NCBI GenBank assembly: GCA_964019695.1
Contig: OZ026515.1
Coordinates: 142,918,152-142,982,151 of the forward strand
Origin: Loripinus fragilis
Lineage: Eukaryota > Mollusca > Bivalvia > Lucinida > Lucinidae
Direction of reading: 5' to 3'
Length of the DNA stretch: 64,000 nucleotides
Shown: positions 1-64,000 of the stretch, piece by piece
Position numbering within the stretch: the stretch's first letter is position 1
Layout of the letters: every line of letters starts with the position of its first letter
The notes under the pieces: generated by a model
Told to the model about the DNA's origin: nothing
Database searches by the model: none
The model's input: only the letters and a program-made list of their open reading frames with translations
Made by a program: the position numbers and the translations under genes

Positions 1-393
1 TATAATGTACTGAGTTTTTGAAAAAGCGCTGACATCCCTTACCTAGTCATGGGGAGTATGACCAGTACGGTTTTTTTTATAATATATTCTCAACGTTTTA
101 ATAAGTTCGTCTCATCAATTTAACATCCGAAATTTATTGCAAAAACGTCATCACCCCTAACTCGTGAAAAGCATGCAAAATGGCTGCGATGTGCCGAAAA
201 ACAACAACAAGAACATAATATTACAGATTGCATTGATCGTGTCACAAAAAACGAAGCAAATGGTAACATTTTTATAACTTTGGTTGTGTATGTAAAACAC
301 ATGAAGAAGTCTGAATGGTTGGATTGTCAAAGAAACGAGTTTTTCCCAAAACAAAAGGGGATTCCATCACTGGTCAAGATAGAGCACAAAAGC

Positions 394-442
394 ACTGCGA
401 CTTTAGATTCAGCCAGATCGAAAAAAAATCTAAAGTCGCAGT
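394..442. repeat. short inverted repeat (hairpin)
   Basis: Two perfect 16-nt arms (394-409 and 427-442, beginning ACTGCGACTTTAGATT) flank a 17-nt A-rich spacer. It may be part of a MITE, but no matching outer ends were found. The rest of 1-660 shows no gene or recognisable repeat. Confidence 0.6.
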
Positions 443-662
443 TCTGCAACTAGCAAAGAATATGCCCTTTTCAGGTCAGATTCGGACTGGAGCGTTGTAA
501 CATGCAAAAAGAGTCTGTTAAGTATGTTTTTGCCGTTTTATCAATATTAATATATTCAAATGCAAACAAGTTGCATTATACATCATTCTTGTAAAGAAGA
601 AAATTCAGTTAAGCCAAGGAATAGGCCAATTTCGGGCCCGATCCGGTGAATACACGGACCCG

Positions 663-905
663 TGCCATTCCTAACAGCCTCGCTGTTGGGTTAACTCTTT
701 AGCGACATGGTTAGAGTGGTCGACTGTCACGCAGGAGTTCTGGGTTTGAATCCGGGCGGACCCAGAATATTTTCCCCTTGGAATTACTTCACTGGTGGCA
801 GCGGTAATTCGGGAGCGCCTGAGTCGGCCTCTGGCAGCTGTAGCGGGATCCCCTATGTTATGGTTGATCTCTGTATCTGTATCTGGCGGATACTCCAAAC
901 ACCTC
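663..905 (+). mobile_element. tRNA-Asp-like / TRIM-like repeat, copy 1
   Basis: A 129-bp segment (663-791) starts with TG and ends with CA. It contains a tRNA-like core with an A-box-like TGGTTAGAGTGG, an anticodon-arm-like CTGTCACGC as in tRNA-Asp(GTC), and a B box GGTTTGAATCC. It is followed one base later by TGGTGGCAGCGGT, the same primer-binding-site-like sequence used by the Gypsy element at 11241-21196, then about 100 bp of GC-richer sequence ending in a CTGTATCTGTATCTGG tail. Related copies lie at 16302-16408 and 26587-26715, all in the same orientation. It could be a tRNA-derived SINE or a tiny LTR element (TRIM) whose LTR carries a tRNA-like promoter; the LTR reading is inference. 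Confidence 0.6.
793..805 (+). other. PBS-like sequence (tRNA-Leu type)
   Basis: TGGTGGCAGCGGT is complementary to the 3' end expected for a metazoan tRNA-Leu (ACCGCTGCC plus ACCA). It lies directly after the CA-ended tRNA-Asp-like segment, as a PBS would lie after a 5' LTR. The identical 13 bases form the PBS of the Gypsy element at 20945-20957. Confidence 0.5.
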
Positions 906-1075
906 TAGAAAAGTATTACGTGGAGTGCGCGCGAAAATGGCATTAATTTTTAGTCCAAATAATCAGAATATAACATGTAAAGATGTATTGATAACTTGAC
1001 AATACATAAAAATTTGGAATTTCAACTAGTTTCGTACTACAATTCGTTATTGTTTAAATGGGGACATACTGTGAG

Positions 1076-1215
1076 TAGCTAGGCGGCTAAGAGCCAAGAT
1101 TGTGCTATTCCGGATACAAGCATGAAACTTTCCACACTTGTTAAGGTTGGTGAGCTGATGATTTTTAGATATAGAACCACTTCGACAAATTTCCTTTGCG
1201 CATGCGCAAGGCAAA
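1076..1215 (+). repeat. left terminal inverted repeat of giant element
   Basis: It begins TAGCTAGGCGGCTAAGAGCC and matches the reverse complement of 25825-25962 with one ~13-bp indel in the first 65 bp. The GATATAGAACCAC and GCGCATGCGCAA modules match further in. Confidence 0.7.
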
Positions 1216-1369
1216 ATTCACTTCTGTTAAAGAAAATTTGGTCTCATTTGACTACACAGACCAATATTTACGTGTAACATGGTAAAAATCAACCCACTAT
1301 ATCTCTAGATGTCCTAAAAGACATCAACAAATATATTTTAAAATAGTTTCCATAATTACGCATGCGCAA
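1196..1369. promoter_or_regulatory. CGCATGCGCA subterminal palindromes (left)
   Basis: TTGCGCATGCGCAA at 1196-1209 is a perfect 14-bp palindrome, and ACGCATGCGCAA at 1358-1369 is a second copy. The motif equals the palindromic NRF1/alpha-Pal site known from animals. In a transposon end it could also be a transposase-binding site. Confidence 0.5.
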
Positions 1370-1589
1370 ACTAACTAATACTTCCGGTCATCTTTAAATG
1401 ATGTTAAAACGGCAGAAACCATTGAATAAATAGAATACTTATATCTTTTGACTGGTAAATAAATGTGTTTCTGTACAATCATTTATCCAATAATTTTTGC
1501 TGTGCATGCATTCATGCTAGAGAGCCATTGTACTAGAACAGTGCAGTCATCGCGGGTCGGTTGCAGTCGATGAGGACACACACTATATT

Positions 1590-1690
1590 AGGCCAAAAAA
1601 AAAAAATTGTGTGGTTCGGGTAACGGCTGAAAAAACATTAGGTAGGGTAGGTAGGTATTTTTTTTTTTTTTTTTTTTTTTTTGGCGATGG
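1590..1690 (+). repeat. poly(A)/poly(T) SINE-like repeat
   Basis: GGCC followed by an A run, TTGTGTGGTTCGGGTAAC, a GGTAGGGTAGG block and a ~30-nt T run. A second copy in the opposite orientation lies at 21495-21605 with the same GGTTCGGGT and GTAGGTAGGGTCGGG elements. No coding content was seen. Confidence 0.55.
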
Positions 1691-1983
1691 CTCACATGCT
1701 TGTGTTTTAACATATTTTGTCAACCATACATTGTATTTTTGTTTCAGAAGATGCCCATAATTCCATGATACTAACCTCTAAGACACATCTTCGTTCAGTT
1801 AACATCCATTCACCTGCCAAATGACAGCTCAAACAGAACATATGTCAGACCCTGTCTAAATAGAGCTACTGGAAAATGAAAGTTTAAATCCCACCCAAGC
1901 TCAAACGTTTTAGAGACACTGAACCAAGCCTACATTTACATATAACAGCTGCCCCATTTTGAAGTTTTTACATCGTCTTCTTT

Positions 1984-2194
1984 GGGAGCGCAGTGGCTCA
2001 GTGGTAGAGTGCTTGACTTGAGACCGAGAGGCTGCGGGTTCCAGCCTCACCGGCCTCACTGCGTTGTGGTCCTTGAGCAAGACACATTTATCCTAGCTTA
2101 CTACTGGTTCAACCCAGGAAGACCCGCCCCTGTTTAAATGAAAGATTGTTGATGGGATGTAAAGAATAAAATCAAACAAACAAAACAAACAAAC
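1984..2194 (+). mobile_element. tRNA-derived SINE family A, copy 1
   Basis: It starts GGGAGCGCAGTGGCTCAGTG (A-box region), has a B-box-like GGTTCCAGCC, a body containing CCTTGAGCAAGACAC, and a CAAA-repeat tail. Close copies are at 40241-40438, 49624-49818 and 52923-53130. Diverged relatives are at 39191-39383 and 45573-45765. Confidence 0.85.
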
Positions 2195-2715
2195 ATTGTC
2201 TTCTCATTTTGCTACAAAAATAAATTGTGGGTACTCTCTAGAACCGCCTCAATGAGACAGTTCTATATATTACCAAATATTCTATCACATACAATCCTTT
2301 ACATTACAATTTCACCTTACTATACATTAAAATAGTAAACAAACAAAGGATTGTTTGTGACATAATAGCTCGGTCCAGCCAGGTATAGCATATCCACAAT
2401 CTATTCGAGCAAAATTAAATAATCTAAAAATATCAAATTTATCATTTTTACAGCATACTACCTGCCATGGTTAACTATTAAAATGCTTAAATTTTCTATT
2501 TAAATGCTAAATTTTAAGACTCTTTTTTTAAGCTGAGTCTGTGACCTGAGTAGGTTACATCCAAAGACAAAAAAAGTGGAGGAAGTATATGAAAAGTTAA
2601 ACATGAGCCAATATTCATCCTGGGTTCTTTAATACTACCCTACTTTAAAAAGGAACAGAAGTTTTTGAACAGTCCGGTGTGAGCAAACACTAAATCCAGA
2701 TTAAAATGCTCAAAG

Positions 2716-3142
2716 CCTGGCAGGGGATGTGGGGGGTTGTGGGGGTACTCTAATTTTTTCTTCATACGTAGGCTCGGGCCCAGCATCTACCGTTCACCCC
2801 CCCCCCCCCCACCCCCCCCCCAAAAAAAAAAAAAAAAAGAAAAAAATCAGCAAATTCAAGCACCTGCCAAAAAATATTTGAAATTTTACCAACCCCAAAA
2901 AATATCCCCCATTCTGTACCTTGGCCTTAAGAAAAGACCCTAAAATGCATAGAAATATAGTCCAATTTTGTCATGACCCCCAAAAAAATATCCACACAAT
3001 CTTCATATCCCCCCCCCCCCCCACAACATTCATTTTTCTGAAAACCCCAAAAATATTGAAATTCAAAATTTTGGACCCCCAAAAAATGACACGAGCCTAC
3101 GTATGTAAAAAAAAGTATCAGAGTACCCCCCACCCCCCCCTG
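2716..3142. mobile_element. inverted-repeat element with C/A-rich core (MITE-like)
   Basis: The ends are about 60-bp inverted repeats: GGGGGTACTCT and CATACGTAGGCTCG on the left (2740-2777) recur inverted at 3093-3130. The interior is homopolymer-rich (C and A runs). Short open frames here are products of the low-complexity sequence. Confidence 0.6.
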
Positions 3143-3375
3143 GGGCTCATAGGAGCATTCTCATTAGAATGCTCATAAGAGCTCATTAGAATGCTCATAT
3201 GAGCATTCTGATCAAGGTCTGCAATGTTTGCTAATCTCAGTGCATCTTTCAGACCATTTTAGTCTGCTTTAAAATTATGCCAGTTTTCATGTCATGTGTT
3301 TTTAGGAAAATAACTGTATACCAGGCTACTGGTAAACCATACAACCACGTATTAAACCGTAATTCCAGTTCTGAG

Positions 3376-4124
3376 TCATTGTGATTTTTTTCCAAATGGC
3401 CTCAAACAACAGTATTTGAAGCCAAGAGCTTTGCACTGGTCACAAAGGGGATATACAGTTATATAGGATTTCTTAAGGTTCTCATCAGCCAATGATTCTG
3501 TTGCTCCACAATAGTAACAGAGATCTCCTCGTGACATTTTGGAGCTGTAGTACGCTGTTTCAATTGGGCTGGTACAGTCTATATTGAGTCTAACAAGAGT
3601 CTTGCCGTGTAACGGATGCTCTGGTGGAGTAAGAGGGGACCCACATGTATAATCATATTCCGAACAGAGGATGGCAATCTGTAGTTTATATCTGTCAGTA
3701 AGTTTCACTTTGCTTAGATCACTCTTGGTTTTTTGCATTCCTTGCATTCAACTGTCAACCTAGCATTCTGGCCCGTGAATGTTGAAGCATCACCTTTCAG
3801 TTCTGGGTCCTCTGGAATGATGCTTACTAGTGGATCAAGCTGGAGTGGATTTGGGTTTTTGGTTTGTGACTTTGTCTTGGGTTTCTCTGAAGATTCACTT
3901 GGTGGCCTCTGCAGAGTAGGTCTGTCGGCCTCTGAAGTTTCTGTGCCATACACAACCTCAAATGGTTTGTAATGGACTTGGTCATCATCTAAAACTGGAT
4001 CTGGAAGCCACTTGTATGCCTTCTTTGGTGGTGTGCAGCAATTGGCATCTTCACACTTTCGTATCTGGAATGAGTAGTGTCTTTGCCTACAATGCTTGTC
4101 CACCCATGTGATATAGGATTCAAC
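3376..4124 (-). pseudogene. DDE-like gene exon 4, C-terminal part, frameshifted
   Basis: It continues with YITWVDKHCRQRH..., an acidic/Pro-rich linker and CKECKKPR, then meets a stop at 3714. The frame one base over, from about 3747, continues with KLTDRYKLQIAILCSEYD..., YTCG, CYYCG and CDQCKALG to a stop at 3376. A single missing base near 3716-3722 explains the break. The Cys pairs suggest a C-terminal zinc-binding module. Confidence 0.75.
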
Positions 4125-5396
4125 CAAGGTTGGCAATCGACCGGTCAATATGCATATTGACCAGACCAGTGGTCATTACTGGTTTTAACCGGTCATTACT
4201 GGTCGATTGGTGGTCAATTGGTCGATTGAAATAACTTGGTTGATGTGAAGATACTTGGCATTATTTATCCCCCGTTTACTGAACTCTTAAAGACTAAAAG
4301 TAGTTTAATATAAGGTAATATATTGAGGTTTAACTGAAAATGTGTTGTTGTTTTGTAAGTTGATTTTGCTTTAAAAAAAAGTATTACTAATTAATAAGCC
4401 TTAAGATAAACAAAAATCAAATGTCAATAGTTTTAGATCTTCAGTCTATATCATTACCACAACTTTTAGTTCAGACTAACAGTCTTTAACTTATTTACTA
4501 TTAACCATTAATAAAAAAAAAGGCAAATTCAAGTAATGAAAATAAATAAATTTTAGAACTAGCTTTTTTCATAGAAATAAAAAAATATTTAAATCAAGGA
4601 CTTATTTTAAAATGAGAGTAAGAAAAAAACAATACTTCAAATTGATCATCAAAAAGGTCATCATGTACAAATAAAAGATGTTGTATTAGTTAAAACTCAC
4701 ATTGGTTTGGTTTCTTACCTGAAAAGACAAAGGTGTGAAATTATAAAGAAAACACTTAATGTTGAACAATATATCAAGGAGTTATTCTATATTTTAAATA
4801 CCCTGGAACAAACAAAACTGTCAAAATACCTGGCATGTCTCTCAGACTGGAGAAGGTGTGTCCAGTTTATAACACCTATCCAATCACTGAGCTTAAAATG
4901 TATTGGCTAATTCAGTGGCATCAGTGTGTATATAGAGATGTGAAAGGGTGGTCATTCAGTAATCTGCTATTATCAGTTAACAATTAACCAAGTGTCATAA
5001 ACTAGTAAAAGTTATTGTCTCAAAATTGAGCAAAAAATCCCTGTATGGTTATTCGATTCTGCCTTTGATGATGCAAGAAAAACTAGTGTTAGGTGCATGG
5101 ACTGTGAAGCAGAACTCAGTGCTAAGGTATTGAGATGGAAATCTCACCATGACAGGTGCCCTTGGCAGGGACGAAACAGTATTTTTTTTTCTTTTTTCAA
5201 TAGATAGAACACAAAACCTGTGCAAATATCTCAATCCACCACAAAAACTTCCTTTAGAATTTTCAATCGACCACTCAGATTCGTATTGACCAGTATTGAC
5301 CAGTATTGACCACTTTTTGGCATATTGACCGGGGCGGTTTTAACCGGTTAAAACCACTGGTTAAAACCGGGGGGTGGTTTTGACCGCCCAACCTTG
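4125..5396 (+). mobile_element. non-autonomous hAT-type element (1.27 kb)
   Basis: Terminal inverted repeats CAAGGTTGG...CCAACCTTG and an exact 8-bp TSD GATTCAAC (4117-4124 and 5397-5404) match the hAT superfamily rule. Both ends carry many copies of a TATTGACCAG / GGTCAATA subterminal motif (4141-4215 and 5283-5330). The interior retains only a BED zinc-finger fragment in the + orientation. It interrupts exon 4 of the DDE-like gene. Confidence 0.85.
5019..5186 (+). pseudogene. BED-type zinc-finger remnant of a hAT transposase
   Basis: The + frame reads IPVWLFDSAFDDARKTSVRC and continues with M-D-C, about 17 residues, then H-H-D-R-C-P. The C-x2-C...H-x3-C spacing and the aromatic lead are typical of BED fingers at the N-terminus of hAT transposases. 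No catalytic domain remains. Confidence 0.65.
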
Positions 5397-7483
5397 GATT
5401 CAACCTTACTGGTATGCTTCTTCACAAGTTTTGTCACATCAAGTTCAGGGAATAGGAAGTTGAGGTGTCTTGTCAGATAATCAATTTCGGCTGGATTCAA
5501 TGAGTCCAAGACTTCGACTGGTTTATCTTTAAGTGACAGCCTGCGAAATCTGTTTTCTATGATTTGTCTCATTGATTCAGTGGATGTTTGCCAGTGATCT
5601 TTTACATCTGGGTGCTTTTTGGTCATTTCTCTGATGCTTTCCATGCTATTACAGTTTTTTAACAACTTCTCAATATCTTCAGCACATTCTTGTCTGGATA
5701 AGGCACAGTTCTGAAGGCCAATATTTAACAAAGACATCACTCGCTCTGCTGGATTGGTCCAACTATGGCCTGGTGCACACCTTGCTGCAATGTACATGTC
5801 GAGGTCAAGTTCCTTGAATAAACATATTGCTGAGCATTTGACACTTTCCAATGTATTTCTATGATCCGTACCCCCATCAGAGAATTTCAAAATGACACTT
5901 GGTTGCTCTTCTAAAGATTTTACCTGTTTAACCATGGCAGCAGCATGCCTCATAGGTGTTGACTGTTGGAAAACTGAATCATTTATAATTGTGGTAACGT
6001 TTCCACGGGAAAATGACTTTTCAATTGAGTCCGGAACTTCACACCGCATGTAAACTGAAGGTGTTAAACTACCTTTGTGATGTAAATCATGATCGGCAGC
6101 AACAAGGACACTATTTGTAGGAGCAATGGACTTTTTCCCCCGTACACCAGTTGATAATGCCAAGTTCGGCTCACCGATAGGAATCTTTGCCTTGTCATCA
6201 CAAAAATACATGGCACAATCACTACCTAGAAGCACTGCCATATTTCTCATGTACTTAAATTGAGCGCTGCAGTAGTGATCATCTGGATGTGAAATCCTCA
6301 ACTGTCTCTGCTGTATTTTGTACTGCACTGGTATTTTAGAAGTAAAACTAAGGGCAGTATGGGCGTATGGGTTTCTAGGGGTAAACTGAAGACGTACCAA
6401 AGAAGCTGATGGGATACTTGTGTTCTCAGGACACTTCTCCTTTGTTTGACTGATGAGATCTTTCAATGATAAAATCTGAGACATGTGAGCCTCATTATGC
6501 CGCCTATCATCTGCAGCTGTGTACTCTTCAATTACTTCTGCCAGTGTGGAAAAGAAGGTGTCATACATGCCTGTGGGACGGCCAGGGTTTATATGTCTCA
6601 GATCCGGAATTAGACCAGTCTCTCCCTGAAATATCAGTCTGAGGCGCTGCTGCATATCTGGGTGTGATGCTGAAGATGAATCAAGAGTAAGTTCCTTATA
6701 AATCAAATCAAGCAATGATGGCTTGACGGATGCTACATTTGCTACTCTTCTTTTGAACTGTGCTTTCATAAAACGAGTATGAATTTCTGGTAATTTGGGC
6801 TGAATTTTCAACATAGTTGATGCAACTTGAGACATTTTCTCTGCTTCACTTCTATTCTCTGAAACTTTAACTAGACAGAATACTGTGGTAATACCCCCAC
6901 CAGGGCAATACTTATAAAAGTCAACATCAACAGACAACTGTAAGTTATTAAAAAAACGAAGCCGTTGCATTGCATTCTCAAATGGCTGAGTAATGTGATC
7001 AGTTTCACTGAAAAACACAGGCTCAAGGGCATCAGCAAGGCAAACACTTTTATCTAGAAGTTGATACTGTTCTCTTATTTGGAATACAGACTTATGCACT
7101 GTTTGAACAGACGTGTTTTCAGAAACTTGGCGAACAGGGTGATCCAACATTCTGTTCTCTTGAACCTTTTCTTTTTGATGACTGAGGTAGTCAGAATAGG
7201 CTGCAAAGCACTCAGCTAAAGACTTTATCATTTCATATCCAACTTCCCATGGCTCTGAACTTCTCATAATGGGCCTGGTACATAAACTAAAAAGTGCTTC
7301 AGCATGGGATTTCAGTCGATCACTTTCCATAGGTTGAGCTTTCAGCTTCTTCCTACGATGTTCATTAAATCCTTGGAACTCGTCGAACACTGTTGGTACA
7401 GGAACTACTTTGGAATCTCGTCTGCTTCTGTCATTGATAACATCATGCTGGTTGGTAATGTACCAGAGGGCATTGGTCAATAC
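5397..7483 (-). pseudogene. DDE-like gene exon 4, main part
   Basis: It starts after a GTCTGCTTTCAG acceptor and gives about 695 residues without a stop (VLTNALWYITNQHDV...). Candidate catalytic blocks are FCDDKAKI near 6190, SDGGTDHR near 5870 and NPAERVMS near 5745. The frame runs into the hAT element at 5396 and stops at 5348. After the element it resumes in frame at 4116 once one copy of the 8-bp TSD is discounted. Confidence 0.8.
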
Positions 7484-9986
7484 CTGAAAGCAGACAATTT
7501 AAAAATGCCAACATACTAAATGTACAGAAATGATATAACCATAATGATCTTAAGTGCTTGGACAGTCCGGCATATCAAAGTTTAAACAGAACCAAGATCA
7601 GACTGCCTACTATAAAAGAGGAACAGTCTGATCTGGGTCCACATTTTTGTCATTCTGTCTGCATCTTTTGGACCCATTATTTCACTGCAAATTGCAAAAG
7701 GATGATTGTTACAGTTTTGAAAGTATCCGAATTTTTCGGACAAATGTATGAGCATACAATGTATAGCAAGGTCAGTCTGCTCTTGGAAGTTATTGATAGA
7801 ACTGTATTATTGGGTTGCACATTGTTTGCAGTTCTGACAGTCCACAGCTTTTAGACCAATATCAAAGCATTTGATAAATCTACATTATGAATTTCTTCAA
7901 AATTTGGGCAATTTCTCACTTTTTTTCTTGTGTCCGAAACTTATACTTTTATAGCAGACCTGTTTTAAAATTTAAAATAAAAAAAAACATTTAATATACT
8001 GGAGTGAAATACCAGATCTTTTAAAATTAAATCTATTTTTTAAAGAAAAAAGCCATTTCCTTGAACTTATACCTGTTGTACTACATTGAATTGAATGAGT
8101 ACTACCAATTAAATCCAACCTAAAACTGGTCCAGTCTGACAGAAGTGATATAGGTTTAATAAAACAAAAGTGGTTTTAATGTATTAAAAAACACTACTAT
8201 TTTAAAACAAGCAAGGTAACTAAATAGAAAAGCAAGATATTCTACAAGAAGAATGCGAGAAAAAGTCATGGGTTTTAAATATTAGTAGAGGTTTAAAAGT
8301 TAATCTTTGCTAACAGAGTAAATACAAGATTCTATCACCACATATGCAGACTCGGTTCCCACCACCATGTAGGCTAAAAAATAAACAAGTGTTTCTCAGG
8401 CCACTTTTTGGAAAAACAGATGAGGCAGGCAGGTTTGCATTTTTATTTTTTATCTCCCAAAAAAACAGATGATGCCACTTTTTTTTTTTTTTATTTCATC
8501 AAAATCTAATGAGGTACCTTTTTTGTACATTTCAATCATAAAAATGTTGATATTTTGATTCTGACATAAATAAAATAAATGACTCCTTTTTTTCAATTCT
8601 GAAAAAAAGACAGATGATGGGAATTTGAAACAGATTAGGGAGGGCCTGAGAAACAATTTTTTTTTTTGGCCTATTAGAATGCAAACCATACACCCACTAT
8701 TTTTAAATTAGGTTCAGCATTTTGAGATCTTAAATGAAAGAGGACTAAGAGCTAGTGAGTTACTATATATTAAAATGAGAAGCTATTATCTGATTAAACT
8801 ATACAATACTTAGCCTTTTATACAGACCAAATTTTCAAAGAAATGTCTGCTTGCTCAAGGTCAGCAAAATTTGGCAATATGTAACTTTTTGAACATTGTC
8901 AGTCTGACCTGCCTTGACAGAGCATACATTTCTTAAAATTATGGTCTGTATTCAGAAATCTCCATCTGTATTAAAGAAAAAGTTGGCTGTTAACATATTT
9001 AATTTTATGCGACAAATATTAAATGTAAATACTTCTGAAGAAGCTTAAGATCATTAGATGAATTAACATTTCATTCCTTGAGGTTTTAGGTTCTGCTTTA
9101 ATATTCTGACAGTATTTCAAATATTTTAGAAATGTTAAAATCTTCATCTAGTATTAACAGGATAACATGCCTATGTAATTTACAACCCCTTTACCCTTTT
9201 AATACTCCATACTGACGCCTTTTGGCGCCTTTGAAATATCGTATATTTGAAAATATTAAGGAAAATGGAGCATTTTAAATACTCAAATATTATGGAAAAT
9301 GGAGCATTTGCTCCACTGGAGCAAATGCTTTTGCTCCACTGGAGCAAATGCTCCATTTTTCATAATATTTTCAAAAGTAATCAAAACTTTGCTTAAACTT
9401 TTGTTGATTTTTTTCAATGTTGTATAAAAATAGAAACTGATGTCATGATCTAAAAATAGACTGGAGGAAAGGGTTAACCTCACTTTTATGTAAGTATATG
9501 GTAAAACAGGGGTTTACAGGGTTATGTAATTTTACTCATATTTGCTCTGAAACAGAGATTGTGGATACTCATTAGATCTGCTTCAATGTGCACCAACAAT
9601 TTGTGTTTTAGAGCATATACAAGAAAAATATTCAAATCTAAAAATGATCTCTTTTACAGCCTTTAAAAGTCCCTGCATTAACACATGGACATGTTTGTGT
9701 ATATTATATGAAAACTAGTAATGTATGCATAAAAAATCAAAAGTCAATTTGGCATGTGTAAAAGTTCAAAATGCAGGATGCCTACAAAAAATAATTTTTT
9801 CAAGTTTAAATGGTTAATTGTCTTTAGAACATCTGAAAATTTATCAGAAGTTATTATCTCCCTAATTTAGCATTTTGAGGCTGACTTTTTATGGAAAGTC
9901 AGTCTCAAAATCCTGAATTTAGGATTAATCCTGAAAACTTTCATCCATGTCAGATTTGGGAAAAAATTAAAATCATATGCACACAC
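7484..9986. other. intron 3 of the DDE-like gene: repeats only
   Basis: It contains a palindromic unit with the GATCAGACTG / CAGTCTGATC core (7590-7650), AT-rich sequence, a long hairpin at 9286-9370 and a copy of the CCTGAATTC palindrome family at 9860-9955. No ORF with recognisable content was seen. Confidence 0.6.
9286..9370. repeat. long palindrome with internal GGAGCAAATG repeats
   Basis: Arms starting AATATTATGGAAAATGGAGC are mirrored at 9344-9369, with a nested TTTGCTCCACTGGAGCAAA palindrome present twice. It is a foldback structure, probably a MITE. Confidence 0.7.
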
Positions 9987-10107
9987 CTGAGCAATGTACT
10001 GGCCCTCGCTAGATGGATTGCGAAAATATAAGCTTTTCTCTTCGAACAAGTCCAGCAATTTGTTGAATATCTCATCCTTTCGGGACAGCCCTTCTGAAAC
10101 GCCAGCA
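9987..10107 (-). pseudogene. DDE-like gene exon 3
   Basis: The acceptor TTTCTTTTCAG and a GTGTGT donor bound 121 nt encoding GVSEGLSRKDEIFNKLL... and ending QYIAQ. The phase fits exon 2 (2+1) and exon 4 (0). Confidence 0.75.
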
Positions 10108-10331
10108 CTGAAAAGAAATCCAAGAGAATGAACTCTACACACACACAAAAAAAAATAATAATTTAAAATATGATATAAAATTTCAAATCATTTCAAAAGA
10201 TCTAAAAATGTAATTTGGTGGGGAAAAATATTTCTGTAAATAATTTCATTAAGGTCATGTGGGCCTCAGTGTACTGCTGAATGTGTCATGCTCTTAGTAT
10301 ATAAAATAAGGTGTATTATTTTTAATAGTAC

Positions 10332-10501
10332 CTTGTCACTTTCTTTTTCGGAAGACTGAGGGTTTGTCTGCGCCCTTGCATCAACAAATCAAATGCAGAT
10401 CTGACTGGTGGAGCAGGAACAGAAGACAGGTCTTCAGTTGTAGAATCATCATTGCCAGCCTGAGGAACACATTTAAGCCGCACATATTTTGCTCCTGGAA
10501 A
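10332..10501 (-). pseudogene. DDE-like gene exon 2
   Basis: It is preceded by a CTCATTTCAG acceptor and ends AAG before GTACTA. The 170 nt encode FPGAKYVRLKCV... and end in phase 2, which exon 3 completes. The flanking intron at 10502-11105 holds two direct copies of a ~70-bp unit (10798-10870 and 10895-10965). Confidence 0.7.
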
Positions 10502-11105
10502 CTGAAATGAGAATTGTCCAAAGTTTAATCCATATAATCCTGGCGTCCTTTTTGTGGGACATCGGCAAATAGTGCAGAACCAGATCAGATGCCCCAAGAC
10601 ACGGTGTCTGATCAGGGTCTCCACTGTATGCTTACAGACGTTTCTATTTAAACTTGAATAAAAATGAAAAATACCACCCAGCAACCCTAAAATTGGAAAT
10701 GGACTCGTCCAATTGATACCAGGGTTTAAACACTTTAATAAGGCCAAGACAGGCATGATAAAAATTGGGCCTATATCCCTTCCCAAAATATCTTAGGGAG
10801 GCCGGGGTGGGCTGTTTCTTGATTTTTGAAAAATTTCGGCATAGGTTCCCCTAGCCAGAGCAATTTCTATGTTTTAAATCAACTCAATACATAGAGGGGT
10901 GGCCTGTTTTCAGATTTTTGAAAAATTTCAGCATAGATTCCCCTAGTCGGATCATTTTCAAATATTTTAGTTTGTGGACCTGTAAACAGTGTTGGGTGAA
11001 GACAGAGAGAGCAGTCAAGTTTGGATAGATTTCCCTTATCCTAAAGTTCTTGCACTGCAGTATTGATAGATTTTGTTGGAAACTGTTTTGATATTTAAAA
11101 TGTAC

Positions 11106-11236
11106 CTGCTTCAGCAACAGGCCAATGGGGGCCTGGTACATATCACAACCGTCGTCGCCGTCATCAAGTTTGGTCCAGGGCCCGTCCTGAGAAGATGACA
11201 GAGCGATCTCAAGTATGGCATCTGGATGACATAAAA
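11106..11236 (-). pseudogene. DDE-like gene exon 1, 3' part
   Basis: It continues the exon 1 frame after the retrotransposon and ends CTGAAGCAG at a GTACAT donor (GT at 11105-11104). The two parts total 249 nt (83 codons, phase 0), so exon 2 follows in frame. Confidence 0.7.
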
Positions 11237-11240
11237 AACG

Positions 11241-11478
11241 TATAGTAATCTTACCTATCCTATAGGTATACGGCCGCTAGGCTATGGTAATTCTGCGCTT
11301 CTTTGTAGTTTTATCGTCTTGACGTCTATCTCCTCGCACGGCTCTCTCTAGTCTCGTCCTCTACCACAAGATGTTGTCCTTTTTATAGCTCCATCCCATT
11401 CGGAACACCTCGAATACCGAGCCGGACATAACCGGTGCAAGCCGACTGGAATAGAATAGAACGGAGCCCTCCACTACA
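11241..11478 (-). repeat. 3' LTR (238 bp)
   Basis: It is identical to 20959-21196 except for one base (A at 11368, G at 21086 on the + strand). It is preceded on the coding strand by a purine tract and followed by the TSD. Confidence 0.95.
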
Positions 11479-11492
11479 CTCCTCCCCTCTTT
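11479..11492 (-). other. polypurine tract
   Basis: AAAGAGGGGAGGAG on the coding strand abuts the 3' LTR directly, as expected for the plus-strand DNA primer. Confidence 0.85.
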
Positions 11493-11739
11493 ATTTGAAG
11501 GTTCTGGGACACATCTTCGTGCTAGCATTCTTCATTATCCGCCCCAATGCTGGGGAGGATCACCATTCTGCATTATCGGCCCCAATGCTGGGGAAGATAT
11601 TCGATTTACGGCCACATCCACAATGCTATGGTCATGTTAGCCGGTCAGTTAATCCTCATGCACTATTCCTGGGCAAGCTACCAGCAGATAACCAGTACTA
11701 AAGTGCAAAGCTGTCTACAGTAACTGACAACTGTCACCT

Positions 11740-13674
11740 CTACGCTGACATCTGGTAGAGTCGACTCGCATTGCGCGAGGCATACTCTAAGACTTGCTTC
11801 CAGGTCTGGCCTCTGATCTTGGCAACCATATCTGCAACCATCCCAATCAAGGCAGGTGACGAGTGGGCTCTTCCACCAATCCTGAAGTAGGGAGCATCTG
11901 TCTCCAACAGCAGTTTGTCTTCCTGAAGCTGTCTCAGGGCCTCCTTACTGTCATGGCTGAAATGTTGTACCATCCCTGTGAAACCGAAGTGCGTGTTAGG
12001 GAACACTCGTTGCCACTGGTCCATGGTATCACGATTTCCTCCGAAGCAGTGAAGGTGGATCTTTTGCTCCCGTGGGACCACTCCTTTCAACTGATATAGG
12101 AGCTGTATATATGTGCCTTCTGGTTGACCAGACATCATTCCTCTCGCGTGAAGAACAAGGACATGCGAGGGCTGGAGATGCTCCAGAACTCTGTCCAATA
12201 CCGCATGCTGCTTGGGCCACATGGATGGATCCGCTGTATAGTCCAACCCGACCTCTCCCAACGCTCCAACCTCTGGCATGGACAAACAACGCTGGAAAGC
12301 TGGGAAAGCTGCCTCTGTACTTGAATCCAGGTACTTTGGATGCAGTCCGATCGCTATCTTGTATCCTGCTTGGGTGAGGTGTTGTACCTCCTCGCTTGAC
12401 GGATAGGTCTCAGGATCACAAAATATGATGACTCCTCCGGTCAACTTGAATCGGAATTGTCTATCAGGACGGACATGCTTACATAGGTCTTCAACAGAAG
12501 CTCTTGGTTTTCCTAGAGCGGCCCTTGACCTGTCCAGGTGGAAATGACTGTCAATCCCCTCCGGTAGGTCCTCTTCTTCCTCCTTCCATGTAGAGCTAGG
12601 CGGGTGCCTGGTGATGAGATCTTGCCTGTCACGCTCAGACAAGCAGGCAACTATGACTAACAAAATCCTCCAGTGTAGAAGAGATGCCGGTGAATTTGCT
12701 GGGACCAAAGTGAACTCCTCTGGAACGGAACAACCCTGAAGATGGCACATGGCTTCCATGGCTTTCGTCTGGCGCATCGAGACTTGACACTTTCCACGAC
12801 GAACTTGCTTCAAGTCATTAACGTAGTCCACTAGTCCGCTTAAATTGGAGACGGAGCCTAGTAGACGACTCTCGCAGATCTTCAGGACGCTGATCCTCCT
12901 TCTCATGAGCTCCTCTGTAGGTTCAAGTTGATCATCGAAGATCCCGGGAAGATGCGTAGCTGCATGCATCCTTGAAACTTCGCTGCTGCACTTGACTACA
13001 GGACAAATCTCAACTTGCCTGTTCACTTGGGCTGGTCTTGTGTCTTTCTTTGGACCTCTTCTAGGCGATGATGAAGCTTTGACTATCAGTGACATCGGAT
13101 TTCCGGAGCCTGTCTGATCCCGCTTTGAAGCGTACTCTACCCTCCGGGACACATGTCGCTTTGGGCTCACCCGACGTCTCTGGCGGTATGGTGACCTTGG
13201 TCGACGTCTTGGACTTTCCCTCCTCCTTTGCGGTGACCTGCTTGGAGACCTCCTTCTCTGTTTATGGTCTCTTCTTGATCGACTTGGAGACAAAGGCCTC
13301 TTTCTGGGCGAAGTCCTACGGGGTGGCCTGGCTTGGTCGCGCTTGGGCGATGATTTTCTCTCCGACGCCGTCTTGTCCTTTGTAGTCTTCTTCATCGAAT
13401 CTTCCTTTGGGAATCTCACTGGAGATCTTGACTTCTTCTGAGCAACAGTTTCCTCGGCAACAATGCTGCTGACGAGGCAACTGGTCTCCGCTGATGGCTG
13501 AGGACTCTGGGCAACAATGCTGCTGACGAGAGCCTCCTTCTGTGGTGATGGGCAACCGCTGACATCTGACATCAAGACGTCCACATCAAACTCCTCGATT
13601 GTTGGCGAGTCCTGGCCCTCGGTGGATACTGCAAACAACTTCTCCTCTTCCTCGGCTGTGATGGAGTAGTCCAT
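11740..13674 (-). CDS. ORF3 main segment: RS-rich domain plus TatD-type nuclease
   Basis: 644 residues. Residues ~80-180 are rich in Arg-Ser/Arg-Pro dipeptides, like SR splicing factors. The middle (~230-360) is helical and unassigned. From ~372 a TatD metal-dependent hydrolase domain follows with all expected ligands: IDSHFHLDR (HxH), GALGEVGLDY (Glu ~475), LVLHARG (His ~508), HLHCFGG (His ~543) and LLLETDAPYF (Asp ~592). TatD family enzymes are 3'-5' exo/endonucleases on DNA or RNA, so an active nuclease is predicted. The open frame extends upstream of the first Met to overlap the preceding ORF. Roles in cDNA processing, host repair or RNA control are speculation. Confidence 0.85.
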   Translation of the reverse strand: MDYSITAEEEEKLFAVSTEGQDSPTIEEFDVDVLMSDVSGCPSPQKEALVSSIVAQSPQPSAETSCLVSSIVAEETVAQKKSRSPVRFPKEDSMKKTTKDKTASERKSSPKRDQARPPRRTSPRKRPLSPSRSRRDHKQRRRSPSRSPQRRRESPRRRPRSPYRQRRRVSPKRHVSRRVEYASKRDQTGSGNPMSLIVKASSSPRRGPKKDTRPAQVNRQVEICPVVKCSSEVSRMHAATHLPGIFDDQLEPTEELMRRRISVLKICESRLLGSVSNLSGLVDYVNDLKQVRRGKCQVSMRQTKAMEAMCHLQGCSVPEEFTLVPANSPASLLHWRILLVIVACLSERDRQDLITRHPPSSTWKEEEEDLPEGIDSHFHLDRSRAALGKPRASVEDLCKHVRPDRQFRFKLTGGVIIFCDPETYPSSEEVQHLTQAGYKIAIGLHPKYLDSSTEAAFPAFQRCLSMPEVGALGEVGLDYTADPSMWPKQHAVLDRVLEHLQPSHVLVLHARGMMSGQPEGTYIQLLYQLKGVVPREQKIHLHCFGGNRDTMDQWQRVFPNTHFGFTGMVQHFSHDSKEALRQLQEDKLLLETDAPYFRIGGRAHSSPALIGMVADMVAKIRGQTWKQVLEYASRNASRLYQMSA

Positions 13675-13697
13675 TGGCTCATCCGCAAGAGCATCCT

Positions 13698-14063
13698 CTA
13701 CACGCCTCTGAATGGTGGGGTCCTGTCCAAGGCGGATGGACCGGTGGCAGGCATCTTCGATGGCTTCTTACTTGTCTGCGGAAGAGCATACAAATGTTGG
13801 TTGATCCAGTCACGACCATGGAACTGAAGAGTATCCGCATCTTTGGCGACGTTCTTCAACCATTGCTTGTTGTTCTGCTGACGTGCCAGATCAGCCTGTC
13901 CTTCGAGGGCCTCTAACCTCATCCCCTGAGTAGCTGTTACACACAACATCAGTTCGTTGATGATGGACCTGCTGCTGTAGAGCTCTTTTCTGTCCGTCAT
14001 CTCTCTCAGGGTCCTGATGAACTTAGGTAGGAGTTGAGTGGTATTTTCTTGTTGAGCTGCCAT
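13698..14063 (-). CDS. ORF3 first segment (helical N-terminus)
   Basis: 121 residues starting MAAQQENTTQLLPKFIRTLR, 84 nt after the pol stop. It is predicted helical and charged, with no recognised domain. It runs out of frame at 13698, but the frame of the next segment is open from about 13776 and overlaps it, so the two were probably one protein split by a single frameshift near 13776-13785. A programmed shift is possible, but no good slippery site was seen. Confidence 0.6.
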   Translation of the reverse strand: MAAQQENTTQLLPKFIRTLREMTDRKELYSSRSIINELMLCVTATQGMRLEALEGQADLARQQNNKQWLKNVAKDADTLQFHGRDWINQHLYALPQTSKKPSKMPATGPSALDRTPPFRGV

Positions 14064-14073
14064 GTTGCAGAAT

Positions 14074-14075
14074 CT
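14074..14075 (-). promoter_or_regulatory. candidate splice acceptor before ORF3
   Basis: The coding strand reads CTCTTCTTTATACCTTCAG, then 10 nt, then the ORF3 ATG (14063). A pyrimidine tract plus CAG so close to the start codon suggests that ORF3 is translated from a spliced RNA, perhaps joined to the LTR donor at 20973. Confidence 0.5.
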
Positions 14076-14147
14076 GAAGGTATAAAGAAGAGACTGATTA
14101 TTACAATTGTCAGATAATTACAATTGTCAACAGGGAAAAATAGTAGT

Positions 14148-16301
14148 TTACAAATTTCTTTTACATTTCCCGCACTGGTACTCATCAATAGACAGCGCCT
14201 CTGTTGGAGTGATATCCACGCATGCTCCATGGAACCATTCATCACATCCATCGCACTGTATCATGAATCTACCCTGCCATGGTTCTCTGCATAGGCAATA
14301 GACCGTAGAATCATCGACATCACTGATCTGAGTGCCATTGGGGTTGTCCTGCCATTTCTTGATCCAATCTGGTAGTTTTCTGTCTTTGCATGGCTTCAAT
14401 CTGTCATGATTTGCCACGAACATGCTCTTTCTCAGCTGGACCCGGAACAATGCTGCTGATAGCCTTTCTATCACTATGGCTGGACCCTTCCACGGTGAAC
14501 TTAATTTTCTACAATTTCCCTTCAATACGGCCGTATCTAAGAGATAGACGATGTCTTTCGCCTGGTAATTTCTCTTGACGACTCCTCTTAAATCGTAGTC
14601 CCTCTTCATACGTTTCAATGTTGTTTTCAGCTGGGTTCTTGCAGCATTATGAGCTGTTTGGATGTTGCGCGTTAACTTTGCCACAAACTGGTCAATATCT
14701 TCGTGTTCTTCAGCAGGTAATGGGAACATCAAATAGGCTGGTGTGTTCACCTCACGTCCCAACATCATTTTGTTCGCCGTATAACCTGTTCTACGATTCA
14801 CTGAACTTCTGAGAGCTCCCGCAATCTGTTGCAGGTGAAGATCCCACTGATCTTGCGAGTCCCTGATGAAACATCTGACCGCATCCATCAAAGTTCTGTT
14901 GTATCGTTCTACTTGACCATTCGAGGACGCTCTATATGGAGTTGTCCTTGCTTTGTGGATCTCTAATGCTTCGCAGAGGGCTGTAAATAGTTTAGATTCG
15001 AAGTTCTGCCCCTGGTCAGAGAATATCTGGAATGGATACCCGAACCTGGAGAAGAAACCGTCGATCGCTGCTTTTGCTGTCACCTCTGCTGTCTGTGAAG
15101 GTAATGGTACACACTCCACCCACTTGGTGAACTGATCCACCATCATCAAGATGTGCTCATTTCCTCTTGGAGTTTTGGGAAGAGGTCCTAAGAAGTCAAT
15201 ATGTACCCTTTCCATTGGTGCTCCTGCTTGATACTCATGCATGGGTAGTCGTCCCTTGATGCTGCTTTTCTTGTTCTTGTTGCACACGTCACAAGAGACC
15301 ACATACTCAGTAATATCCTTTCCCATGCCATACCAGAAGAATTTTTCTTTGATCCTGGCTTTTGTCCTTTCTATACCTTGATGTCCTGAAGAGGGAAGAT
15401 CATGGTTAAGGCGGATAGCTTCTTGCTTCAAGTTTTCCGGTACTACCAAGTCTTTATCCCCTTTGTCAGCTCTCTGATGATATAGAAGTCCACCAATGAT
15501 GAGAAATTCTTCTTTGGCCAACCAGTAGTACTTCCCAGCAGGGCTTGCAATAAAAAGGTCTGCTTCAGAAGGAACCTGTTTGGAATCTAACCAATCCAAA
15601 AGAAATGTGAGTGTATCATCCCTCCTTTGTTGTTTCTGCAATTCTGCAACATCTAAACCCCAACAACACTGAATAGGTTTCTTTTGTTCATTTACACCAC
15701 AGACTAATACACGGTTATTTCTACCGATCAAATTGACACTAGCTGTACCCTCTTTGGATAGAATTTCTATAAATGGCTCTTCGCTAGACAATGATCTGGT
15801 TATTCCCCAGTCAGCTTTTGTTGTCTTCTGTGTAGACTGATTCTCCACCGTATAAGATAAACCATCATAACAGGCTGGCTTGCCATTCTTGATTACCTGG
15901 TCATTCGCCCCGACACCTATGGTCTCTGCTGATATCCTGTGACACGACTGCTGCTTCTTGGAGTTCTGTTTCACACTCAAAGATGTATCACCACCAACCA
16001 ATGGGTGCGCCAATCCCCCATGACCGTCAACCATCACCTCCGGCTCCCTAGAGACTCCCAATTGTCTCATGGCTCTAGAAGTACCTTGTGACGTCAATGG
16101 AACTGCGTCGTCAACTTCCCTTGCAAAGTGTCCCCATTGGCTATCAGCCTTTACGCAGTAACTGCAACCTCCACAGGGTAGGTCACTTGGCTTTACTCCT
16201 GGAATAAAATTATCACACTGTATCTCTTGGCATGGAATCCTGGATAGTGCATCGGCATTTGTATGTTTAACTCCCGATCGATGTTCCAAAACCATGTCAT
16301 A
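14148..16301 (-). CDS. pol: Pol C-terminal part: integrase with PHD finger
   Basis: It resumes at YDMVLEHRSGVKHTNADALS (end of the RNase H/connection region). An HHCC zinc domain follows (HDLPSSGHQG...VVSCDVCNKNK), then an integrase core with DDE residues (VHIDFLGPL; IFSDQGQNFES; SNGQVERYNRTL) and a GPY/F-like C-domain (SSPWKGPAIVIERLS). The last ~50 residues form a PHD finger with a Cys4-His-Cys3 pattern (YCLC, IQCDGCDEWFHGACVD, YQCGKCK). PHD fingers read histone H3 tails, so this probably does the targeting job that chromodomains do in chromoviruses. Now cut off from the RT by the insert. Confidence 0.9.
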   Translation of the reverse strand, partial: YDMVLEHRSGVKHTNADALSRIPCQEIQCDNFIPGVKPSDLPCGGCSYCVKADSQWGHFAREVDDAVPLTSQGTSRAMRQLGVSREPEVMVDGHGGLAHPLVGGDTSLSVKQNSKKQQSCHRISAETIGVGANDQVIKNGKPACYDGLSYTVENQSTQKTTKADWGITRSLSSEEPFIEILSKEGTASVNLIGRNNRVLVCGVNEQKKPIQCCWGLDVAELQKQQRRDDTLTFLLDWLDSKQVPSEADLFIASPAGKYYWLAKEEFLIIGGLLYHQRADKGDKDLVVPENLKQEAIRLNHDLPSSGHQGIERTKARIKEKFFWYGMGKDITEYVVSCDVCNKNKKSSIKGRLPMHEYQAGAPMERVHIDFLGPLPKTPRGNEHILMMVDQFTKWVECVPLPSQTAEVTAKAAIDGFFSRFGYPFQIFSDQGQNFESKLFTALCEALEIHKARTTPYRASSNGQVERYNRTLMDAVRCFIRDSQDQWDLHLQQIAGALRSSVNRRTGYTANKMMLGREVNTPAYLMFPLPAEEHEDIDQFVAKLTRNIQTAHNAARTQLKTTLKRMKRDYDLRGVVKRNYQAKDIVYLLDTAVLKGNCRKLSSPWKGPAIVIERLSAALFRVQLRKSMFVANHDRLKPCKDRKLPDWIKKWQDNPNGTQISDVDDSTVYCLCREPWQGRFMIQCDGCDEWFHGACVDITPTEALSIDEYQCGKCKRNL

Positions 16302-16408
16302 TTGGGTTAACTCTTTAGCGACATGGTTAGAGTGGTCGACTGTCACGCAGGAGTTCTGGGTTCGAATCCTGGCGGACACAGATATTTTCCTCTTGGAATT
16401 ACTTCACT
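16302..16408 (+). mobile_element. tRNA-Asp-like repeat (copy 2) inserted in pol
   Basis: It matches 685-794 and 26608-26718 (GGGTTAACTCTTTAGCGACA through GGAATTACTTCACT), including the CTGTCACGC arm and a GGTTCGAATCC B box. It brings stops and a frame change between RNase H and integrase. No clear TSD is visible, and a few native codons seem to be missing. Confidence 0.8.
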
Positions 16409-18723
16409 GGTCCCTGCGGCTCTTTAAATCGCAATAACCAAGTTAAACTTGAATGGTCAGTCCGTATAATAAATTGTTTACCTAATAAATGGTGTCTAAA
16501 ATGTCTACAAAACCTCACCATTGCCAATAATTCTTTTCTTGTAGTACAGTAGCGTCGTTGTTCTTTTGTGAGAGCAGAACTACCGTATGCGATAGCTTTC
16601 TCTTCACCTCCCTGAACTTGCAGTAGTTCAGCTCCAATGGCTTCGTTGGATGCATCACAGTCTAGGATAAAGGAATCCTGTGTGTTTGGAAGGGCAAGTA
16701 CTGTTGGACTAGTCAACGCCTCTTTCAAGTTGTCAAAAGCTTGCTGTTGTTCGTCTGTCCACTGGAATTTCTTCTTCCCCACCACTCTGTATAATGGATC
16801 TGCCAACTGTGAAAAGTTCTTGATGAAACTTCTGTGATAGTTTGCCAGTCCCATAAACCGTTCCACATCCTTCGAACATGCAGGTACAGGCCATAATGCT
16901 ACGGACTGTATATCTGCGTCTGTCACTGACAGTTTGTCGTTGCTGATCAGCCTGCCTAGGAATTCGACTTCTTTTTGGAAGAAAATGCATTTTTTGGGTT
17001 TCAATTTTAGACCAAATTTCCGGAAACGCTTCAATGCTGCATCTAGATTTTCTAGATGATCATCAAAGCTTTTCCCCATGATTAAGACATCATCTAAGAA
17101 AGCAAGCAAAGTCTTCCAATTCAGACCCCTGAGTACCAGGTTCATGACCCGAGCATAACTCGCTGGCGCATTGCACAATCCAAACCCCATTTTTACGTGC
17201 TCAAATAGGCCGTATCTTGTGTGAAATGCAGTTTTGTGTCGATCCTCAGGTTTGATGTTAATCTGCCAGTAGGCAGAATTAGCGTCTAACCTAGAAAACC
17301 GCACATTTCCAGCCAACGTATCGAGACAGTCATCAACCAGGGGCAGGGGAAACACATCTTTTACTGTTACCTTATTTAGACCCCTATAGTCAATACACCA
17401 ACGTACACTACCATCACGTTTCCTGATGAGGACTGGTGATGATGCCCAATCTGAAGCGGATTCTTTAATTACACCAGCCTCCAGCATTTTCTTTAGATGA
17501 GCTTCTTCTTCACCCACAAAGCAGGCTGGGGTCCGGCGCATGCGTTGCTTGATTGGTCTTGCATCTCCTGTGTCGATACCATGCTCTATATCTGTAAAGG
17601 TACCTAAGTCGAATTCACTTTTGGCGAAGACGTCTTCATGCTTGTTCAACAATGCTGCTAAACGAGATTGTTCACTTGCAGACAGATGCTCTGTAGATGC
17701 CTTGTAAGTCTCAGACAAATGCTCTGGTACCGGATCAGCTTGGTCTTTTTTCTCTGAAACTTGACAAACATTACTGGTTGTGCATTCTTCTTCTTCTTCT
17801 GGAAAGAATTCCGCAACTGTAGAAGCTGTGGCAACTTCTTTACCTTTTCGAAGTAGCTTATACCTGTCTGTGCAATTGACAATGCAAACAACTGGGTCTG
17901 TGCCAGCTGAGCGCACTAATCTTGGTCTGAAAATCTTTTCTGATTGAATTTGTTCCACTACGTAGTCTGACATCTGTTGATCCATAGCACACTTCACCTG
18001 AGCAGCAGAATTTGGAGGAATCACTATTCGCTTGGCTATAGTTACTCTGGCTACCTTTGGATTAGCATTCTCTTCTCCTGTGTTCATCATGATCTCATGG
18101 CCTTTAAACACAAACTTCTGTTTACCCATGTCAATTATTGCATCACCTTCTCTCATTATATCTACACCAAACAGCATATCCTGTTCTATTGGAGCTACAT
18201 AGACGGGTCCCCTATAATAGTTGTTACCTATTTTTAATTTGACCGGTCCAGCCACAAAACCTTTCATGGATAACTGTCGACCTGCTGTGTCAAGGCGTAC
18301 ATCATAAAGCTTTTTGGGCGGTATACGAAGTGACTGGTAAACTTTATCAGAGATGATCGTAACTTCTGCCGCAGAATCTATAACTGCTTCCACCAAAGAA
18401 TTATCTATCCGAACTGGAATCGTGAACTTTGATATGGACTTTAACATGCATACCTTCACATGACTGGTTTCGGACTTCAACTTCTGCTTGATATCTTCTT
18501 GTGTTGTTGGACCACAATGCTGCGGGCCAACAGTAGAGTTGTCTATGTGGCCATCATGCGATGGAAACATAGTGGCTTGATCTTTCTGCTTCACTTCTGA
18601 TGTCTGACTTCTGGAACTGCTGCTTGTTAGTTCTTCTGTGGGCCTTCTTTGCTTTGGGTCCGAGCCTTGGCCCCCTGGCTCGTCCCGGGTTTGTTTAAAT
18701 CTAGCTGATGCTGTTTTGGGCAA
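16399..18723 (-). CDS. pol: Pol N-terminal part: protease, RT, RNase H
   Basis: About 774 codons, read from gag by -1 frameshift; the in-frame ATG at 18723 lies upstream of the slip site and is probably not used. In order: aspartic protease near residue 110 with VIDSAAEVTIIS (DSA in place of the common DTG/DSG), Gypsy RT (RWCIDYRGLNKV, MGFGLCNAP, catalytic FLDDVLIM), and RNase H (ILDCDASNEAIGAELLQ, IIRTDHSSLTWLLRF). The frame ends at a stop created by the tRNA-Asp-like insert just after RNase H. Confidence 0.9.
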   Translation of the reverse strand: MPKTASARFKQTRDEPGGQGSDPKQRRPTEELTSSSSRSQTSEVKQKDQATMFPSHDGHIDNSTVGPQHCGPTTQEDIKQKLKSETSHVKVCMLKSISKFTIPVRIDNSLVEAVIDSAAEVTIISDKVYQSLRIPPKKLYDVRLDTAGRQLSMKGFVAGPVKLKIGNNYYRGPVYVAPIEQDMLFGVDIMREGDAIIDMGKQKFVFKGHEIMMNTGEENANPKVARVTIAKRIVIPPNSAAQVKCAMDQQMSDYVVEQIQSEKIFRPRLVRSAGTDPVVCIVNCTDRYKLLRKGKEVATASTVAEFFPEEEEECTTSNVCQVSEKKDQADPVPEHLSETYKASTEHLSASEQSRLAALLNKHEDVFAKSEFDLGTFTDIEHGIDTGDARPIKQRMRRTPACFVGEEEAHLKKMLEAGVIKESASDWASSPVLIRKRDGSVRWCIDYRGLNKVTVKDVFPLPLVDDCLDTLAGNVRFSRLDANSAYWQINIKPEDRHKTAFHTRYGLFEHVKMGFGLCNAPASYARVMNLVLRGLNWKTLLAFLDDVLIMGKSFDDHLENLDAALKRFRKFGLKLKPKKCIFFQKEVEFLGRLISNDKLSVTDADIQSVALWPVPACSKDVERFMGLANYHRSFIKNFSQLADPLYRVVGKKKFQWTDEQQQAFDNLKEALTSPTVLALPNTQDSFILDCDASNEAIGAELLQVQGGEEKAIAYGSSALTKEQRRYCTTRKELLAMVRFCRHFRHHLLGKQFIIRTDHSSLTWLLRFKEPQGPVK

Positions 18724-20648
18724 TCCCTTCTAAAATGACCCTTTTCATTACACAAGTAACAGATACTGTCTTCTGGGCGAAGTCTAATCTTAGGCCTCCG
18801 TCTCAAACTAGCTTGCTGTCGCAATAACTGTGCCATATTTTCTTGGAGTTTCTCAATTTTGTCTTCCAAAGAATTCTGGCTAGCCTTGGGTTTCCGATCA
18901 GCCATGGCACAGACTTGAGGTATATCTGTGTCATAGTCTTCAGCCGTGACTCTTGAAGAAACATTACGGTCTGTCTTATGGCCATATATAGCATCTTTTG
19001 TGTGCTGGTATAATCTGATCTCATTCAACGCATCCTCAATACTCAATGACTTTTTCATGCAAACATGGTGGCCCGCCTCAGCTTCTCTTAATCCCTGGCA
19101 GAATCTAGCTACGGCCTGTTGATTACTATATTTTTCTGGCAAATCTTTAAATGCTTTACCAGACAGGGTCAACACCCGGTCCGCCCAGTCTTCTAGAGAT
19201 TCATCTTTCTTTTGGGTTGCTTGTTGGAACCGTACTTGCGCTGAAGCTGGCAGCTCTCTATCACCAAATCGTTCATCTAATTTTTTTAACAATTTTCTGT
19301 ATGATAGATGTTTTGTTCTTTCCATTAAGGTGGCACAAAAGTCCGCTGCTTTTCCAGTTAAACACCAAATTAAACAATCTAAGCACTCTTCAGCTGTCCA
19401 ATCTGATGATTCTGCATATTTTGTAAATCTATGCTTGAAGGGTAGCCAGTTGCTCTTGCCATCATATTGCAGCTGTTTTGGCAAAGTACGAATGGCTGAT
19501 TTCTTTTGGCTCTTCTTCTTCTTTTTGGACACACGTTTTGAGTCAGAATCTGAGTCGGAATCTTCAGATGATGACGAAGATGACGACGAAGATGACGAGG
19601 AAGATGAAGTATCATGCCGATGTTTCTTTGCTGACTTCTTATGTTTCTTCTTTTTTAAATCCGAATCTGAGTCTGAATCTTCCGTTGACGATGAAGACGA
19701 TGATGATGATGAATGTTTCTTTTGCTTCTTTTTTCTTGAACTCCTATGCCTGGATTTAGAAGACTTATATTGATCTTTTTTGTGTGATTTCTTATGTTTA
19801 TGTTTCTTTTGAATTTCATCGGAGCTACTCTCAGCTGAACAAGTATCTTCTGAACTCTCACTATTTTCTGAAAGCTGGTGCTTGTTTTTGTGTTTTTTGT
19901 TTTCAGAACTTGAATGTGACTTGTGTTTTTTGGATGACTTTTTTTCTGAAAGTGAGTGCTTGTTTTTACTACTTTTATTATCTGAAAGCTGCGCTTGTTT
20001 GTCTGTAGCACTGTCATCTGCAGAGGTCTTCTGTTTTGATGCTTTTTGGTCTTTATCCATTTCTGATGATTTTTGCTTTTTCTCTGCACCCTCAGAATAT
20101 TCAAGATTTAATTTTCGTCTGACTTGTGGACTTTGTGGTCTGTCATCTGTGTGACTCTTTGTTCTTTGTTTTGGAAAGATTGAACCTGGATGAATAAGAT
20201 CTCCTTGCATGCCTGTTGCCGTCTTGTATGAGGGCATAGTCCATGGGACAGAAGGTGCTCCTGGCCCACCGAATGCGCCTCGATCCATTGGGAACGTTGA
20301 ATCGTCTGGCCATAGTCTGTTCTTTATTGCATCTTTTATCTGTGACACGTCTTCTTCTGTCCACTGTGCCTTGGAACCATCATCGTAGTCCAAACTGTCT
20401 GCACCATAGCCGTCGTCCTGTTGCTCATCCGCTGTGTCATAGTCGGGATTTTGCCTGAAGTCTAAACACGCCAGGATGTCCTCTGGAATCCTTTTTCTCA
20501 AGATGCTTGAGAGCAAAGGGGCTGTCACATTGCCTTGCCGCAGTCTCACTTCAACAATGGCCTTAGCTAATTTGTCACCAATACCAGGTATGATTCGCAG
20601 CTCTCTGGGGGTGGCAAAATTCACAGCAATTCTGTGCTCAGGGTCCAT
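18627..20648 (-). CDS. gag: Gag polyprotein with helix-hairpin-helix
   Basis: 673 residues. Residues ~8-60 (VNFATPRELRIIPGIGDKLA...) match the helix-hairpin-helix DNA-binding fold of the ComEA type, unusual in a Gag. Residues ~130-390 are a Lys/Ser/Asp-rich low-complexity region with poly-Ser/acidic runs. Residues ~400-560 form a Retrotrans_gag capsid-like domain (YDGKSNWLPFKHRF..., CQGLREAEAG). A CCHC zinc knuckle CYLCNEKGHFRRDCP follows near residue 635. It packages RNA and forms particles. The N-terminal HhH might bind nucleic acid before or after nuclear entry. The start is the first ATG after the leader. The ORF overlaps pol by 97 nt. Confidence 0.9.
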   Translation of the reverse strand: MDPEHRIAVNFATPRELRIIPGIGDKLAKAIVEVRLRQGNVTAPLLSSILRKRIPEDILACLDFRQNPDYDTADEQQDDGYGADSLDYDDGSKAQWTEEDVSQIKDAIKNRLWPDDSTFPMDRGAFGGPGAPSVPWTMPSYKTATGMQGDLIHPGSIFPKQRTKSHTDDRPQSPQVRRKLNLEYSEGAEKKQKSSEMDKDQKASKQKTSADDSATDKQAQLSDNKSSKNKHSLSEKKSSKKHKSHSSSENKKHKNKHQLSENSESSEDTCSAESSSDEIQKKHKHKKSHKKDQYKSSKSRHRSSRKKKQKKHSSSSSSSSSTEDSDSDSDLKKKKHKKSAKKHRHDTSSSSSSSSSSSSSSEDSDSDSDSKRVSKKKKKSQKKSAIRTLPKQLQYDGKSNWLPFKHRFTKYAESSDWTAEECLDCLIWCLTGKAADFCATLMERTKHLSYRKLLKKLDERFGDRELPASAQVRFQQATQKKDESLEDWADRVLTLSGKAFKDLPEKYSNQQAVARFCQGLREAEAGHHVCMKKSLSIEDALNEIRLYQHTKDAIYGHKTDRNVSSRVTAEDYDTDIPQVCAMADRKPKASQNSLEDKIEKLQENMAQLLRQQASLRRRPKIRLRPEDSICYLCNEKGHFRRDCPKQHQLDLNKPGTSQGAKARTQSKEGPQKN
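18656..18699 (-). promoter_or_regulatory. -1 programmed ribosomal frameshift signal
   Basis: In the gag-pol overlap the coding strand has the slippery heptamer T TTA AAC (18699-18693) in the gag frame, a 6-nt spacer, then a hairpin: GGG-A-CGAGCC pairs with GGCTCG-GA-CCC (18686-18656) around a 10-nt loop. Pol lies in the -1 frame, exactly as this signal requires. TTTAAAC is a well-known efficient -1 slippery site. Confidence 0.9.
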
Positions 20649-20680
20649 TTTGAGACAGGAAGTAGCAACACAAAATAACC

Positions 20681-20682
<2 letters not shown>

Positions 20683-20742
<60 letters not shown>
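20683..20742 (-). repeat. 60-nt poly(A) tract in the gag leader
   Basis: On the coding strand an uninterrupted A60 run lies about 34 nt before the gag ATG. It may be a homopolymer expansion, a retroposed tail or a functional unstructured leader. Run length may be affected by assembly error. Confidence 0.8.
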
Positions 20743-20944
20743 CAGGCTTTTTTCAGGGACGACGCTGTTGTGGGCTTTGGACTAGTGTATCAGGTTTGAA
20801 TGGATGGCCAGTGCAATTTCTTTAGGAGACAGACGAGTGCAAATTGACGATGGAAGCGCGAAATGGCGGGAAAGGCCACTTGCAAATTTCAAAATTTCAA
20901 GAATACCACACGTGTTCTGACGATAGGCGACGTTTCTCCAGATT

Positions 20945-20957
20945 ACCGCTGCCACCA
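20945..20957 (-). other. primer-binding site, tRNA-Leu type
   Basis: TGGTGGCAGCGGT starts one base after the 5' LTR. It is complementary to the 3' end of metazoan tRNA-Leu species whose acceptor arm ends CGCTGCC-A-CCA. The tRNA identity comes from memory of tRNA sequences, not a search. Confidence 0.8.
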
Positions 20958-20972
20958 ATATAGTAATCTTAC

Positions 20973-20974
20973 CT
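20973..20974 (-). promoter_or_regulatory. candidate splice donor at the LTR/leader border
   Basis: The coding strand reads GATAG|GTAAGAT, a strong 5' splice-site match, 15 nt before the PBS. It could pair with the acceptor before ORF3 to make a spliced ORF3 mRNA. This is inference from consensus only. Confidence 0.5.
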
Positions 20975-21096
20975 ATCCTATAGGTATACGGCCGCTAGGC
21001 TATGGTAATTCTGCGCTTCTTTGTAGTTTTATCGTCTTGACGTCTATCTCCTCGCACGGCTCTCTCTAGTCTCGTCCTCTACCACGAGATGTTGTC

Positions 21097-21105
21097 CTTT
21101 TTATA
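21097..21105 (-). promoter_or_regulatory. LTR TATA box
   Basis: TATAAAAAG on the coding strand, about 92-100 nt into the LTR. The same site in the 3' LTR is 11379-11387. It marks the U3/R side of a Pol II promoter. Confidence 0.75.
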
Positions 21106-21196
21106 GCTCCATCCCATTCGGAACACCTCGAATACCGAGCCGGACATAACCGGTGCAAGCCGACTGGAATAGAATAGAACGGAGCCCTCCACTACA

Positions 21197-21314
21197 AACG
21201 GCTTTCCAGCTTCTCGAATGACAGAGAACAATTAAGAATTTTGAAGGTCCGGAGCTCTGCTGCGTGTTCACATCTTGGCCTGAAGATATTCAGCAAAACG
21301 CTGACAGAATCCAT
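21197..21314 (-). pseudogene. DDE-like gene exon 1, 5' part with start codon
   Basis: ATG at 21312-21314 opens a frame (MDSVSVLL...) that stays open until the retrotransposon end at 21196. Once the element and one TSD copy are discounted, the same frame continues without a stop into 11236-11106, which is strong evidence that the element landed inside coding sequence. Confidence 0.7.
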
Positions 21315-22911
21315 TTCTTTTGACGCAGAAATGGGAAAAACACACGAAAAATCGGATGATTTTACAGATTGAAAACGAAACCGGAAGTGGCAAATGCGCG
21401 GTTATACGATCTACCCGAAATGACCGGAACAACTATTCCGGTACTACCGAACTGTACCGAACCGCACCTCGAACTGTACCGAACAGTACCGCGATTTTTT
21501 TTTTTTTTTTTTTTTTTTACAGGACGAAAAAAAAATTAGGGTCGGGACCAAAATCGTAGGTAGGGTCGGGTTACCCGAACCACACAATATTTTTTTTTTG
21601 GCCCAGTACTTTGGTTTACTGTGATCCATTCTATGAGCTAGTTCTTTACAGCTTTTTATTTTCATGATGATGTTTTCAGTTGCAATTATCACTTAGTTAT
21701 TGCAGTCCATTCTGGGACAACTTGAGTCTTTAAATTCTAAAAAAAGCTAAGTACCAGCCAATTTCTAGATAACCAGTGGGATTTTTTATATGTACGAAAT
21801 GTGTTCACAGATTAATGAAACATTATTTTAGTCATTAGCTATGATTCAATAGCATCACATAATGAAGAATACAAATAATTGAATGAATAGAGTGTTTTGC
21901 ATATTACTGTTTTTTGTGAAGTTGCAAACCATTTTGTAGCTGTATTTAAGTAAAAGTTAAGTAGTCAAGGGCATTGTACTAGTAGTTGAGGGTCTAAATA
22001 TAATAAATTTGTATGCAATATATGACCCGGTCACTGGACCAGAACAGCCGATATGTGTAGTACTATGTGTACAGTATGAAAGTAAGAAAGGGGGCATAGA
22101 TCAGGAATAGATACAATCAAGTACCACACCTGACCCAGGATACCAAATGGGAAAGTAACAACCACACAATTTAACACCACAAACAAGAGCCAAGAGGTCA
22201 GCCCTTTCCCAACAGGTGACCACAAGACAGCAATGGGCTGACACAAAAGCATGACAAACACAATACAGAAATAACACAAATGATCCACCAAAGAAGTACC
22301 GCCTTGGAACGGTCAGTAAAAGTAATTTAATGGAGGGCTTAAACCAGTTTCACTTTAATAGCTTTCAAAATGCCCTTCTCTCAGATTTTGAACTTTTGCG
22401 CATCAAAGTACCAATATTTTGCTTTTTATCTAAACTAACTAAAGTAAGCATATATTTCGGAACATAAACAAAAATGCCTTCCATCCTTTGACTCAGGAAA
22501 AATATCACCTTTTTGGCATAACTACGGTGCTGTATCGACTAACGCTTAACTCACATAAAATCTTTGTTAAGCAGATATATAAGTGACAAAAATAAGCACA
22601 GAATATGTTCAAAAGTAAATATTGACAAAATATTACCCTTTTTAAAGGCCAGGTACGCTTAAACGGTGTATTTTGTGCCCCCGTCGACAGCAGCCAACCA
22701 GCAATGGCCATGCTGTTCGAGTACAGTGGTTCTCTATCGCAGCATTTGACATGAATGAATTTCTCTTGTTATGCTGGGGGCATGCATGGTTTACCCATCA
22801 TGTTCTTAAATGACTACATACTCTTATGTAACTTCGATTGTAACTCATGTTATGGAGTTGAAGTGTGTTACTTATGCCCATGCATTGTTATGCGTTCATT
22901 TTTTGTTAAAA
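21315..22911. other. 5' flank of the DDE-like gene: no gene seen
   Basis: It contains the inverted poly(A)/GGTTCGGGT repeat (21495-21605), AT-rich sequence and an open frame at 22031-22291 (minus) of hydrophobic character that I cannot assign. The promoter of the DDE-like gene should lie here, but no TATA element is convincing. Confidence 0.5.
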
Positions 22912-23431
22912 CTTGACTTTTCGCTTACTGTAAAGGCGGCGCCTCATGAATGCGTAATTAAGATAAGTCAACCTTAGGCATAGGTAAAAGCTGAAAAGTA
23001 ACTGTATCATCTTGTGCCACAACCTCAGTTATTATTTAGTCCTTAAAACGCCAGCAAAATAACTGCATCTGAAAATGTCTATTTAACATAAGCAGGGAGG
23101 CAAATATTGTGGACCCAGATCAGACTGCTCCTACAGGAGCAGTCTGATCTGGATTCACACTGTTTATCTATGAGGCTTCAAATAGTTTAGTGGACGACAA
23201 AAACATACATTTTGTGATTATGCGCTATAAGGGTTAATAAATATGAGTTCAGTGTGTAAACGGTTAGGATTTTCATGAAATGCATGCACGTTTGCGCGGC
23301 TCAAGAAGCTTATTTACTCTTTACCAAATTATAAATAAAACTTGTTTTCCTTCCTTAGCAGATGAAATAGCCGAACCACACCCAGATATGAATATTAAAG
23401 TTGCCGCCTTTACAGTAAGCGAAAAGTCAAG
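22912..23431. mobile_element. 520-bp foldback element with perfect 29-bp TIRs
   Basis: The left arm (22912-22940, CTTGACTTTTCGCTTACTGT...) and right arm (23403-23431) are exact inverted copies. A palindromic MITE (23041-23233) is nested inside. An apparent AG...GT exon around 23350-23410 overlaps the right arm and is better explained by the element. Confidence 0.75.
23041..23233 (+). mobile_element. piggyBac-type MITE, copy 1
   Basis: Ends CCTTAAAACGCCA...TATAAGGG with TTAA on the right (23234-23237). The central hairpin is CAGATCAGACTGCTCCTACA / AGGAGCAGTCTGATCTGG. Full relatives are at 31344-31580 and 48564-48801. Confidence 0.7.
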
Positions 23432-24120
23432 TAATACTTGGCACATGGGCCAAGATGACAATATCACGTTGATCTTGTATACAAACGCATACATTTTCAA
23501 TGTGACATTAAACCAAGAGAGCTGGCAATATGTGCCATAATCAGTATGTAAGCTGATATGACACAGTTTTCTCGAAGGATTTTCAGTTATTTAGCATTAC
23601 CAATTTTAAAAACAATCATCAATTTACAGAAATGTAATGTTCAAAGTTGCCACCACAGACACAGAGGGTCGTACACTGGAGAGCTGCATTGTCTGCTTCT
23701 GCAACCTTGAAGACAGCCATATATCACAAGGTCAAGCGAAGATAGTGATGCTTGTTTTATGATGGTCCACAGTGGACTGTACATTCCAGTGTCTAGGTCT
23801 ATCAATCACAGTTTGCTGGACTTGGTAATCATTTCCCCTGTTCTAGTACTACCCTAACACATGAGCTTTAAACTGTGCTGTACAAAGCCACCTTCGTAAG
23901 GGCTGTCATTTTATCGATCAAGCCTTTTTTTGTAAACAAGTGTTATGAAGCCATGTCTATGTGCATGTAGATGCTTGCTTGTTCTACTATACTGTACTGT
24001 GATGAATCGTTCAATGGTGCAGAGGTAATCTGTAGGTGGCTTTTCTAGGAGATAGTTCATTTTTACAAAATACCCAGTTATAGCCGGAAGGCTTACCGAC
24101 CGTTTTCCACGACCAGGTAG

Positions 24121-24327
24121 AAAAGATGTTTTATTGCACCCTGTGAATTAATGAAGAAAGCAAGACAATTTGATTTCACACCAACCTTAGCCGGCAATTT
24201 TTGCCAACCCAACAGTTCATCCACTCATTACTGTTGCGCCACAGGTATGACCAGAACTACTACATCAGTATCAACAGCGCAACTGCTTATTTTCTTTTTA
24301 GGCATTTTAGCTGCTTCCGTAGCTTGA
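24121..24327 (+). CDS. possible last exon of a small GPI-anchored Cys-rich protein
   Basis: The frame encodes spaced cysteines (KRCFIAPCELMKK; NFCQPNSSSTHYCC), then a hydrophobic C-terminus AQLLIFFLGILAASVA and stop, resembling a GPI-attachment signal. A pyrimidine-rich stretch ending in AG precedes it. The pattern is loosely like a Ly6/uPAR protein, but the usual final CN is absent and no upstream exon is secure. It lies within the giant element. Low confidence. Confidence 0.25.
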   Translation, partial: KRCFIAPCELMKKARQFDFTPTLAGNFCQPNSSSTHYCCATGMTRTTTSVSTAQLLIFFLGILAASVA

Positions 24328-24439
24328 GCTATATGTGTCTGCCTCCTCATGCAAATAAGGGGCAAATGAAGGCATATCGCAAGCTGGACACACTAAAACT
24401 GAGCTTCTCCCGTAAAGTGCAGGGTTCTCTGTAGAGTAT

Positions 24440-25519
24440 TGTCGCACTCTCCCGGTGCAACACCTGATCTCAATCTGTGGTTATTGTTTCTTAGTTGGCA
24501 GGAAACACAGCAGTTGGAAAGATAATGAAATATTTTATTGTCATCTTCTCACAAGGAATCTTGCCAGTTTTTCGGTACGACAGTTATTTGATGGACCGAC
24601 CCGACGGTGGATGTTGTCTCTTCGCTTTTCCCTTGATGATGCCTTTAAACTGTCCTCCTAACATGTGCTGCTGGATCAACTGCACAAAAAGTGGATATTA
24701 CGTATCATTATAAAACATCGTTTGTATACTGCTCACTGAACAGTGCTTACCCCAACACCTTTGAGTATCTGAAGAATGGAGGCTCAATCCAAAATGGCAA
24801 CACTGAACCCAAGTGCAAAATCTTTACCAGAGGACCAAATGCCTCGAAGCCAGTCAGTAGCTTCACAACCAAAACTACAAGGCATAGCAGGCATCCCCCC
24901 CCCACCAAAAATTTCACGTTATCATACCCACATAAAATAGACTAGTGTAGACTAACTAATGTTTGGTATGGTTAGTTTAAGGGAAGTGAGACATTTGAAA
25001 TATACATATACAGTTCACTGACAGTTTGGAGACGGTCCATCGACAGACAGTGATATGAGGTCTGTGAGCTCAAGCATGGTAGAATATATATGTCTGCCTA
25101 CTTGTTTGTCTGTCTGTCTGTGAGTCTGTCTGTTTGTCTATCAAAAAGGTATATTACCCTGGCCAGTGACCTATATAAGCTACATCACTGCCTTGGCTTA
25201 AAACATAACTTTATCAGAGACGTCCCCAAGGCAAAATAATCCAAATTGTTCAACACAAAGAAAATATGTGGTGGTGACTTTGGACCACCCTGGTAGCTCA
25301 GGTGGTGAGCGTGTCTGTCCAAAGGCTTTGATCATGAGCAAAAAAACTGTTTGTATTTGTTTGTCTGCCACAAGCCTACTATCATTTTTCTTAAAACTTG
25401 ACTTTTAAGTCTAATAACAATTTTTTATATGTTTAGCGTAGAGAGCTTTTTGTGAAAGCTTAGTCTTGTAAATAAATGGGGCTTTGTTTATCGTCTAAAC
25501 AACATCCGGTTAAAAGAAC
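24440..25519. other. no gene seen; CTGT microsatellite and tRNA-like fragment
   Basis: It contains a short TGTCTGTCTG microsatellite (25090-25140) and a tRNA-like A-box segment CCTGGTAGCTCAGGTGGTGA (25288-25307) without a full tRNA fold. Otherwise unassigned. Confidence 0.45.
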
Positions 25520-25524
25520 CCCAC

Positions 25525-25831
25525 TGCGCATGCGCATCTAAACAGGTCTGTCGGCCCCTATATCATGTATTTTGAAAACAAGCTTTGGTCCTTTGATATG
25601 GGCATCGTGTTTTAAGCAGTTTACAATAAAAGAGAAACAGAATACAATCTTTGTACAACATTCAAATTTTATGCGCATGCGCAGCAATTAAAGAGTGAAG
25701 AGGACTAAACTACAAACAATTAACATCAGTTCTGCCACATTTTATTATTCTACAGCCAACATGACCCCTTCAAACTGTATGAAAGCTCTGTGATAACAGC
25801 CTAAAATCAGAAAATGCTTTGCGCATGCGCA
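25525..25831. promoter_or_regulatory. three TGCGCATGCGCA subterminal palindromes (right)
   Basis: Exact copies at 25525-25536, 25672-25683 and 25820-25831, spaced by about 147 bp. The spacing is close to one nucleosome. I saw the motif only in the two ends of the giant element. Confidence 0.6.
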
Positions 25832-25962
25832 GTCGGCATTTCCCATTGTGGTTCTATATCCTATTCTGCTTAGTCAGTCATGGCCTATAATTGTGCCAAA
25901 TTTCATGCTTGTATCCGGAATAGCACAATCAGGTCAAAATTTGGCTCTTAGCCGCCTAGCTA
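25825..25962 (-). repeat. right terminal inverted repeat of giant element
   Basis: It is the inverted counterpart of 1076-1215, ending CCTAGCTA, followed by GAG as on the left outer side. Confidence 0.7.
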
Positions 25963-25984
25963 GAGACTGGCACGACTAAAAGTT

Positions 25985-26575
25985 TTATGTGGTAGATGAT
26001 ATTATGCGTGAATGATGATGGTGATGATGATAATGATGATGATGGATGATTGGTGTTGTGAAAGCTTTAGTGGAGATATTGATCGATTCCAGCTTGGAAT
26101 GTTTCCAGGGCTGGACAGTTGATCAAGTCAGGGGGTAGGTCGTTCCATAGTCTTGCTGTTCTTGGGAAGAATGAATGTCTGTGTGTATCAATCCTTGAGT
26201 ACGGGATGGAAAATCGATTTCGTAAAGTTGGTTTGATATAGTCAGGAAATTTAGTTCTTACTAGGCCATGATTGATCTTGTAAAACATACTCAGAGAGGC
26301 AATTTTTCTGCGTTTCTCTAGAGTGGGCAGTGCCAGTTGGTTTAGCATGGAGGAAACACTACTGGTGAAGTTATAATCAATGAAAATGTAGCGGACAGCT
26401 CTGTGTTGTACCATTTCTATTTGATTGATGTATTTCTTTTGCTAGGGATCCCAGACTGTTGCCGAATATTCTAATAAATGCCTGACATAAGTTTTGTAAG
26501 CTGTCTCTTTAATTTTGTGGATATTAGTTTGGATATTTTTGATGCCCGGCTCTCAGGAAATAAAAGGGGGAAGAG
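25985..26575 (-). mobile_element. 5'-truncated non-LTR retrotransposon fragment
   Basis: The minus frame (26414-26067) reads MVQHRAVRYIFIDYNF...RLWNDLPPDLINCPALETF, the conserved C-terminus after the RT domain in CR1/Jockey-like elements. Upstream sequence (RHLLEYSATVWDP) continues the match but contains a stop, so it is dead. The 3' end is an ATC-type microsatellite (25985-26050), typical of such elements. Confidence 0.85.
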
Positions 26576-26586
26576 TGCAGTGACAG

Positions 26587-26715
26587 TGCTATTCCTAACA
26601 GCCTCGCTGTTGGGTTAACTCTTTAGCGACATGGTTAGAGTGGTCGACTGTCACGCAGGAGTTCTGGGTTCGAATCCGGGCGGACCCAGAATATTTTCCC
26701 CTTGGAATTACTTCA
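26587..26715 (+). mobile_element. tRNA-Asp-like repeat, copy 3 (solo)
   Basis: It is almost identical to 663-791 (TGCTATTCCTAACAGCC ... GGAATTACTTCA) with the best-preserved B box GGTTCGAATCC. The PBS-like sequence of copy 1 is absent, as in a solo LTR. No clear TSD was seen. Confidence 0.75.
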
Positions 26716-27173
26716 CTTTTGACATCTTGCAAGCAGCATTTACTGGTTCATTCAGTGTATGCCTTGTGCCATTGGCGCTTAAAAAATCTGTATGGCATAG
26801 AGAATTTGGGCTGCTGGCAACGTCCGTTTTTCCGCGGGGCAGAATCGTCCATTTATCGATAAATATTAGCGCATATCAGTTCATAACCACTGTATCACTT
26901 TGTTGCTTACCGATCCTTAGGCGGTGAATCTGCGAGCCTGATTGGTTCATTGCGTCACCTGGGCAAGTTTCAACCAATTGTGTGCGTTGTTTCATTCTGG
27001 ATGGGACCTCGAACCCCTCACAAAAATTACCGAATAGTTTGACAGGACAACATGGGTACAAAATTTAATTATTGTTTGTTCAAAGGATGTGATATTTTAG
27101 TATCAAAATGTCCTGAAAGTTTTGTCCAAATTGAAAACGTGGTTAGGAAGAAATTAACATTTATTACAGTGAA

Positions 27174-28575
27174 GGGGTATGAAACCCCCTACCTCAAATG
27201 AATATGAAAACCTGTGTAGATATGAAATGCAGCTGCAATTAATGATGAATTACTAATTAAAACATTTATATTAGCTAGAACTTTGATTTTGGCACTTATC
27301 CCATCTGCGAGCAGTCAAGGATCTGGCGATTCTATGCACTTTCGCCAATTTCTGAACTCCCAAACCTCTCACTAGTGTTATGCGACAACGTTAAATTAAT
27401 AAATATGCTTTCAAAGTAAGCGTTTAAAATGTCAATATGAAGGATTTATCTTCTCCGTAAAGCTGATTTAGGCTATAATGTTTAAAATATACTGCATGAA
27501 GATAATATCGCACAAAGTTAACTGTCTTCACCAAAATACAGTTTAGATAATGTCCGTGCAGTCTAAGCGAACCCCGAACCCCACACGGAAAAAACTGTTT
27601 AAAAGATTGAAACCAATGACGTGAAACACATTTTCCCCCAAAATGACTAGCATTGGTATATCATATTCAATTAGCTTTCCTGGTATATTATCAAGTTCGT
27701 GCTGACAAAGTTTCATGCAACATTTAATGGGTCATTGCATGAAAATTTGATATAACTATCAAATTGACAAATAAAGAAGGCCCAGTCGAGCCAGCACAAT
27801 GCGCAGACTCGCAAGAGCCTTCGCTGCTCGCAGACAAATCAACAAAGTGTGGCTCTACTAGTGTCTAAGGACTCAGACCTAAACTCAGAAACAATCTTCT
27901 TCTGATTACGTTTTTGGAGGTGACAGCGCATATATGCGATAAATAACTACAAATCCTGTGCTAGCCCTATCGACAATATTTGTAAATATATATTATATAA
28001 GGAGATACTATGAAAAACCTTTGTGCAAAATGTTTGTCTAAACCTTTTAAGAAATTAGGATTATTCCGTTAATATTGTTGTCAGCTTATTCTTGAAAGTA
28101 TTGGAAACGTGCATCTCAGTTTCCACTGTACAATTGCATGTGACACTAACCTGACAATAATTTTCGTGAGGGGTTCAGGGGTTCGGCGAGATTGTGCAAA
28201 TGTGCAGGTTTGCCAGAGCATCAATTTGCTGCTTGCCTATGGGATAAGTACCAAAATTTAAAGTACTGGCTTAAATAAATGTGTCTGTAAATCATCTATG
28301 AAAGTGTGAAACCTTTTATTGCCGTTGCGTTTCATATCTATACAGTATTCTTATTCACTTGCCGTAGGGGGTTTCATACCCATACAATACAATAATTGTT
28401 AATTTTCTTCAAATCCTCAAATTAAATTTTACAAAACTTTCAGTATATTTAGATATTGATATCATGCTTCTTTTGAAAGCAAATTTATTAAGTTCCATGC
28501 TCAAGTTGTTGCGTGAGATCATTCGGCAATTTCCATGAGGGGGTGGGGGGTTCGGGGTAGGGGGTTTCATACCCC
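27174..28575. mobile_element. 1.4-kb element with perfect 19-bp TIRs
   Basis: GGGGTATGAAACCCCCTAC (27174-27192) is exactly inverted at 28557-28575. A near copy of the right end lies inside at 28356-28374, and inner inverted segments (TTGGCACTTATCCCAT near 27288, ATGGGATAAGTACCAA near 28239) add symmetry. No ORF or TSD was recognised. Probably a non-autonomous DNA transposon. Confidence 0.65.
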
Positions 28576-28607
28576 ATCTTCATTCGCTGCTTGCAATAGA
28601 TTACAAA

Positions 28608-29085
28608 ATGGCTTTGAATAGGAAAAGAACGATGTTTGACTTCTTTGTGAAGTCGAAAAACAAAAACTGTGGACAACGACAGTGGCGAGCGTCAAGAAAC
28701 ATCGTCTTCTACAAGTTCTTTAACTGATTGTCCATCAGATAACACTGCAGAGGACAAATCTGTTCAAAATGCCAATGAAAGTGAAACATCGATCGGCTGC
28801 ATCAGATCAGCCCAGCACCAGCAGAAAGAAAAAAATGAAAAGCGATCTTTTCAAAAAATTTGGCTGAGAGATTATAAATGGTTGAAATTCCAAGATGACA
28901 ATAATTCCATGTCCTGCACACTCTGCATTAAGCCAGTATACGAAGTCAAATGCATTAACTGGTGACTGTAGAAAATTTAAAACGTCTACCTTAACAAGGC
29001 ATGCAGACAGCAATGATCACAAAGAAGCAGTTGCTGCTGAGTCAGTGGCTACATGTAGTAGTTTTGAGAAAACTGTAAAAAATGA
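28608..29085 (+). pseudogene. zinc-finger/hAT-derived gene fragment (ZNF862-like N-terminus)
   Basis: Frames in succession encode MALNRKRTMFDFF, a Ser/Thr/Asp-rich stretch, then KRSFQKIWLRDYKWLKFQDD with CTLC, and, in another frame, NALTGDCRKFKTSTLTRHAD...NDHKEAV. Together this is a TTF/BED-type finger (C-x2-C...H-x5-H) as found at the start of hAT-like and ZNF862/KIAA1586-like proteins. At least two frameshifts (near 28665 and 28940) make it a pseudogene. No dimerisation or DDE region follows. Confidence 0.7.
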
Positions 29086-29554
29086 CCTTTTGACCCCACC
29101 CCAGGGGCCGAGGGTGTGTGTAAGGACAGTACATTTGCTTTCATGGTGCTCTGTACACAATTCCCTTTAATTTGATATGCAGCATGACTACTTTCAGAAA
29201 AAGTTCTGGTTTGACATTTTGATAAAATTTTTGCAACCATATTTCTGCATGCGTCGTCAGCTTTAATTTGATATGCAACATGACCATATTCCAAAAAAGT
29301 TTAATTTTGGCCCCAGCCCCACCCCATAAGTCCACCCACGGGGATCGGACTCAGACCTTCAAACTAAAATCCTGTTTGATATGTTTCATAACTTCTGCTC
29401 TTCTGCCTGTATGCAAAACTTCAGCAAAAAATATTAACAAAAGTTACTGTCTTACTGTAGTTATTGCGAAATTTAAATATTTGACAAAGGCGTCATAACG
29501 CCCCTATATGAGGTAAAAGGTTAAGTTTCATATGGGTGACAGAGAAAACTTGTC

Positions 29555-29762
29555 TTCAGGGTGCCTGAAAAAGTGAGGCTCAAACCAGCCTGCTCAGCTA
29601 CAGAGACTAGCTATATTGAAATCCGACATGGAGCAAGATTGACTACTATACTTCCCAGATAGTGAATAACAAAAGCACCGATCAGACTTCACAGATGTGC
29701 AGACCCATCTGTGCCTGTGTTGGTTGCATGCAACAAAGTCAGGTTTCTCACGTCATGGCCCA
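29555..29762 (+). repeat. dispersed repeat family R1, copy 1
   Basis: Shared core CAGCTACAGAGACTAGCTA, GAATAACAAA(G/A)GC and GTGCAGACC. Further copies are at 41535-41770, 50245-50490 and 57035-57245, in both orientations. A GCAGACCAGCCTG motif recurs in all. Short SINE- or MITE-like. Confidence 0.6.
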
Positions 29763-29799
29763 TTATTTGTTCACTCAATCTGATTTTCTTATATTTTAG

Positions 29800-29934
29800 A
29801 TTTGACATCTACAGAAAGATCCCGAAGGATTTGACCCAGCCCACCACTACAGGGGCGTGTATTTCTGTATGCAGTATCCTGTTTATAGTTTACCTGTTTC
29901 TCTCAGAGCTTGTTGGCTTTTTAACCCATGAAGT
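29800..29934 (+). CDS. ERGIC1: ERGIC1 exon 2
   Basis: The acceptor TTATATTTTAG and donor GTAAGT bound 135 nt encoding the cytosolic N-terminus (FDIYRKIPKDL) and first membrane span. It enters with one base (phase 2) and leaves with two (GT). Confidence 0.95.
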
Positions 29935-32900
29935 GTAAGTACTGTTTCATTTTAACTGAATCAATCCTACAGATGGGAAAACTCTTTACATGTACCAGCT
30001 AACGGGGCTGATAATAACTCCAAGCCATTAGTCACTCTGGTATATTTTGTGTTTCTGAAAGATTTTTTTGAAGAAGTTAATTTTGGAAAAGTCGGAAGAT
30101 GTAAACTAAACCATAAAGAATTACCAAGCATGCAAAGAGTCAAACTTTGACTTAATATTTTTTTTATCATAGGTCATGAGCAATCAGATCTCCCTCGGCC
30201 AATTCTGTGGAATCAGACTTTAAATGTACATCGAGGATCTACTTTGAGAGCGTGACGCTGACGTTACATAATGTGACGCTGACGTCATAGAAACCATGCC
30301 AATACAATAACAAGTGTGATTGCAGCAAAACAAATGGTTATAAATGAAGTTCATGCTTTTTCAATAAAATATCGCTTCAGCTTTATTTATTGAAAAATGC
30401 ATAAACTTCATTTATTCTTCTGATTTAAACTTTTCGGGCAATCAGAAAAACGGATTTCAATAGGGCTAAACCAATATGCTACAGAACTAATTTTCCTGAC
30501 GCCCTTTCCGGCTAACAAAATGGAGTTTTATCATACATAGTAATGCGCTTACTTCGCCTTTCGTTCACCCTAGGCTTGATATGATTATCGAATTGCGTCA
30601 GACTTTCCCCATGAGGTTGTGAGACGAGGCATGTATAGCTGATGAGATCTCTAGTCTCTACTATTGCTGTATTTAGGTGTAAAATAAAAACTATAGTATA
30701 TGAAATAAACAAACTTGAGGTAGATAATAAATGTTATAATGTATTATTGGTCATACCATAGAGTATATAGGTTTTGGTTTAATGTTTTTTAGTTTTTAAA
30801 TGAGTTTTAAAACAGAATATCTGAACAGAATGTTTAAAGGTACAGAAATGTATGAAGAGTTCAGTTCAGTGATAAATATGATGATGATCTGACCTGATTA
30901 GACTGCTAAAATATGACTCCTCATTTCAGCCAAATATATATTGATATATCTCCATGAATACATTCATTGCTGTTCTCAGTAAAGCAAACTCCTTGTACAT
31001 AAAATCACTAAAATGTCAGGTTAAACATGTTTTTTGTGTTCTTAACAAAACTGTATCATCAAGATGGTTCTATTGAGTATCTACAACGTGGGTTTTGGTT
31101 GAGAAATAAAAAAAAAATGATTATGCACTCTTATCTGGAGTCCTGTTGTACTCATTTGAGACATGATATGTTTCCACTGAATACCCGTAGCCTATGTTTC
31201 CTAGAATGAAGAAGTAAAACTAGCAATCAAAATGCAATCCTAATATTGATGCACAAACTTCAGGTTTAATTATGTATAAAAGCATTGTTTTGGAAAAATA
31301 TGCACAGTCCTCAGGTTTTTAGTAAAAGTATCATAGAACTAAACCCTTAAAGCGCCAAGAAAAAATGCATCTGAAAATGTTGTCTGCTGAAGTCGTCTGC
31401 TGCAAATAATTGCCTAGCAATACTGACAAATTAAGTATAGAAGCAAACAGTGTGGACCCAGAACAGACTGCTCATATAGGAGCAGTCTGATCTGGGTCCA
31501 CACTGTTTGCCATAGTCTTCTTAAACATTTCAGCAGACAAGAAAAGAAGACTATTTTTGTTGCGATTGGCGCATTAAGGGTTAATTTGAGTTTTGTTACT
31601 CTTGGATATAATTTGTGATTGGGTATCTTTTATTTTAACCCTTTAAACACTCTTAGCAGTCTGATCAGGGCTCATAGTGTTTGCTTCCAAGATAAAGTTA
31701 GTCTGAACAGCATTTGAATATATGCAGCAGACATAATAAACAGATGACAATTTTTTGACAAAAATATAACAGGCCTTTAGTTAAGAGTGCATAACAGAAA
31801 GATAATTTTCATATTTCTCAACCAAAACATATGTTATGGGTACTCAAAAGAATCGTCTCAATGAGACGGTTCAGCACCCACAGCATATGCTGGAAACTAT
31901 AGGTAAGAAACTATTTAATATTTTACGCTGAATTATTTTGTTTATCTAAACCACTGATATAATCAGGATAAGGGTTAATTGGGTATGTAAGCAAATATCC
32001 TGCTTATCTGTTCCTCTGACTTACATGTATGATTATGGGAATTTATATTGATCAGTTGATGTTTATCATAATTTTTGTTTGTTTGTTTTTTCAGAGAAAG
32101 TGAACTGATTGTAGATGATCCTGCTTATCTGTTCCTCTGACTTACATGTATGATTATGGGAATTTATATTGATCAGTTGATGTTTATCATAATTTTTGTT
32201 TGTTTGTTTTTTCAGAGAAAGTGAACTGATTGTAGATGATCCTGCTTATCTGTTCCTCTGACTTACATGTATGATTATGGGAATTTATATTGATCAGTTG
32301 ATGTTTATCATAATTTTTGTTTGTTTGTTTTTTCAGAGAAAGTGAACTGATTGTAGATGATCCTGTGAAATACTCCGAGAAAATTCCAGTATTTATAAAT
32401 ATAACATTACTAAATACAAAATGTGACTGTAAGTCATATATATTACTTTACTGTCGTGCCAACCAAAAGTGACAGTGACAAAATATTTTGTTTACAATTG
32501 TTAAGTAAAACATTAACTTGTACACTCCACTTGAGCTAACGCGAATCGAGAGATCACTTGTGTATTGGATAGGATTAATAAACAAGTGATTTATCTATTC
32601 TAAGTCCCTAATAACTTAAGTAAACAAAACATATCATCACTGTCACACTTGGCTGGCAGGACAGTAGTTTGGGCTGGGTTATTACTTTTCGAGAATACAT
32701 GTATTTCACATCCTTACATATACATCCAAGCTTGTCAAGTGCTTAGGAAACTTTCAGTCTGTCCGCTTTAAATTTACGGCTTTCTCACATGTAGTCAAAA
32801 ACAAGTGAGTAAGTCCTGGAAATACCACAATCACAGATCTAGGTTTGGCATCAGGCCTCCAGATAAGAGTGTATATTGTAAAACTATTTTCTTTATTTCT

Positions 32901-35900
32901 CATCCAAAACACATGTTTAAATTGATGGGTAAGAAAATAATTACAGTTTTATGCTAATAAGATTTCCTTATCTGGATCTATGAGCATGATAAGGAGTTAT
33001 CCAGTTGAATTTATATAACCAGCCTCTCTAAATCCTGAGCTATGCAGCTCCTTAAAGTAAGCTCAACATTTGCTAATTTGTAAAAGGGAAAACAATGTGA
33101 AACCATGCACTTTGACCTAATGAGAGTTAAGCACATGTGATTTTCATACTTAACACATATGCACAGAAGCCTTGTGTAAATGCCTATGCTAATACAGCCA
33201 GCGGGGCTTGAGGCAGGACTTTAGTTAAGAGTGCGTAACAATTTTTTTTCTCAACCAAAACATATGTTGTGGGTACTCAAAAGAACGGTCTCAATGAGAC
33301 GGTTCTTTTGAGCAGCCAAAGCATGTGCTAAAACTGATGGGTAAGAAAGTTTTGACAATTTTAGGCTCAAATATTTTGTTTATCTAAACCTGTGGCTTGA
33401 GGTCTAAATTTTGATCTGTCTTCATCTACATCTATATTTTGTGTATTCGAGCAGCAATGGCTGTGGCGAGTCTGCACAGGCTTGTCTGAGTCTTCCTTGT
33501 TTGACAATGGGATAAGTACCAAAATCTCATTTGCAGGTTCTTTTATAACTGTGCGATATAAAAATTCAAGTCATGAGGTTATTAAACTTTTCATGCTCAA
33601 CAGAGCACAAACTTTCAACTGCTCATAAAAACTAAAATACCGACAAATGAAGAAGTTTTTTGCTTTAAGTCTCTCAGATGTTGTATTCATCATGCTAATA
33701 AATGTTAAATACCAACAATTGTTGGCATTTTAACATTTATGAGCAGGATAAATTTCGTGCTCAGTTGAGTCTAGCATGGAAAAAGTTTTATAACCTCGGC
33801 GCCAGGTCTCTAAATAGGGGTGCGTATTTGAAAATTAATTTTCTTACTTCTCAACCTAAACATATGTTGTGAGTGCTCTAATTGAGATGGTTCTTTTGAG
33901 CACCAAAAACATGTTATAATTTATGGTAAGAACATATTGATATTTTACGCTCTTTTTTTCCCGCTCTATATCTAGATCTATAGAAATTGTTCTGTATTTC
34001 AGTTGTAGGATTAGATATACAAGATGATATGGGTCGTCATGAAGTGGGATTCAAAGATAACACTCAGAAATTCCCAGAATCAGATGGCAATGGCTGTAGA
34101 ATGGAGTCTCATTTCTTGATCAACAAAGTAAGTTTACTTCTTATTTCATCAGTTGCTGTGTAATAATTTTAATTATCATATGAAGTCGCGCCTGGAAGTG
34201 AAATAACGCCATGCAATAAAATCGATAAACCACTAGTGGTTTACAGATTTTCGGGAAATGTTTTGACGTCCCTAACAACGTTGCATACATAATGACAAAA
34301 TTATAACGTTTTTACGGCAAAAATGAGATTTCAAAGTAATCTTAATGTCATATGATAAGTAGAATCTTACATTCTTGCTCTTGTATATTAAATTTATCAA
34401 TAGCGTTGCGAAAAGGAGATAAAATGTTCTACAAGCCTCACATTTTATCTCTTTTCCCCAACTCATTTAATAAAGCACTCATGTAAGATCCTCTATATAA
34501 AAATTTTATCTCAACCAAAAATGAGGATATTTTCTTATTTCTCCACTAATCAGTTTGTTTTAAAGTTTATTGATATTGTTCTTATGAGATGATTTCAGTG
34601 GGCTACATAACTAATGATTTCAGAAAATAGCAAAATATTAAAGGCTTCATGCGCTTGCTTTGAAATTAAATTGAGCCCTATATTATACAAAACTAAAACA
34701 AATAGAGAAGGGTAGAGGGCAGAGAGAGTTTATCAATTCCAAAACAATCCCAAGCTGCAACCCGAGTAAGCCATAAATACAGCTTTTGTCTTGATGACAA
34801 GGTTATGAGAAATGTTCCAACATTCCAATTTCTGACTACTCCAGGGATCAAATTTAAGATTTTTAACCACTTGCTAAATAAAGCAAGTAATAATTTTTCT
34901 TACTTGTTAAAGAAGATGAGCAACTTGCTAAGTCACTCCATATATCACTAATTAGAAAATTGAACCAATATATTTAGCGAACGTGCAGACAAGATTGTGT
35001 GCCAAAAATTATTTCAAATATTATCTCCTTTCTTGAAGCACATTTTGGTTATCTTGAAAACAGTGTAGATGCATATCAGTCAGCTTCTTCAGAAGCTGGC
35101 TGATCTGGATCTACACTGTTTTTCAAGCAGTTTATGCTATGTTGCATAATTTGGAAGAAGCGATTTGTATTCACTTGCTAAAAATAACAAGTGATAGTAA
35201 TTTCAAGTTGCTTTTTTTGAAAAACTACTAGCATTTAGCAAGTTAGCAAGTGCTAAATTTGATCCTGTACTCATTCTGTTAACAAATTGTTGTTTTATGG
35301 CCCAGTTACAGTGTTCAGGTCATATGGGGCATGGTTAGTTATCTCACTGTTCAAATGACTGACAACTGGCTTACTTGAACCTCTGGTAGGCAGAGAATGA
35401 CCACTGAACCCTGTAAAGGCCAACTTGTTAAACTTGTTGTTTTATGGCTCAATTATAAGAAGATCTACAATCTATCATGTAATAAATTGCTAGAAGACAC
35501 ATTTCCCGCTCGCTGTTTTCAGCTAAACTTGTAATTATCAGGTCTTTGCAGGATTCATAAAATGCTTCTTTGAAAGGTCTTATCAAATAGCTACTTCATG
35601 AGTACTCTGATCTAGGTCTGCAATGGCTATGAATTTCTGTCGGAATATTAATGTCTAAATTTTTAGAATATTTGCTACATTGCTGTATGACATTTATAAT
35701 TTTATTTCTTATATGTTGTTATTGTTCAGGTGCCGGGTAACTTCCATGTGTCTACCCATTCAGCTCAGAGACAGCCAGAGAAACCAGATATGACACATAT
35801 ACTTCATAAAGTTAGGTTTGGTATGGAGATGCAAGCAGGAAAGGTAACTCTTACTGATTAACCCTTAAAGGGATGGTCATAGAATCACTAACATCTTTAT

Positions 35901-38900
35901 TTCAGACTTCATCACAAAATCAATTGAAAAATTAGTAAATATATACTTACAAATTCAGGTGATAATTAGAGATTATCTCATGGCGTTTTGGTAATCACCC
36001 GAAGTATCAACCTGAGACGCCATTATCAGCCCGAGAGCTTTAGCTCGAGGGCTGATAATGGTCGAGGGTTGATACAGAGGATGATAACCAAAACCCCATG
36101 TTATAATCTGTTTATCACATATTACATTTCACTATTTCAACTCGTTTGACGTACAAAAATGTAAGTTAAAGAAATGAATGGCGTACATTTTGCGTTACGT
36201 CGCGCCACTTGTTTACCACTGACGTCATCAAATGATCAACGTTACGTGCCAGGCATGATAACCTCTCTCCGTTCAAAATACATGACTTCCGGTCATCATC
36301 AAGGCAGGCGGATAACCAGTTGGCGGGAAAGAGCTTATCGCATATGCAGACTTAGGGTTATCGCGGCAAATAGCGTCCCGAATATGTGATGATGAGAGAT
36401 ACTTGAAATGTTATGAAGGCACACGAAATCCTAATTCAAGCTTAGAATGGAGTATTTTCTAGAGTAAATTATTCTTTTAATGCTATAAAAGACAGTCATA
36501 TAAATGAAAATGATAGCAGTCCATTCATATTCATTTATTTATTCCTAATGAAATGTCCCACTCCCATCTATTGGACAAATCCATTTCAAATTTAAGGATT
36601 GTTGAGTACATGTAGTAATTTTCAATTTCATTCAAATTTTAAAAGTACATTCTGTTACCTGTACTGTTTGCCGAAGTCCCATAAAATGGAGGCTAGCTAT
36701 AGCTAGTGCTAGGCTTATTATGGCTTAAATTTCTGGCCTTGTATTCTCTTAAAACCTGAATGATGTTACAAAATTCTTTCTGCTGCATTTGTTTTTGTTG
36801 CTAAAATGGTTGAAGTTAGTGAAATAATACTTGACTGCAGATGAGTTTACTGATCATTACAATTATAGGTGCTAATGGTACTTATACACAAAGCTGTTTG
36901 AAGTCTTTGTCAAAGGAATGAAAATCCATGTTCTAATCAGGAGATTCACATTCTGTCTGAACATGGGTCTTAACTTGACTATATTTTCTCTGTGTTTGTT
37001 TGGCTCAATCCTTAATGTCCCAGTCAATGTCGGGACGGTCAGTTCACCTAACCATACATGTACTTTTTCCTGGGCAAGCTTGACTAAGGGGTTTACCAGT
37101 ACTTCATGCACATACTTTCACTTGTAACTGACAACAACCCTTCTTGAATCAGCGGAAGGGAGGAGAATGACCGTAGAAATTATTTTATACTCAATTTCCA
37201 CAAAAGTATGGGACCAGGCGGGGATAGAACTTGCCACCTCTGAGTTTCTCTGTGTGAATAACGATGACTATGGCATGACTGTAGGTCTTGTTTTGCCTTT
37301 GTGATGAGTGCCAATATCTGATACGGTTGACTCATGTTGATATTTATGTTTATTTCAGGAAGTTAAAGGCTCATTTAATCCTTTAGAAAATCTAGACAAG
37401 TCCAAGGGTGAACGTAAGTACCAAAAGGGCTCTGGAGGTAGGAGTCCATAATCAGATAATAAAATTCTTAACCAAAACACATGTTGTGGGTACTCTAAAG
37501 AACCATCTCAACAAGACTGTACTTTTGAGCACCCAAAACTTATGTTTAGACTGAAGGATAAGAAAATATTTACAATTTTACACTCAGATATTTTGTTAAT
37601 CATGACTAATTGTACACAGACAGCATACATTGACTGTATTGACTATTTTCGGAGTTATGGCCCTTTGAAACTGAAAATAGTTGTCTGCTCTGTAACTTAG
37701 AATGATAAAAAAAAATATTAATCTCATCACACTGTTGTAGTGGTTGTCCATGCTTCAAATATTGTTAAGTACATTAAATGCAGCACTTACAAGAAAAGAA
37801 CATTTTTCATCAGTCAGACCTCTAGATAAGAGGGCAGAATTCAAAGTTGAATTTCTTATTTCTAAAACAAAGCCTATGTTGTGGGGCTTCAAGAGAAATG
37901 TTTCGATGAAACGGTACTTTGAGCACACAAAACAGATGTTTTAACTAATGGATAAAAAACAATAACCATTTTACATACAAAAGTTTGCTTATCTGGACCT
38001 ATAGTCAGTAAATTAGAATTTGATTTTTTCAGCTATGGCAACCCATGATTATATTCTACGAGTTGTGCCCACAGTTTATGTAGATAGAAGCGGGAATAAG
38101 AGATTTCCATATCAATACACTTATTCATATAGGGTAAGTAACTGCTTTAAGCAAAACTGTCACAACTGAAACAAGCAACATCCCTGGCTTCTCCAGTCAG
38201 TGGTTCAGGACTAAGCCATGGTCCCATCTCCATATGACCTTAGCTGTTGGTGGGACGTTGAACACAAACACACTCACTCAATTGTTAAATCTTTATTGAG
38301 CAAAGGACTGTTTCTTGTTTTACCCCAATCAGTTAAGTAAAAATTTGAGACAACCTTTGGTAGATAAAATTTATTGAGGCTAAGTAAATGGTCAGCTTCG
38401 CTTAAAATACATGTGTATGTATATGTTACTATGTATGTCATATTAAAAGTTTGCTGCCCTATAGGAAATTTTGTATTTAATTATTACTTATTATTTCCTT
38501 GAACCCTTGTCCTGCAGAACTAAGTTATAAATTTGAAAACAATGTCAGGGGACAAAAATTCCACTCGTCCTTTCCTAATTAAGAGTGAAATCTAGAAAGG
38601 ACGAGTAATATTTCTCAAAGCACTTGTCCTGTAGGATGAGTGCTTCGGGAAGAATTACTTGAGGGTGAAAAATCTGAGGGTGAAACTAGCATTTTCTGAG
38701 TATTGACTGTTGTCAGTATATGGGATGCAGCTCTGAAACTGACTGCGTAAATATCATTTTAGCAGTGATATTTAAGTACCTTTATATTACTCTCTTATGT
38801 TCCCTATTGCATACGCCTTTAAAGGACAAGTGTATGTGTTTGCAGGATGAGTGAAAATTGTAAGTGACTCGTCCTGCAGGACAAGTGCAAAATTGAAATA

Positions 38901-41900
38901 TTTTTGTCCCCTGAGTGTAGATCTAGATCATGATCAGTTGGCTTCATCAGAAGCCAACTGATCTAGATCTTCACAGATTTCCAAACACTCTCTAAACCAA
39001 TAGTTATATATGAAAACCAGTAATTCAACAGACTAGAAAAGTGGATATAGCTTAGTTTTACATTCAGCAGTGAACAGGACAAGAAACAAGTTCTTTATGA
39101 ATCTACACAGTTCCAATCAGTTTGTGAATTCATGATATTAAATGGAATCAATCAACTAGGCTCCCTGGAATCAGAGTGGATACACATGTAGGAGTGCAGT
39201 GGCTCAGTTGGTTGAGTGTTAGACTGGGGATCTAAGGGTTGCTGGTTCTAGCCGTCAATGTGTTGTGTCCTTGAGCAAGACGCTTATCCGCTGCGTAGTA
39301 CTGAACCAACCCAGAAAGACCTGTCATGACATGACTGAAAACTTGTTGACTAGGACGTAAAGAATCAAACCAAACAAACAAAAGATGTGCATGTAGATAA
39401 CCATTTTCAACCCTGATAAGGGCACAGTGTGCATAGGGTTTTTAAAATTCTATTTCCTCTTTGTAAAACAGTGTAGATTAGAATCCAGCTGGCCAGCATC
39501 GACACATTTTTATCCACATGAGGAATCCATATTAATAGCAAAATAGCCCCACCAGGTTAACTGAAAATCAGGCCATGTAATGTAAACATCCCATAAAGTA
39601 CTTAGTATGTGCTTTTAGGGGCATGTGAGCTTATTAGGTCAAAGTTGGTATCCATTTATTCAACGGGACAAGATATGTCTAAGCTGTATCTATTAATTAG
39701 TTTTATGGTATATGTATATGTTTTGGGGCTAAAATACATTTTCAGCCTACTTCCTTCATAAGAAGTAGTTTGGAGGACATCAGCCTTTTGCATGCTAAGT
39801 GACAAAGCATGTGAATACAGTAAAACCTGTGTAAAACACCCACTCAAAAATAGACAAATCAAAGATCTTAATAACAAATGGTAGCTTAATGGAGGTCAAA
39901 AGTTTTGCAGAATGCTCCCATTGGAGCATTCCACAATACCTTTTACCTGCATTAAGGGATATTGGTCTTGAAAACCAATTTTCGGTCTTTTTGAGGGTGG
40001 CCGTTTTTTTCATAGGTTTTACTGTAATACAAGCTTAAAGCACAGTTGTCTCTGCTTCTGCAATCTACTAGAATTAAGAATTGTCCTGTCTCAGTATTCT
40101 TCAGGACTAATTTATTGTTTTGGGGTTTGGACTCTCCAAATTAATTATTACAGCCCCCGCCAACATTGAGCTCTATAGTCTATGGACTTGTTAGTCCATC
40201 TGTCTGTCCATCTGTCCATCCTCTTAAGACTTATGTGGTAGGGAGCGCAGTGGCTCAGTGGTAGAGTGCTTGACTCGAGACCGAAGGGCCGCGGGTTCGA
40301 GCCTCACCGGCGTCACTGCGTTGTGGTTCTTGAGCAAGACACATTTATCCTAGCTTAGTACTGGTTCAACCCAGGAAGACTCGTCCCTTTATAACAGAAA
40401 GATTGTTGATGGGACGTAAAGAATAAAATCAATCAATCAAGACTTATGTGGACACTCTAACTTGGTCATTTGTCACAGGATTTTGTCCAAATTTCATATA
40501 TGGATTACATTAATCAAACTCTCAGCAAAGTTCATATATAGGTTTTGTCTGATCATGATGAACGATAACCAAGATGGCCACCAATATAGCTGCCGCCTGT
40601 TGGTTTGCACTTGTGAACACTCTGTCGCTGTCATTTATCGCCAGATTTTTTATGGGTTTCATATATGGATTACTTTCATCAAACTCTGTCTCAAGGTTGA
40701 ATATGTACTTTGTCCAATGAACGATAACCAAGATAGCCACCAAAATGCCCGCTGCCTGCCTGTGTATAAAATTTGCACTTGTGAACACTCTATCTTTGTC
40801 ATTTATTGCCTGGTTTCTTCCAAATTTCAATTATGGATTACTTTCAACAAACTCTCACCCAGATTGAATATGGAATCTGTCCAGTGAATGATCAAGATTA
40901 CCACCAAAATGGCTGCTGCCGCCTGTCTGTTTGCTCTTGTGGGAACTCTTAGTCATTAATCGCCCGATTTATTCCAAATTTCTTATTTGGATTACTACCA
41001 TCTAACTCTGGCCCAAGTTCAAATATGGCTTTTATTTTCTTGTCTCAAAAATTGTCTGTGGGGGACACTCGAAGCAGTTATTACATTAACTCCGGATCAA
41101 GTCAAATCAAGTTAACTAGTTAGTAGAACAACACAAAGGGATGAAAGGAAATAGTTACAGAAGCTGCCACCAGTATTTTTAATGCTATTATCACTGCTAT
41201 ATTTTCTACAGGAAATAGTTCAGTACGGTCACGGAGGTAGAGCACATCCCGCTATTTGGTTCAGATATGAAATGAGTCCTATAACTGTAAAATATACAGA
41301 ACACAGAAAACCTTTATATCATTTCTTAACGACGGTAAGTCATGTGTGGACTAACACCCAGAAAAAGTAGACAACCATTCTATAAAAACCCTATAATGCT
41401 ATTTGACCCCTCCACAACTGCAGCAGCTATTTGGTATAATTTGATATTATTTCCTTTGGAAATAAGGCTTGATATATCATGTGAAAGGTCTGCTTTCCAG
41501 CAGACAATTCACATGAAATACCAAGCCTTATTTGCGCCTCGACATGAGATAACTTGTCTTTGGTGTTTTGCGAACAAAGCCGCAGACCAGCCTGCCCATC
41601 AGTGCAGTCTGATCAGCACCATTGTGATTCGCTTTTTGGAAACTATCATATCTAAACTGCTACAAGCAAATTTTTAATTTTCTAGCTAGTCTCTGTAGCC
41701 TAGGAGACTGGTTTGAGTCTCGCTCTGTTGGTAGCCCCGAAGACAGGTTTTGTCATGTCGAGGCCCATTTAGTTCCTAAATATAACAGATATCAAAATGT
41801 CTGCTGTAGCGTGTAGGATCCGGAGATGCTTTTAGAGTTTGTTAGATAAGCTTCCAATGAAGACTCAGACTAGCCTGTATTTATATGACACTGAACTCAG

Positions 41901-44900
41901 TCTACAATCTTGTAATTTTGTCTTCCACTTAGGGTGAGGGGAGCATTTTTTTTTACGTGGATCCTGTTTGCATTGGCGTTAGTGTTGGCTTGACTGCATG
42001 CAACAAACACTTGACAAAACTTAAACTACATTGCATGGATATAAAGTTTACCATGCTGAAGAGTTTCGTAGGTTTTGGTGACCTTGACCTAGTGATCAAG
42101 GTCACTGTTGGATGTAAACTGGCAAATTTAAGCCAAGACTTAATTGTCATAGAACAAATCATCTGGACATCATACAGTGATTTGGAGGATGGAAAGGGTA
42201 GGTAAATCGGTTTTCTCCGAAAATACAGTTTAAATTATTTATATATACATGCAAAATGAGGATTGAGTTTACAGGCTGGTCCATGGTTGTCATTGGGTGT
42301 GCATCACAGAAAGTGATGTAATTATCCTGAGTATAGGGGAAAAACTTTTGCAGATAGCGTTGATCATAAAAGAACAACAATTTGATAGCACTCTTTGAAG
42401 ATTGTTATACTGCGAAACATGTTTCATACTGTTTACCATAATTATTGAACATAAATGGAAATTTATGCAAAGGTTTTAATACTTAGGGTAATTACTATTT
42501 GTTGTAAAACAGGTGTGTGCAGTACTTAGTGAGGTTCCTAGATAATTGTGAACAAGTTCAACTTATATACTTTTGCATAATGATGGTATTGATCTTCTTT
42601 GAAAAACCAAGATAACCATAACATTTTAAATCTATTTTTCTTACTCCGTTAGCAAAACATATGCTTCCACTGAGTACCACAACAGTCTCATGGGAAAAAA
42701 TGTTTAATGGGAAGATTTGGGAAAATATCACCTTTTATCAGTTCATGGAGCAAAGAGTGTCTTATAGAGTATCAGTTGACAGCACATGCAGAGAAATGGG
42801 AATTGACTTTGAGCTGCACTGTAATTTGAGCTGAGTCACCAGCAAAAAGAAGTGCTTAAATAAAACAAAATTCTCATGAGTTGGAGCTATTGCTTGTTTA
42901 AAGATTAGACTTCAATTATCTTTTATACCAATATTCAAGTGCCCTTTTTGTCTGACTCAGCTCTCCTGTTCCATTAGTAATTAGTCTTGTTGCCATGTAA
43001 CAGGGTAGAACCAGTGAAATTAATTTGAAATATTTAACCATATTTGGTGGTTAACCCTTAACCAGGATACTGACAAATACTCAAATAGTGAAGATCCAGT
43101 TTTGTTCTTTTCACTAAAATACTACCAATCACCAGTGACAGATTAGTCTCATGGCTTTTGAAAATTAAAGTGTGACACCTCAAAATATTGAAAAAAAAGT
43201 CTTCTAACCTTTGTTGACCCATTGTATATGAATGACTCTAAAATGAGTTCTTTGGCAAACAGTGGCACCCCAGATGAAATGCTGCATTATGCAGCATTTC
43301 ATCTGGGTCTATACACTGCTTGCTAAGACAAAAGCAATCTTTAGAGAAAGAAACAGAATTTTAGATGGGAATTCTAACATGTGACCCCTCCACTTGGGAC
43401 CATCCGAATCCATTAGTGCATAAAGGCTTAAAGCAAACTGGATGGAAGTTTTCTTCAGTCAATAAAAGGTTATACTGGTTCTACACTGTTCTCATGTAAC
43501 AACTAGATGTAGCTTAATTCCTCTGTTACTTTCTGTTTTGTTCTGTTAATCTTTATCTGTTGTTTTGTGGCAGACTATGAATTTTGTGGATAAAGGTGAT
43601 GTTGACGCAGCTATTTGGTTCACGTATCAGCTCAGTCCAATCACTGTTCAATACGTGGAAAAATACAAACCTCTCTATAGCTTTCTCACCTCTGTAAGTC
43701 TTTTAGGTTTGGGTTCAGTTTTATGGATTGGGAATCTTCTTATATTTTTGAAGGATTTTTAGCTCACCTGATCCAAAGGCTCCCAGTGGGCTTATAGGAT
43801 GAGACTGGAGCCGGCCTGATCGCTGTTTCAAGGTCAGAGTTACCTTCCTTTAAGCATATTCAATTATGGTGTCTCTAACCATTATGCTGGCTCTCAGGTG
43901 AGAGATCATTGCCCATTGGGCTACTTGTTTTCTTTAAGATTTACTCTCTTACCTCTTTCCTTGCTAGCTAGCAACAACTTTTGTCAACTGCTGAAAACCT
44001 TTGCAAACAGTTTGGACCCAGATCAGGACTGACAGAATGTCAGTCCTGATCTGGATCCAAACTGTTTGACACTCTGATAGAGTTCCTGAATTTTTTTTTT
44101 TTTTAATTAGTTTTTAGAAAAATTCAGACGAAAACAAAATCATGAAAAATTACCCAGCATGCATGGAGTTAAGTATATTGTATTTTTATATTTTTGAATC
44201 TCAGTGACGGCTTCATAGGCTTCTGGCTTCTTGTCAAATATGCACAGCATAGCTTAGAGGATAACCTTCATAAAATTGAAATGCTAGTTTTATGGGCAGA
44301 AATATTGTTTAATGATAATGCTGAACGGAATCTATAGAACATATTTTACCATTAAATCAATGGTTTGCCTCGCCTAGATGATACTTTTTTGTACAGTTAT
44401 CTCAGAGCACTTTTTCTTATTTTTACATTTTATAGTAATGTTTTCCAAAACATTTTCTGATGTCAGCCAATGAAAGCGATGTTACTTGATGTTGGGTTTC
44501 TTACATTTTATCAAATATTTGCATGTTTTCCACAATATTTTAACTTTACTTCTAATCTTCGTTGCTCCCATTTAGACACGAAATACAGTACAACCTGTCT
44601 TAAGCGGCCATTTAAAAATAGACAAAACCAAGGTCTAAATGGAGATCGAAAGTATTGCAGAATGCTCCCAGTGCAGCATTCTGCAATACTTTTGACCTCC
44701 ATTAAGGGATAATCGGTATTGAAAACCAAATTTTGGTGTTCTTTTTGAGTGGCCGCTTAAGACAGGTTTTACTGTAGGTAAATCACCTATAGAAATATGC
44801 ATGTGCATCACATGCTTGTCAAGCCACAATGGTGTATTTAAATTTTATGAAGTTTATACTTCTCTTCATGGGTGATTGTACTTTATATCAAGTGTAAAAG

Positions 44901-47761
44901 GCTTAAGACTATATGACCAGTCAGGTTTCTAACAAGTCATAGGCTGTGAGCATTAAAAATCTGACCTTGAGCAGTTGAATAAGAATTTCGTACTTGCACA
45001 ATCACATTTCAACATTGGTGAGTTTAAGTAGAAGACTACCGGAGAGTATATTAATGTGTTTTTTCCATATTATGCTGCTCAAATCTTAATACTGAAGTAA
45101 ACACAAAACAACAGATTAAGAGGATGCTGCATCTCACCAGGTCTTGCACTCTTTCCTAAATAAAAACTAGGCTCAGGAAAACAACACAATAAATTGAGAA
45201 AAAAAGTTATCCTTTATCTGTATGATCAATGTCAAGCAGTCTTTCTAAATATTTATGGTTATAACAGATGCAAGCTTTATTAGAAGCTCTACAACTGGCA
45301 TCTCATTATAATTTTTACCTCCTGGGAAACTTTGGATTGCTTTTCTGTCGTCTGCGAAAGTGTTTCAAAATCATTTTTTTCAATAACTTCTTACCGGAAT
45401 ACCATCTTAGTACTAGTGTCAAATAGATTGGATCCAGATAAGGCCAGACATTTTGTCCAGCATGATCTGGGTCTAATCTGTTTGCAAAGGTTATGAGCAG
45501 AGAGCAGTAGTTGACAATGAGTTAATGCCAGCCTAAGTTCAACAATAGTCTCTATTGTGTCCAACCAATTCTGAGTGGAATGCAGTGGCTCAGTGGTATT
45601 ACTAAGAGTGCTTGACTTGAGATCGAGGTTGCTAATTGAGCCACACCTGAGGCACTGTGTTGTGTTCTTGAGCAAGACATTTTATTCTTATTTTAGCACT
45701 GATTTAATGCAGGAAACATTGTGACATGACTGAAAAAGTGTAGATTACAATGTAAAGTATTGACTCAAATGAAAAAAGCAATTGAAAGTCATAGCTGAAA
45801 TAGAAGTTGTGTTTACTTAATGCAAACATTAAGCCCACTGCACCTAGAACAGCCAGAGCTTTATAGAGGTTTGATTGTTCCTTAATAGAGATTGGATTCT
45901 TCCTGACTAAAAGATTCTTCCATCTTTTTTGATACATTCATATAGTGACCAAACATAGCTTTTCGTGCATTAACATTCACCTGTCAGCCATGGCTTTAGT
46001 AAAAGGAGAAATTTAGCTTAAACAAATGGTAATTGTTTTTAACAGGTGTAGATTTTCACCTTCATTTTATTTGCTGGTGTTGGATTTATTATTTTGGGGA
46101 TTTATGGGTTTGGGCTTCTATTAAGCATAAAGGCTTGTTGTTACCCTATTGAAATATTTTTATTACCTGCAACATGATATAGGGTCCCATTAGATGTAAA
46201 TGTACTTTTTTTTTGTCTGATCAGGATTCATTTCGTTTTCTTCATTGATAAAATTAGTTTAGAGTGCATTTGAATATATGCAGCAGAAGTAATAAACAGA
46301 CAACATTTTCTCGACAAAAATATGAGCAGGTTAAGGGTTAATAAAAAGGAGATGAACTTCATAAAAGTTTCACTGCAGAAACTATATTTATCTTCTCCAT
46401 AGCCCTAGAAGTATCCTTATCAGTATATGCCTCAAAAGAATGATCTATTAAAGTTATATTTTAAATGGTCTAAAAATTTGAACACTTTTCCCTTTTTGTT
46501 CTTTTATAAAATATCAGTTAATAGGGCTAGAAATCACAAAATGCATGTCGAAATGACAATCAGGGAAGACCCAGATCAGACTGTTTCATAAGAAGCTGTC
46601 TGATCTGGGTCTGTACTGTTTTCCTATGCATTTTTTGCAGGCAACTAGTGTTAAGAACATCTACTGTATTCATTTAACTCATTGCCTACTTGTGCCATCT
46701 GCTCATAACCTTTGCAAACAAATTGGACCCAGATCTGGCTTGACGTTTTGTCGAGCCTGATTTGGATCCAATCTGTTTAACCCTCATATGGTATTCCTGA
46801 AAGAATTTTTCGAAAAAGTTAATTTTGAAAAAATCAGCAGATGACAAAAAAGCATGAAAAAAAGAGTTAAGTGCCTCAATGAAGAGTTTAAAATTAGATC
46901 ACCAGAAAAGAACTAGTTTATGAGATTTTGGTACTTTATAATGTTGCCAGGCAACCAGTGAATGCTCAGATCAGCGTGTGTTACTGCAATCTTGTTAAAA
47001 GATTCCCTGCTGGCTCCTACAGAGTATTGAAATTAGATGAGAGGTCAGGCCTAAAGGATAGTATGCCATAGCATGTTTAGTGAATGAATTTTCAGATATA
47101 AGATCAGTGCCGTTTTCTGATTGATTGGGCCTAATGGTTTGATGTTGGAATTAGAAAGTATCAAATAAGCATCTTTTTTTATTCTTTAATCCTTTCTATA
47201 CTAGTGACTCTTAAATGCTTACTTTGGCAATCAGTGAAGACCAAGATGAAACGCCATTTTATGCTACATTTCATCAGGGTCTATACTATTTGCTAACGCA
47301 AAGAAGGATCTTCAGAGAAAGAAACATACTTTTTATTTGGGAAGTAACCTGTTGACCCTCCATATATACAATTGACCATCCCAAGTTTATTGAATCAAAC
47401 CAGAAGGAAGAATCCATCAGGTCCCAGATAAGAGTGTGTAACTGAAAATTGTTTTTCTTATTTCTCAACCAAAACATATGTTGTGGGTACTCAAAAGAAC
47501 CATTTTAATGAGACAGTTCTTTTGAGCACCCAAAATACATGTTTAAACTGATAGATAAGAAATAATCGAAATTTTACGTTGAAAAAGTTTGCTTAGCTGG
47601 ACCTATGATCGATTAGTATTTGAAAGGGTTAATTTTGTACTGTCTTGTTTCAGGTATGTGCCATAATAGGAGGAACATTCACAGTAGCTGGTATCTTAGA
47701 CTCCCTTATCTTCTCTGCTTCAGAAATAGTTAAAAAGGTGCAGCTAGGAAAACTGACTTGA
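29800..47761 (+). CDS. ERGIC1: ERGIC1 (ERGIC-32), ER-Golgi intermediate compartment protein 1; exons 2-9
   Basis: Eight constitutive exons plus one extra exon, all with AG/GT borders and matching phases, give about 283 residues from exon 2 on, against about 290 for the vertebrate protein, so exon 1 should add only a start Met and a few residues; it was not found here. The protein cycles between ER and Golgi in COPII/COPI vesicles with the ERGIC2/ERGIC3 (Erv41/Erv46) cargo receptors. Two membrane spans flank a long lumenal domain: TM1 in exon 2 (ISVCSILFIVYLFLSEL), TM2 in exon 9 (VCAIIGGTFTVAGILDSLIF). Signature stretches are FDIYRKIPKDLTQPTTTGA, VGLDIQDDMGRHEVG and AIWFRYEMSPITVKYTE. Introns are full of MITEs and SINEs. 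Two oddities are a triplicated acceptor before exon 3 and a duplicated exon 8. Confidence 0.95.
31344..31580 (+). mobile_element. piggyBac-type MITE, copy 2
   Basis: CCCTTAAAGCGCCAA...TTGGCGCATTAAGGG ends, TTAA on the right (31581-31584) and TAAA on the left. The centre is a GAGCAGTCTGATCTGG palindrome. It lies in ERGIC1 intron 2. Confidence 0.75.
31775..31985 (+). repeat. palindromic repeat family T, first full copy
   Basis: The core ACATATGTTATGGGTACTCA, a GAGACGGTTC hairpin and TAAGAAA ends recur at 32863-32992, 33223-33390, 33822-33985, 37455-37600, 37815-38005 and 47420-47620, with a fragment at 2225-2270. Most copies lie in ERGIC1 introns. Each folds into a hairpin centred on CTCAATGAG. 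MITE-like. Confidence 0.7.
31997..32364 (+). repeat. perfect 121-bp tandem triplication covering the exon 3 acceptor
   Basis: Units start at 31997, 32118 and 32239 and look identical. Each holds the intron end (TTTGTTTGTTTTTTCAG) and the first ~22 nt of exon 3. Acceptors therefore occur at 32094, 32215 and 32336. Only the third leads into the complete exon; reading on from the first or second runs into a stop after about 15 codons. Very recent duplication or an assembly artefact. Confidence 0.9.
32337..32428 (+). CDS. ERGIC1: ERGIC1 exon 3
   Basis: 92 nt after the third TTTTTTCAG acceptor, to a GTAAGT donor. Encodes ESELIVDDPVKYSEKIPVFI and on to KCD, the start of the lumenal domain. Confidence 0.9.
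33563..33805 (+). repeat. palindromic repeat family U, copy 1
   Basis: GTTAAATACCAACAATTGTT hairpin with GCTCATAAAAACTAAAATAC on one side and GCTCAGTTGAG on the other. Copies are at 57255-57485, 57705-57895 and 58258-58490. Confidence 0.7.
34003..34127 (+). CDS. ERGIC1: ERGIC1 exon 4
   Basis: 125 nt, acceptor TGTATTTCAG, donor GTAAGT. Encodes VGLDIQDDMGRHEVGF... to HFLINK and ends in phase 0. Confidence 0.95.
34188..34505 (+). repeat. repeat family V, copy 1
   Basis: Contains CCATGCAATAAAATCGATAA and ACCACTAGTGG followed by GACGTCC, and a GAGATAAAA hairpin. Related copies: 51495-51905 (inverted), 61285-61510 and, more diverged, 62270-62545. DNA-transposon-derived by appearance. Confidence 0.65.
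35730..35843 (+). CDS. ERGIC1: ERGIC1 exon 5
   Basis: 114 nt, acceptor TTGTTCAG, donor GTAACT. Encodes VPGNFHVSTHSAQRQPEKPD...MTHILHKVRFG, matching the conserved GNFHVSTHSA/THVIHKLSFG segment of the COPII-coated ERV domain. Confidence 0.95.
35977..36112. repeat. inverted-repeat MITE in ERGIC1 intron 5
   Basis: GCGTTTTGGTAATCACCCG at the left is mirrored by GATGATAACCAAAAC at the right, with a perfect inner hairpin (CATTATCAGCCCGAGAGCTT / AGCTCGAGGGCTGATAATG). Confidence 0.65.
36985..37290 (-). mobile_element. tRNA-derived SINE family B, inverted copy
   Basis: Reverse complement of the 59848-60167 family: the CCTCCCTTC(C/T)GCTGA, CCTGCCCAGG-like and GACCGTCCC(A/G)AC blocks match, and its AACAAACACAG tail lies at the low-coordinate end. 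Confidence 0.7.
37359..37413 (+). CDS. ERGIC1: ERGIC1 exon 6
   Basis: 55 nt between TTTATTTCAG and GTAAGT. Encodes EVKGSFNPLENLDKSKGE plus one base, matching the family's GAFNALGG...L region. Confidence 0.9.
38033..38133 (+). CDS. ERGIC1: ERGIC1 exon 7
   Basis: 101 nt between TTTTTTCAG and GTAAGT. Encodes MATHDYILRVVPTVYVDRSG...YQYTYSYR, matching SHDYILKIVPTVYED in vertebrates. Confidence 0.95.
38546..38913. mobile_element. 368-bp inverted-repeat element
   Basis: CAGGGGACAAAAAT...ATTTTTGTCCCCTG ends. The interior repeats CTCGTCCTGCAGGACAAGTG-type palindromes. The ends resemble hAT-type termini, but no 8-bp TSD was found. Confidence 0.6.
39191..39383 (+). mobile_element. tRNA-derived SINE, diverged family A/B relative
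   Basis: GAGTGCAGTGGCTCAGTTGG head, CCTTGAGCAAGACG body and an AAACAAACAAA tail. The final part resembles family B. Confidence 0.65.
39818..40024. mobile_element. pogo-like MITE, copy 1
   Basis: CAGTAAAACCTGTG...CATAGGTTTTACTG flanked by TA on both sides. Internal GGAGCATTCC hairpin. Close relative at 44586-44774 and a more diverged one at 56626-56842. Confidence 0.75.
40241..40438 (+). mobile_element. tRNA-derived SINE family A, copy 2, with 13-bp TSD
   Basis: The best-defined insertion: AAGACTTATGTGG duplicated at 40226-40238 and 40439-40451. B box GGTTCGAGCC. Tail AATCAATCAATC. Confidence 0.9.
40460..41045 (+). repeat. tandem repeat, ~170-bp unit, about 3.5 copies
   Basis: GAACACTCT followed by a TCATTTAT block recurs near 40617 and 40786, and degenerate near 40938, with GGATTACTTTCATC and ACGATAACCAAGAT in each unit. 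It lies in ERGIC1 intron 7. Confidence 0.75.
41212..41334 (+). CDS. ERGIC1: ERGIC1 exon 8a
   Basis: 123 nt between TTTTCTACAG and GTAAGTC, phase 0 at both ends. Encodes EIVQYGHGGRAHPAIWFRYE... to HFLTT, the orthologue-like version of the lumenal segment before TM2. Confidence 0.95.
43574..43693 (+). CDS. ERGIC1: ERGIC1 exon 8b (duplicated alternative exon)
   Basis: 120 nt between TTTTGTGGCAG and GTAAGTC, phase 0 at both ends. Encodes FVDKGDVDAAIWFTYQLSPI... to SFLTS, clearly homologous to exon 8a (shared AIWF-Y--SPITV-Y-E--KPLY-FLT) but about half its residues differ. It keeps an open frame and both splice sites, so it is probably used as an alternative to exon 8a. Joint inclusion would also stay in frame. 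Confidence 0.85.
43985..44172 (+). repeat. palindromic MITE family P2, first of many copies
   Basis: Core TTTGGACCCAGATCAGG / CCTGATCTGGATCCAAAC hairpin, then GTTTGACA, a CCTGAA...TTTT block and AGCATGCA near the end. Similar units lie near 45395-45520, 46679-46872, 50022-50222, 51290-51480, 58590-58805, 58981-59180 and 60410-60555. Better copies are bounded by TTAACTC / GAGTTAA, suggesting piggyBac-type TTAA targets. Confidence 0.7.
44586..44774. mobile_element. pogo-like MITE, copy 2
   Basis: CAGTACAACCTGTCTTAAGC...GCTTAAGACAGGTTTTACTG between TA dinucleotides (44584-44585 and 44775-44776). CAGT ends plus a TA target fit pogo/Tc1 non-autonomous elements. Confidence 0.8.
45573..45765 (+). 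mobile_element. tRNA-derived SINE family A, diverged copy
   Basis: GCAGTGGCTCAGTGGTATTA with a short internal insertion, then GAGTGCTTGACTTGAGA and TTGAGCAAGACA. Tail degraded. Confidence 0.65.
47654..47761 (+). CDS. ERGIC1: ERGIC1 exon 9 (last coding exon)
   Basis: After TCTTGTTTCAG, 108 nt encode VCAIIGGTFTVAGILDSLIF (TM2), then SASEIVKKVQLGKLT and TGA at 47759-47761. The end matches the vertebrate KKIQLGK tail. Confidence 0.95.
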   Translation, partial: VCAIIGGTFTVAGILDSLIFSASEIVKKVQLGKLT

Positions 47762-47875
47762 GAGACAAAGAATCTTAGGTTACTTTATCCAATTACCATG
47801 GCCTTTTTAAAAGTGCATTTACATGCAGCCATTCCATATTTAGGGACATTTTTGGTAGATTGTAGCCGTGACCTT

Positions 47876-47881
47876 AATAAA
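47876..47881 (+). terminator. candidate ERGIC1 polyadenylation signal
   Basis: AATAAA 115 nt after the stop codon. The real 3' UTR could be longer. Confidence 0.45.
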
Positions 47882-48563
47882 AATCCATGATGATGTTATT
47901 TCACCACTTTAGTACAAAAATTGCTGATGGTATTTTTTTTAAAAATGATAATTTAAAATTAATTCCCAGTGATCTGGTTAAATAGTAGGAGGGAGGATGA
48001 AAAGCTTGTTGAAAAGACACAGATCTGTCACTATATAATGTCATGGCAACAGTCTGCCAGAAGTTCCCTAACTGTATACAGTGTATGTAAACCTGTCATA
48101 TGCTCATGATCTGATTTAATTGCAAACAATTCTTACTTAAACCATGTATTGCTGAATATGTCAATCTTTGTTATCAGCTTCTGTTTATAAGCCAATCAAT
48201 TTGCACAAATCCAGTTATTACAATGAATCAAAGGATGTATGGAAAGTGGTGTGGGTCCTGATCTGATCAGCTAGTTTATGAAGACAGCTCATCTGAATCT
48301 ACACTGATTAACCCTTAAAGTGCAACCAAATATTTGTAGCAGAAATTTCAATTTTAGTAGCTGCTTTAAGAACTAAATAAGGTTTAATATTCCAGAAGAA
48401 TTGTCTGCTGGCAGACAGTGCACATGAAATATCAAGACTTAATTCACCAAAAATCAAGGAAAATACCCCAGACTTTGTCATCTGCTGCAGCCACTCAATA
48501 TTGGTTATCAGAGGAAAATTTCCTCGTTCAGCAGTAACTGCTTTGAAAAAAATATATTTTTAA

Positions 48564-48801
48564 CCCTTAATGCGCCAATCGCAACAAATTGTCTGCTTTT
48601 CTCGTCTGCAAAAATGTTTAAGAAGCCTCTATGGCAAACAGTGTGGACCCAGATCAGACTGCTCCTATAGGAGCAGTCTGTTCTGGGTCCACGCTGTTTG
48701 CTTCTATACTTAATTTGTCAGTAATGTTAGGCAATTTTTTGCAGCAGACGACTTCAGCAGACGACATTTTCAGATGCATTTTTTTCTTGGCGCTTTAAGG
48801 G
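48564..48801 (-). mobile_element. piggyBac-type MITE, copy 3, TTAA on both sides
   Basis: CCCTTAATGCGCCAATCGCA...TTGGCGCTTTAAGGG between TTAA 48560-48563 and 48802-48805. Same family as 31344-31580, opposite orientation. Confidence 0.85.
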
Positions 48802-49623
48802 TTAAAAGCTAATGTGCAAGTTTACCTGGGTATCCAGTGCGTATCTGTGCATACAAGGCAATGTTTTTGTTGGTTTTAAATAGTATCAGCAAACGAGAAA
48901 TCTATGCATTTACAGAAAATGAGGGTTTGATATTTTTATGACATTAAATGATTTTATTAATTAAATATGATACTATAACATTTATATAGCCAGAATGACA
49001 GGGCCAATACAGGAAAAGCTTGCATTGGTGCTTTTTTCCTGTATTGACCCTGTTTTTCTGTTTTGGCCCTGTCGTATGTTTGATTGTTGAAGCTCTGCAT
49101 TAATGGATGTAACACCTATACTGGATCTGAGACTTGGAGCCTTATGGAGGTGCATGGTCATCGACTAGTAGCATTCTTTATAGTGATGTCATATATTTAC
49201 ATGACATGACATCATTTAATTATGTTCCCTGGTATAATGTAATACAGTGGTCATTGCATTAGTTAATTGATAAAAGTTTCATTAATCAAGTAATTTCATA
49301 TTGGCCCAGTTACTGGGATTGTATTTCAGGACGAGAAACACTGATGTTTGAGTCCAAAAAAAGTTATTTGTATTGTATTGTATTGGTTCTCTGTTGTATA
49401 GGCCTTCAGCCTTGGGCCATGCAGCAAGTCATTATGGGTAACTAGGCCACTTCCTAAAATTTATTGATTAATGAAATTATAGTGCAGAACATTTTATCAA
49501 TCAATTCTGACAGTAAGCAGTTTTTAAGACATTAACTCACCATTAACTCACCATTACCGAGGTCGTACCAAGCTGCTAGGCAACTTCTAAAGACCCATTT
49601 GACATCTTTTACAGTTTGCAAGA

Positions 49624-49818
49624 GGGAGCGCAGTGGCTCAGTGGTAGAGTGCTTGACTTGAGACCGAGGGGCCACAGGTTCGAGCCTCGCCAGCGTCACT
49701 GTGTTGTGTCCTTGAGCAAAACACATTAATCCTAGCTTAGTATTGGTTCAACCCTGGAAGACCCGTCCCTATATAACTGAAGATTGTTGATGGGATGTAA
49801 AGAATCAAATCAAACAAA
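49624..49818 (+). mobile_element. tRNA-derived SINE family A, copy 3
   Basis: Full-length, CAAAAC tail. ACAGTTTGCAAGA before and ACAGTTTCCAAGA after the element are a 13-bp TSD with one mismatch. Confidence 0.85.
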
Positions 49819-52039
49819 ACAGTTTCCAAGAAAGCTTTAATAAGAGCATAATGATAACTGGAGGGTAATCTGACAGGCATATTGTTTGGTTTCAATCAAC
49901 ATCTTTCTTTAATAATGGAGAGATTTGGTTAGTATAAAGACTGTAATTAGCCTAAATATTTATACAGATAAAGTTTGGGCAAATAATGTAAACCTTGATC
50001 AAATTTCTCCTTCTAATTCATTACTTACTAGTGTTGCCTGCTGATAACCTTTACAAACTGCTTGGGTCCAGGCCAGGCCCAACAAAGTGTCAGGCCTGAT
50101 CTGGATGCAAACAGTTGATACTCAGATGGTATTCCTGAAAGAATTTTTCGAAGCAGTTGATTTTGAAAAAAAATCGACAGACAACATAAAGCATGCAAAA
50201 TTTTACAGGGGGCAAAGAGTTAAAGTAGCAGTCTGATCAGGGTTATATGGACCTCGTCGCGAACAAACCTGTCTTCGGGGTGTCCGACAAAGCCAGTTTC
50301 AAACCAGTCTCCTCAGCTACAGAGACTAGCTAAAAAATTAAAATTTCACCTGTAGGAAGTTTACATACTGTACCAAAAAGCGAATAACAAAGGCGCTGAC
50401 CAGACTGTGCGGATGCGCAGGCTGGTCTGCGCCTGTGTTGTTCACAAACTCCCAAAGACAGATTTTTTCATGTCAAGGCCCATATGATATTTGCTATTCT
50501 GTCACTACCTTTTACACACCTCATCTGATTGTGAAAAATATTTTTGAAAAATTTACAATAAATACTGTAAGGGGGTAAGTGCTCTGAATATTTAGTTTAA
50601 TTTTGATAGAACAGTTAAATTAATTATAATTCCATATCACTATTGTGTCGTGCCAATCACATTGATATGAATTTGCTATTTAACACTGTAATGCACTCAA
50701 GCTGACCAAAACTTGTGAATTTTGGCCTGTCTGAGTGCAATAGGGTTAAGCCACATGACCAGTCCCGCCTTGTCTTCCAAATGCTAAATACAATCATGCT
50801 GTATACACTTTCATATTCAGAATGACTAAAACTATAAAAAGGTTTGGTCATTCTGGATGCATAAGGGCTAACCCTTGTCATCTGAAACTGATATTTTTTT
50901 CTCAGCTTCTGATGAGGATTTACACCATGCTCAATCTGTCTTTGAATCTATGGTAATAAATGGAATCATTTAACCCTTGTATACTGGAAACCCCCAAACA
51001 GGTACTTTGGCAAACAGTGAAGACCAAGATGAAATGCAGCACAATGCTGCATTTCATCAGGGTCTACACTGTTTGCTAATATTAAAGCAACCATCTGGAA
51101 CAGAAATACATTTTAATTTAGAAAATTTTACCTGTGACCCCTTAAAGTACACAATGGGCAGTCCCATACTTATTGTAGCAATATGTATGGGAAAATCCAT
51201 CAGAATACAAAAGGTTAAAAAAAGCTTCATTATTCCATTATTTAATGTTGATACATGTATAGGCAATTTATCTACATGTGCTAGTGGTGACTTTTTCTAT
51301 CTGCTGATAACCTTTAAAAATAGTTTGGACCCAGGTCAGGATCGCAGAATATCCCTCCTGATTTGGATCCAAACTGTTTGACAATCTGATAGTGTTTCGG
51401 ATAGAATTTTTTAAAAAGTTAATTTTGGAAAAAGTCAGCAGAGGACACTAAAAGCATGAATAAATTATTAAGCATGCAAAACAATAAAGACGAAGACCAC
51501 TGTTCTATGATAAAAACATGATTGTGTTGATCTTACTTTGTCACAAGTTAAAAGAGATTTTTTTAAATAGAGAATCTTACATGAGTGCTCATGTTCTTTG
51601 ATTTTATTAAACAAGTTGGGGAAAAGAGATAAAAGGCGAGGCTTGCTGAGTATTTTATCTCTTTTTCGCAACAAGTTTAATAAATTTAATAATACAGGAG
51701 CACGAATGTTAGATTATATTTATCAAAGGACATTAAAATACTTAACAATTGCATTTTTGGTGTGAAATCGTCAAGATTTTCCCGTATTTTAAGCAAGGTT
51801 AAAATGGACGTCATTACGTTTCCTGAAAATCTGTAACCCACTGGTGGTTTATTGATTTTATTGCATGGCGTTATATCACTCTCAGACGCAACCTCGTGTG
51901 ATAATTGCTTTTATTTGATTGTATTGCTGTGATAGACTTCCTTGCATATTTCATGGAAAAGTCTTGTTAAGACTATCACATATTGATGAATGAGCCTTTT
52001 ATAAACTATCTCTCATATTTATGGATAAGTCCACCATTA

Positions 52040-53703
52040 TACATTTGTACAGTCTCACTTATTTATGGAGGAGTCTTGTAAATACTTTTTTACATATATC
52101 TTGCAAATTTGATGTGGTGTCTGGTATAGATTATCTCACATATTTATGGATGTAAAGACTCGGATATATATGGATATACTCTCATATTTATGGAGGTGTC
52201 GTGTACAGACTATTTCACATATGTATGGAGGAGTCTTGTACAGACTATATCATATAATTATGGAGGAGTCTTGTACAGACTATATCATATATTAATGGAG
52301 GAGTCTTGTACAGGTTGTTTCACATATCTATGGAGGAGTCTTGTACAGACCATTTCACATATTTATTGAGGAGTCTTGTACAGACTATTTCACATATGTA
52401 TGGAGGAGTATTGTATAGACTATTTCACATATGTATGGAGGAGTCTTGTACAGACTATTTCACATATGTATGGAGGAGTATTGTGTAGACTATTTCACAT
52501 ATCTATGGAGGAGTCTTGTACAGACTATTTCACATATGTATGGAGGAGTCTTGTACAGACTATTTCACATATGTAAGGAGGAGTATTGTATAGACTATTC
52601 CACATATGTATGGAGGAGTATTGTACAGACTATTTAGCATATGTATGGAGGAGTATTGTACAGACTATTTAGCATATGTATGGAGGAGTCTTGTACAGAC
52701 TATTTCACATATGTATGGAGGAGTCTTGTATAGACTATTTCACATATCTGTGGAGGAGTCTTGTATAGACTATTTCACATATCTATGGAGGAATCTTCTA
52801 CAGACTATTTCACATATGTATGGAGGAGTCTTGTACAGACTATTTCACATATCTGTGGAGGAGTCTTGTATAGACTATTTCACATATCTATGGAGGAGTC
52901 TTGTACAGACTATTTTACATATGAGGGAGCGCAGTGGCTCAGTGGTAGAGTGCTTGACTCGAGACCGAAGGGTTGCGGGTTCGAGCCTCACCAGCGTCAC
53001 TGCGTTGTGGTCCTTGAGCAAGACACATTTATCCTAGCTTAGTACTGGTTAAACCCAGGAAGAACCGTCCTGCATAACTGAAAGATTGTTGAGTGGACGT
53101 AAAGAATCAAATCAAACAAAACAAACAAACATATTTTTCATATGTATGGAGGAGTCTTGTATAGACTATTCCACATATGTATGGAGGAGTATTGTACACT
53201 ACTATTTCACATATGTATGGAGGAGTATTGTACACTATTTAACATATGTACGTAGGAGTCTTGTATAGACTATACCACATATGTATGGAGGAGTATTGTA
53301 CAGACTATTTCACATATCTTTAGAGGAGTCTTGTACATACTATTTCACATATATATGGAGGATTCTTGTACAGACTATTTCATGTATTTATGGAGGAGTC
53401 TTGTACATACTATTTCACATATATATGGAGGATTCTTGTACAGACTTTTTCATGTATTTATGGAGGAGTCTTGTACTGACCATTTCACATATGTATGTAG
53501 GAGTCTTGAACAGACTATTCACATATTTATGGAGGATTCTTGTACAGACTATTTCACATATCTATGGAGGAATCTTCTACAGACTATTTCACATATGTAT
53601 GGAGGAGTATTGTACAGACTATTTAGCATATGTATGGAGGAGTCTTGTACAGACTATTTCACATATGTATGGAGGAGTCTTGTACAGACTATTTCACATA
53701 TAT
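52040..53703 (+). repeat. 35-bp minisatellite
   Basis: About 40 units of a TGGAGGAGTCTTGTACAGAC / TATTTCACATATGTA repeat. The array is split by a SINE (52923-53130), and degraded units continue after later insertions (54961-54990 and 55812-56215). The open frames across it arise because 35-nt units lack stops in most frames; they are not evidence of a gene. Confidence 0.95.
52923..53130 (+). mobile_element. tRNA-derived SINE family A, copy 4, in the minisatellite
   Basis: Complete copy with GGTTCGAGCC B box and AAACAAACAAAC tail, flanked on both sides by minisatellite units. Confidence 0.9.
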
Positions 53704-53704
53704 A

Positions 53705-54959
53705 CTTAAACGCAAAAGTTTCGTAACCGTTTAATATCTGTGTTTTTTCAGTATGGTCCAAGTTAGAATATTCATATAATCATATTTTATGCTCTTGCAC
53801 AATGCGGAATGATTTACCATTAGTCGATTTTGATCATACTCTTCATTCTGACGTTATAATGACGTCAGTGTTTTTCAACAATTTACGTCTAGCATAAAGA
53901 AAGTTATTCCGATTTGAAAACAAACGGTGCTATGTGATAGCCAGATATCGTATCTGATGGAAAACATTTGAAGGTTTAACAATTACCGTTTATCAACGCT
54001 CAAAGTCGCTGTTAACGTCAACCAATTTATCAAAATTGTTCAGTTTATTCCGTTATGTCGCGCGATACTTCTGTCAGGGTTCCCACAAGCTCTGGAAATC
54101 ATGGAAAACCTGGAAAACTCTAAAAACATTCCATGCATGGAAAAATCATGGAATTTGAAAAAAAATGAATAATCATGGAAAAATCATGGAATTTTGTGAA
54201 ATAATTTAACGAAACCACCAGTAGCCAGAAAACTAGCTGTTGGACACTTGTGTGTCTGACAGCAAGTTTTCTGGCTACTGGTGGTTTCAAGCTTTAATGA
54301 TTTTAAAATGCATGCATGGTCTACAAACATGCTCTTGTTGCTGCATTCCACATTTATGCTCAGCGTGGTGAAGATGCTGCTAAAAGGGGAGGTTGGAGGC
54401 AGTGCATTAAATAGTCATGGAAATTTCATTGTTGATCATGGAAAATCATGGAAAAATCATGGAATTGTAGTTTTCATTTTCTGTGGGAACCCTGTTCTGT
54501 TTTCTATGCAATTTGTTGAAGACTTTCACTTGTGACATTAAAAACTCGATTATTGATATCCAGTTATGCTTAAACGGCCAATTACGTCAAATATTGAAGG
54601 CTTTACGTTGACGTAATGAAAGTTAACAAATGCATAAAATAACCTGCTTTGATTTGTCTGCCTTTCTGCTTTTGAAAACAGATAATGGTTAAACACCTTT
54701 TTTTCGAATAAAATGTAAGGTGATGTAACACTGTGACTCGATAAAATGTAAGGTATTGTAACTCTGTGACTTTTCAAATTTGAGTTGCCTTACATTTCTT
54801 GTTGAAGATCGGCAATCGTAAGTCTCACTGGTCTGATTTTCATGTTGTTTGTACGGCAAATCATTGGACTTGTTTATCACAATATCGTGGAGTAAAATAT
54901 TTGGCTCAAAAAGATGGAAATAGCATTTTAGTAAGAGTTGCGAAACTTTTGCGTTTAAG
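53705..54959. mobile_element. Tc1/mariner-like non-autonomous element (1.26 kb)
   Basis: CTTAAACGCAAAAGTTTCGT at the left is inverted at the right with one mismatch over ~24 bp. TA flanks both sides. No transposase ORF. A hAT-like MITE is nested at 54075-54494. Confidence 0.75.
54075..54494. mobile_element. nested MITE with CAGGGTTCCCACA ends
   Basis: CAGGGTTCCCACA...TGTGGGAACCCTG, an inner palindrome (CCAGAAAACTAGCTG / CAGCAAGTTTTCTGG) and repeated AATCATGGAA. Flanks share TTCTGT (6 bp). hAT-like termini, though the TSD is shorter than the usual 8. Confidence 0.75.
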
Positions 54960-54994
54960 TATATATGGAGGAGTCTTGTACAGACTATTGCATA

Positions 54995-55811
54995 TATACC
55001 CAACTACATGAGGAACCCATCTGTCATTTCTGGGGGGGGGGGGGGGAATAATTGAAAATGAAAGTAAGAAATGAAAATATATTTATACCATATTACTTAA
55101 CAATCAGTTCTGCATCAATTCATTGAATAATGTAACTGTTTTACTTAAATCGGTTCATGATGGTCGTCAGTGTTTTCAAAAGGGGTCATTTTCAAAAATG
55201 ACAAGTTTCTCACTGGAGAATGAATATCTCATTCTCCTCTAAATCAGTTCACTTGATGTAATTTCGTCAAAAGCGGGCATGGCCCTTTACTGCAGCAATA
55301 ACTGCATCATAATGAGGTCGAATCATATGCACGTAATGTCGCACGATGTACATGTGAATCCACGCCCATTCTTAATGAAGAACAACCGGAAACTGTCGAA
55401 GATTCCGAGGTTGCACTGAACGATTCAGGATGCATCCCCAGAGCGCATCCCACAGCTGCTCTATAGGATTGAGATCCGGGCTTACTAAACTAACGCGGTT
55501 TGTTTCGCTTCTGCACATACTGGATGGCCTCGTCAGAGAGGGACATATCAGTTATTGGACGAAGTGAACTGATTTAGATGAGAGCTGGAGGGAAACCAAT
55601 TGTCTGAAACTTGTCATTTTTAGAAATGACCCCTTGTCTATACACGGGAGAACAGCATAAACGTGTTTAAGTAAAACTGTTTCATTATTCAATATTTTGA
55701 TGCATAATTGATTGTTAAAGAATATGGTATAAAACATGTTTTCATTTCTTAACTATTTTTCCATAATTGCCTCAAACGGTGACTGATGGGTTTCTTTTGT
55801 AGTTGAGTATA
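54995..55811. mobile_element. Tc1-like element with long TIRs and transposase remnant
   Basis: Outer ends TATACCCAACTACATGAGGA (left) and its inverted match (right) belong to inverted repeats of roughly 200 bp that include AACCCATC, TTTATACCATATT, GTTTTACTTAAA and GGGGTCATTT blocks. Inserted in the minisatellite. Interior holds a transposase C-terminus on the minus strand. Confidence 0.8.
55275..55487 (-). pseudogene. Tc1-like transposase C-terminal fragment
   Basis: The minus frame reads SPDLNPIEQLWDALWGCIL and on through EEWAWIHMYIVRHYVHMI, the conserved region containing the third catalytic residue (E of NPIE) of DD34E transposases. An in-frame stop follows FPVVLH, so it is inactive. The N-terminal DNA-binding and first two Asp motifs are missing. 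Confidence 0.8.
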
Positions 55812-56215
55812 TTTACGGAGGAGTCTTGTACAGACTTTCATATATTTTAGGAGTCTTGTACAGACTATTTCACTTATGCAGGAGTCTTGTATGCAAATAT
55901 GTATGCATTAGTTATGAAGGAGTCTTTTACAGATATACATGTATAGATGCTCATATATTTATGTAGGAGTCTTGTACATGAATACATTTATAGACCCATT
56001 TATTTATGGAGGAGTCTTGTATATGTATACATTTACAGACTCTCTCATATTTATGGAGGCGTGTTGTACAAGTGTACATGCTTAGCCTCTCACATATTTA
56101 TTGGGGAGTCTGGTACATGCGTATAGATGATCTCACATATATATGGAGAAGTCATGGATATGTATACATTTATGGACTATCTCTTATATTTATGGAGGAA
56201 TTTTGTATTACATAA

Positions 56216-59200
56216 TTGTCTCATAATTGTAATGTTCTTATTAAGACGCAGTATTTCATACTGAAGTTAGATCAACTTACACATATAGTACTTTATAAAC
56301 AGAGACATTTAGCTTTCATCAGCATCTGTATTGTTACTTTAGTAGACATTAACCCTTGTTCTGCTGAACCCAGATTTAAAACACTGTAGATCCTGATCAG
56401 CTGGCTTATGACAAAGCCATCTGATCAGGAACTGCAATGTTTTCCACTCTGCTTGTAAGTACAGGCTAAAAGCTGAAGGTAAACAGAATAAAAATTGGGG
56501 AGGATTGTGTGATATATATATATTCAGCAGTACAAGGGTTAAGATTTTTTACGATGCAGCTAATGTCTTTAATCTGCTGATTTAGTTGTTTTATCAGTAG
56601 CAAGCTGATCTAGAGCTAAATTGTACAGTGCAGTTCCTTTATAACACATCTCGTTATAACACAGATCATGTCCCAAATATTTTTACCATGGCCTTTTACA
56701 AAGGAATTATAGGAAAATGACCATGGAATGGTCATTTTTCTATAATTTCATTTTAAAACTGCCATTGTATAACCTTGTACACTGTAACATGGTCCATTCG
56801 TATGGACCCTAAACATAGCATTATAATGGGACTGTCCTGTATATTTATTGGATTTACTGGTTTTGGGAGGAAAGAGGTTAAGCTTAAACTTGCTTTATAG
56901 GCAGCTTTGTCTACCATTGCAAGTATCTTGTTTAGTTTTCAACTGTCAGCAATAGACTGTGTTTGGACTGTCTAGAAGTTGCAGCTACTTATGGTTGGTC
57001 TTGATGCACTTATTCATTGTTAAGTTTATAACATTTAGCGAGCAGAATCAAAAATCTGTGAATAACAGAGGAGCAGACCAGCCTGCGCATCTACACATCA
57101 ATCTGTTCAGCACCTTTGTTGTTCACTTATTGGAAAATTTATCTAAACTTGCTTCATGAAATATTTCACTTTTCTAGGTGGTCTCTGTTAGACTCTGTAG
57201 CTGAGCAGGAACGTTTGAGACTTACTCAGTCTGACACCCCAAAGACAGGACCCAAGGTTATAAACTTCATTCATACTCAACTGAGCACGAAATTTCAACT
57301 GCTCAAACAAACTAAAATGCCGACAAATGATGAAGTTTCTTGCTTTAAGTCTCTCATCAGATGTTGTGTTTATCATGCTAATAAATGTTAAAATGCCAAC
57401 AACTGTTGGCATTTGAACATTTATGAGCAGGATAAATTTCGTGCTCAGCTGAGTTGAGCATGAAAAAAGTTTTATAACCTCAGGGCCTGGTTTTCTCCCA
57501 ATGGGGTCTGTTTTTCTTTGCTGCTGTCATGTTTTGGCTAATTCCTTTCTGCCTTGGTGGAGGTTTTCTAAAGTTTTATCTCAACTTTTATATTATTTGC
57601 TATGTTTTTATGCTATTTTTCTCAATATTTAGTGGAATGGGTATATTATTTGTGCATCGGTCCTCTGTTACAGGGGTGTATATACTTCCAGTAAACTGGC
57701 CCTCAGTTATAAACAATTTTCATGCTCAACTGAACTGGCATGAAATTTCAACTGCTCATAAAAACTAAACACTAAAAGACCAACTCTATCTCAGGTGTTC
57801 TATTTATCATGCTAATTAAAGTTAAAATGCCAACACTTTTAACATTTATGAGCACGATAAATTTCATGCTCAATTGAGCATGAGTATTTTTAGGACCTCC
57901 TGGCCTACTCACAAAAAATTAAGGTTTCATCATCTGTCCACTTTTGTTTTCTTGAGGAACATTGAGATTGTGTTGTGGTTGCATTGTTTGCAATTTTATG
58001 TAATATTACTTTTTTATCATGCATGAAATGGCTTTCACTTAGCAGACTTAAATAGTAATGTCATATCACAAGCATGCTCAAATGACCATGTTGGGAATGC
58101 AAAATAGATGTGCCAAAAGGTACTTTCTCACAATGGCAGAAATTCCCAGATCAGCAGTTTAACTATTTTTCTTCCATTCAAGACAACTTTATTGTCTGCC
58201 TTCTCATCTATTTCATATGTACTTAGTAGTCTATATTGCAAAAAACAACAACATGGGGCCCAAGGTTATAAAACTTTTTATTCTCAACTGAGCATGAAAT
58301 TTCAAGTGCTCATAAAAACTAAAAATACTGACAACTAAAGAAGTTTCTTGATTTAAGACTAGATTTTGTAGTTATCATGCTAATAAATGTTAAAATGTCA
58401 ACAATTGTTGGCATTTTAACATTTATGAGCAGGATAAATTTTCATGCCCAGCTGAGTTGAGCATGAAAAAAGTTTTATAACCTTGGAGCCAAGTTAAGAA
58501 GGGTTCATAGTGTTTGTTTACTTGGGACTTAGCAAGCAGACAACATTTTTAGAACCAAACATGTTAATAGAATTAAGGTTTAACTATAAGTGGTGTCTGC
58601 TGATAACTTTTGCAAGCAATTTGGACCCAGATCAGGCCCGACAAAATATCAGCCTCGCTGCCTGATCTGGATCCAAACTGTTTGATACTGATGGTACTCC
58701 TGAAAGATTTTTTTCAAAAAAGTTCATTTTGAAAAAATCAGTAAACGACAAAAAAGCATGCAAACTTTCCCAGCAGACAAATAAATAGCAGTCATTTAGA
58801 GTTAAGCAATATAAATTTCCCATCTCAAAAAAGGGACAAAGTGACATGGGTGCAAGTTTTCAGGAGTATTCCTGAATTCAGAATTTCAAGGCGGACATTC
58901 CATAGCAAGTAAGCCTCAAATACTGAGGCAGATTACAAGAGCTAGTCTTATTTTCAATTTATCTGAAGACAAGCAACCATTTAACTCTTTGCATGCTGGG
59001 TATTTCTTCATGCTTTTATTGTCTGCTGGCTTTTTCAAAAATAATTTCAGGAACACTATCAGTGTCAAACAGTTTGGATCCAGATCAGGTTCAACATTCT
59101 GTCAGTCCTGATCTGGGTCCAAACTATTAGCAAAGGTTACCAGAAGACAACAACAGTCACGACTAAAAAGGAAAGAGTTTAACTTGAAATTGTAGGCAAA

Positions 59201-59827
59201 CTGCGAGCTTGTAGATATGAATTTCTAAAGTTCAGGATTTGGGAAATTTCGAACTTCCAGCCATGAAGTGGTCTGATATACATAAAGTTGGTATCAACCT
59301 ACCTAGTGATAAAAGGTGCACAACTGCTGCATGTGTCAGAGCAGCTGCAGTGCGGTAAATGTTATAAAATTTTGAACTTTATCCTTTCTGTTCTTAAATT
59401 AAATGATAGTTATCAGGGGTGGAATTCACAAAGTGCATGTCAGAATTTTAAACAGGGAAGGCCCTAATCAGACTGCTTCTCAAAAGCAGTCTGATCTAGG
59501 TCTGGGTTATTTGTCTAGACCATTTTTGTAGACAACTAGTGTTTGAAATTTTAGAACATTTACTGTAAAGAGGTTTACTCTAACATTATGATACATGTTT
59601 AGATATAGAGTATTATTTTATGAAGGGATTTGTTGATATATTTATTTTATTAAAGACTGATGCATTATTATCCTCTTGAATTGTTTATCCTGTATATTAC
59701 AGTAGATTGTAATTGACTGTTTGCATCATTGATTATGATTGTGGAGTCCCCCATAGAATACAAGGATCATACATGTTTTTCCATGCATTAACAGTTGCTG
59801 GGTACCGAGAAGCTGATTGAATATGTA
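56216..59827. other. repeat-filled intergenic stretch
   Basis: Contains a pogo-like MITE (56626-56842), an R1 copy (57035-57245), three family U hairpins (57255-58490) and P2 hairpins (58590-59180). No gene was recognised. Confidence 0.6.
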
Positions 59828-59847
59828 GCAGCATCATGTAACCGGGC

Positions 59848-60167
59848 CACGTAGCGCAGTGGGTAACTTATCTGGCTACAGATGCGATTCTGATTGCAGA
59901 TCCAGGGGTCGCGAGTTGGATCCCGGCCCGGCCCCATACTTTCGTGGAGATTGATCATGAAATAATTTCTACGGTCATTCTCCTCCCTTCTGCTGAATCA
60001 TTCAAGAAGGGTTGTCATCAGTTACAAGTGAAAGTTTGTGCACGAAGTACTGGTTAACCGCTTGTTCAAGCCTGCCCAAGAAAAAAGTGTGGTCAAGTGA
60101 ACTGACCGTCCCAACATGACCTTAACTGTTGACTTGGGACGTAATACAACAAACCAAACAAACAAAA
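59848..60167 (+). mobile_element. tRNA-derived SINE family B
   Basis: Starts GGGCCACGTAGCGCAGTGGG, has GGTCGCGAGTTGGATCCC as a B-box-like site, a body with TTCTACGGTCATTCTCCTCC and GACCGTCCCAACATGACC, and an AACCAAACAAAC tail. The flanks share AGCAGCATCATG / AGCAGCCTCATG, a probable TSD. Confidence 0.85.
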
Positions 60168-60731
60168 GCAGCCTCATGATAAACATCTTCTTAAGACCCA
60201 CCAGCATGGTTTAATCTGGGATTATTATTCTTGCATTTTACCTTAAATAAAACAAAGTCCCATCAGAAAAGCTGATAAAACATTGATATAGATGTTGATC
60301 TCACATTGATTCTCTATAAACAAAATAGTATGAGCTTGCAAACGATGTCTTCAACGCAAAACATATTCATTAACAAAAGCAACAATTAAAATTGCCTTTC
60401 TGGGCTGCAACGTTTTTCTGTTTTTCAGGAAAACCATCAGGGTGTCAAATGGCTTAGATCCAGATCAGACCTCTGGATCCAAACAGTTTAAACCAAGTTA
60501 TTAGCAGGCAACTTTTGGGGACAATACTTCCCCCAGGCAGAAAAGTGTTTAACAGAATATACAGCAACCGAGTAAACATGGGTGAAAGTCCGAAATTTCC
60601 AGTTCCTGAACTTTAAAAAATCAGAATTTAAAACTTGCTTTATGCCATCAAAATAGTAAAAATTCCAAGTTTAGTGTTCGAATCCCTTTAGATAAACTGA
60701 AACTAAATCAGAAAAGCTATCATTATCTGCA

Positions 60732-60789
60732 GAATTCAGGATTTTGAGGCTGACTTTCCATGGAAAGTCAGCCTCAAAATCCTGAATTC
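60732..60789. repeat. perfect 58-bp palindrome
   Basis: GAATTCAGGATTTTGAGGCT...AGCCTCAAAATCCTGAATTC, centred on CCATGG with no spacer. A related imperfect unit lies at 9860-9955, also followed by AATCCTGAAAACTTTCA, so this is a small foldback family. Confidence 0.9.
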
Positions 60790-60819
60790 GTGAATAATCC
60801 TGAAAACTTTCACCCATGA

Positions 60820-63250
60820 GTAAGGCACAAATCTAGTTTTTGGCAAACAACTTTATCTATTTTTTCTACAAAACTGTATGCCAGCAGTCAAGGCTGTAAT
60901 TTTATTTGACAATGTTCAATGGGTCAAAGGCCACATAACAGAATTTGTGTCCGCTCTACCAACTGTAACCCTGGTTTGACTAAAAATAATTTCACTAAAG
61001 GCGGGGTTCATAATGGTTTCATTGCCCTGTCTAAAGGTCATGGTCAAGCAGGAGAATAATTGTCACATATTATAGAGTATTTACTGGTATTCCTCACTGA
61101 AATGACATGCAAACCGAAGGCTTCATCATAGTGTGTTAATTGGATTAGATTTTGTTCTCTGTGACAATGCATTGCATTAGTAAGGAAGCCAGCATGTGAG
61201 TTAAACAATTTGTTTTAACAACAACAGAATCTAGGGTGAAGAATTGGCAGAAAAATGCACTATTCAATGTAGATTTTTATCACACTACGTCGCGCCTGGG
61301 AGTGATATTAAGTCATGCAATAAAATCGATAAACCACTAGTGGTTTACAGTTTTTGGGGAAACGTAATGACGTCCATTATAACATTGCGTAAAATAAGGG
61401 AAAAATATTGACATTTTCACACCAAAAATGCAATTGTTAAGTATTTTTAATGTCATGTGATAAATAGAATCTAACATTCGTGCTCTTGTATTATTGAATT
61501 TATTAAACTTGAGAATGCAGAGGACAATTACTATGCAAGGGCTGACCTTGCACACAAGAGTTATTACTAAGATCCCAAACTTTTCAATTTGATTATTATG
61601 CTACCCACTCACATATATATGGCAAGACAGTTTATATACATAATCAGTATATTTTTTATCATTTATCACTAGTATTCTTATACCTATCAATGTCAAACGG
61701 GGAAACTGTTACAGCGATCAATAGTTTTGCACTCTGAGCTTATGGTACAAACCAGTGTTTTATTTTGAAATGCTACCATATACAATCTGTGAACAAGACC
61801 TTCTACTCCAAAGTGACTGACTAATCTATGTTGAATAGTAATGAGAGTTGTTGGAAACTGTGTAAAAATGGTCTCTGACATACTCCCCGAGCACATACTG
61901 TGACCAGGTAACCTTGACCTACTTTTCATGCTCCAGTGACTTTGTTATAAATACTAAATTAAAATTTCAATGTATTTTGGACAGTTTATGAACGGTCAGG
62001 AATTTTTTTTTAAAATGCAACTAGTTTTTTTTCAGCAGGTGACATTTTTAAACATACATGTACATGTAGTCATCCAAAATTTGGTGTTTTCCACATTTGT
62101 GATTTGCACTTTAAGGGTTAAAAATTTTGTCAGGGAAATTTGTTATGTCCTGTATGTAATAATCCTGGTTGGGCAAAATCGTGTATCAATCCTCTAAATA
62201 GTTGCACATTGTCAAAAAGAGATGGTGTCAACATAATCAAGTAACAATAAACAAAAGTTTTCTATGTAATATTTTATTTTATCATATGACGTTACTGTTA
62301 TTCAGTGGATAACGTCATGCCATAAATAATGTTATGACCACATGTTACATAACACTTTCGGCGGGAACAAGTAACGTCATGACGACGTCCGTTACAACAA
62401 TGCAAATTTTCATTGAAATAAACAAGCTTTGAAGGTGATAAAATCGCATTTAAATAAGGTAATATGAGAATCTCGTGTTCATTTCATATGAAATTTATTA
62501 AACAAGCCAAATATGAAATTATCACTTGTGTAAGATCCTCTATGTGTTCAACTTTCTGTTTCTGAAAGAAAATAAAGGAGCCACAAGAGAAAAGAGCCTT
62601 TTAAGTGAATAAGGATACGCTGTATTCAGCCAAGGCATTTAGTAATGAGCCCTTGACATGTGCACATGCAACCATTTATTGCAGCGATATGTTTGAAGGA
62701 AGTACTTTGTGTACGACTGATGCGAGAATAAAAGACCTTCTAATGGCTGTCAGTAGTGAATAGAAACATCTTTTCTGTTGATTACTGTTTGGCATCTGTG
62801 AATCACAGCAAACTGCAATCAGGAGGGACAGATTTTTATATCCACCCACTCACACAAATGTCTTGCATTCTGCACTTCTATTTTCAAATAAACTCTCAGT
62901 GGTTCCTGCATACTATGTTAAAACACTTGGTATTGCAATGAGTATGTTTATCAGGCAGAGTACTTTGTACTTGAGAACAATGCAGGTCTTGATCAGATAA
63001 ACAGGGTGGTCTCCGTCTTAATGGCCACATAAACTTAAACCTCATTCTCTTATGGTGTGGCTCATATGCAGGCTGGTCAAGTTATATAATACTGTGTTAT
63101 CTTAATAAACAATCAACATATCAATTCAAATTTATGGCCTGTGGTAACCACAAGCTTTAGCACACATTTTTGTTTTGTAAAAAAGCCATTAAACTCATAA
63201 AATATCTTAATATATTGCACTATCTATAGTAACCTTTAAAGCATACAAAT
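60820..63250. other. no gene recognised
   Basis: Two family V copies (61285-61510, 62270-62545) lie here. The rest is unassigned AT-rich sequence, and short open frames show no family features. Confidence 0.5.
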
Positions 63251-63254
63251 TATA

Positions 63255-63745
63255 ACAATGCCAGATAATCAGCTTCATACTCACAAAGGCAGACAAACAG
63301 CTTCATACTCACGATTGCAGACAAAACAGCTTCATAATCACAATGGCAGACAAACAGCTTCATACTCACAATGTCAGACAAACAGCTTCATACTCACAAT
63401 GGCAGACAAACAGATTCATACTCACAATGGCAGACAAACAGCTTCATACTCACAATGGCAGAAAAACAGCTTCATACAATAGCAGACAAACAGCTTCATA
63501 CTCATAATGGCAGACAAAAGCTTCATAACAATTGCAGACAAACAGCTTCATACTCACAATGTCAGACAAACAGCTTCATACTCACAATGGCAGAAATACA
63601 GCTTCATACTCACAATGTCAGACAAACAGCTTCATACTTACAATTGCAGACAAACAGCTTCATACAATAGCAGACAGCTTCATACTCACAATGGCAGAAA
63701 AAACGCTTCATACTTACAATGGCTGACAAACAGCTTCATAACAAA
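63255..63745 (+). repeat. 28-bp minisatellite
   Basis: About 18 units of CAGCTTCATACTCACAATGG plus CAGACAAA, with length variants. The Gln/Thr/Ser-rich frames across it are a by-product of the repeat. Confidence 0.95.
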
Positions 63746-64000
63746 ATCTTAAAACCAAACCCTTCAACATACAAAACTATAAAAAGCCGTCTTGATTCAT
63801 GAGTAAAATTATCGCCCACTAGTAGAGACTGGTTGTATTCTGCTTTCCTATACCTTTTATGGTAAATGATCTAAAATATTGAACACTATTTGCCTGCCAA
63901 AAAGTCATAGGCAAACAGCACAGATCCAGATCAGACGGCTTTTGAGGAAGCAGCCTGATCAGGGTATTACCAATTTACTATTCAGAAAAGCATTGTGTGA

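What the first reader, a model, noticed from the sequence alone, without database searches (positions are those of the whole stretch)
11740..14063. A Gypsy retrotransposon carrying its own TatD nuclease fused to an RS domain
ORF3, between pol and the 3' LTR, encodes an Arg/Ser-rich domain and a TatD-type hydrolase with all five metal ligands (HxH, Glu, His, His, Asp). The usual occupant of this position, if any, is env. TatD enzymes are DNA/RNA exo-endonucleases linked to repair and apoptosis. A captured nuclease could trim cDNA ends, clear RNA:DNA hybrids, counter host defence or cut target DNA, and the RS domain suggests nuclear or splicing-factor contacts. Conservation of the full active site in a young element argues that it was functional until recently. 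I do not know of a described element with this layout.
Basis: partly seen in the sequence, partly recalled or inferred. Interest (0 to 1): 0.93.

Follow-up and report, generated by a model that had tools for sequence, protein, structure and literature searches.

The report
Clam Gypsy elements carrying TatD nuclease
A large and old group of virus-like jumping genes in clams and their relatives carries an extra gene for a predicted DNA- or RNA-cutting enzyme of the TatD family, which natural selection conserves about as strictly as the element's own integrase, and which the element likely uses in the nucleus on its own DNA and RNA copies.

Summary
The finding is real and larger than reported. 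The window holds a 9,956-bp Gypsy element (minus strand): 238-nt LTRs differing at one base, CGTT duplication, gag, PR-RT-RH-IN-PHD, ORF3. ORF3 ends in a complete class II (HxH) TatD domain. This copy is broken: ORF3 by a frameshift, pol by a SINE-like insert. Ten of 12 other full-length near-identical copies have ORF3 without a stop. TatD is no lone capture: in this 1.99-Gb genome 79 of 150 listed TatD matches have this lineage's integrase 1.0-2.8 kb upstream, 1 of 150 in any other arrangement, and 87 of 98 such integrase matches have TatD/ORF3 downstream. Divergent elements show the same plan between paired LTRs (4 of 10 read), and other species show the linkage. All six metal ligands are kept in 110 of 114 relatives. 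TatD pN/pS is 0.105, integrase-PHD 0.087. A splice-acceptor-like site precedes ORF3 in 5 of 8 families (strict cut), so ORF3 is probably made from a spliced RNA, like env. The RS part is a variable linker. Ten paper searches found no such element; rotifer elements carry another nuclease (DEDDy) as ORF3, so I call it a new variant. Activity and substrate are untested.

The parts
20959..21196 (-). 5' LTR, 238 nt; donor-like TAG|GTAAGA with GT at 20972, 14 nt before the LTR 3' end
   Evidence: Direct repeat with 11241-11478, 237 of 238 identical; donor scan (the offset printed there for the window is off by the 64-nt flank)
11241..11478 (-). 3' LTR
21197..21200 (.). Target-site duplication CGTT (5' side)
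   Evidence: Same four bases at 11237-11240
11237..11240 (.). Target-site duplication CGTT (3' side)
20946..20957 (-). Primer-binding-site-like TGGTGGCAGCGG
   Evidence: Read from sequence one base after the 5' LTR; tRNA partner not tested
18627..20648 (-). gag ORF, 673 aa: N-terminal helix-hairpin-helix, PNMA-like part, CCHC knuckle
   Evidence: Pfam
16399..18723 (-). pol, first part: aspartyl protease, RT, RNase H
   Evidence: Pfam
16302..16382 (.). tRNA-SINE-like insert that breaks pol in this copy; its second copy is at 26610-26690
   Evidence: 81-nt repeat, 98%; frames; homology seems to run about 25 nt further (by eye)
14148..16379 (-). pol, second part: integrase zinc-binding and core domains and a C-terminal PHD finger (about 14163-14297); the first codons of this frame lie in the insert
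   Evidence: Pfam
14074..14091 (-). Predicted 3' splice acceptor, AG ending 10 nt before the ORF3 ATG
   Evidence: 12 of 14 pyrimidines before TCAG; predicted only
13698..14063 (-). ORF3, N-terminal part: helical domain of unknown family; last residues out of frame in this copy
   Evidence: Aligns with the start of P0001 and others; model pLDDT 87.6
11740..13674 (-). ORF3, main part, 644 aa: linker with Arg/Ser-rich stretch, CCHH motif, middle domain, TatD
13120..13428 (-). Arg/Ser-rich part of the variable linker (approximate)
   Evidence: Sequence; not conserved
12952..13005 (-). C-x4-C-x7-H-x3-H motif (C224, C229, H237, H241), putative zinc finger
   Evidence: pattern in 68 of 76 proteins long enough to show it
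11752..12555 (-). TatD domain (ORF3 residues 374-641) with all six metal ligands

Best explanation
[quoted passage not shown] Shown: the position of ORF3; its presence beside most listed integrase matches of the lineage in this genome; its recurrence in other species; the complete active site; a confident TatD fold model; purifying selection in the window's family about as strong as on integrase. Inferred from sequence: splicing from a donor near the end of U5 to an acceptor just before the ORF3 ATG, hence a protein made apart from Gag-Pol; nuclear entry through a basic linker. Inferred from characterised TatD enzymes: cleavage directed at 3' ends, AP sites or RNA-DNA hybrids. My choice of step: ORF3 would trim or clear the ends, nicks or residual RNA of the element's cDNA so that integrase can use it, with the N-terminal domain and CCHH motif recruiting it. 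Odds: lineage with TatD as a constrained gene about 0.95; spliced expression about 0.75; this particular substrate about 0.3.
For: Linkage in the genome: 79 of 150 TatD matches with integrase upstream, 87 of 98 integrase matches with TatD/ORF3 downstream (capped lists). Paired LTRs around the same plan in four of ten divergent elements, three families. Other species: nine contigs of 30 kb or less with both genes, 0.185 expected from 600 length shifts, maximum 2; pol and TatD distances correlate, Mantel r 0.615 or 0.557, p about 0.0008, 10 taxa; a Mytilus edulis gene model with protease, integrase spacer and TatD. Active site: six ligands in 110 of 114 proteins; TatD fold, pLDDT 92.9. Selection: TatD pN/pS 0.105, integrase-PHD 0.087; 17 synonymous against 4 nonsynonymous segregating TatD sites, p 2e-8. 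Splice sites: acceptor-like site in 5 of 8 families against 2.8% of 2024 ATGs; donor-like sites 14-33 nt before the LTR end in 5 of 5 elements. Biochemistry: PMC10085689 and PMC12709183 (abstracts and passages).
Against: No activity, expression, location or substrate is measured. 71 of 150 TatD matches had no integrase match in the capped list and could not be read; 11 of 98 integrase matches had no TatD listed. Six of ten divergent elements showed no paired repeat in the stretches fetched, and two of those (L114, L130) no gag, RT or integrase core there. One family lacks the acceptor, one has no nearby ATG after it, one has a weak one; donor-like sites of this score are common (0.49 per 250 nt) and better-scoring ones lie in the leaders of three elements. 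The constraint test favours stop-free copies. A pair from another family (L119, L121) gives only about 0.49, and L108 against a decayed sister 0.17 and 0.34. P0001 has lost two ligands. The control with unrelated integrases did not complete.
Confidence: 0.45

Rival explanations
1. ORF3 works like CERV of Cer1: a nuclear protein from a spliced 3' ORF that binds the unspliced genomic RNA and gets it out of the nucleus, with TatD acting on RNA or used mainly as a binding fold.
For: Same position and predicted splicing; CERV has a Cys-rich finger and is required for genomic RNA export (PMC10309623, passages); many linkers are basic (net positive in 31 of 58); TATDN2 is cited as an RNase for R-loops.
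Against: CERV's G domain is predicted to be catalytically dead, whereas TatD here keeps its ligands (110 of 114) and is the most constrained part of ORF3.
Confidence: 0.25
2. ORF3 is a counter-defence nuclease that removes host nucleic acids used for silencing or sensing of the element, rather than acting on the element's own copies.
For: Variable linker and separate predicted expression; long retention of an extra enzyme.
Against: The TatD part shows strict conservation, not the fast change expected of an arms race; no direct evidence.
Confidence: 0.15
3. A single host TatD gene copy was caught in this element by chance and is drifting.
For: This copy is frameshifted.
Against: Many families, copies and species; purifying selection.
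Confidence: 0.02
4. The TatDs are ordinary host genes that lie next to retroelement debris.
For: Automatic names such as 'putative deoxyribonuclease TATDN2' in Mya, Mercenaria and Mizuhopecten.
Against: Order and strand are fixed (79 against 1); ORF3 lies inside paired LTRs in the window and in four divergent elements; long intronless frames in many copies.
Confidence: 0.01

Closest known systems
Bdelloid rotifer LTR retrotransposons Juno and Vesta with a DEDDy-type exonuclease (or GDSL esterase) ORF3 (PMC5408684; abstract and passages seen)
   Same: Enzymatic, non-env ORF3 after pol; catalytic residues kept (DEDD reads DEED there); ORF3s of LTR elements described as expressed from spliced messages; similar between elements
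   Different: Another nuclease fold; acquired at least twice and missing from the earliest branches; their evolution shows no significant departure from neutrality there, whereas TatD here is constrained and accompanies 87 of 98 listed integrase matches
Cer1 of C. elegans with CERV (PMC10309623; passages seen)
   Same: Gypsy-type element, large 3' ORF in the env position, spliced message, Cys-rich finger
   Different: CERV has no TatD; its G domain is predicted not to be an enzyme; role in genomic RNA export shown there, not here
Cellular class II TatD enzymes TATDN3 and TATDN2 (PMC10085689, PMC12709183; abstracts and passages seen)
   Same: HxH motif and fold; TATDN2 is reported to have a long N-terminal extension, often with a nuclear localisation signal
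   Different: Here carried by a retrotransposon, with an N-domain, CCHH motif and middle domain that match no Pfam family; relation to TATDN2 not tested
Gypsy clades of molluscs (C-clade, MolGy clades and others; PMC6238403, passages seen)
   Same: Abundant Gypsy elements of molluscs; the lineage here may be one of these clades
   Different: The main text of that paper holds no TatD, PHD or 'additional ORF'; clade assignment not tested

Membership tests
Ty3/Gypsy LTR retrotransposon | LTRs and target-site duplication | tested here: met
   238-nt LTRs, 1 difference; CGTT on both sides
Ty3/Gypsy LTR retrotransposon | gag, then protease-RT-RNase H-integrase in this order | tested here: met
   Pfam; pol is interrupted in this copy
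Ty3/Gypsy LTR retrotransposon | RT groups with Gypsy in a tree | not tested
   No RT tree was made; domain order and relatives only
TatD nuclease, class II | HxH motif and the other metal ligands | tested here: met
   Present in the window; all six in 110 of 114 relatives
TatD nuclease, class II | TatD fold | tested here: met
   Predicted model pLDDT 92.9; best PDB matches are TatD enzymes, E 8.6e-13
TatD nuclease, class II | Nuclease activity | not testable with these tools
   No assay
TATDN2 (host orthologue) | Groups with metazoan TATDN2 in a tree | not tested
   No host TATDN1-3 sequences in hand; only automatic names
Retrovirus- or errantivirus-like env | Envelope glycoprotein as ORF3 | tested here: not met
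   Only TatD matches in Pfam; no transmembrane predictor was run
Bdelloid-type DEDDy ORF3 | DEDDy exonuclease domain in ORF3 | tested here: not met
   Pfam finds TatD only
CERV-like regulator | Spliced 3' ORF | tested here: inconclusive
   Acceptor- and donor-like sites only; no RNA data
CERV-like regulator | Required for genomic RNA export | not testable with these tools
   Needs experiment
SR-type splicing factor | RNA-recognition motif plus RS domain | tested here: not met
   No RRM in Pfam; strong R+S in 8 of 58 linkers only

The most novel reading that the evidence does not exclude
A whole ancient branch of Gypsy retrotransposons, present in many bivalves and perhaps beyond, depends on a dedicated, separately expressed nuclear TatD nuclease to complete its copies: an added enzymatic step in LTR-element replication that was captured once, kept for a very long time in place of env, and inherited together with the element's integrase.
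Probability: 0.35. Interest if true: 0.85.

Novelty: new variant of a known kind. Interest (0 to 1): 0.74.

Why it matters
LTR retrotransposons are thought to need gag and pol, with env as the usual extra. Here a predicted nuclease in that position accompanies most listed members of a large lineage and is under integrase-like constraint in the family tested, so it very probably does something the element needs. That makes 'what does a further retroelement enzyme do?' testable with one small protein. It also warns annotators: 'TATDN2' or 'TatD' models in bivalve genomes, and 'bacterial' TatD proteins in clam-symbiont MAGs, can be retrotransposon ORFs. And it puts a second, unrelated nuclease fold (after rotifer DEDDy) in the ORF3 slot, which suggests a recurrent need.

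Tried and rejected
Rejected: single recent capture or passenger ORF; host gene beside a retroelement, for the linked copies; RS domain as a conserved unit; env.

The N-domain has no PDB fold match at E 0.001; N-domain and middle domain have no Pfam match. In BFVD the best match is a Yasminevirus protein (E 1.3e-10), two more reach 0.001. Ten paper searches listed no paper whose title or abstract links TatD to an LTR element. Few papers hold both words; of these I opened PMC5408686 (a TATDN2 retrocopy), while PMC5840709, PMC7545183, PMC8062694 and those were seen as listings only. PMC12440569 has no hit for ORF3, PHD or splicing; PMC3286476 names a PHD gene only as a neighbour of an insertion. 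Repbase and subscription journals could not be searched. The control with all rve integrases of this genome (PF00665) did not complete, so how often unrelated Gypsy elements lack TatD is unknown. Origin from host TATDN2 was not tested.

Limits of counts: one search listed 120 of 175 hits, one search listed 120 of 520; genome lists are capped (150 of 304 candidates scored, 95 of 4508, 69 of 2594). One search used all 150 rows, all 98 and 66 of 78 (12 short or fragment rows left out). In one search some source labels were shortened. One search used 8 stop-free, equal-length ORF3 copies of the 13 full-length ones, and 6 integrase-PHD copies (one with a stop codon, skipped). One search used 9 ORF3 copies, one with a stop, and counted only codons with two variants one base apart; its last part failed and was redone. 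A2 holds 71 of the 122 hits plus the window; broken or short ones were left out. One search used 40 of 76 bacterial TatDs. The families were grouped partly by eye.

Full report
What is there. On the minus strand of 11241-21196 lies a Gypsy element of 9,956 bp. Its LTRs are 238 nt and differ at one position, with CGTT on both outer sides. One base after the 5' LTR comes TGGTGGCAGCGG, which looks like a primer-binding site. gag (18627-20648) has an N-terminal helix-hairpin-helix, a PNMA-like part and a CCHC knuckle. pol has protease, RT, RNase H, integrase and a C-terminal PHD finger. ORF3 starts 84 nt after the pol stop codon and ends before the 3' LTR. Two lesions mark this copy: a tRNA-SINE-like insert in pol and a frameshift between the N-terminal part (13698-14063) and the main part (11740-13674) of ORF3. 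Relatives carry ORF3 as one frame.

Anatomy of ORF3. Relatives share an N-terminal helical domain of about 110 aa, a long variable linker, a C-x4-C...H...H motif, a middle domain with a conserved NSPAxLxHWR stretch, and TatD. The CCHH pattern was found in 68 of 76 proteins long enough to show it. The model of finger, middle domain and TatD has pLDDT 92.9; its best PDB matches are bacterial TatD enzymes, with human TATDN3 and TATDN1 among the first ten. The N-domain model (pLDDT 87.6) matches no solved fold at E 0.001. Arg and Ser make up half of some 60-residue stretch in only 8 of 58 linkers, the window's among them.

Active site and selection. Six metal ligands are kept in 110 of the 114 proteins that cover them, out of 122; the four exceptions include P0001, a member of the window's own family. 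Among eight stop-free ORF3 copies in this genome pN/pS is 0.105 in TatD, 0.18 in finger plus middle domain and 0.28 in the linker, against 0.087 in integrase-PHD of six copies. Among nine copies, one with a stop, TatD has 17 synonymous and 4 nonsynonymous segregating sites (binomial p 2e-8). Between families synonymous sites are saturated (pS 0.77-0.89) while pN is 0.19-0.46. Within other families the signal is weaker: L108 against a decayed sister (L122, L123) gives dN/dS about 0.17 and 0.34 in two stretches, and L119 against L121 about 0.49.

Linkage in the genome. The window lies in a 1.99-Gb assembly of 685 contigs, probably of a bivalve (inferred: the animals named for TatD relatives are bivalves). 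ORF3 has 78 matches: 13 full-length at 98% or more including the window's (ten of the other 12 without a stop), others at 29-61% with open frames up to 884 codons. TatD as a Pfam family has 150 listed matches, integrase-PHD 98; both lists are capped. 79 of 150 TatD matches have an integrase match upstream on the same strand at 1.0-2.8 kb, 1 of 150 has one in any other arrangement, and 87 of 98 integrase matches have TatD or ORF3 downstream. The 24 integrase matches of the 44-47% group, which do not reach the PHD part of the query, are all among the linked ones (read), so TatD is not confined to the branch with the PHD match. The 71 unlinked TatD matches could not be read. Around the near-identical copies, integrase-PHD, N-domain, TatD and the 3' LTR stand in the same order (12 full-length copies, L085-L096). 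Of ten divergent elements read as separate pieces, four (three families) have a paired direct repeat of 197-245 nt at 96.3-100% that brackets gag, pol, PHD and TatD. In the other six no repeat was found within the stretches fetched, and two of those (L114, L130) lacked recognisable gag, RT and integrase core there.

Other species. Named hosts of listed TatD relatives are Dreissena, Mya, Pecten, Mercenaria, Mizuhopecten, Pinctada, Saccostrea and Mytilus, plus MAGs of Thiodiazotropha and Sedimenticola, which I read as clam DNA in symbiont bins. Equal contig length and source tie a TatD protein to an integrase-PHD protein on nine contigs of 30 kb or less (ten pairs, since two pol proteins share one length), against a mean of 0.185 and a maximum of 2 in 600 length shifts. 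Distances of the paired proteins correlate (Mantel r 0.615 or 0.557, depending on which of the two pol proteins is used; p about 0.0008; ten taxa). A Mytilus edulis gene model contains protease (33% identity), an integrase spacer (38%) and TatD (39%) in one protein. Of the 120 pol rows listed all but five carry the PHD family, and they include gastropods, a sea urchin and a crinoid; whether those have TatD was not tested. A tree puts 72 retro-TatDs in one clade apart from 40 bacterial TatDs (support 0.883).

Expression. Just before the ORF3 ATG stands a pyrimidine tract ending in CAG. Taking near-identical loci together, 5 of 8 families have at least 11 of 14 pyrimidines before the AG within 30 nt of the first in-frame ATG, where 2.8% of 2024 ATGs in the same stretches do. 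One more family has 9 of 14 (15% of ATGs do as well), one has a good acceptor but no nearby ATG, and one has none. A donor-like site (GTAAG in four, GTAAT in L128) lies 14-33 nt before the LTR 3' end in 5 of 5 elements with known LTRs. Sites of that score are common (0.49 per 250 nt), and better-scoring ones lie further down in the leaders of L122, L124 and L128, so the donor is less certain than the acceptor. I infer a spliced RNA for ORF3.

How it may work. Human TATDN1 and TATDN3 show 3' exonuclease and AP endonuclease activity (PMC10085689, abstract and passages). TATDN2 is cited as an RNase that resolves R-loops, and its loss raises R-loops in medaka germ cells (PMC12709183, abstract and passages). 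The element's cDNA has ends, nicks and RNA remnants to deal with (established retroelement biology, recalled). Constraint on the catalytic domain argues for a catalytic role in each round of copying. I therefore prefer cDNA finishing, with RNA export or handling as the main rival (CERV; PMC10309623, passages). None of this has been measured.

Novelty. An enzymatic ORF3 after pol is known: DEDDy exonuclease and GDSL esterase in bdelloid elements (PMC5408684, abstract and passages; also PMC5718144, passages). A TatD ORF3 appeared in none of ten paper searches of an open-access library. Repbase reports and subscription journals were not searchable, so the layout may be recorded there. I file it as a new variant of a known kind.

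Noticed in passing
16302-16382 and 26610-26690: An 81-nt tRNA-like repeat (SINE-like, with a B-box-like GGTTCGAATCC), one copy of which interrupts pol; the likeness seems to run about 25 nt further by eye.
   Followed up: partly
18627-20648 (-): gag has an N-terminal helix-hairpin-helix match (HHH_3, residues 4-41, E 2e-6), unusual to my knowledge (recalled) for a Gag.
   Followed up: no
14163-14297 (-): A PHD finger ends the integrase; all but five of 120 listed pol relatives carry it, but a 44-47% integrase group in the same genome shows no match there and is still TatD-linked.
   Followed up: partly
about 20683-20740: A long A run in the leader between the 5' LTR and gag.
   Followed up: no
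P0003, P0004, P0066, P0078, P0080, P0087, P0092: Proteins deposited as TatD hydrolases of Thiodiazotropha or Sedimenticola MAGs look like host retrotransposon ORF3s, a contamination hazard.
   Followed up: no
P0081: One TatD relative has gag-like CCHC knuckles in its linker.
   Followed up: no
5348-7480 (-): A 710-aa open frame with no Pfam match at E 1.
   Followed up: no
10804-10867 and 10896-10959: A 64-nt direct repeat, 84% alike, 92 nt apart, just outside the element.
   Followed up: no
49627-49699 (+): Predicted tRNA-Ser (anticodon TGA), a gene or a tRNA-derived repeat.
   Followed up: no
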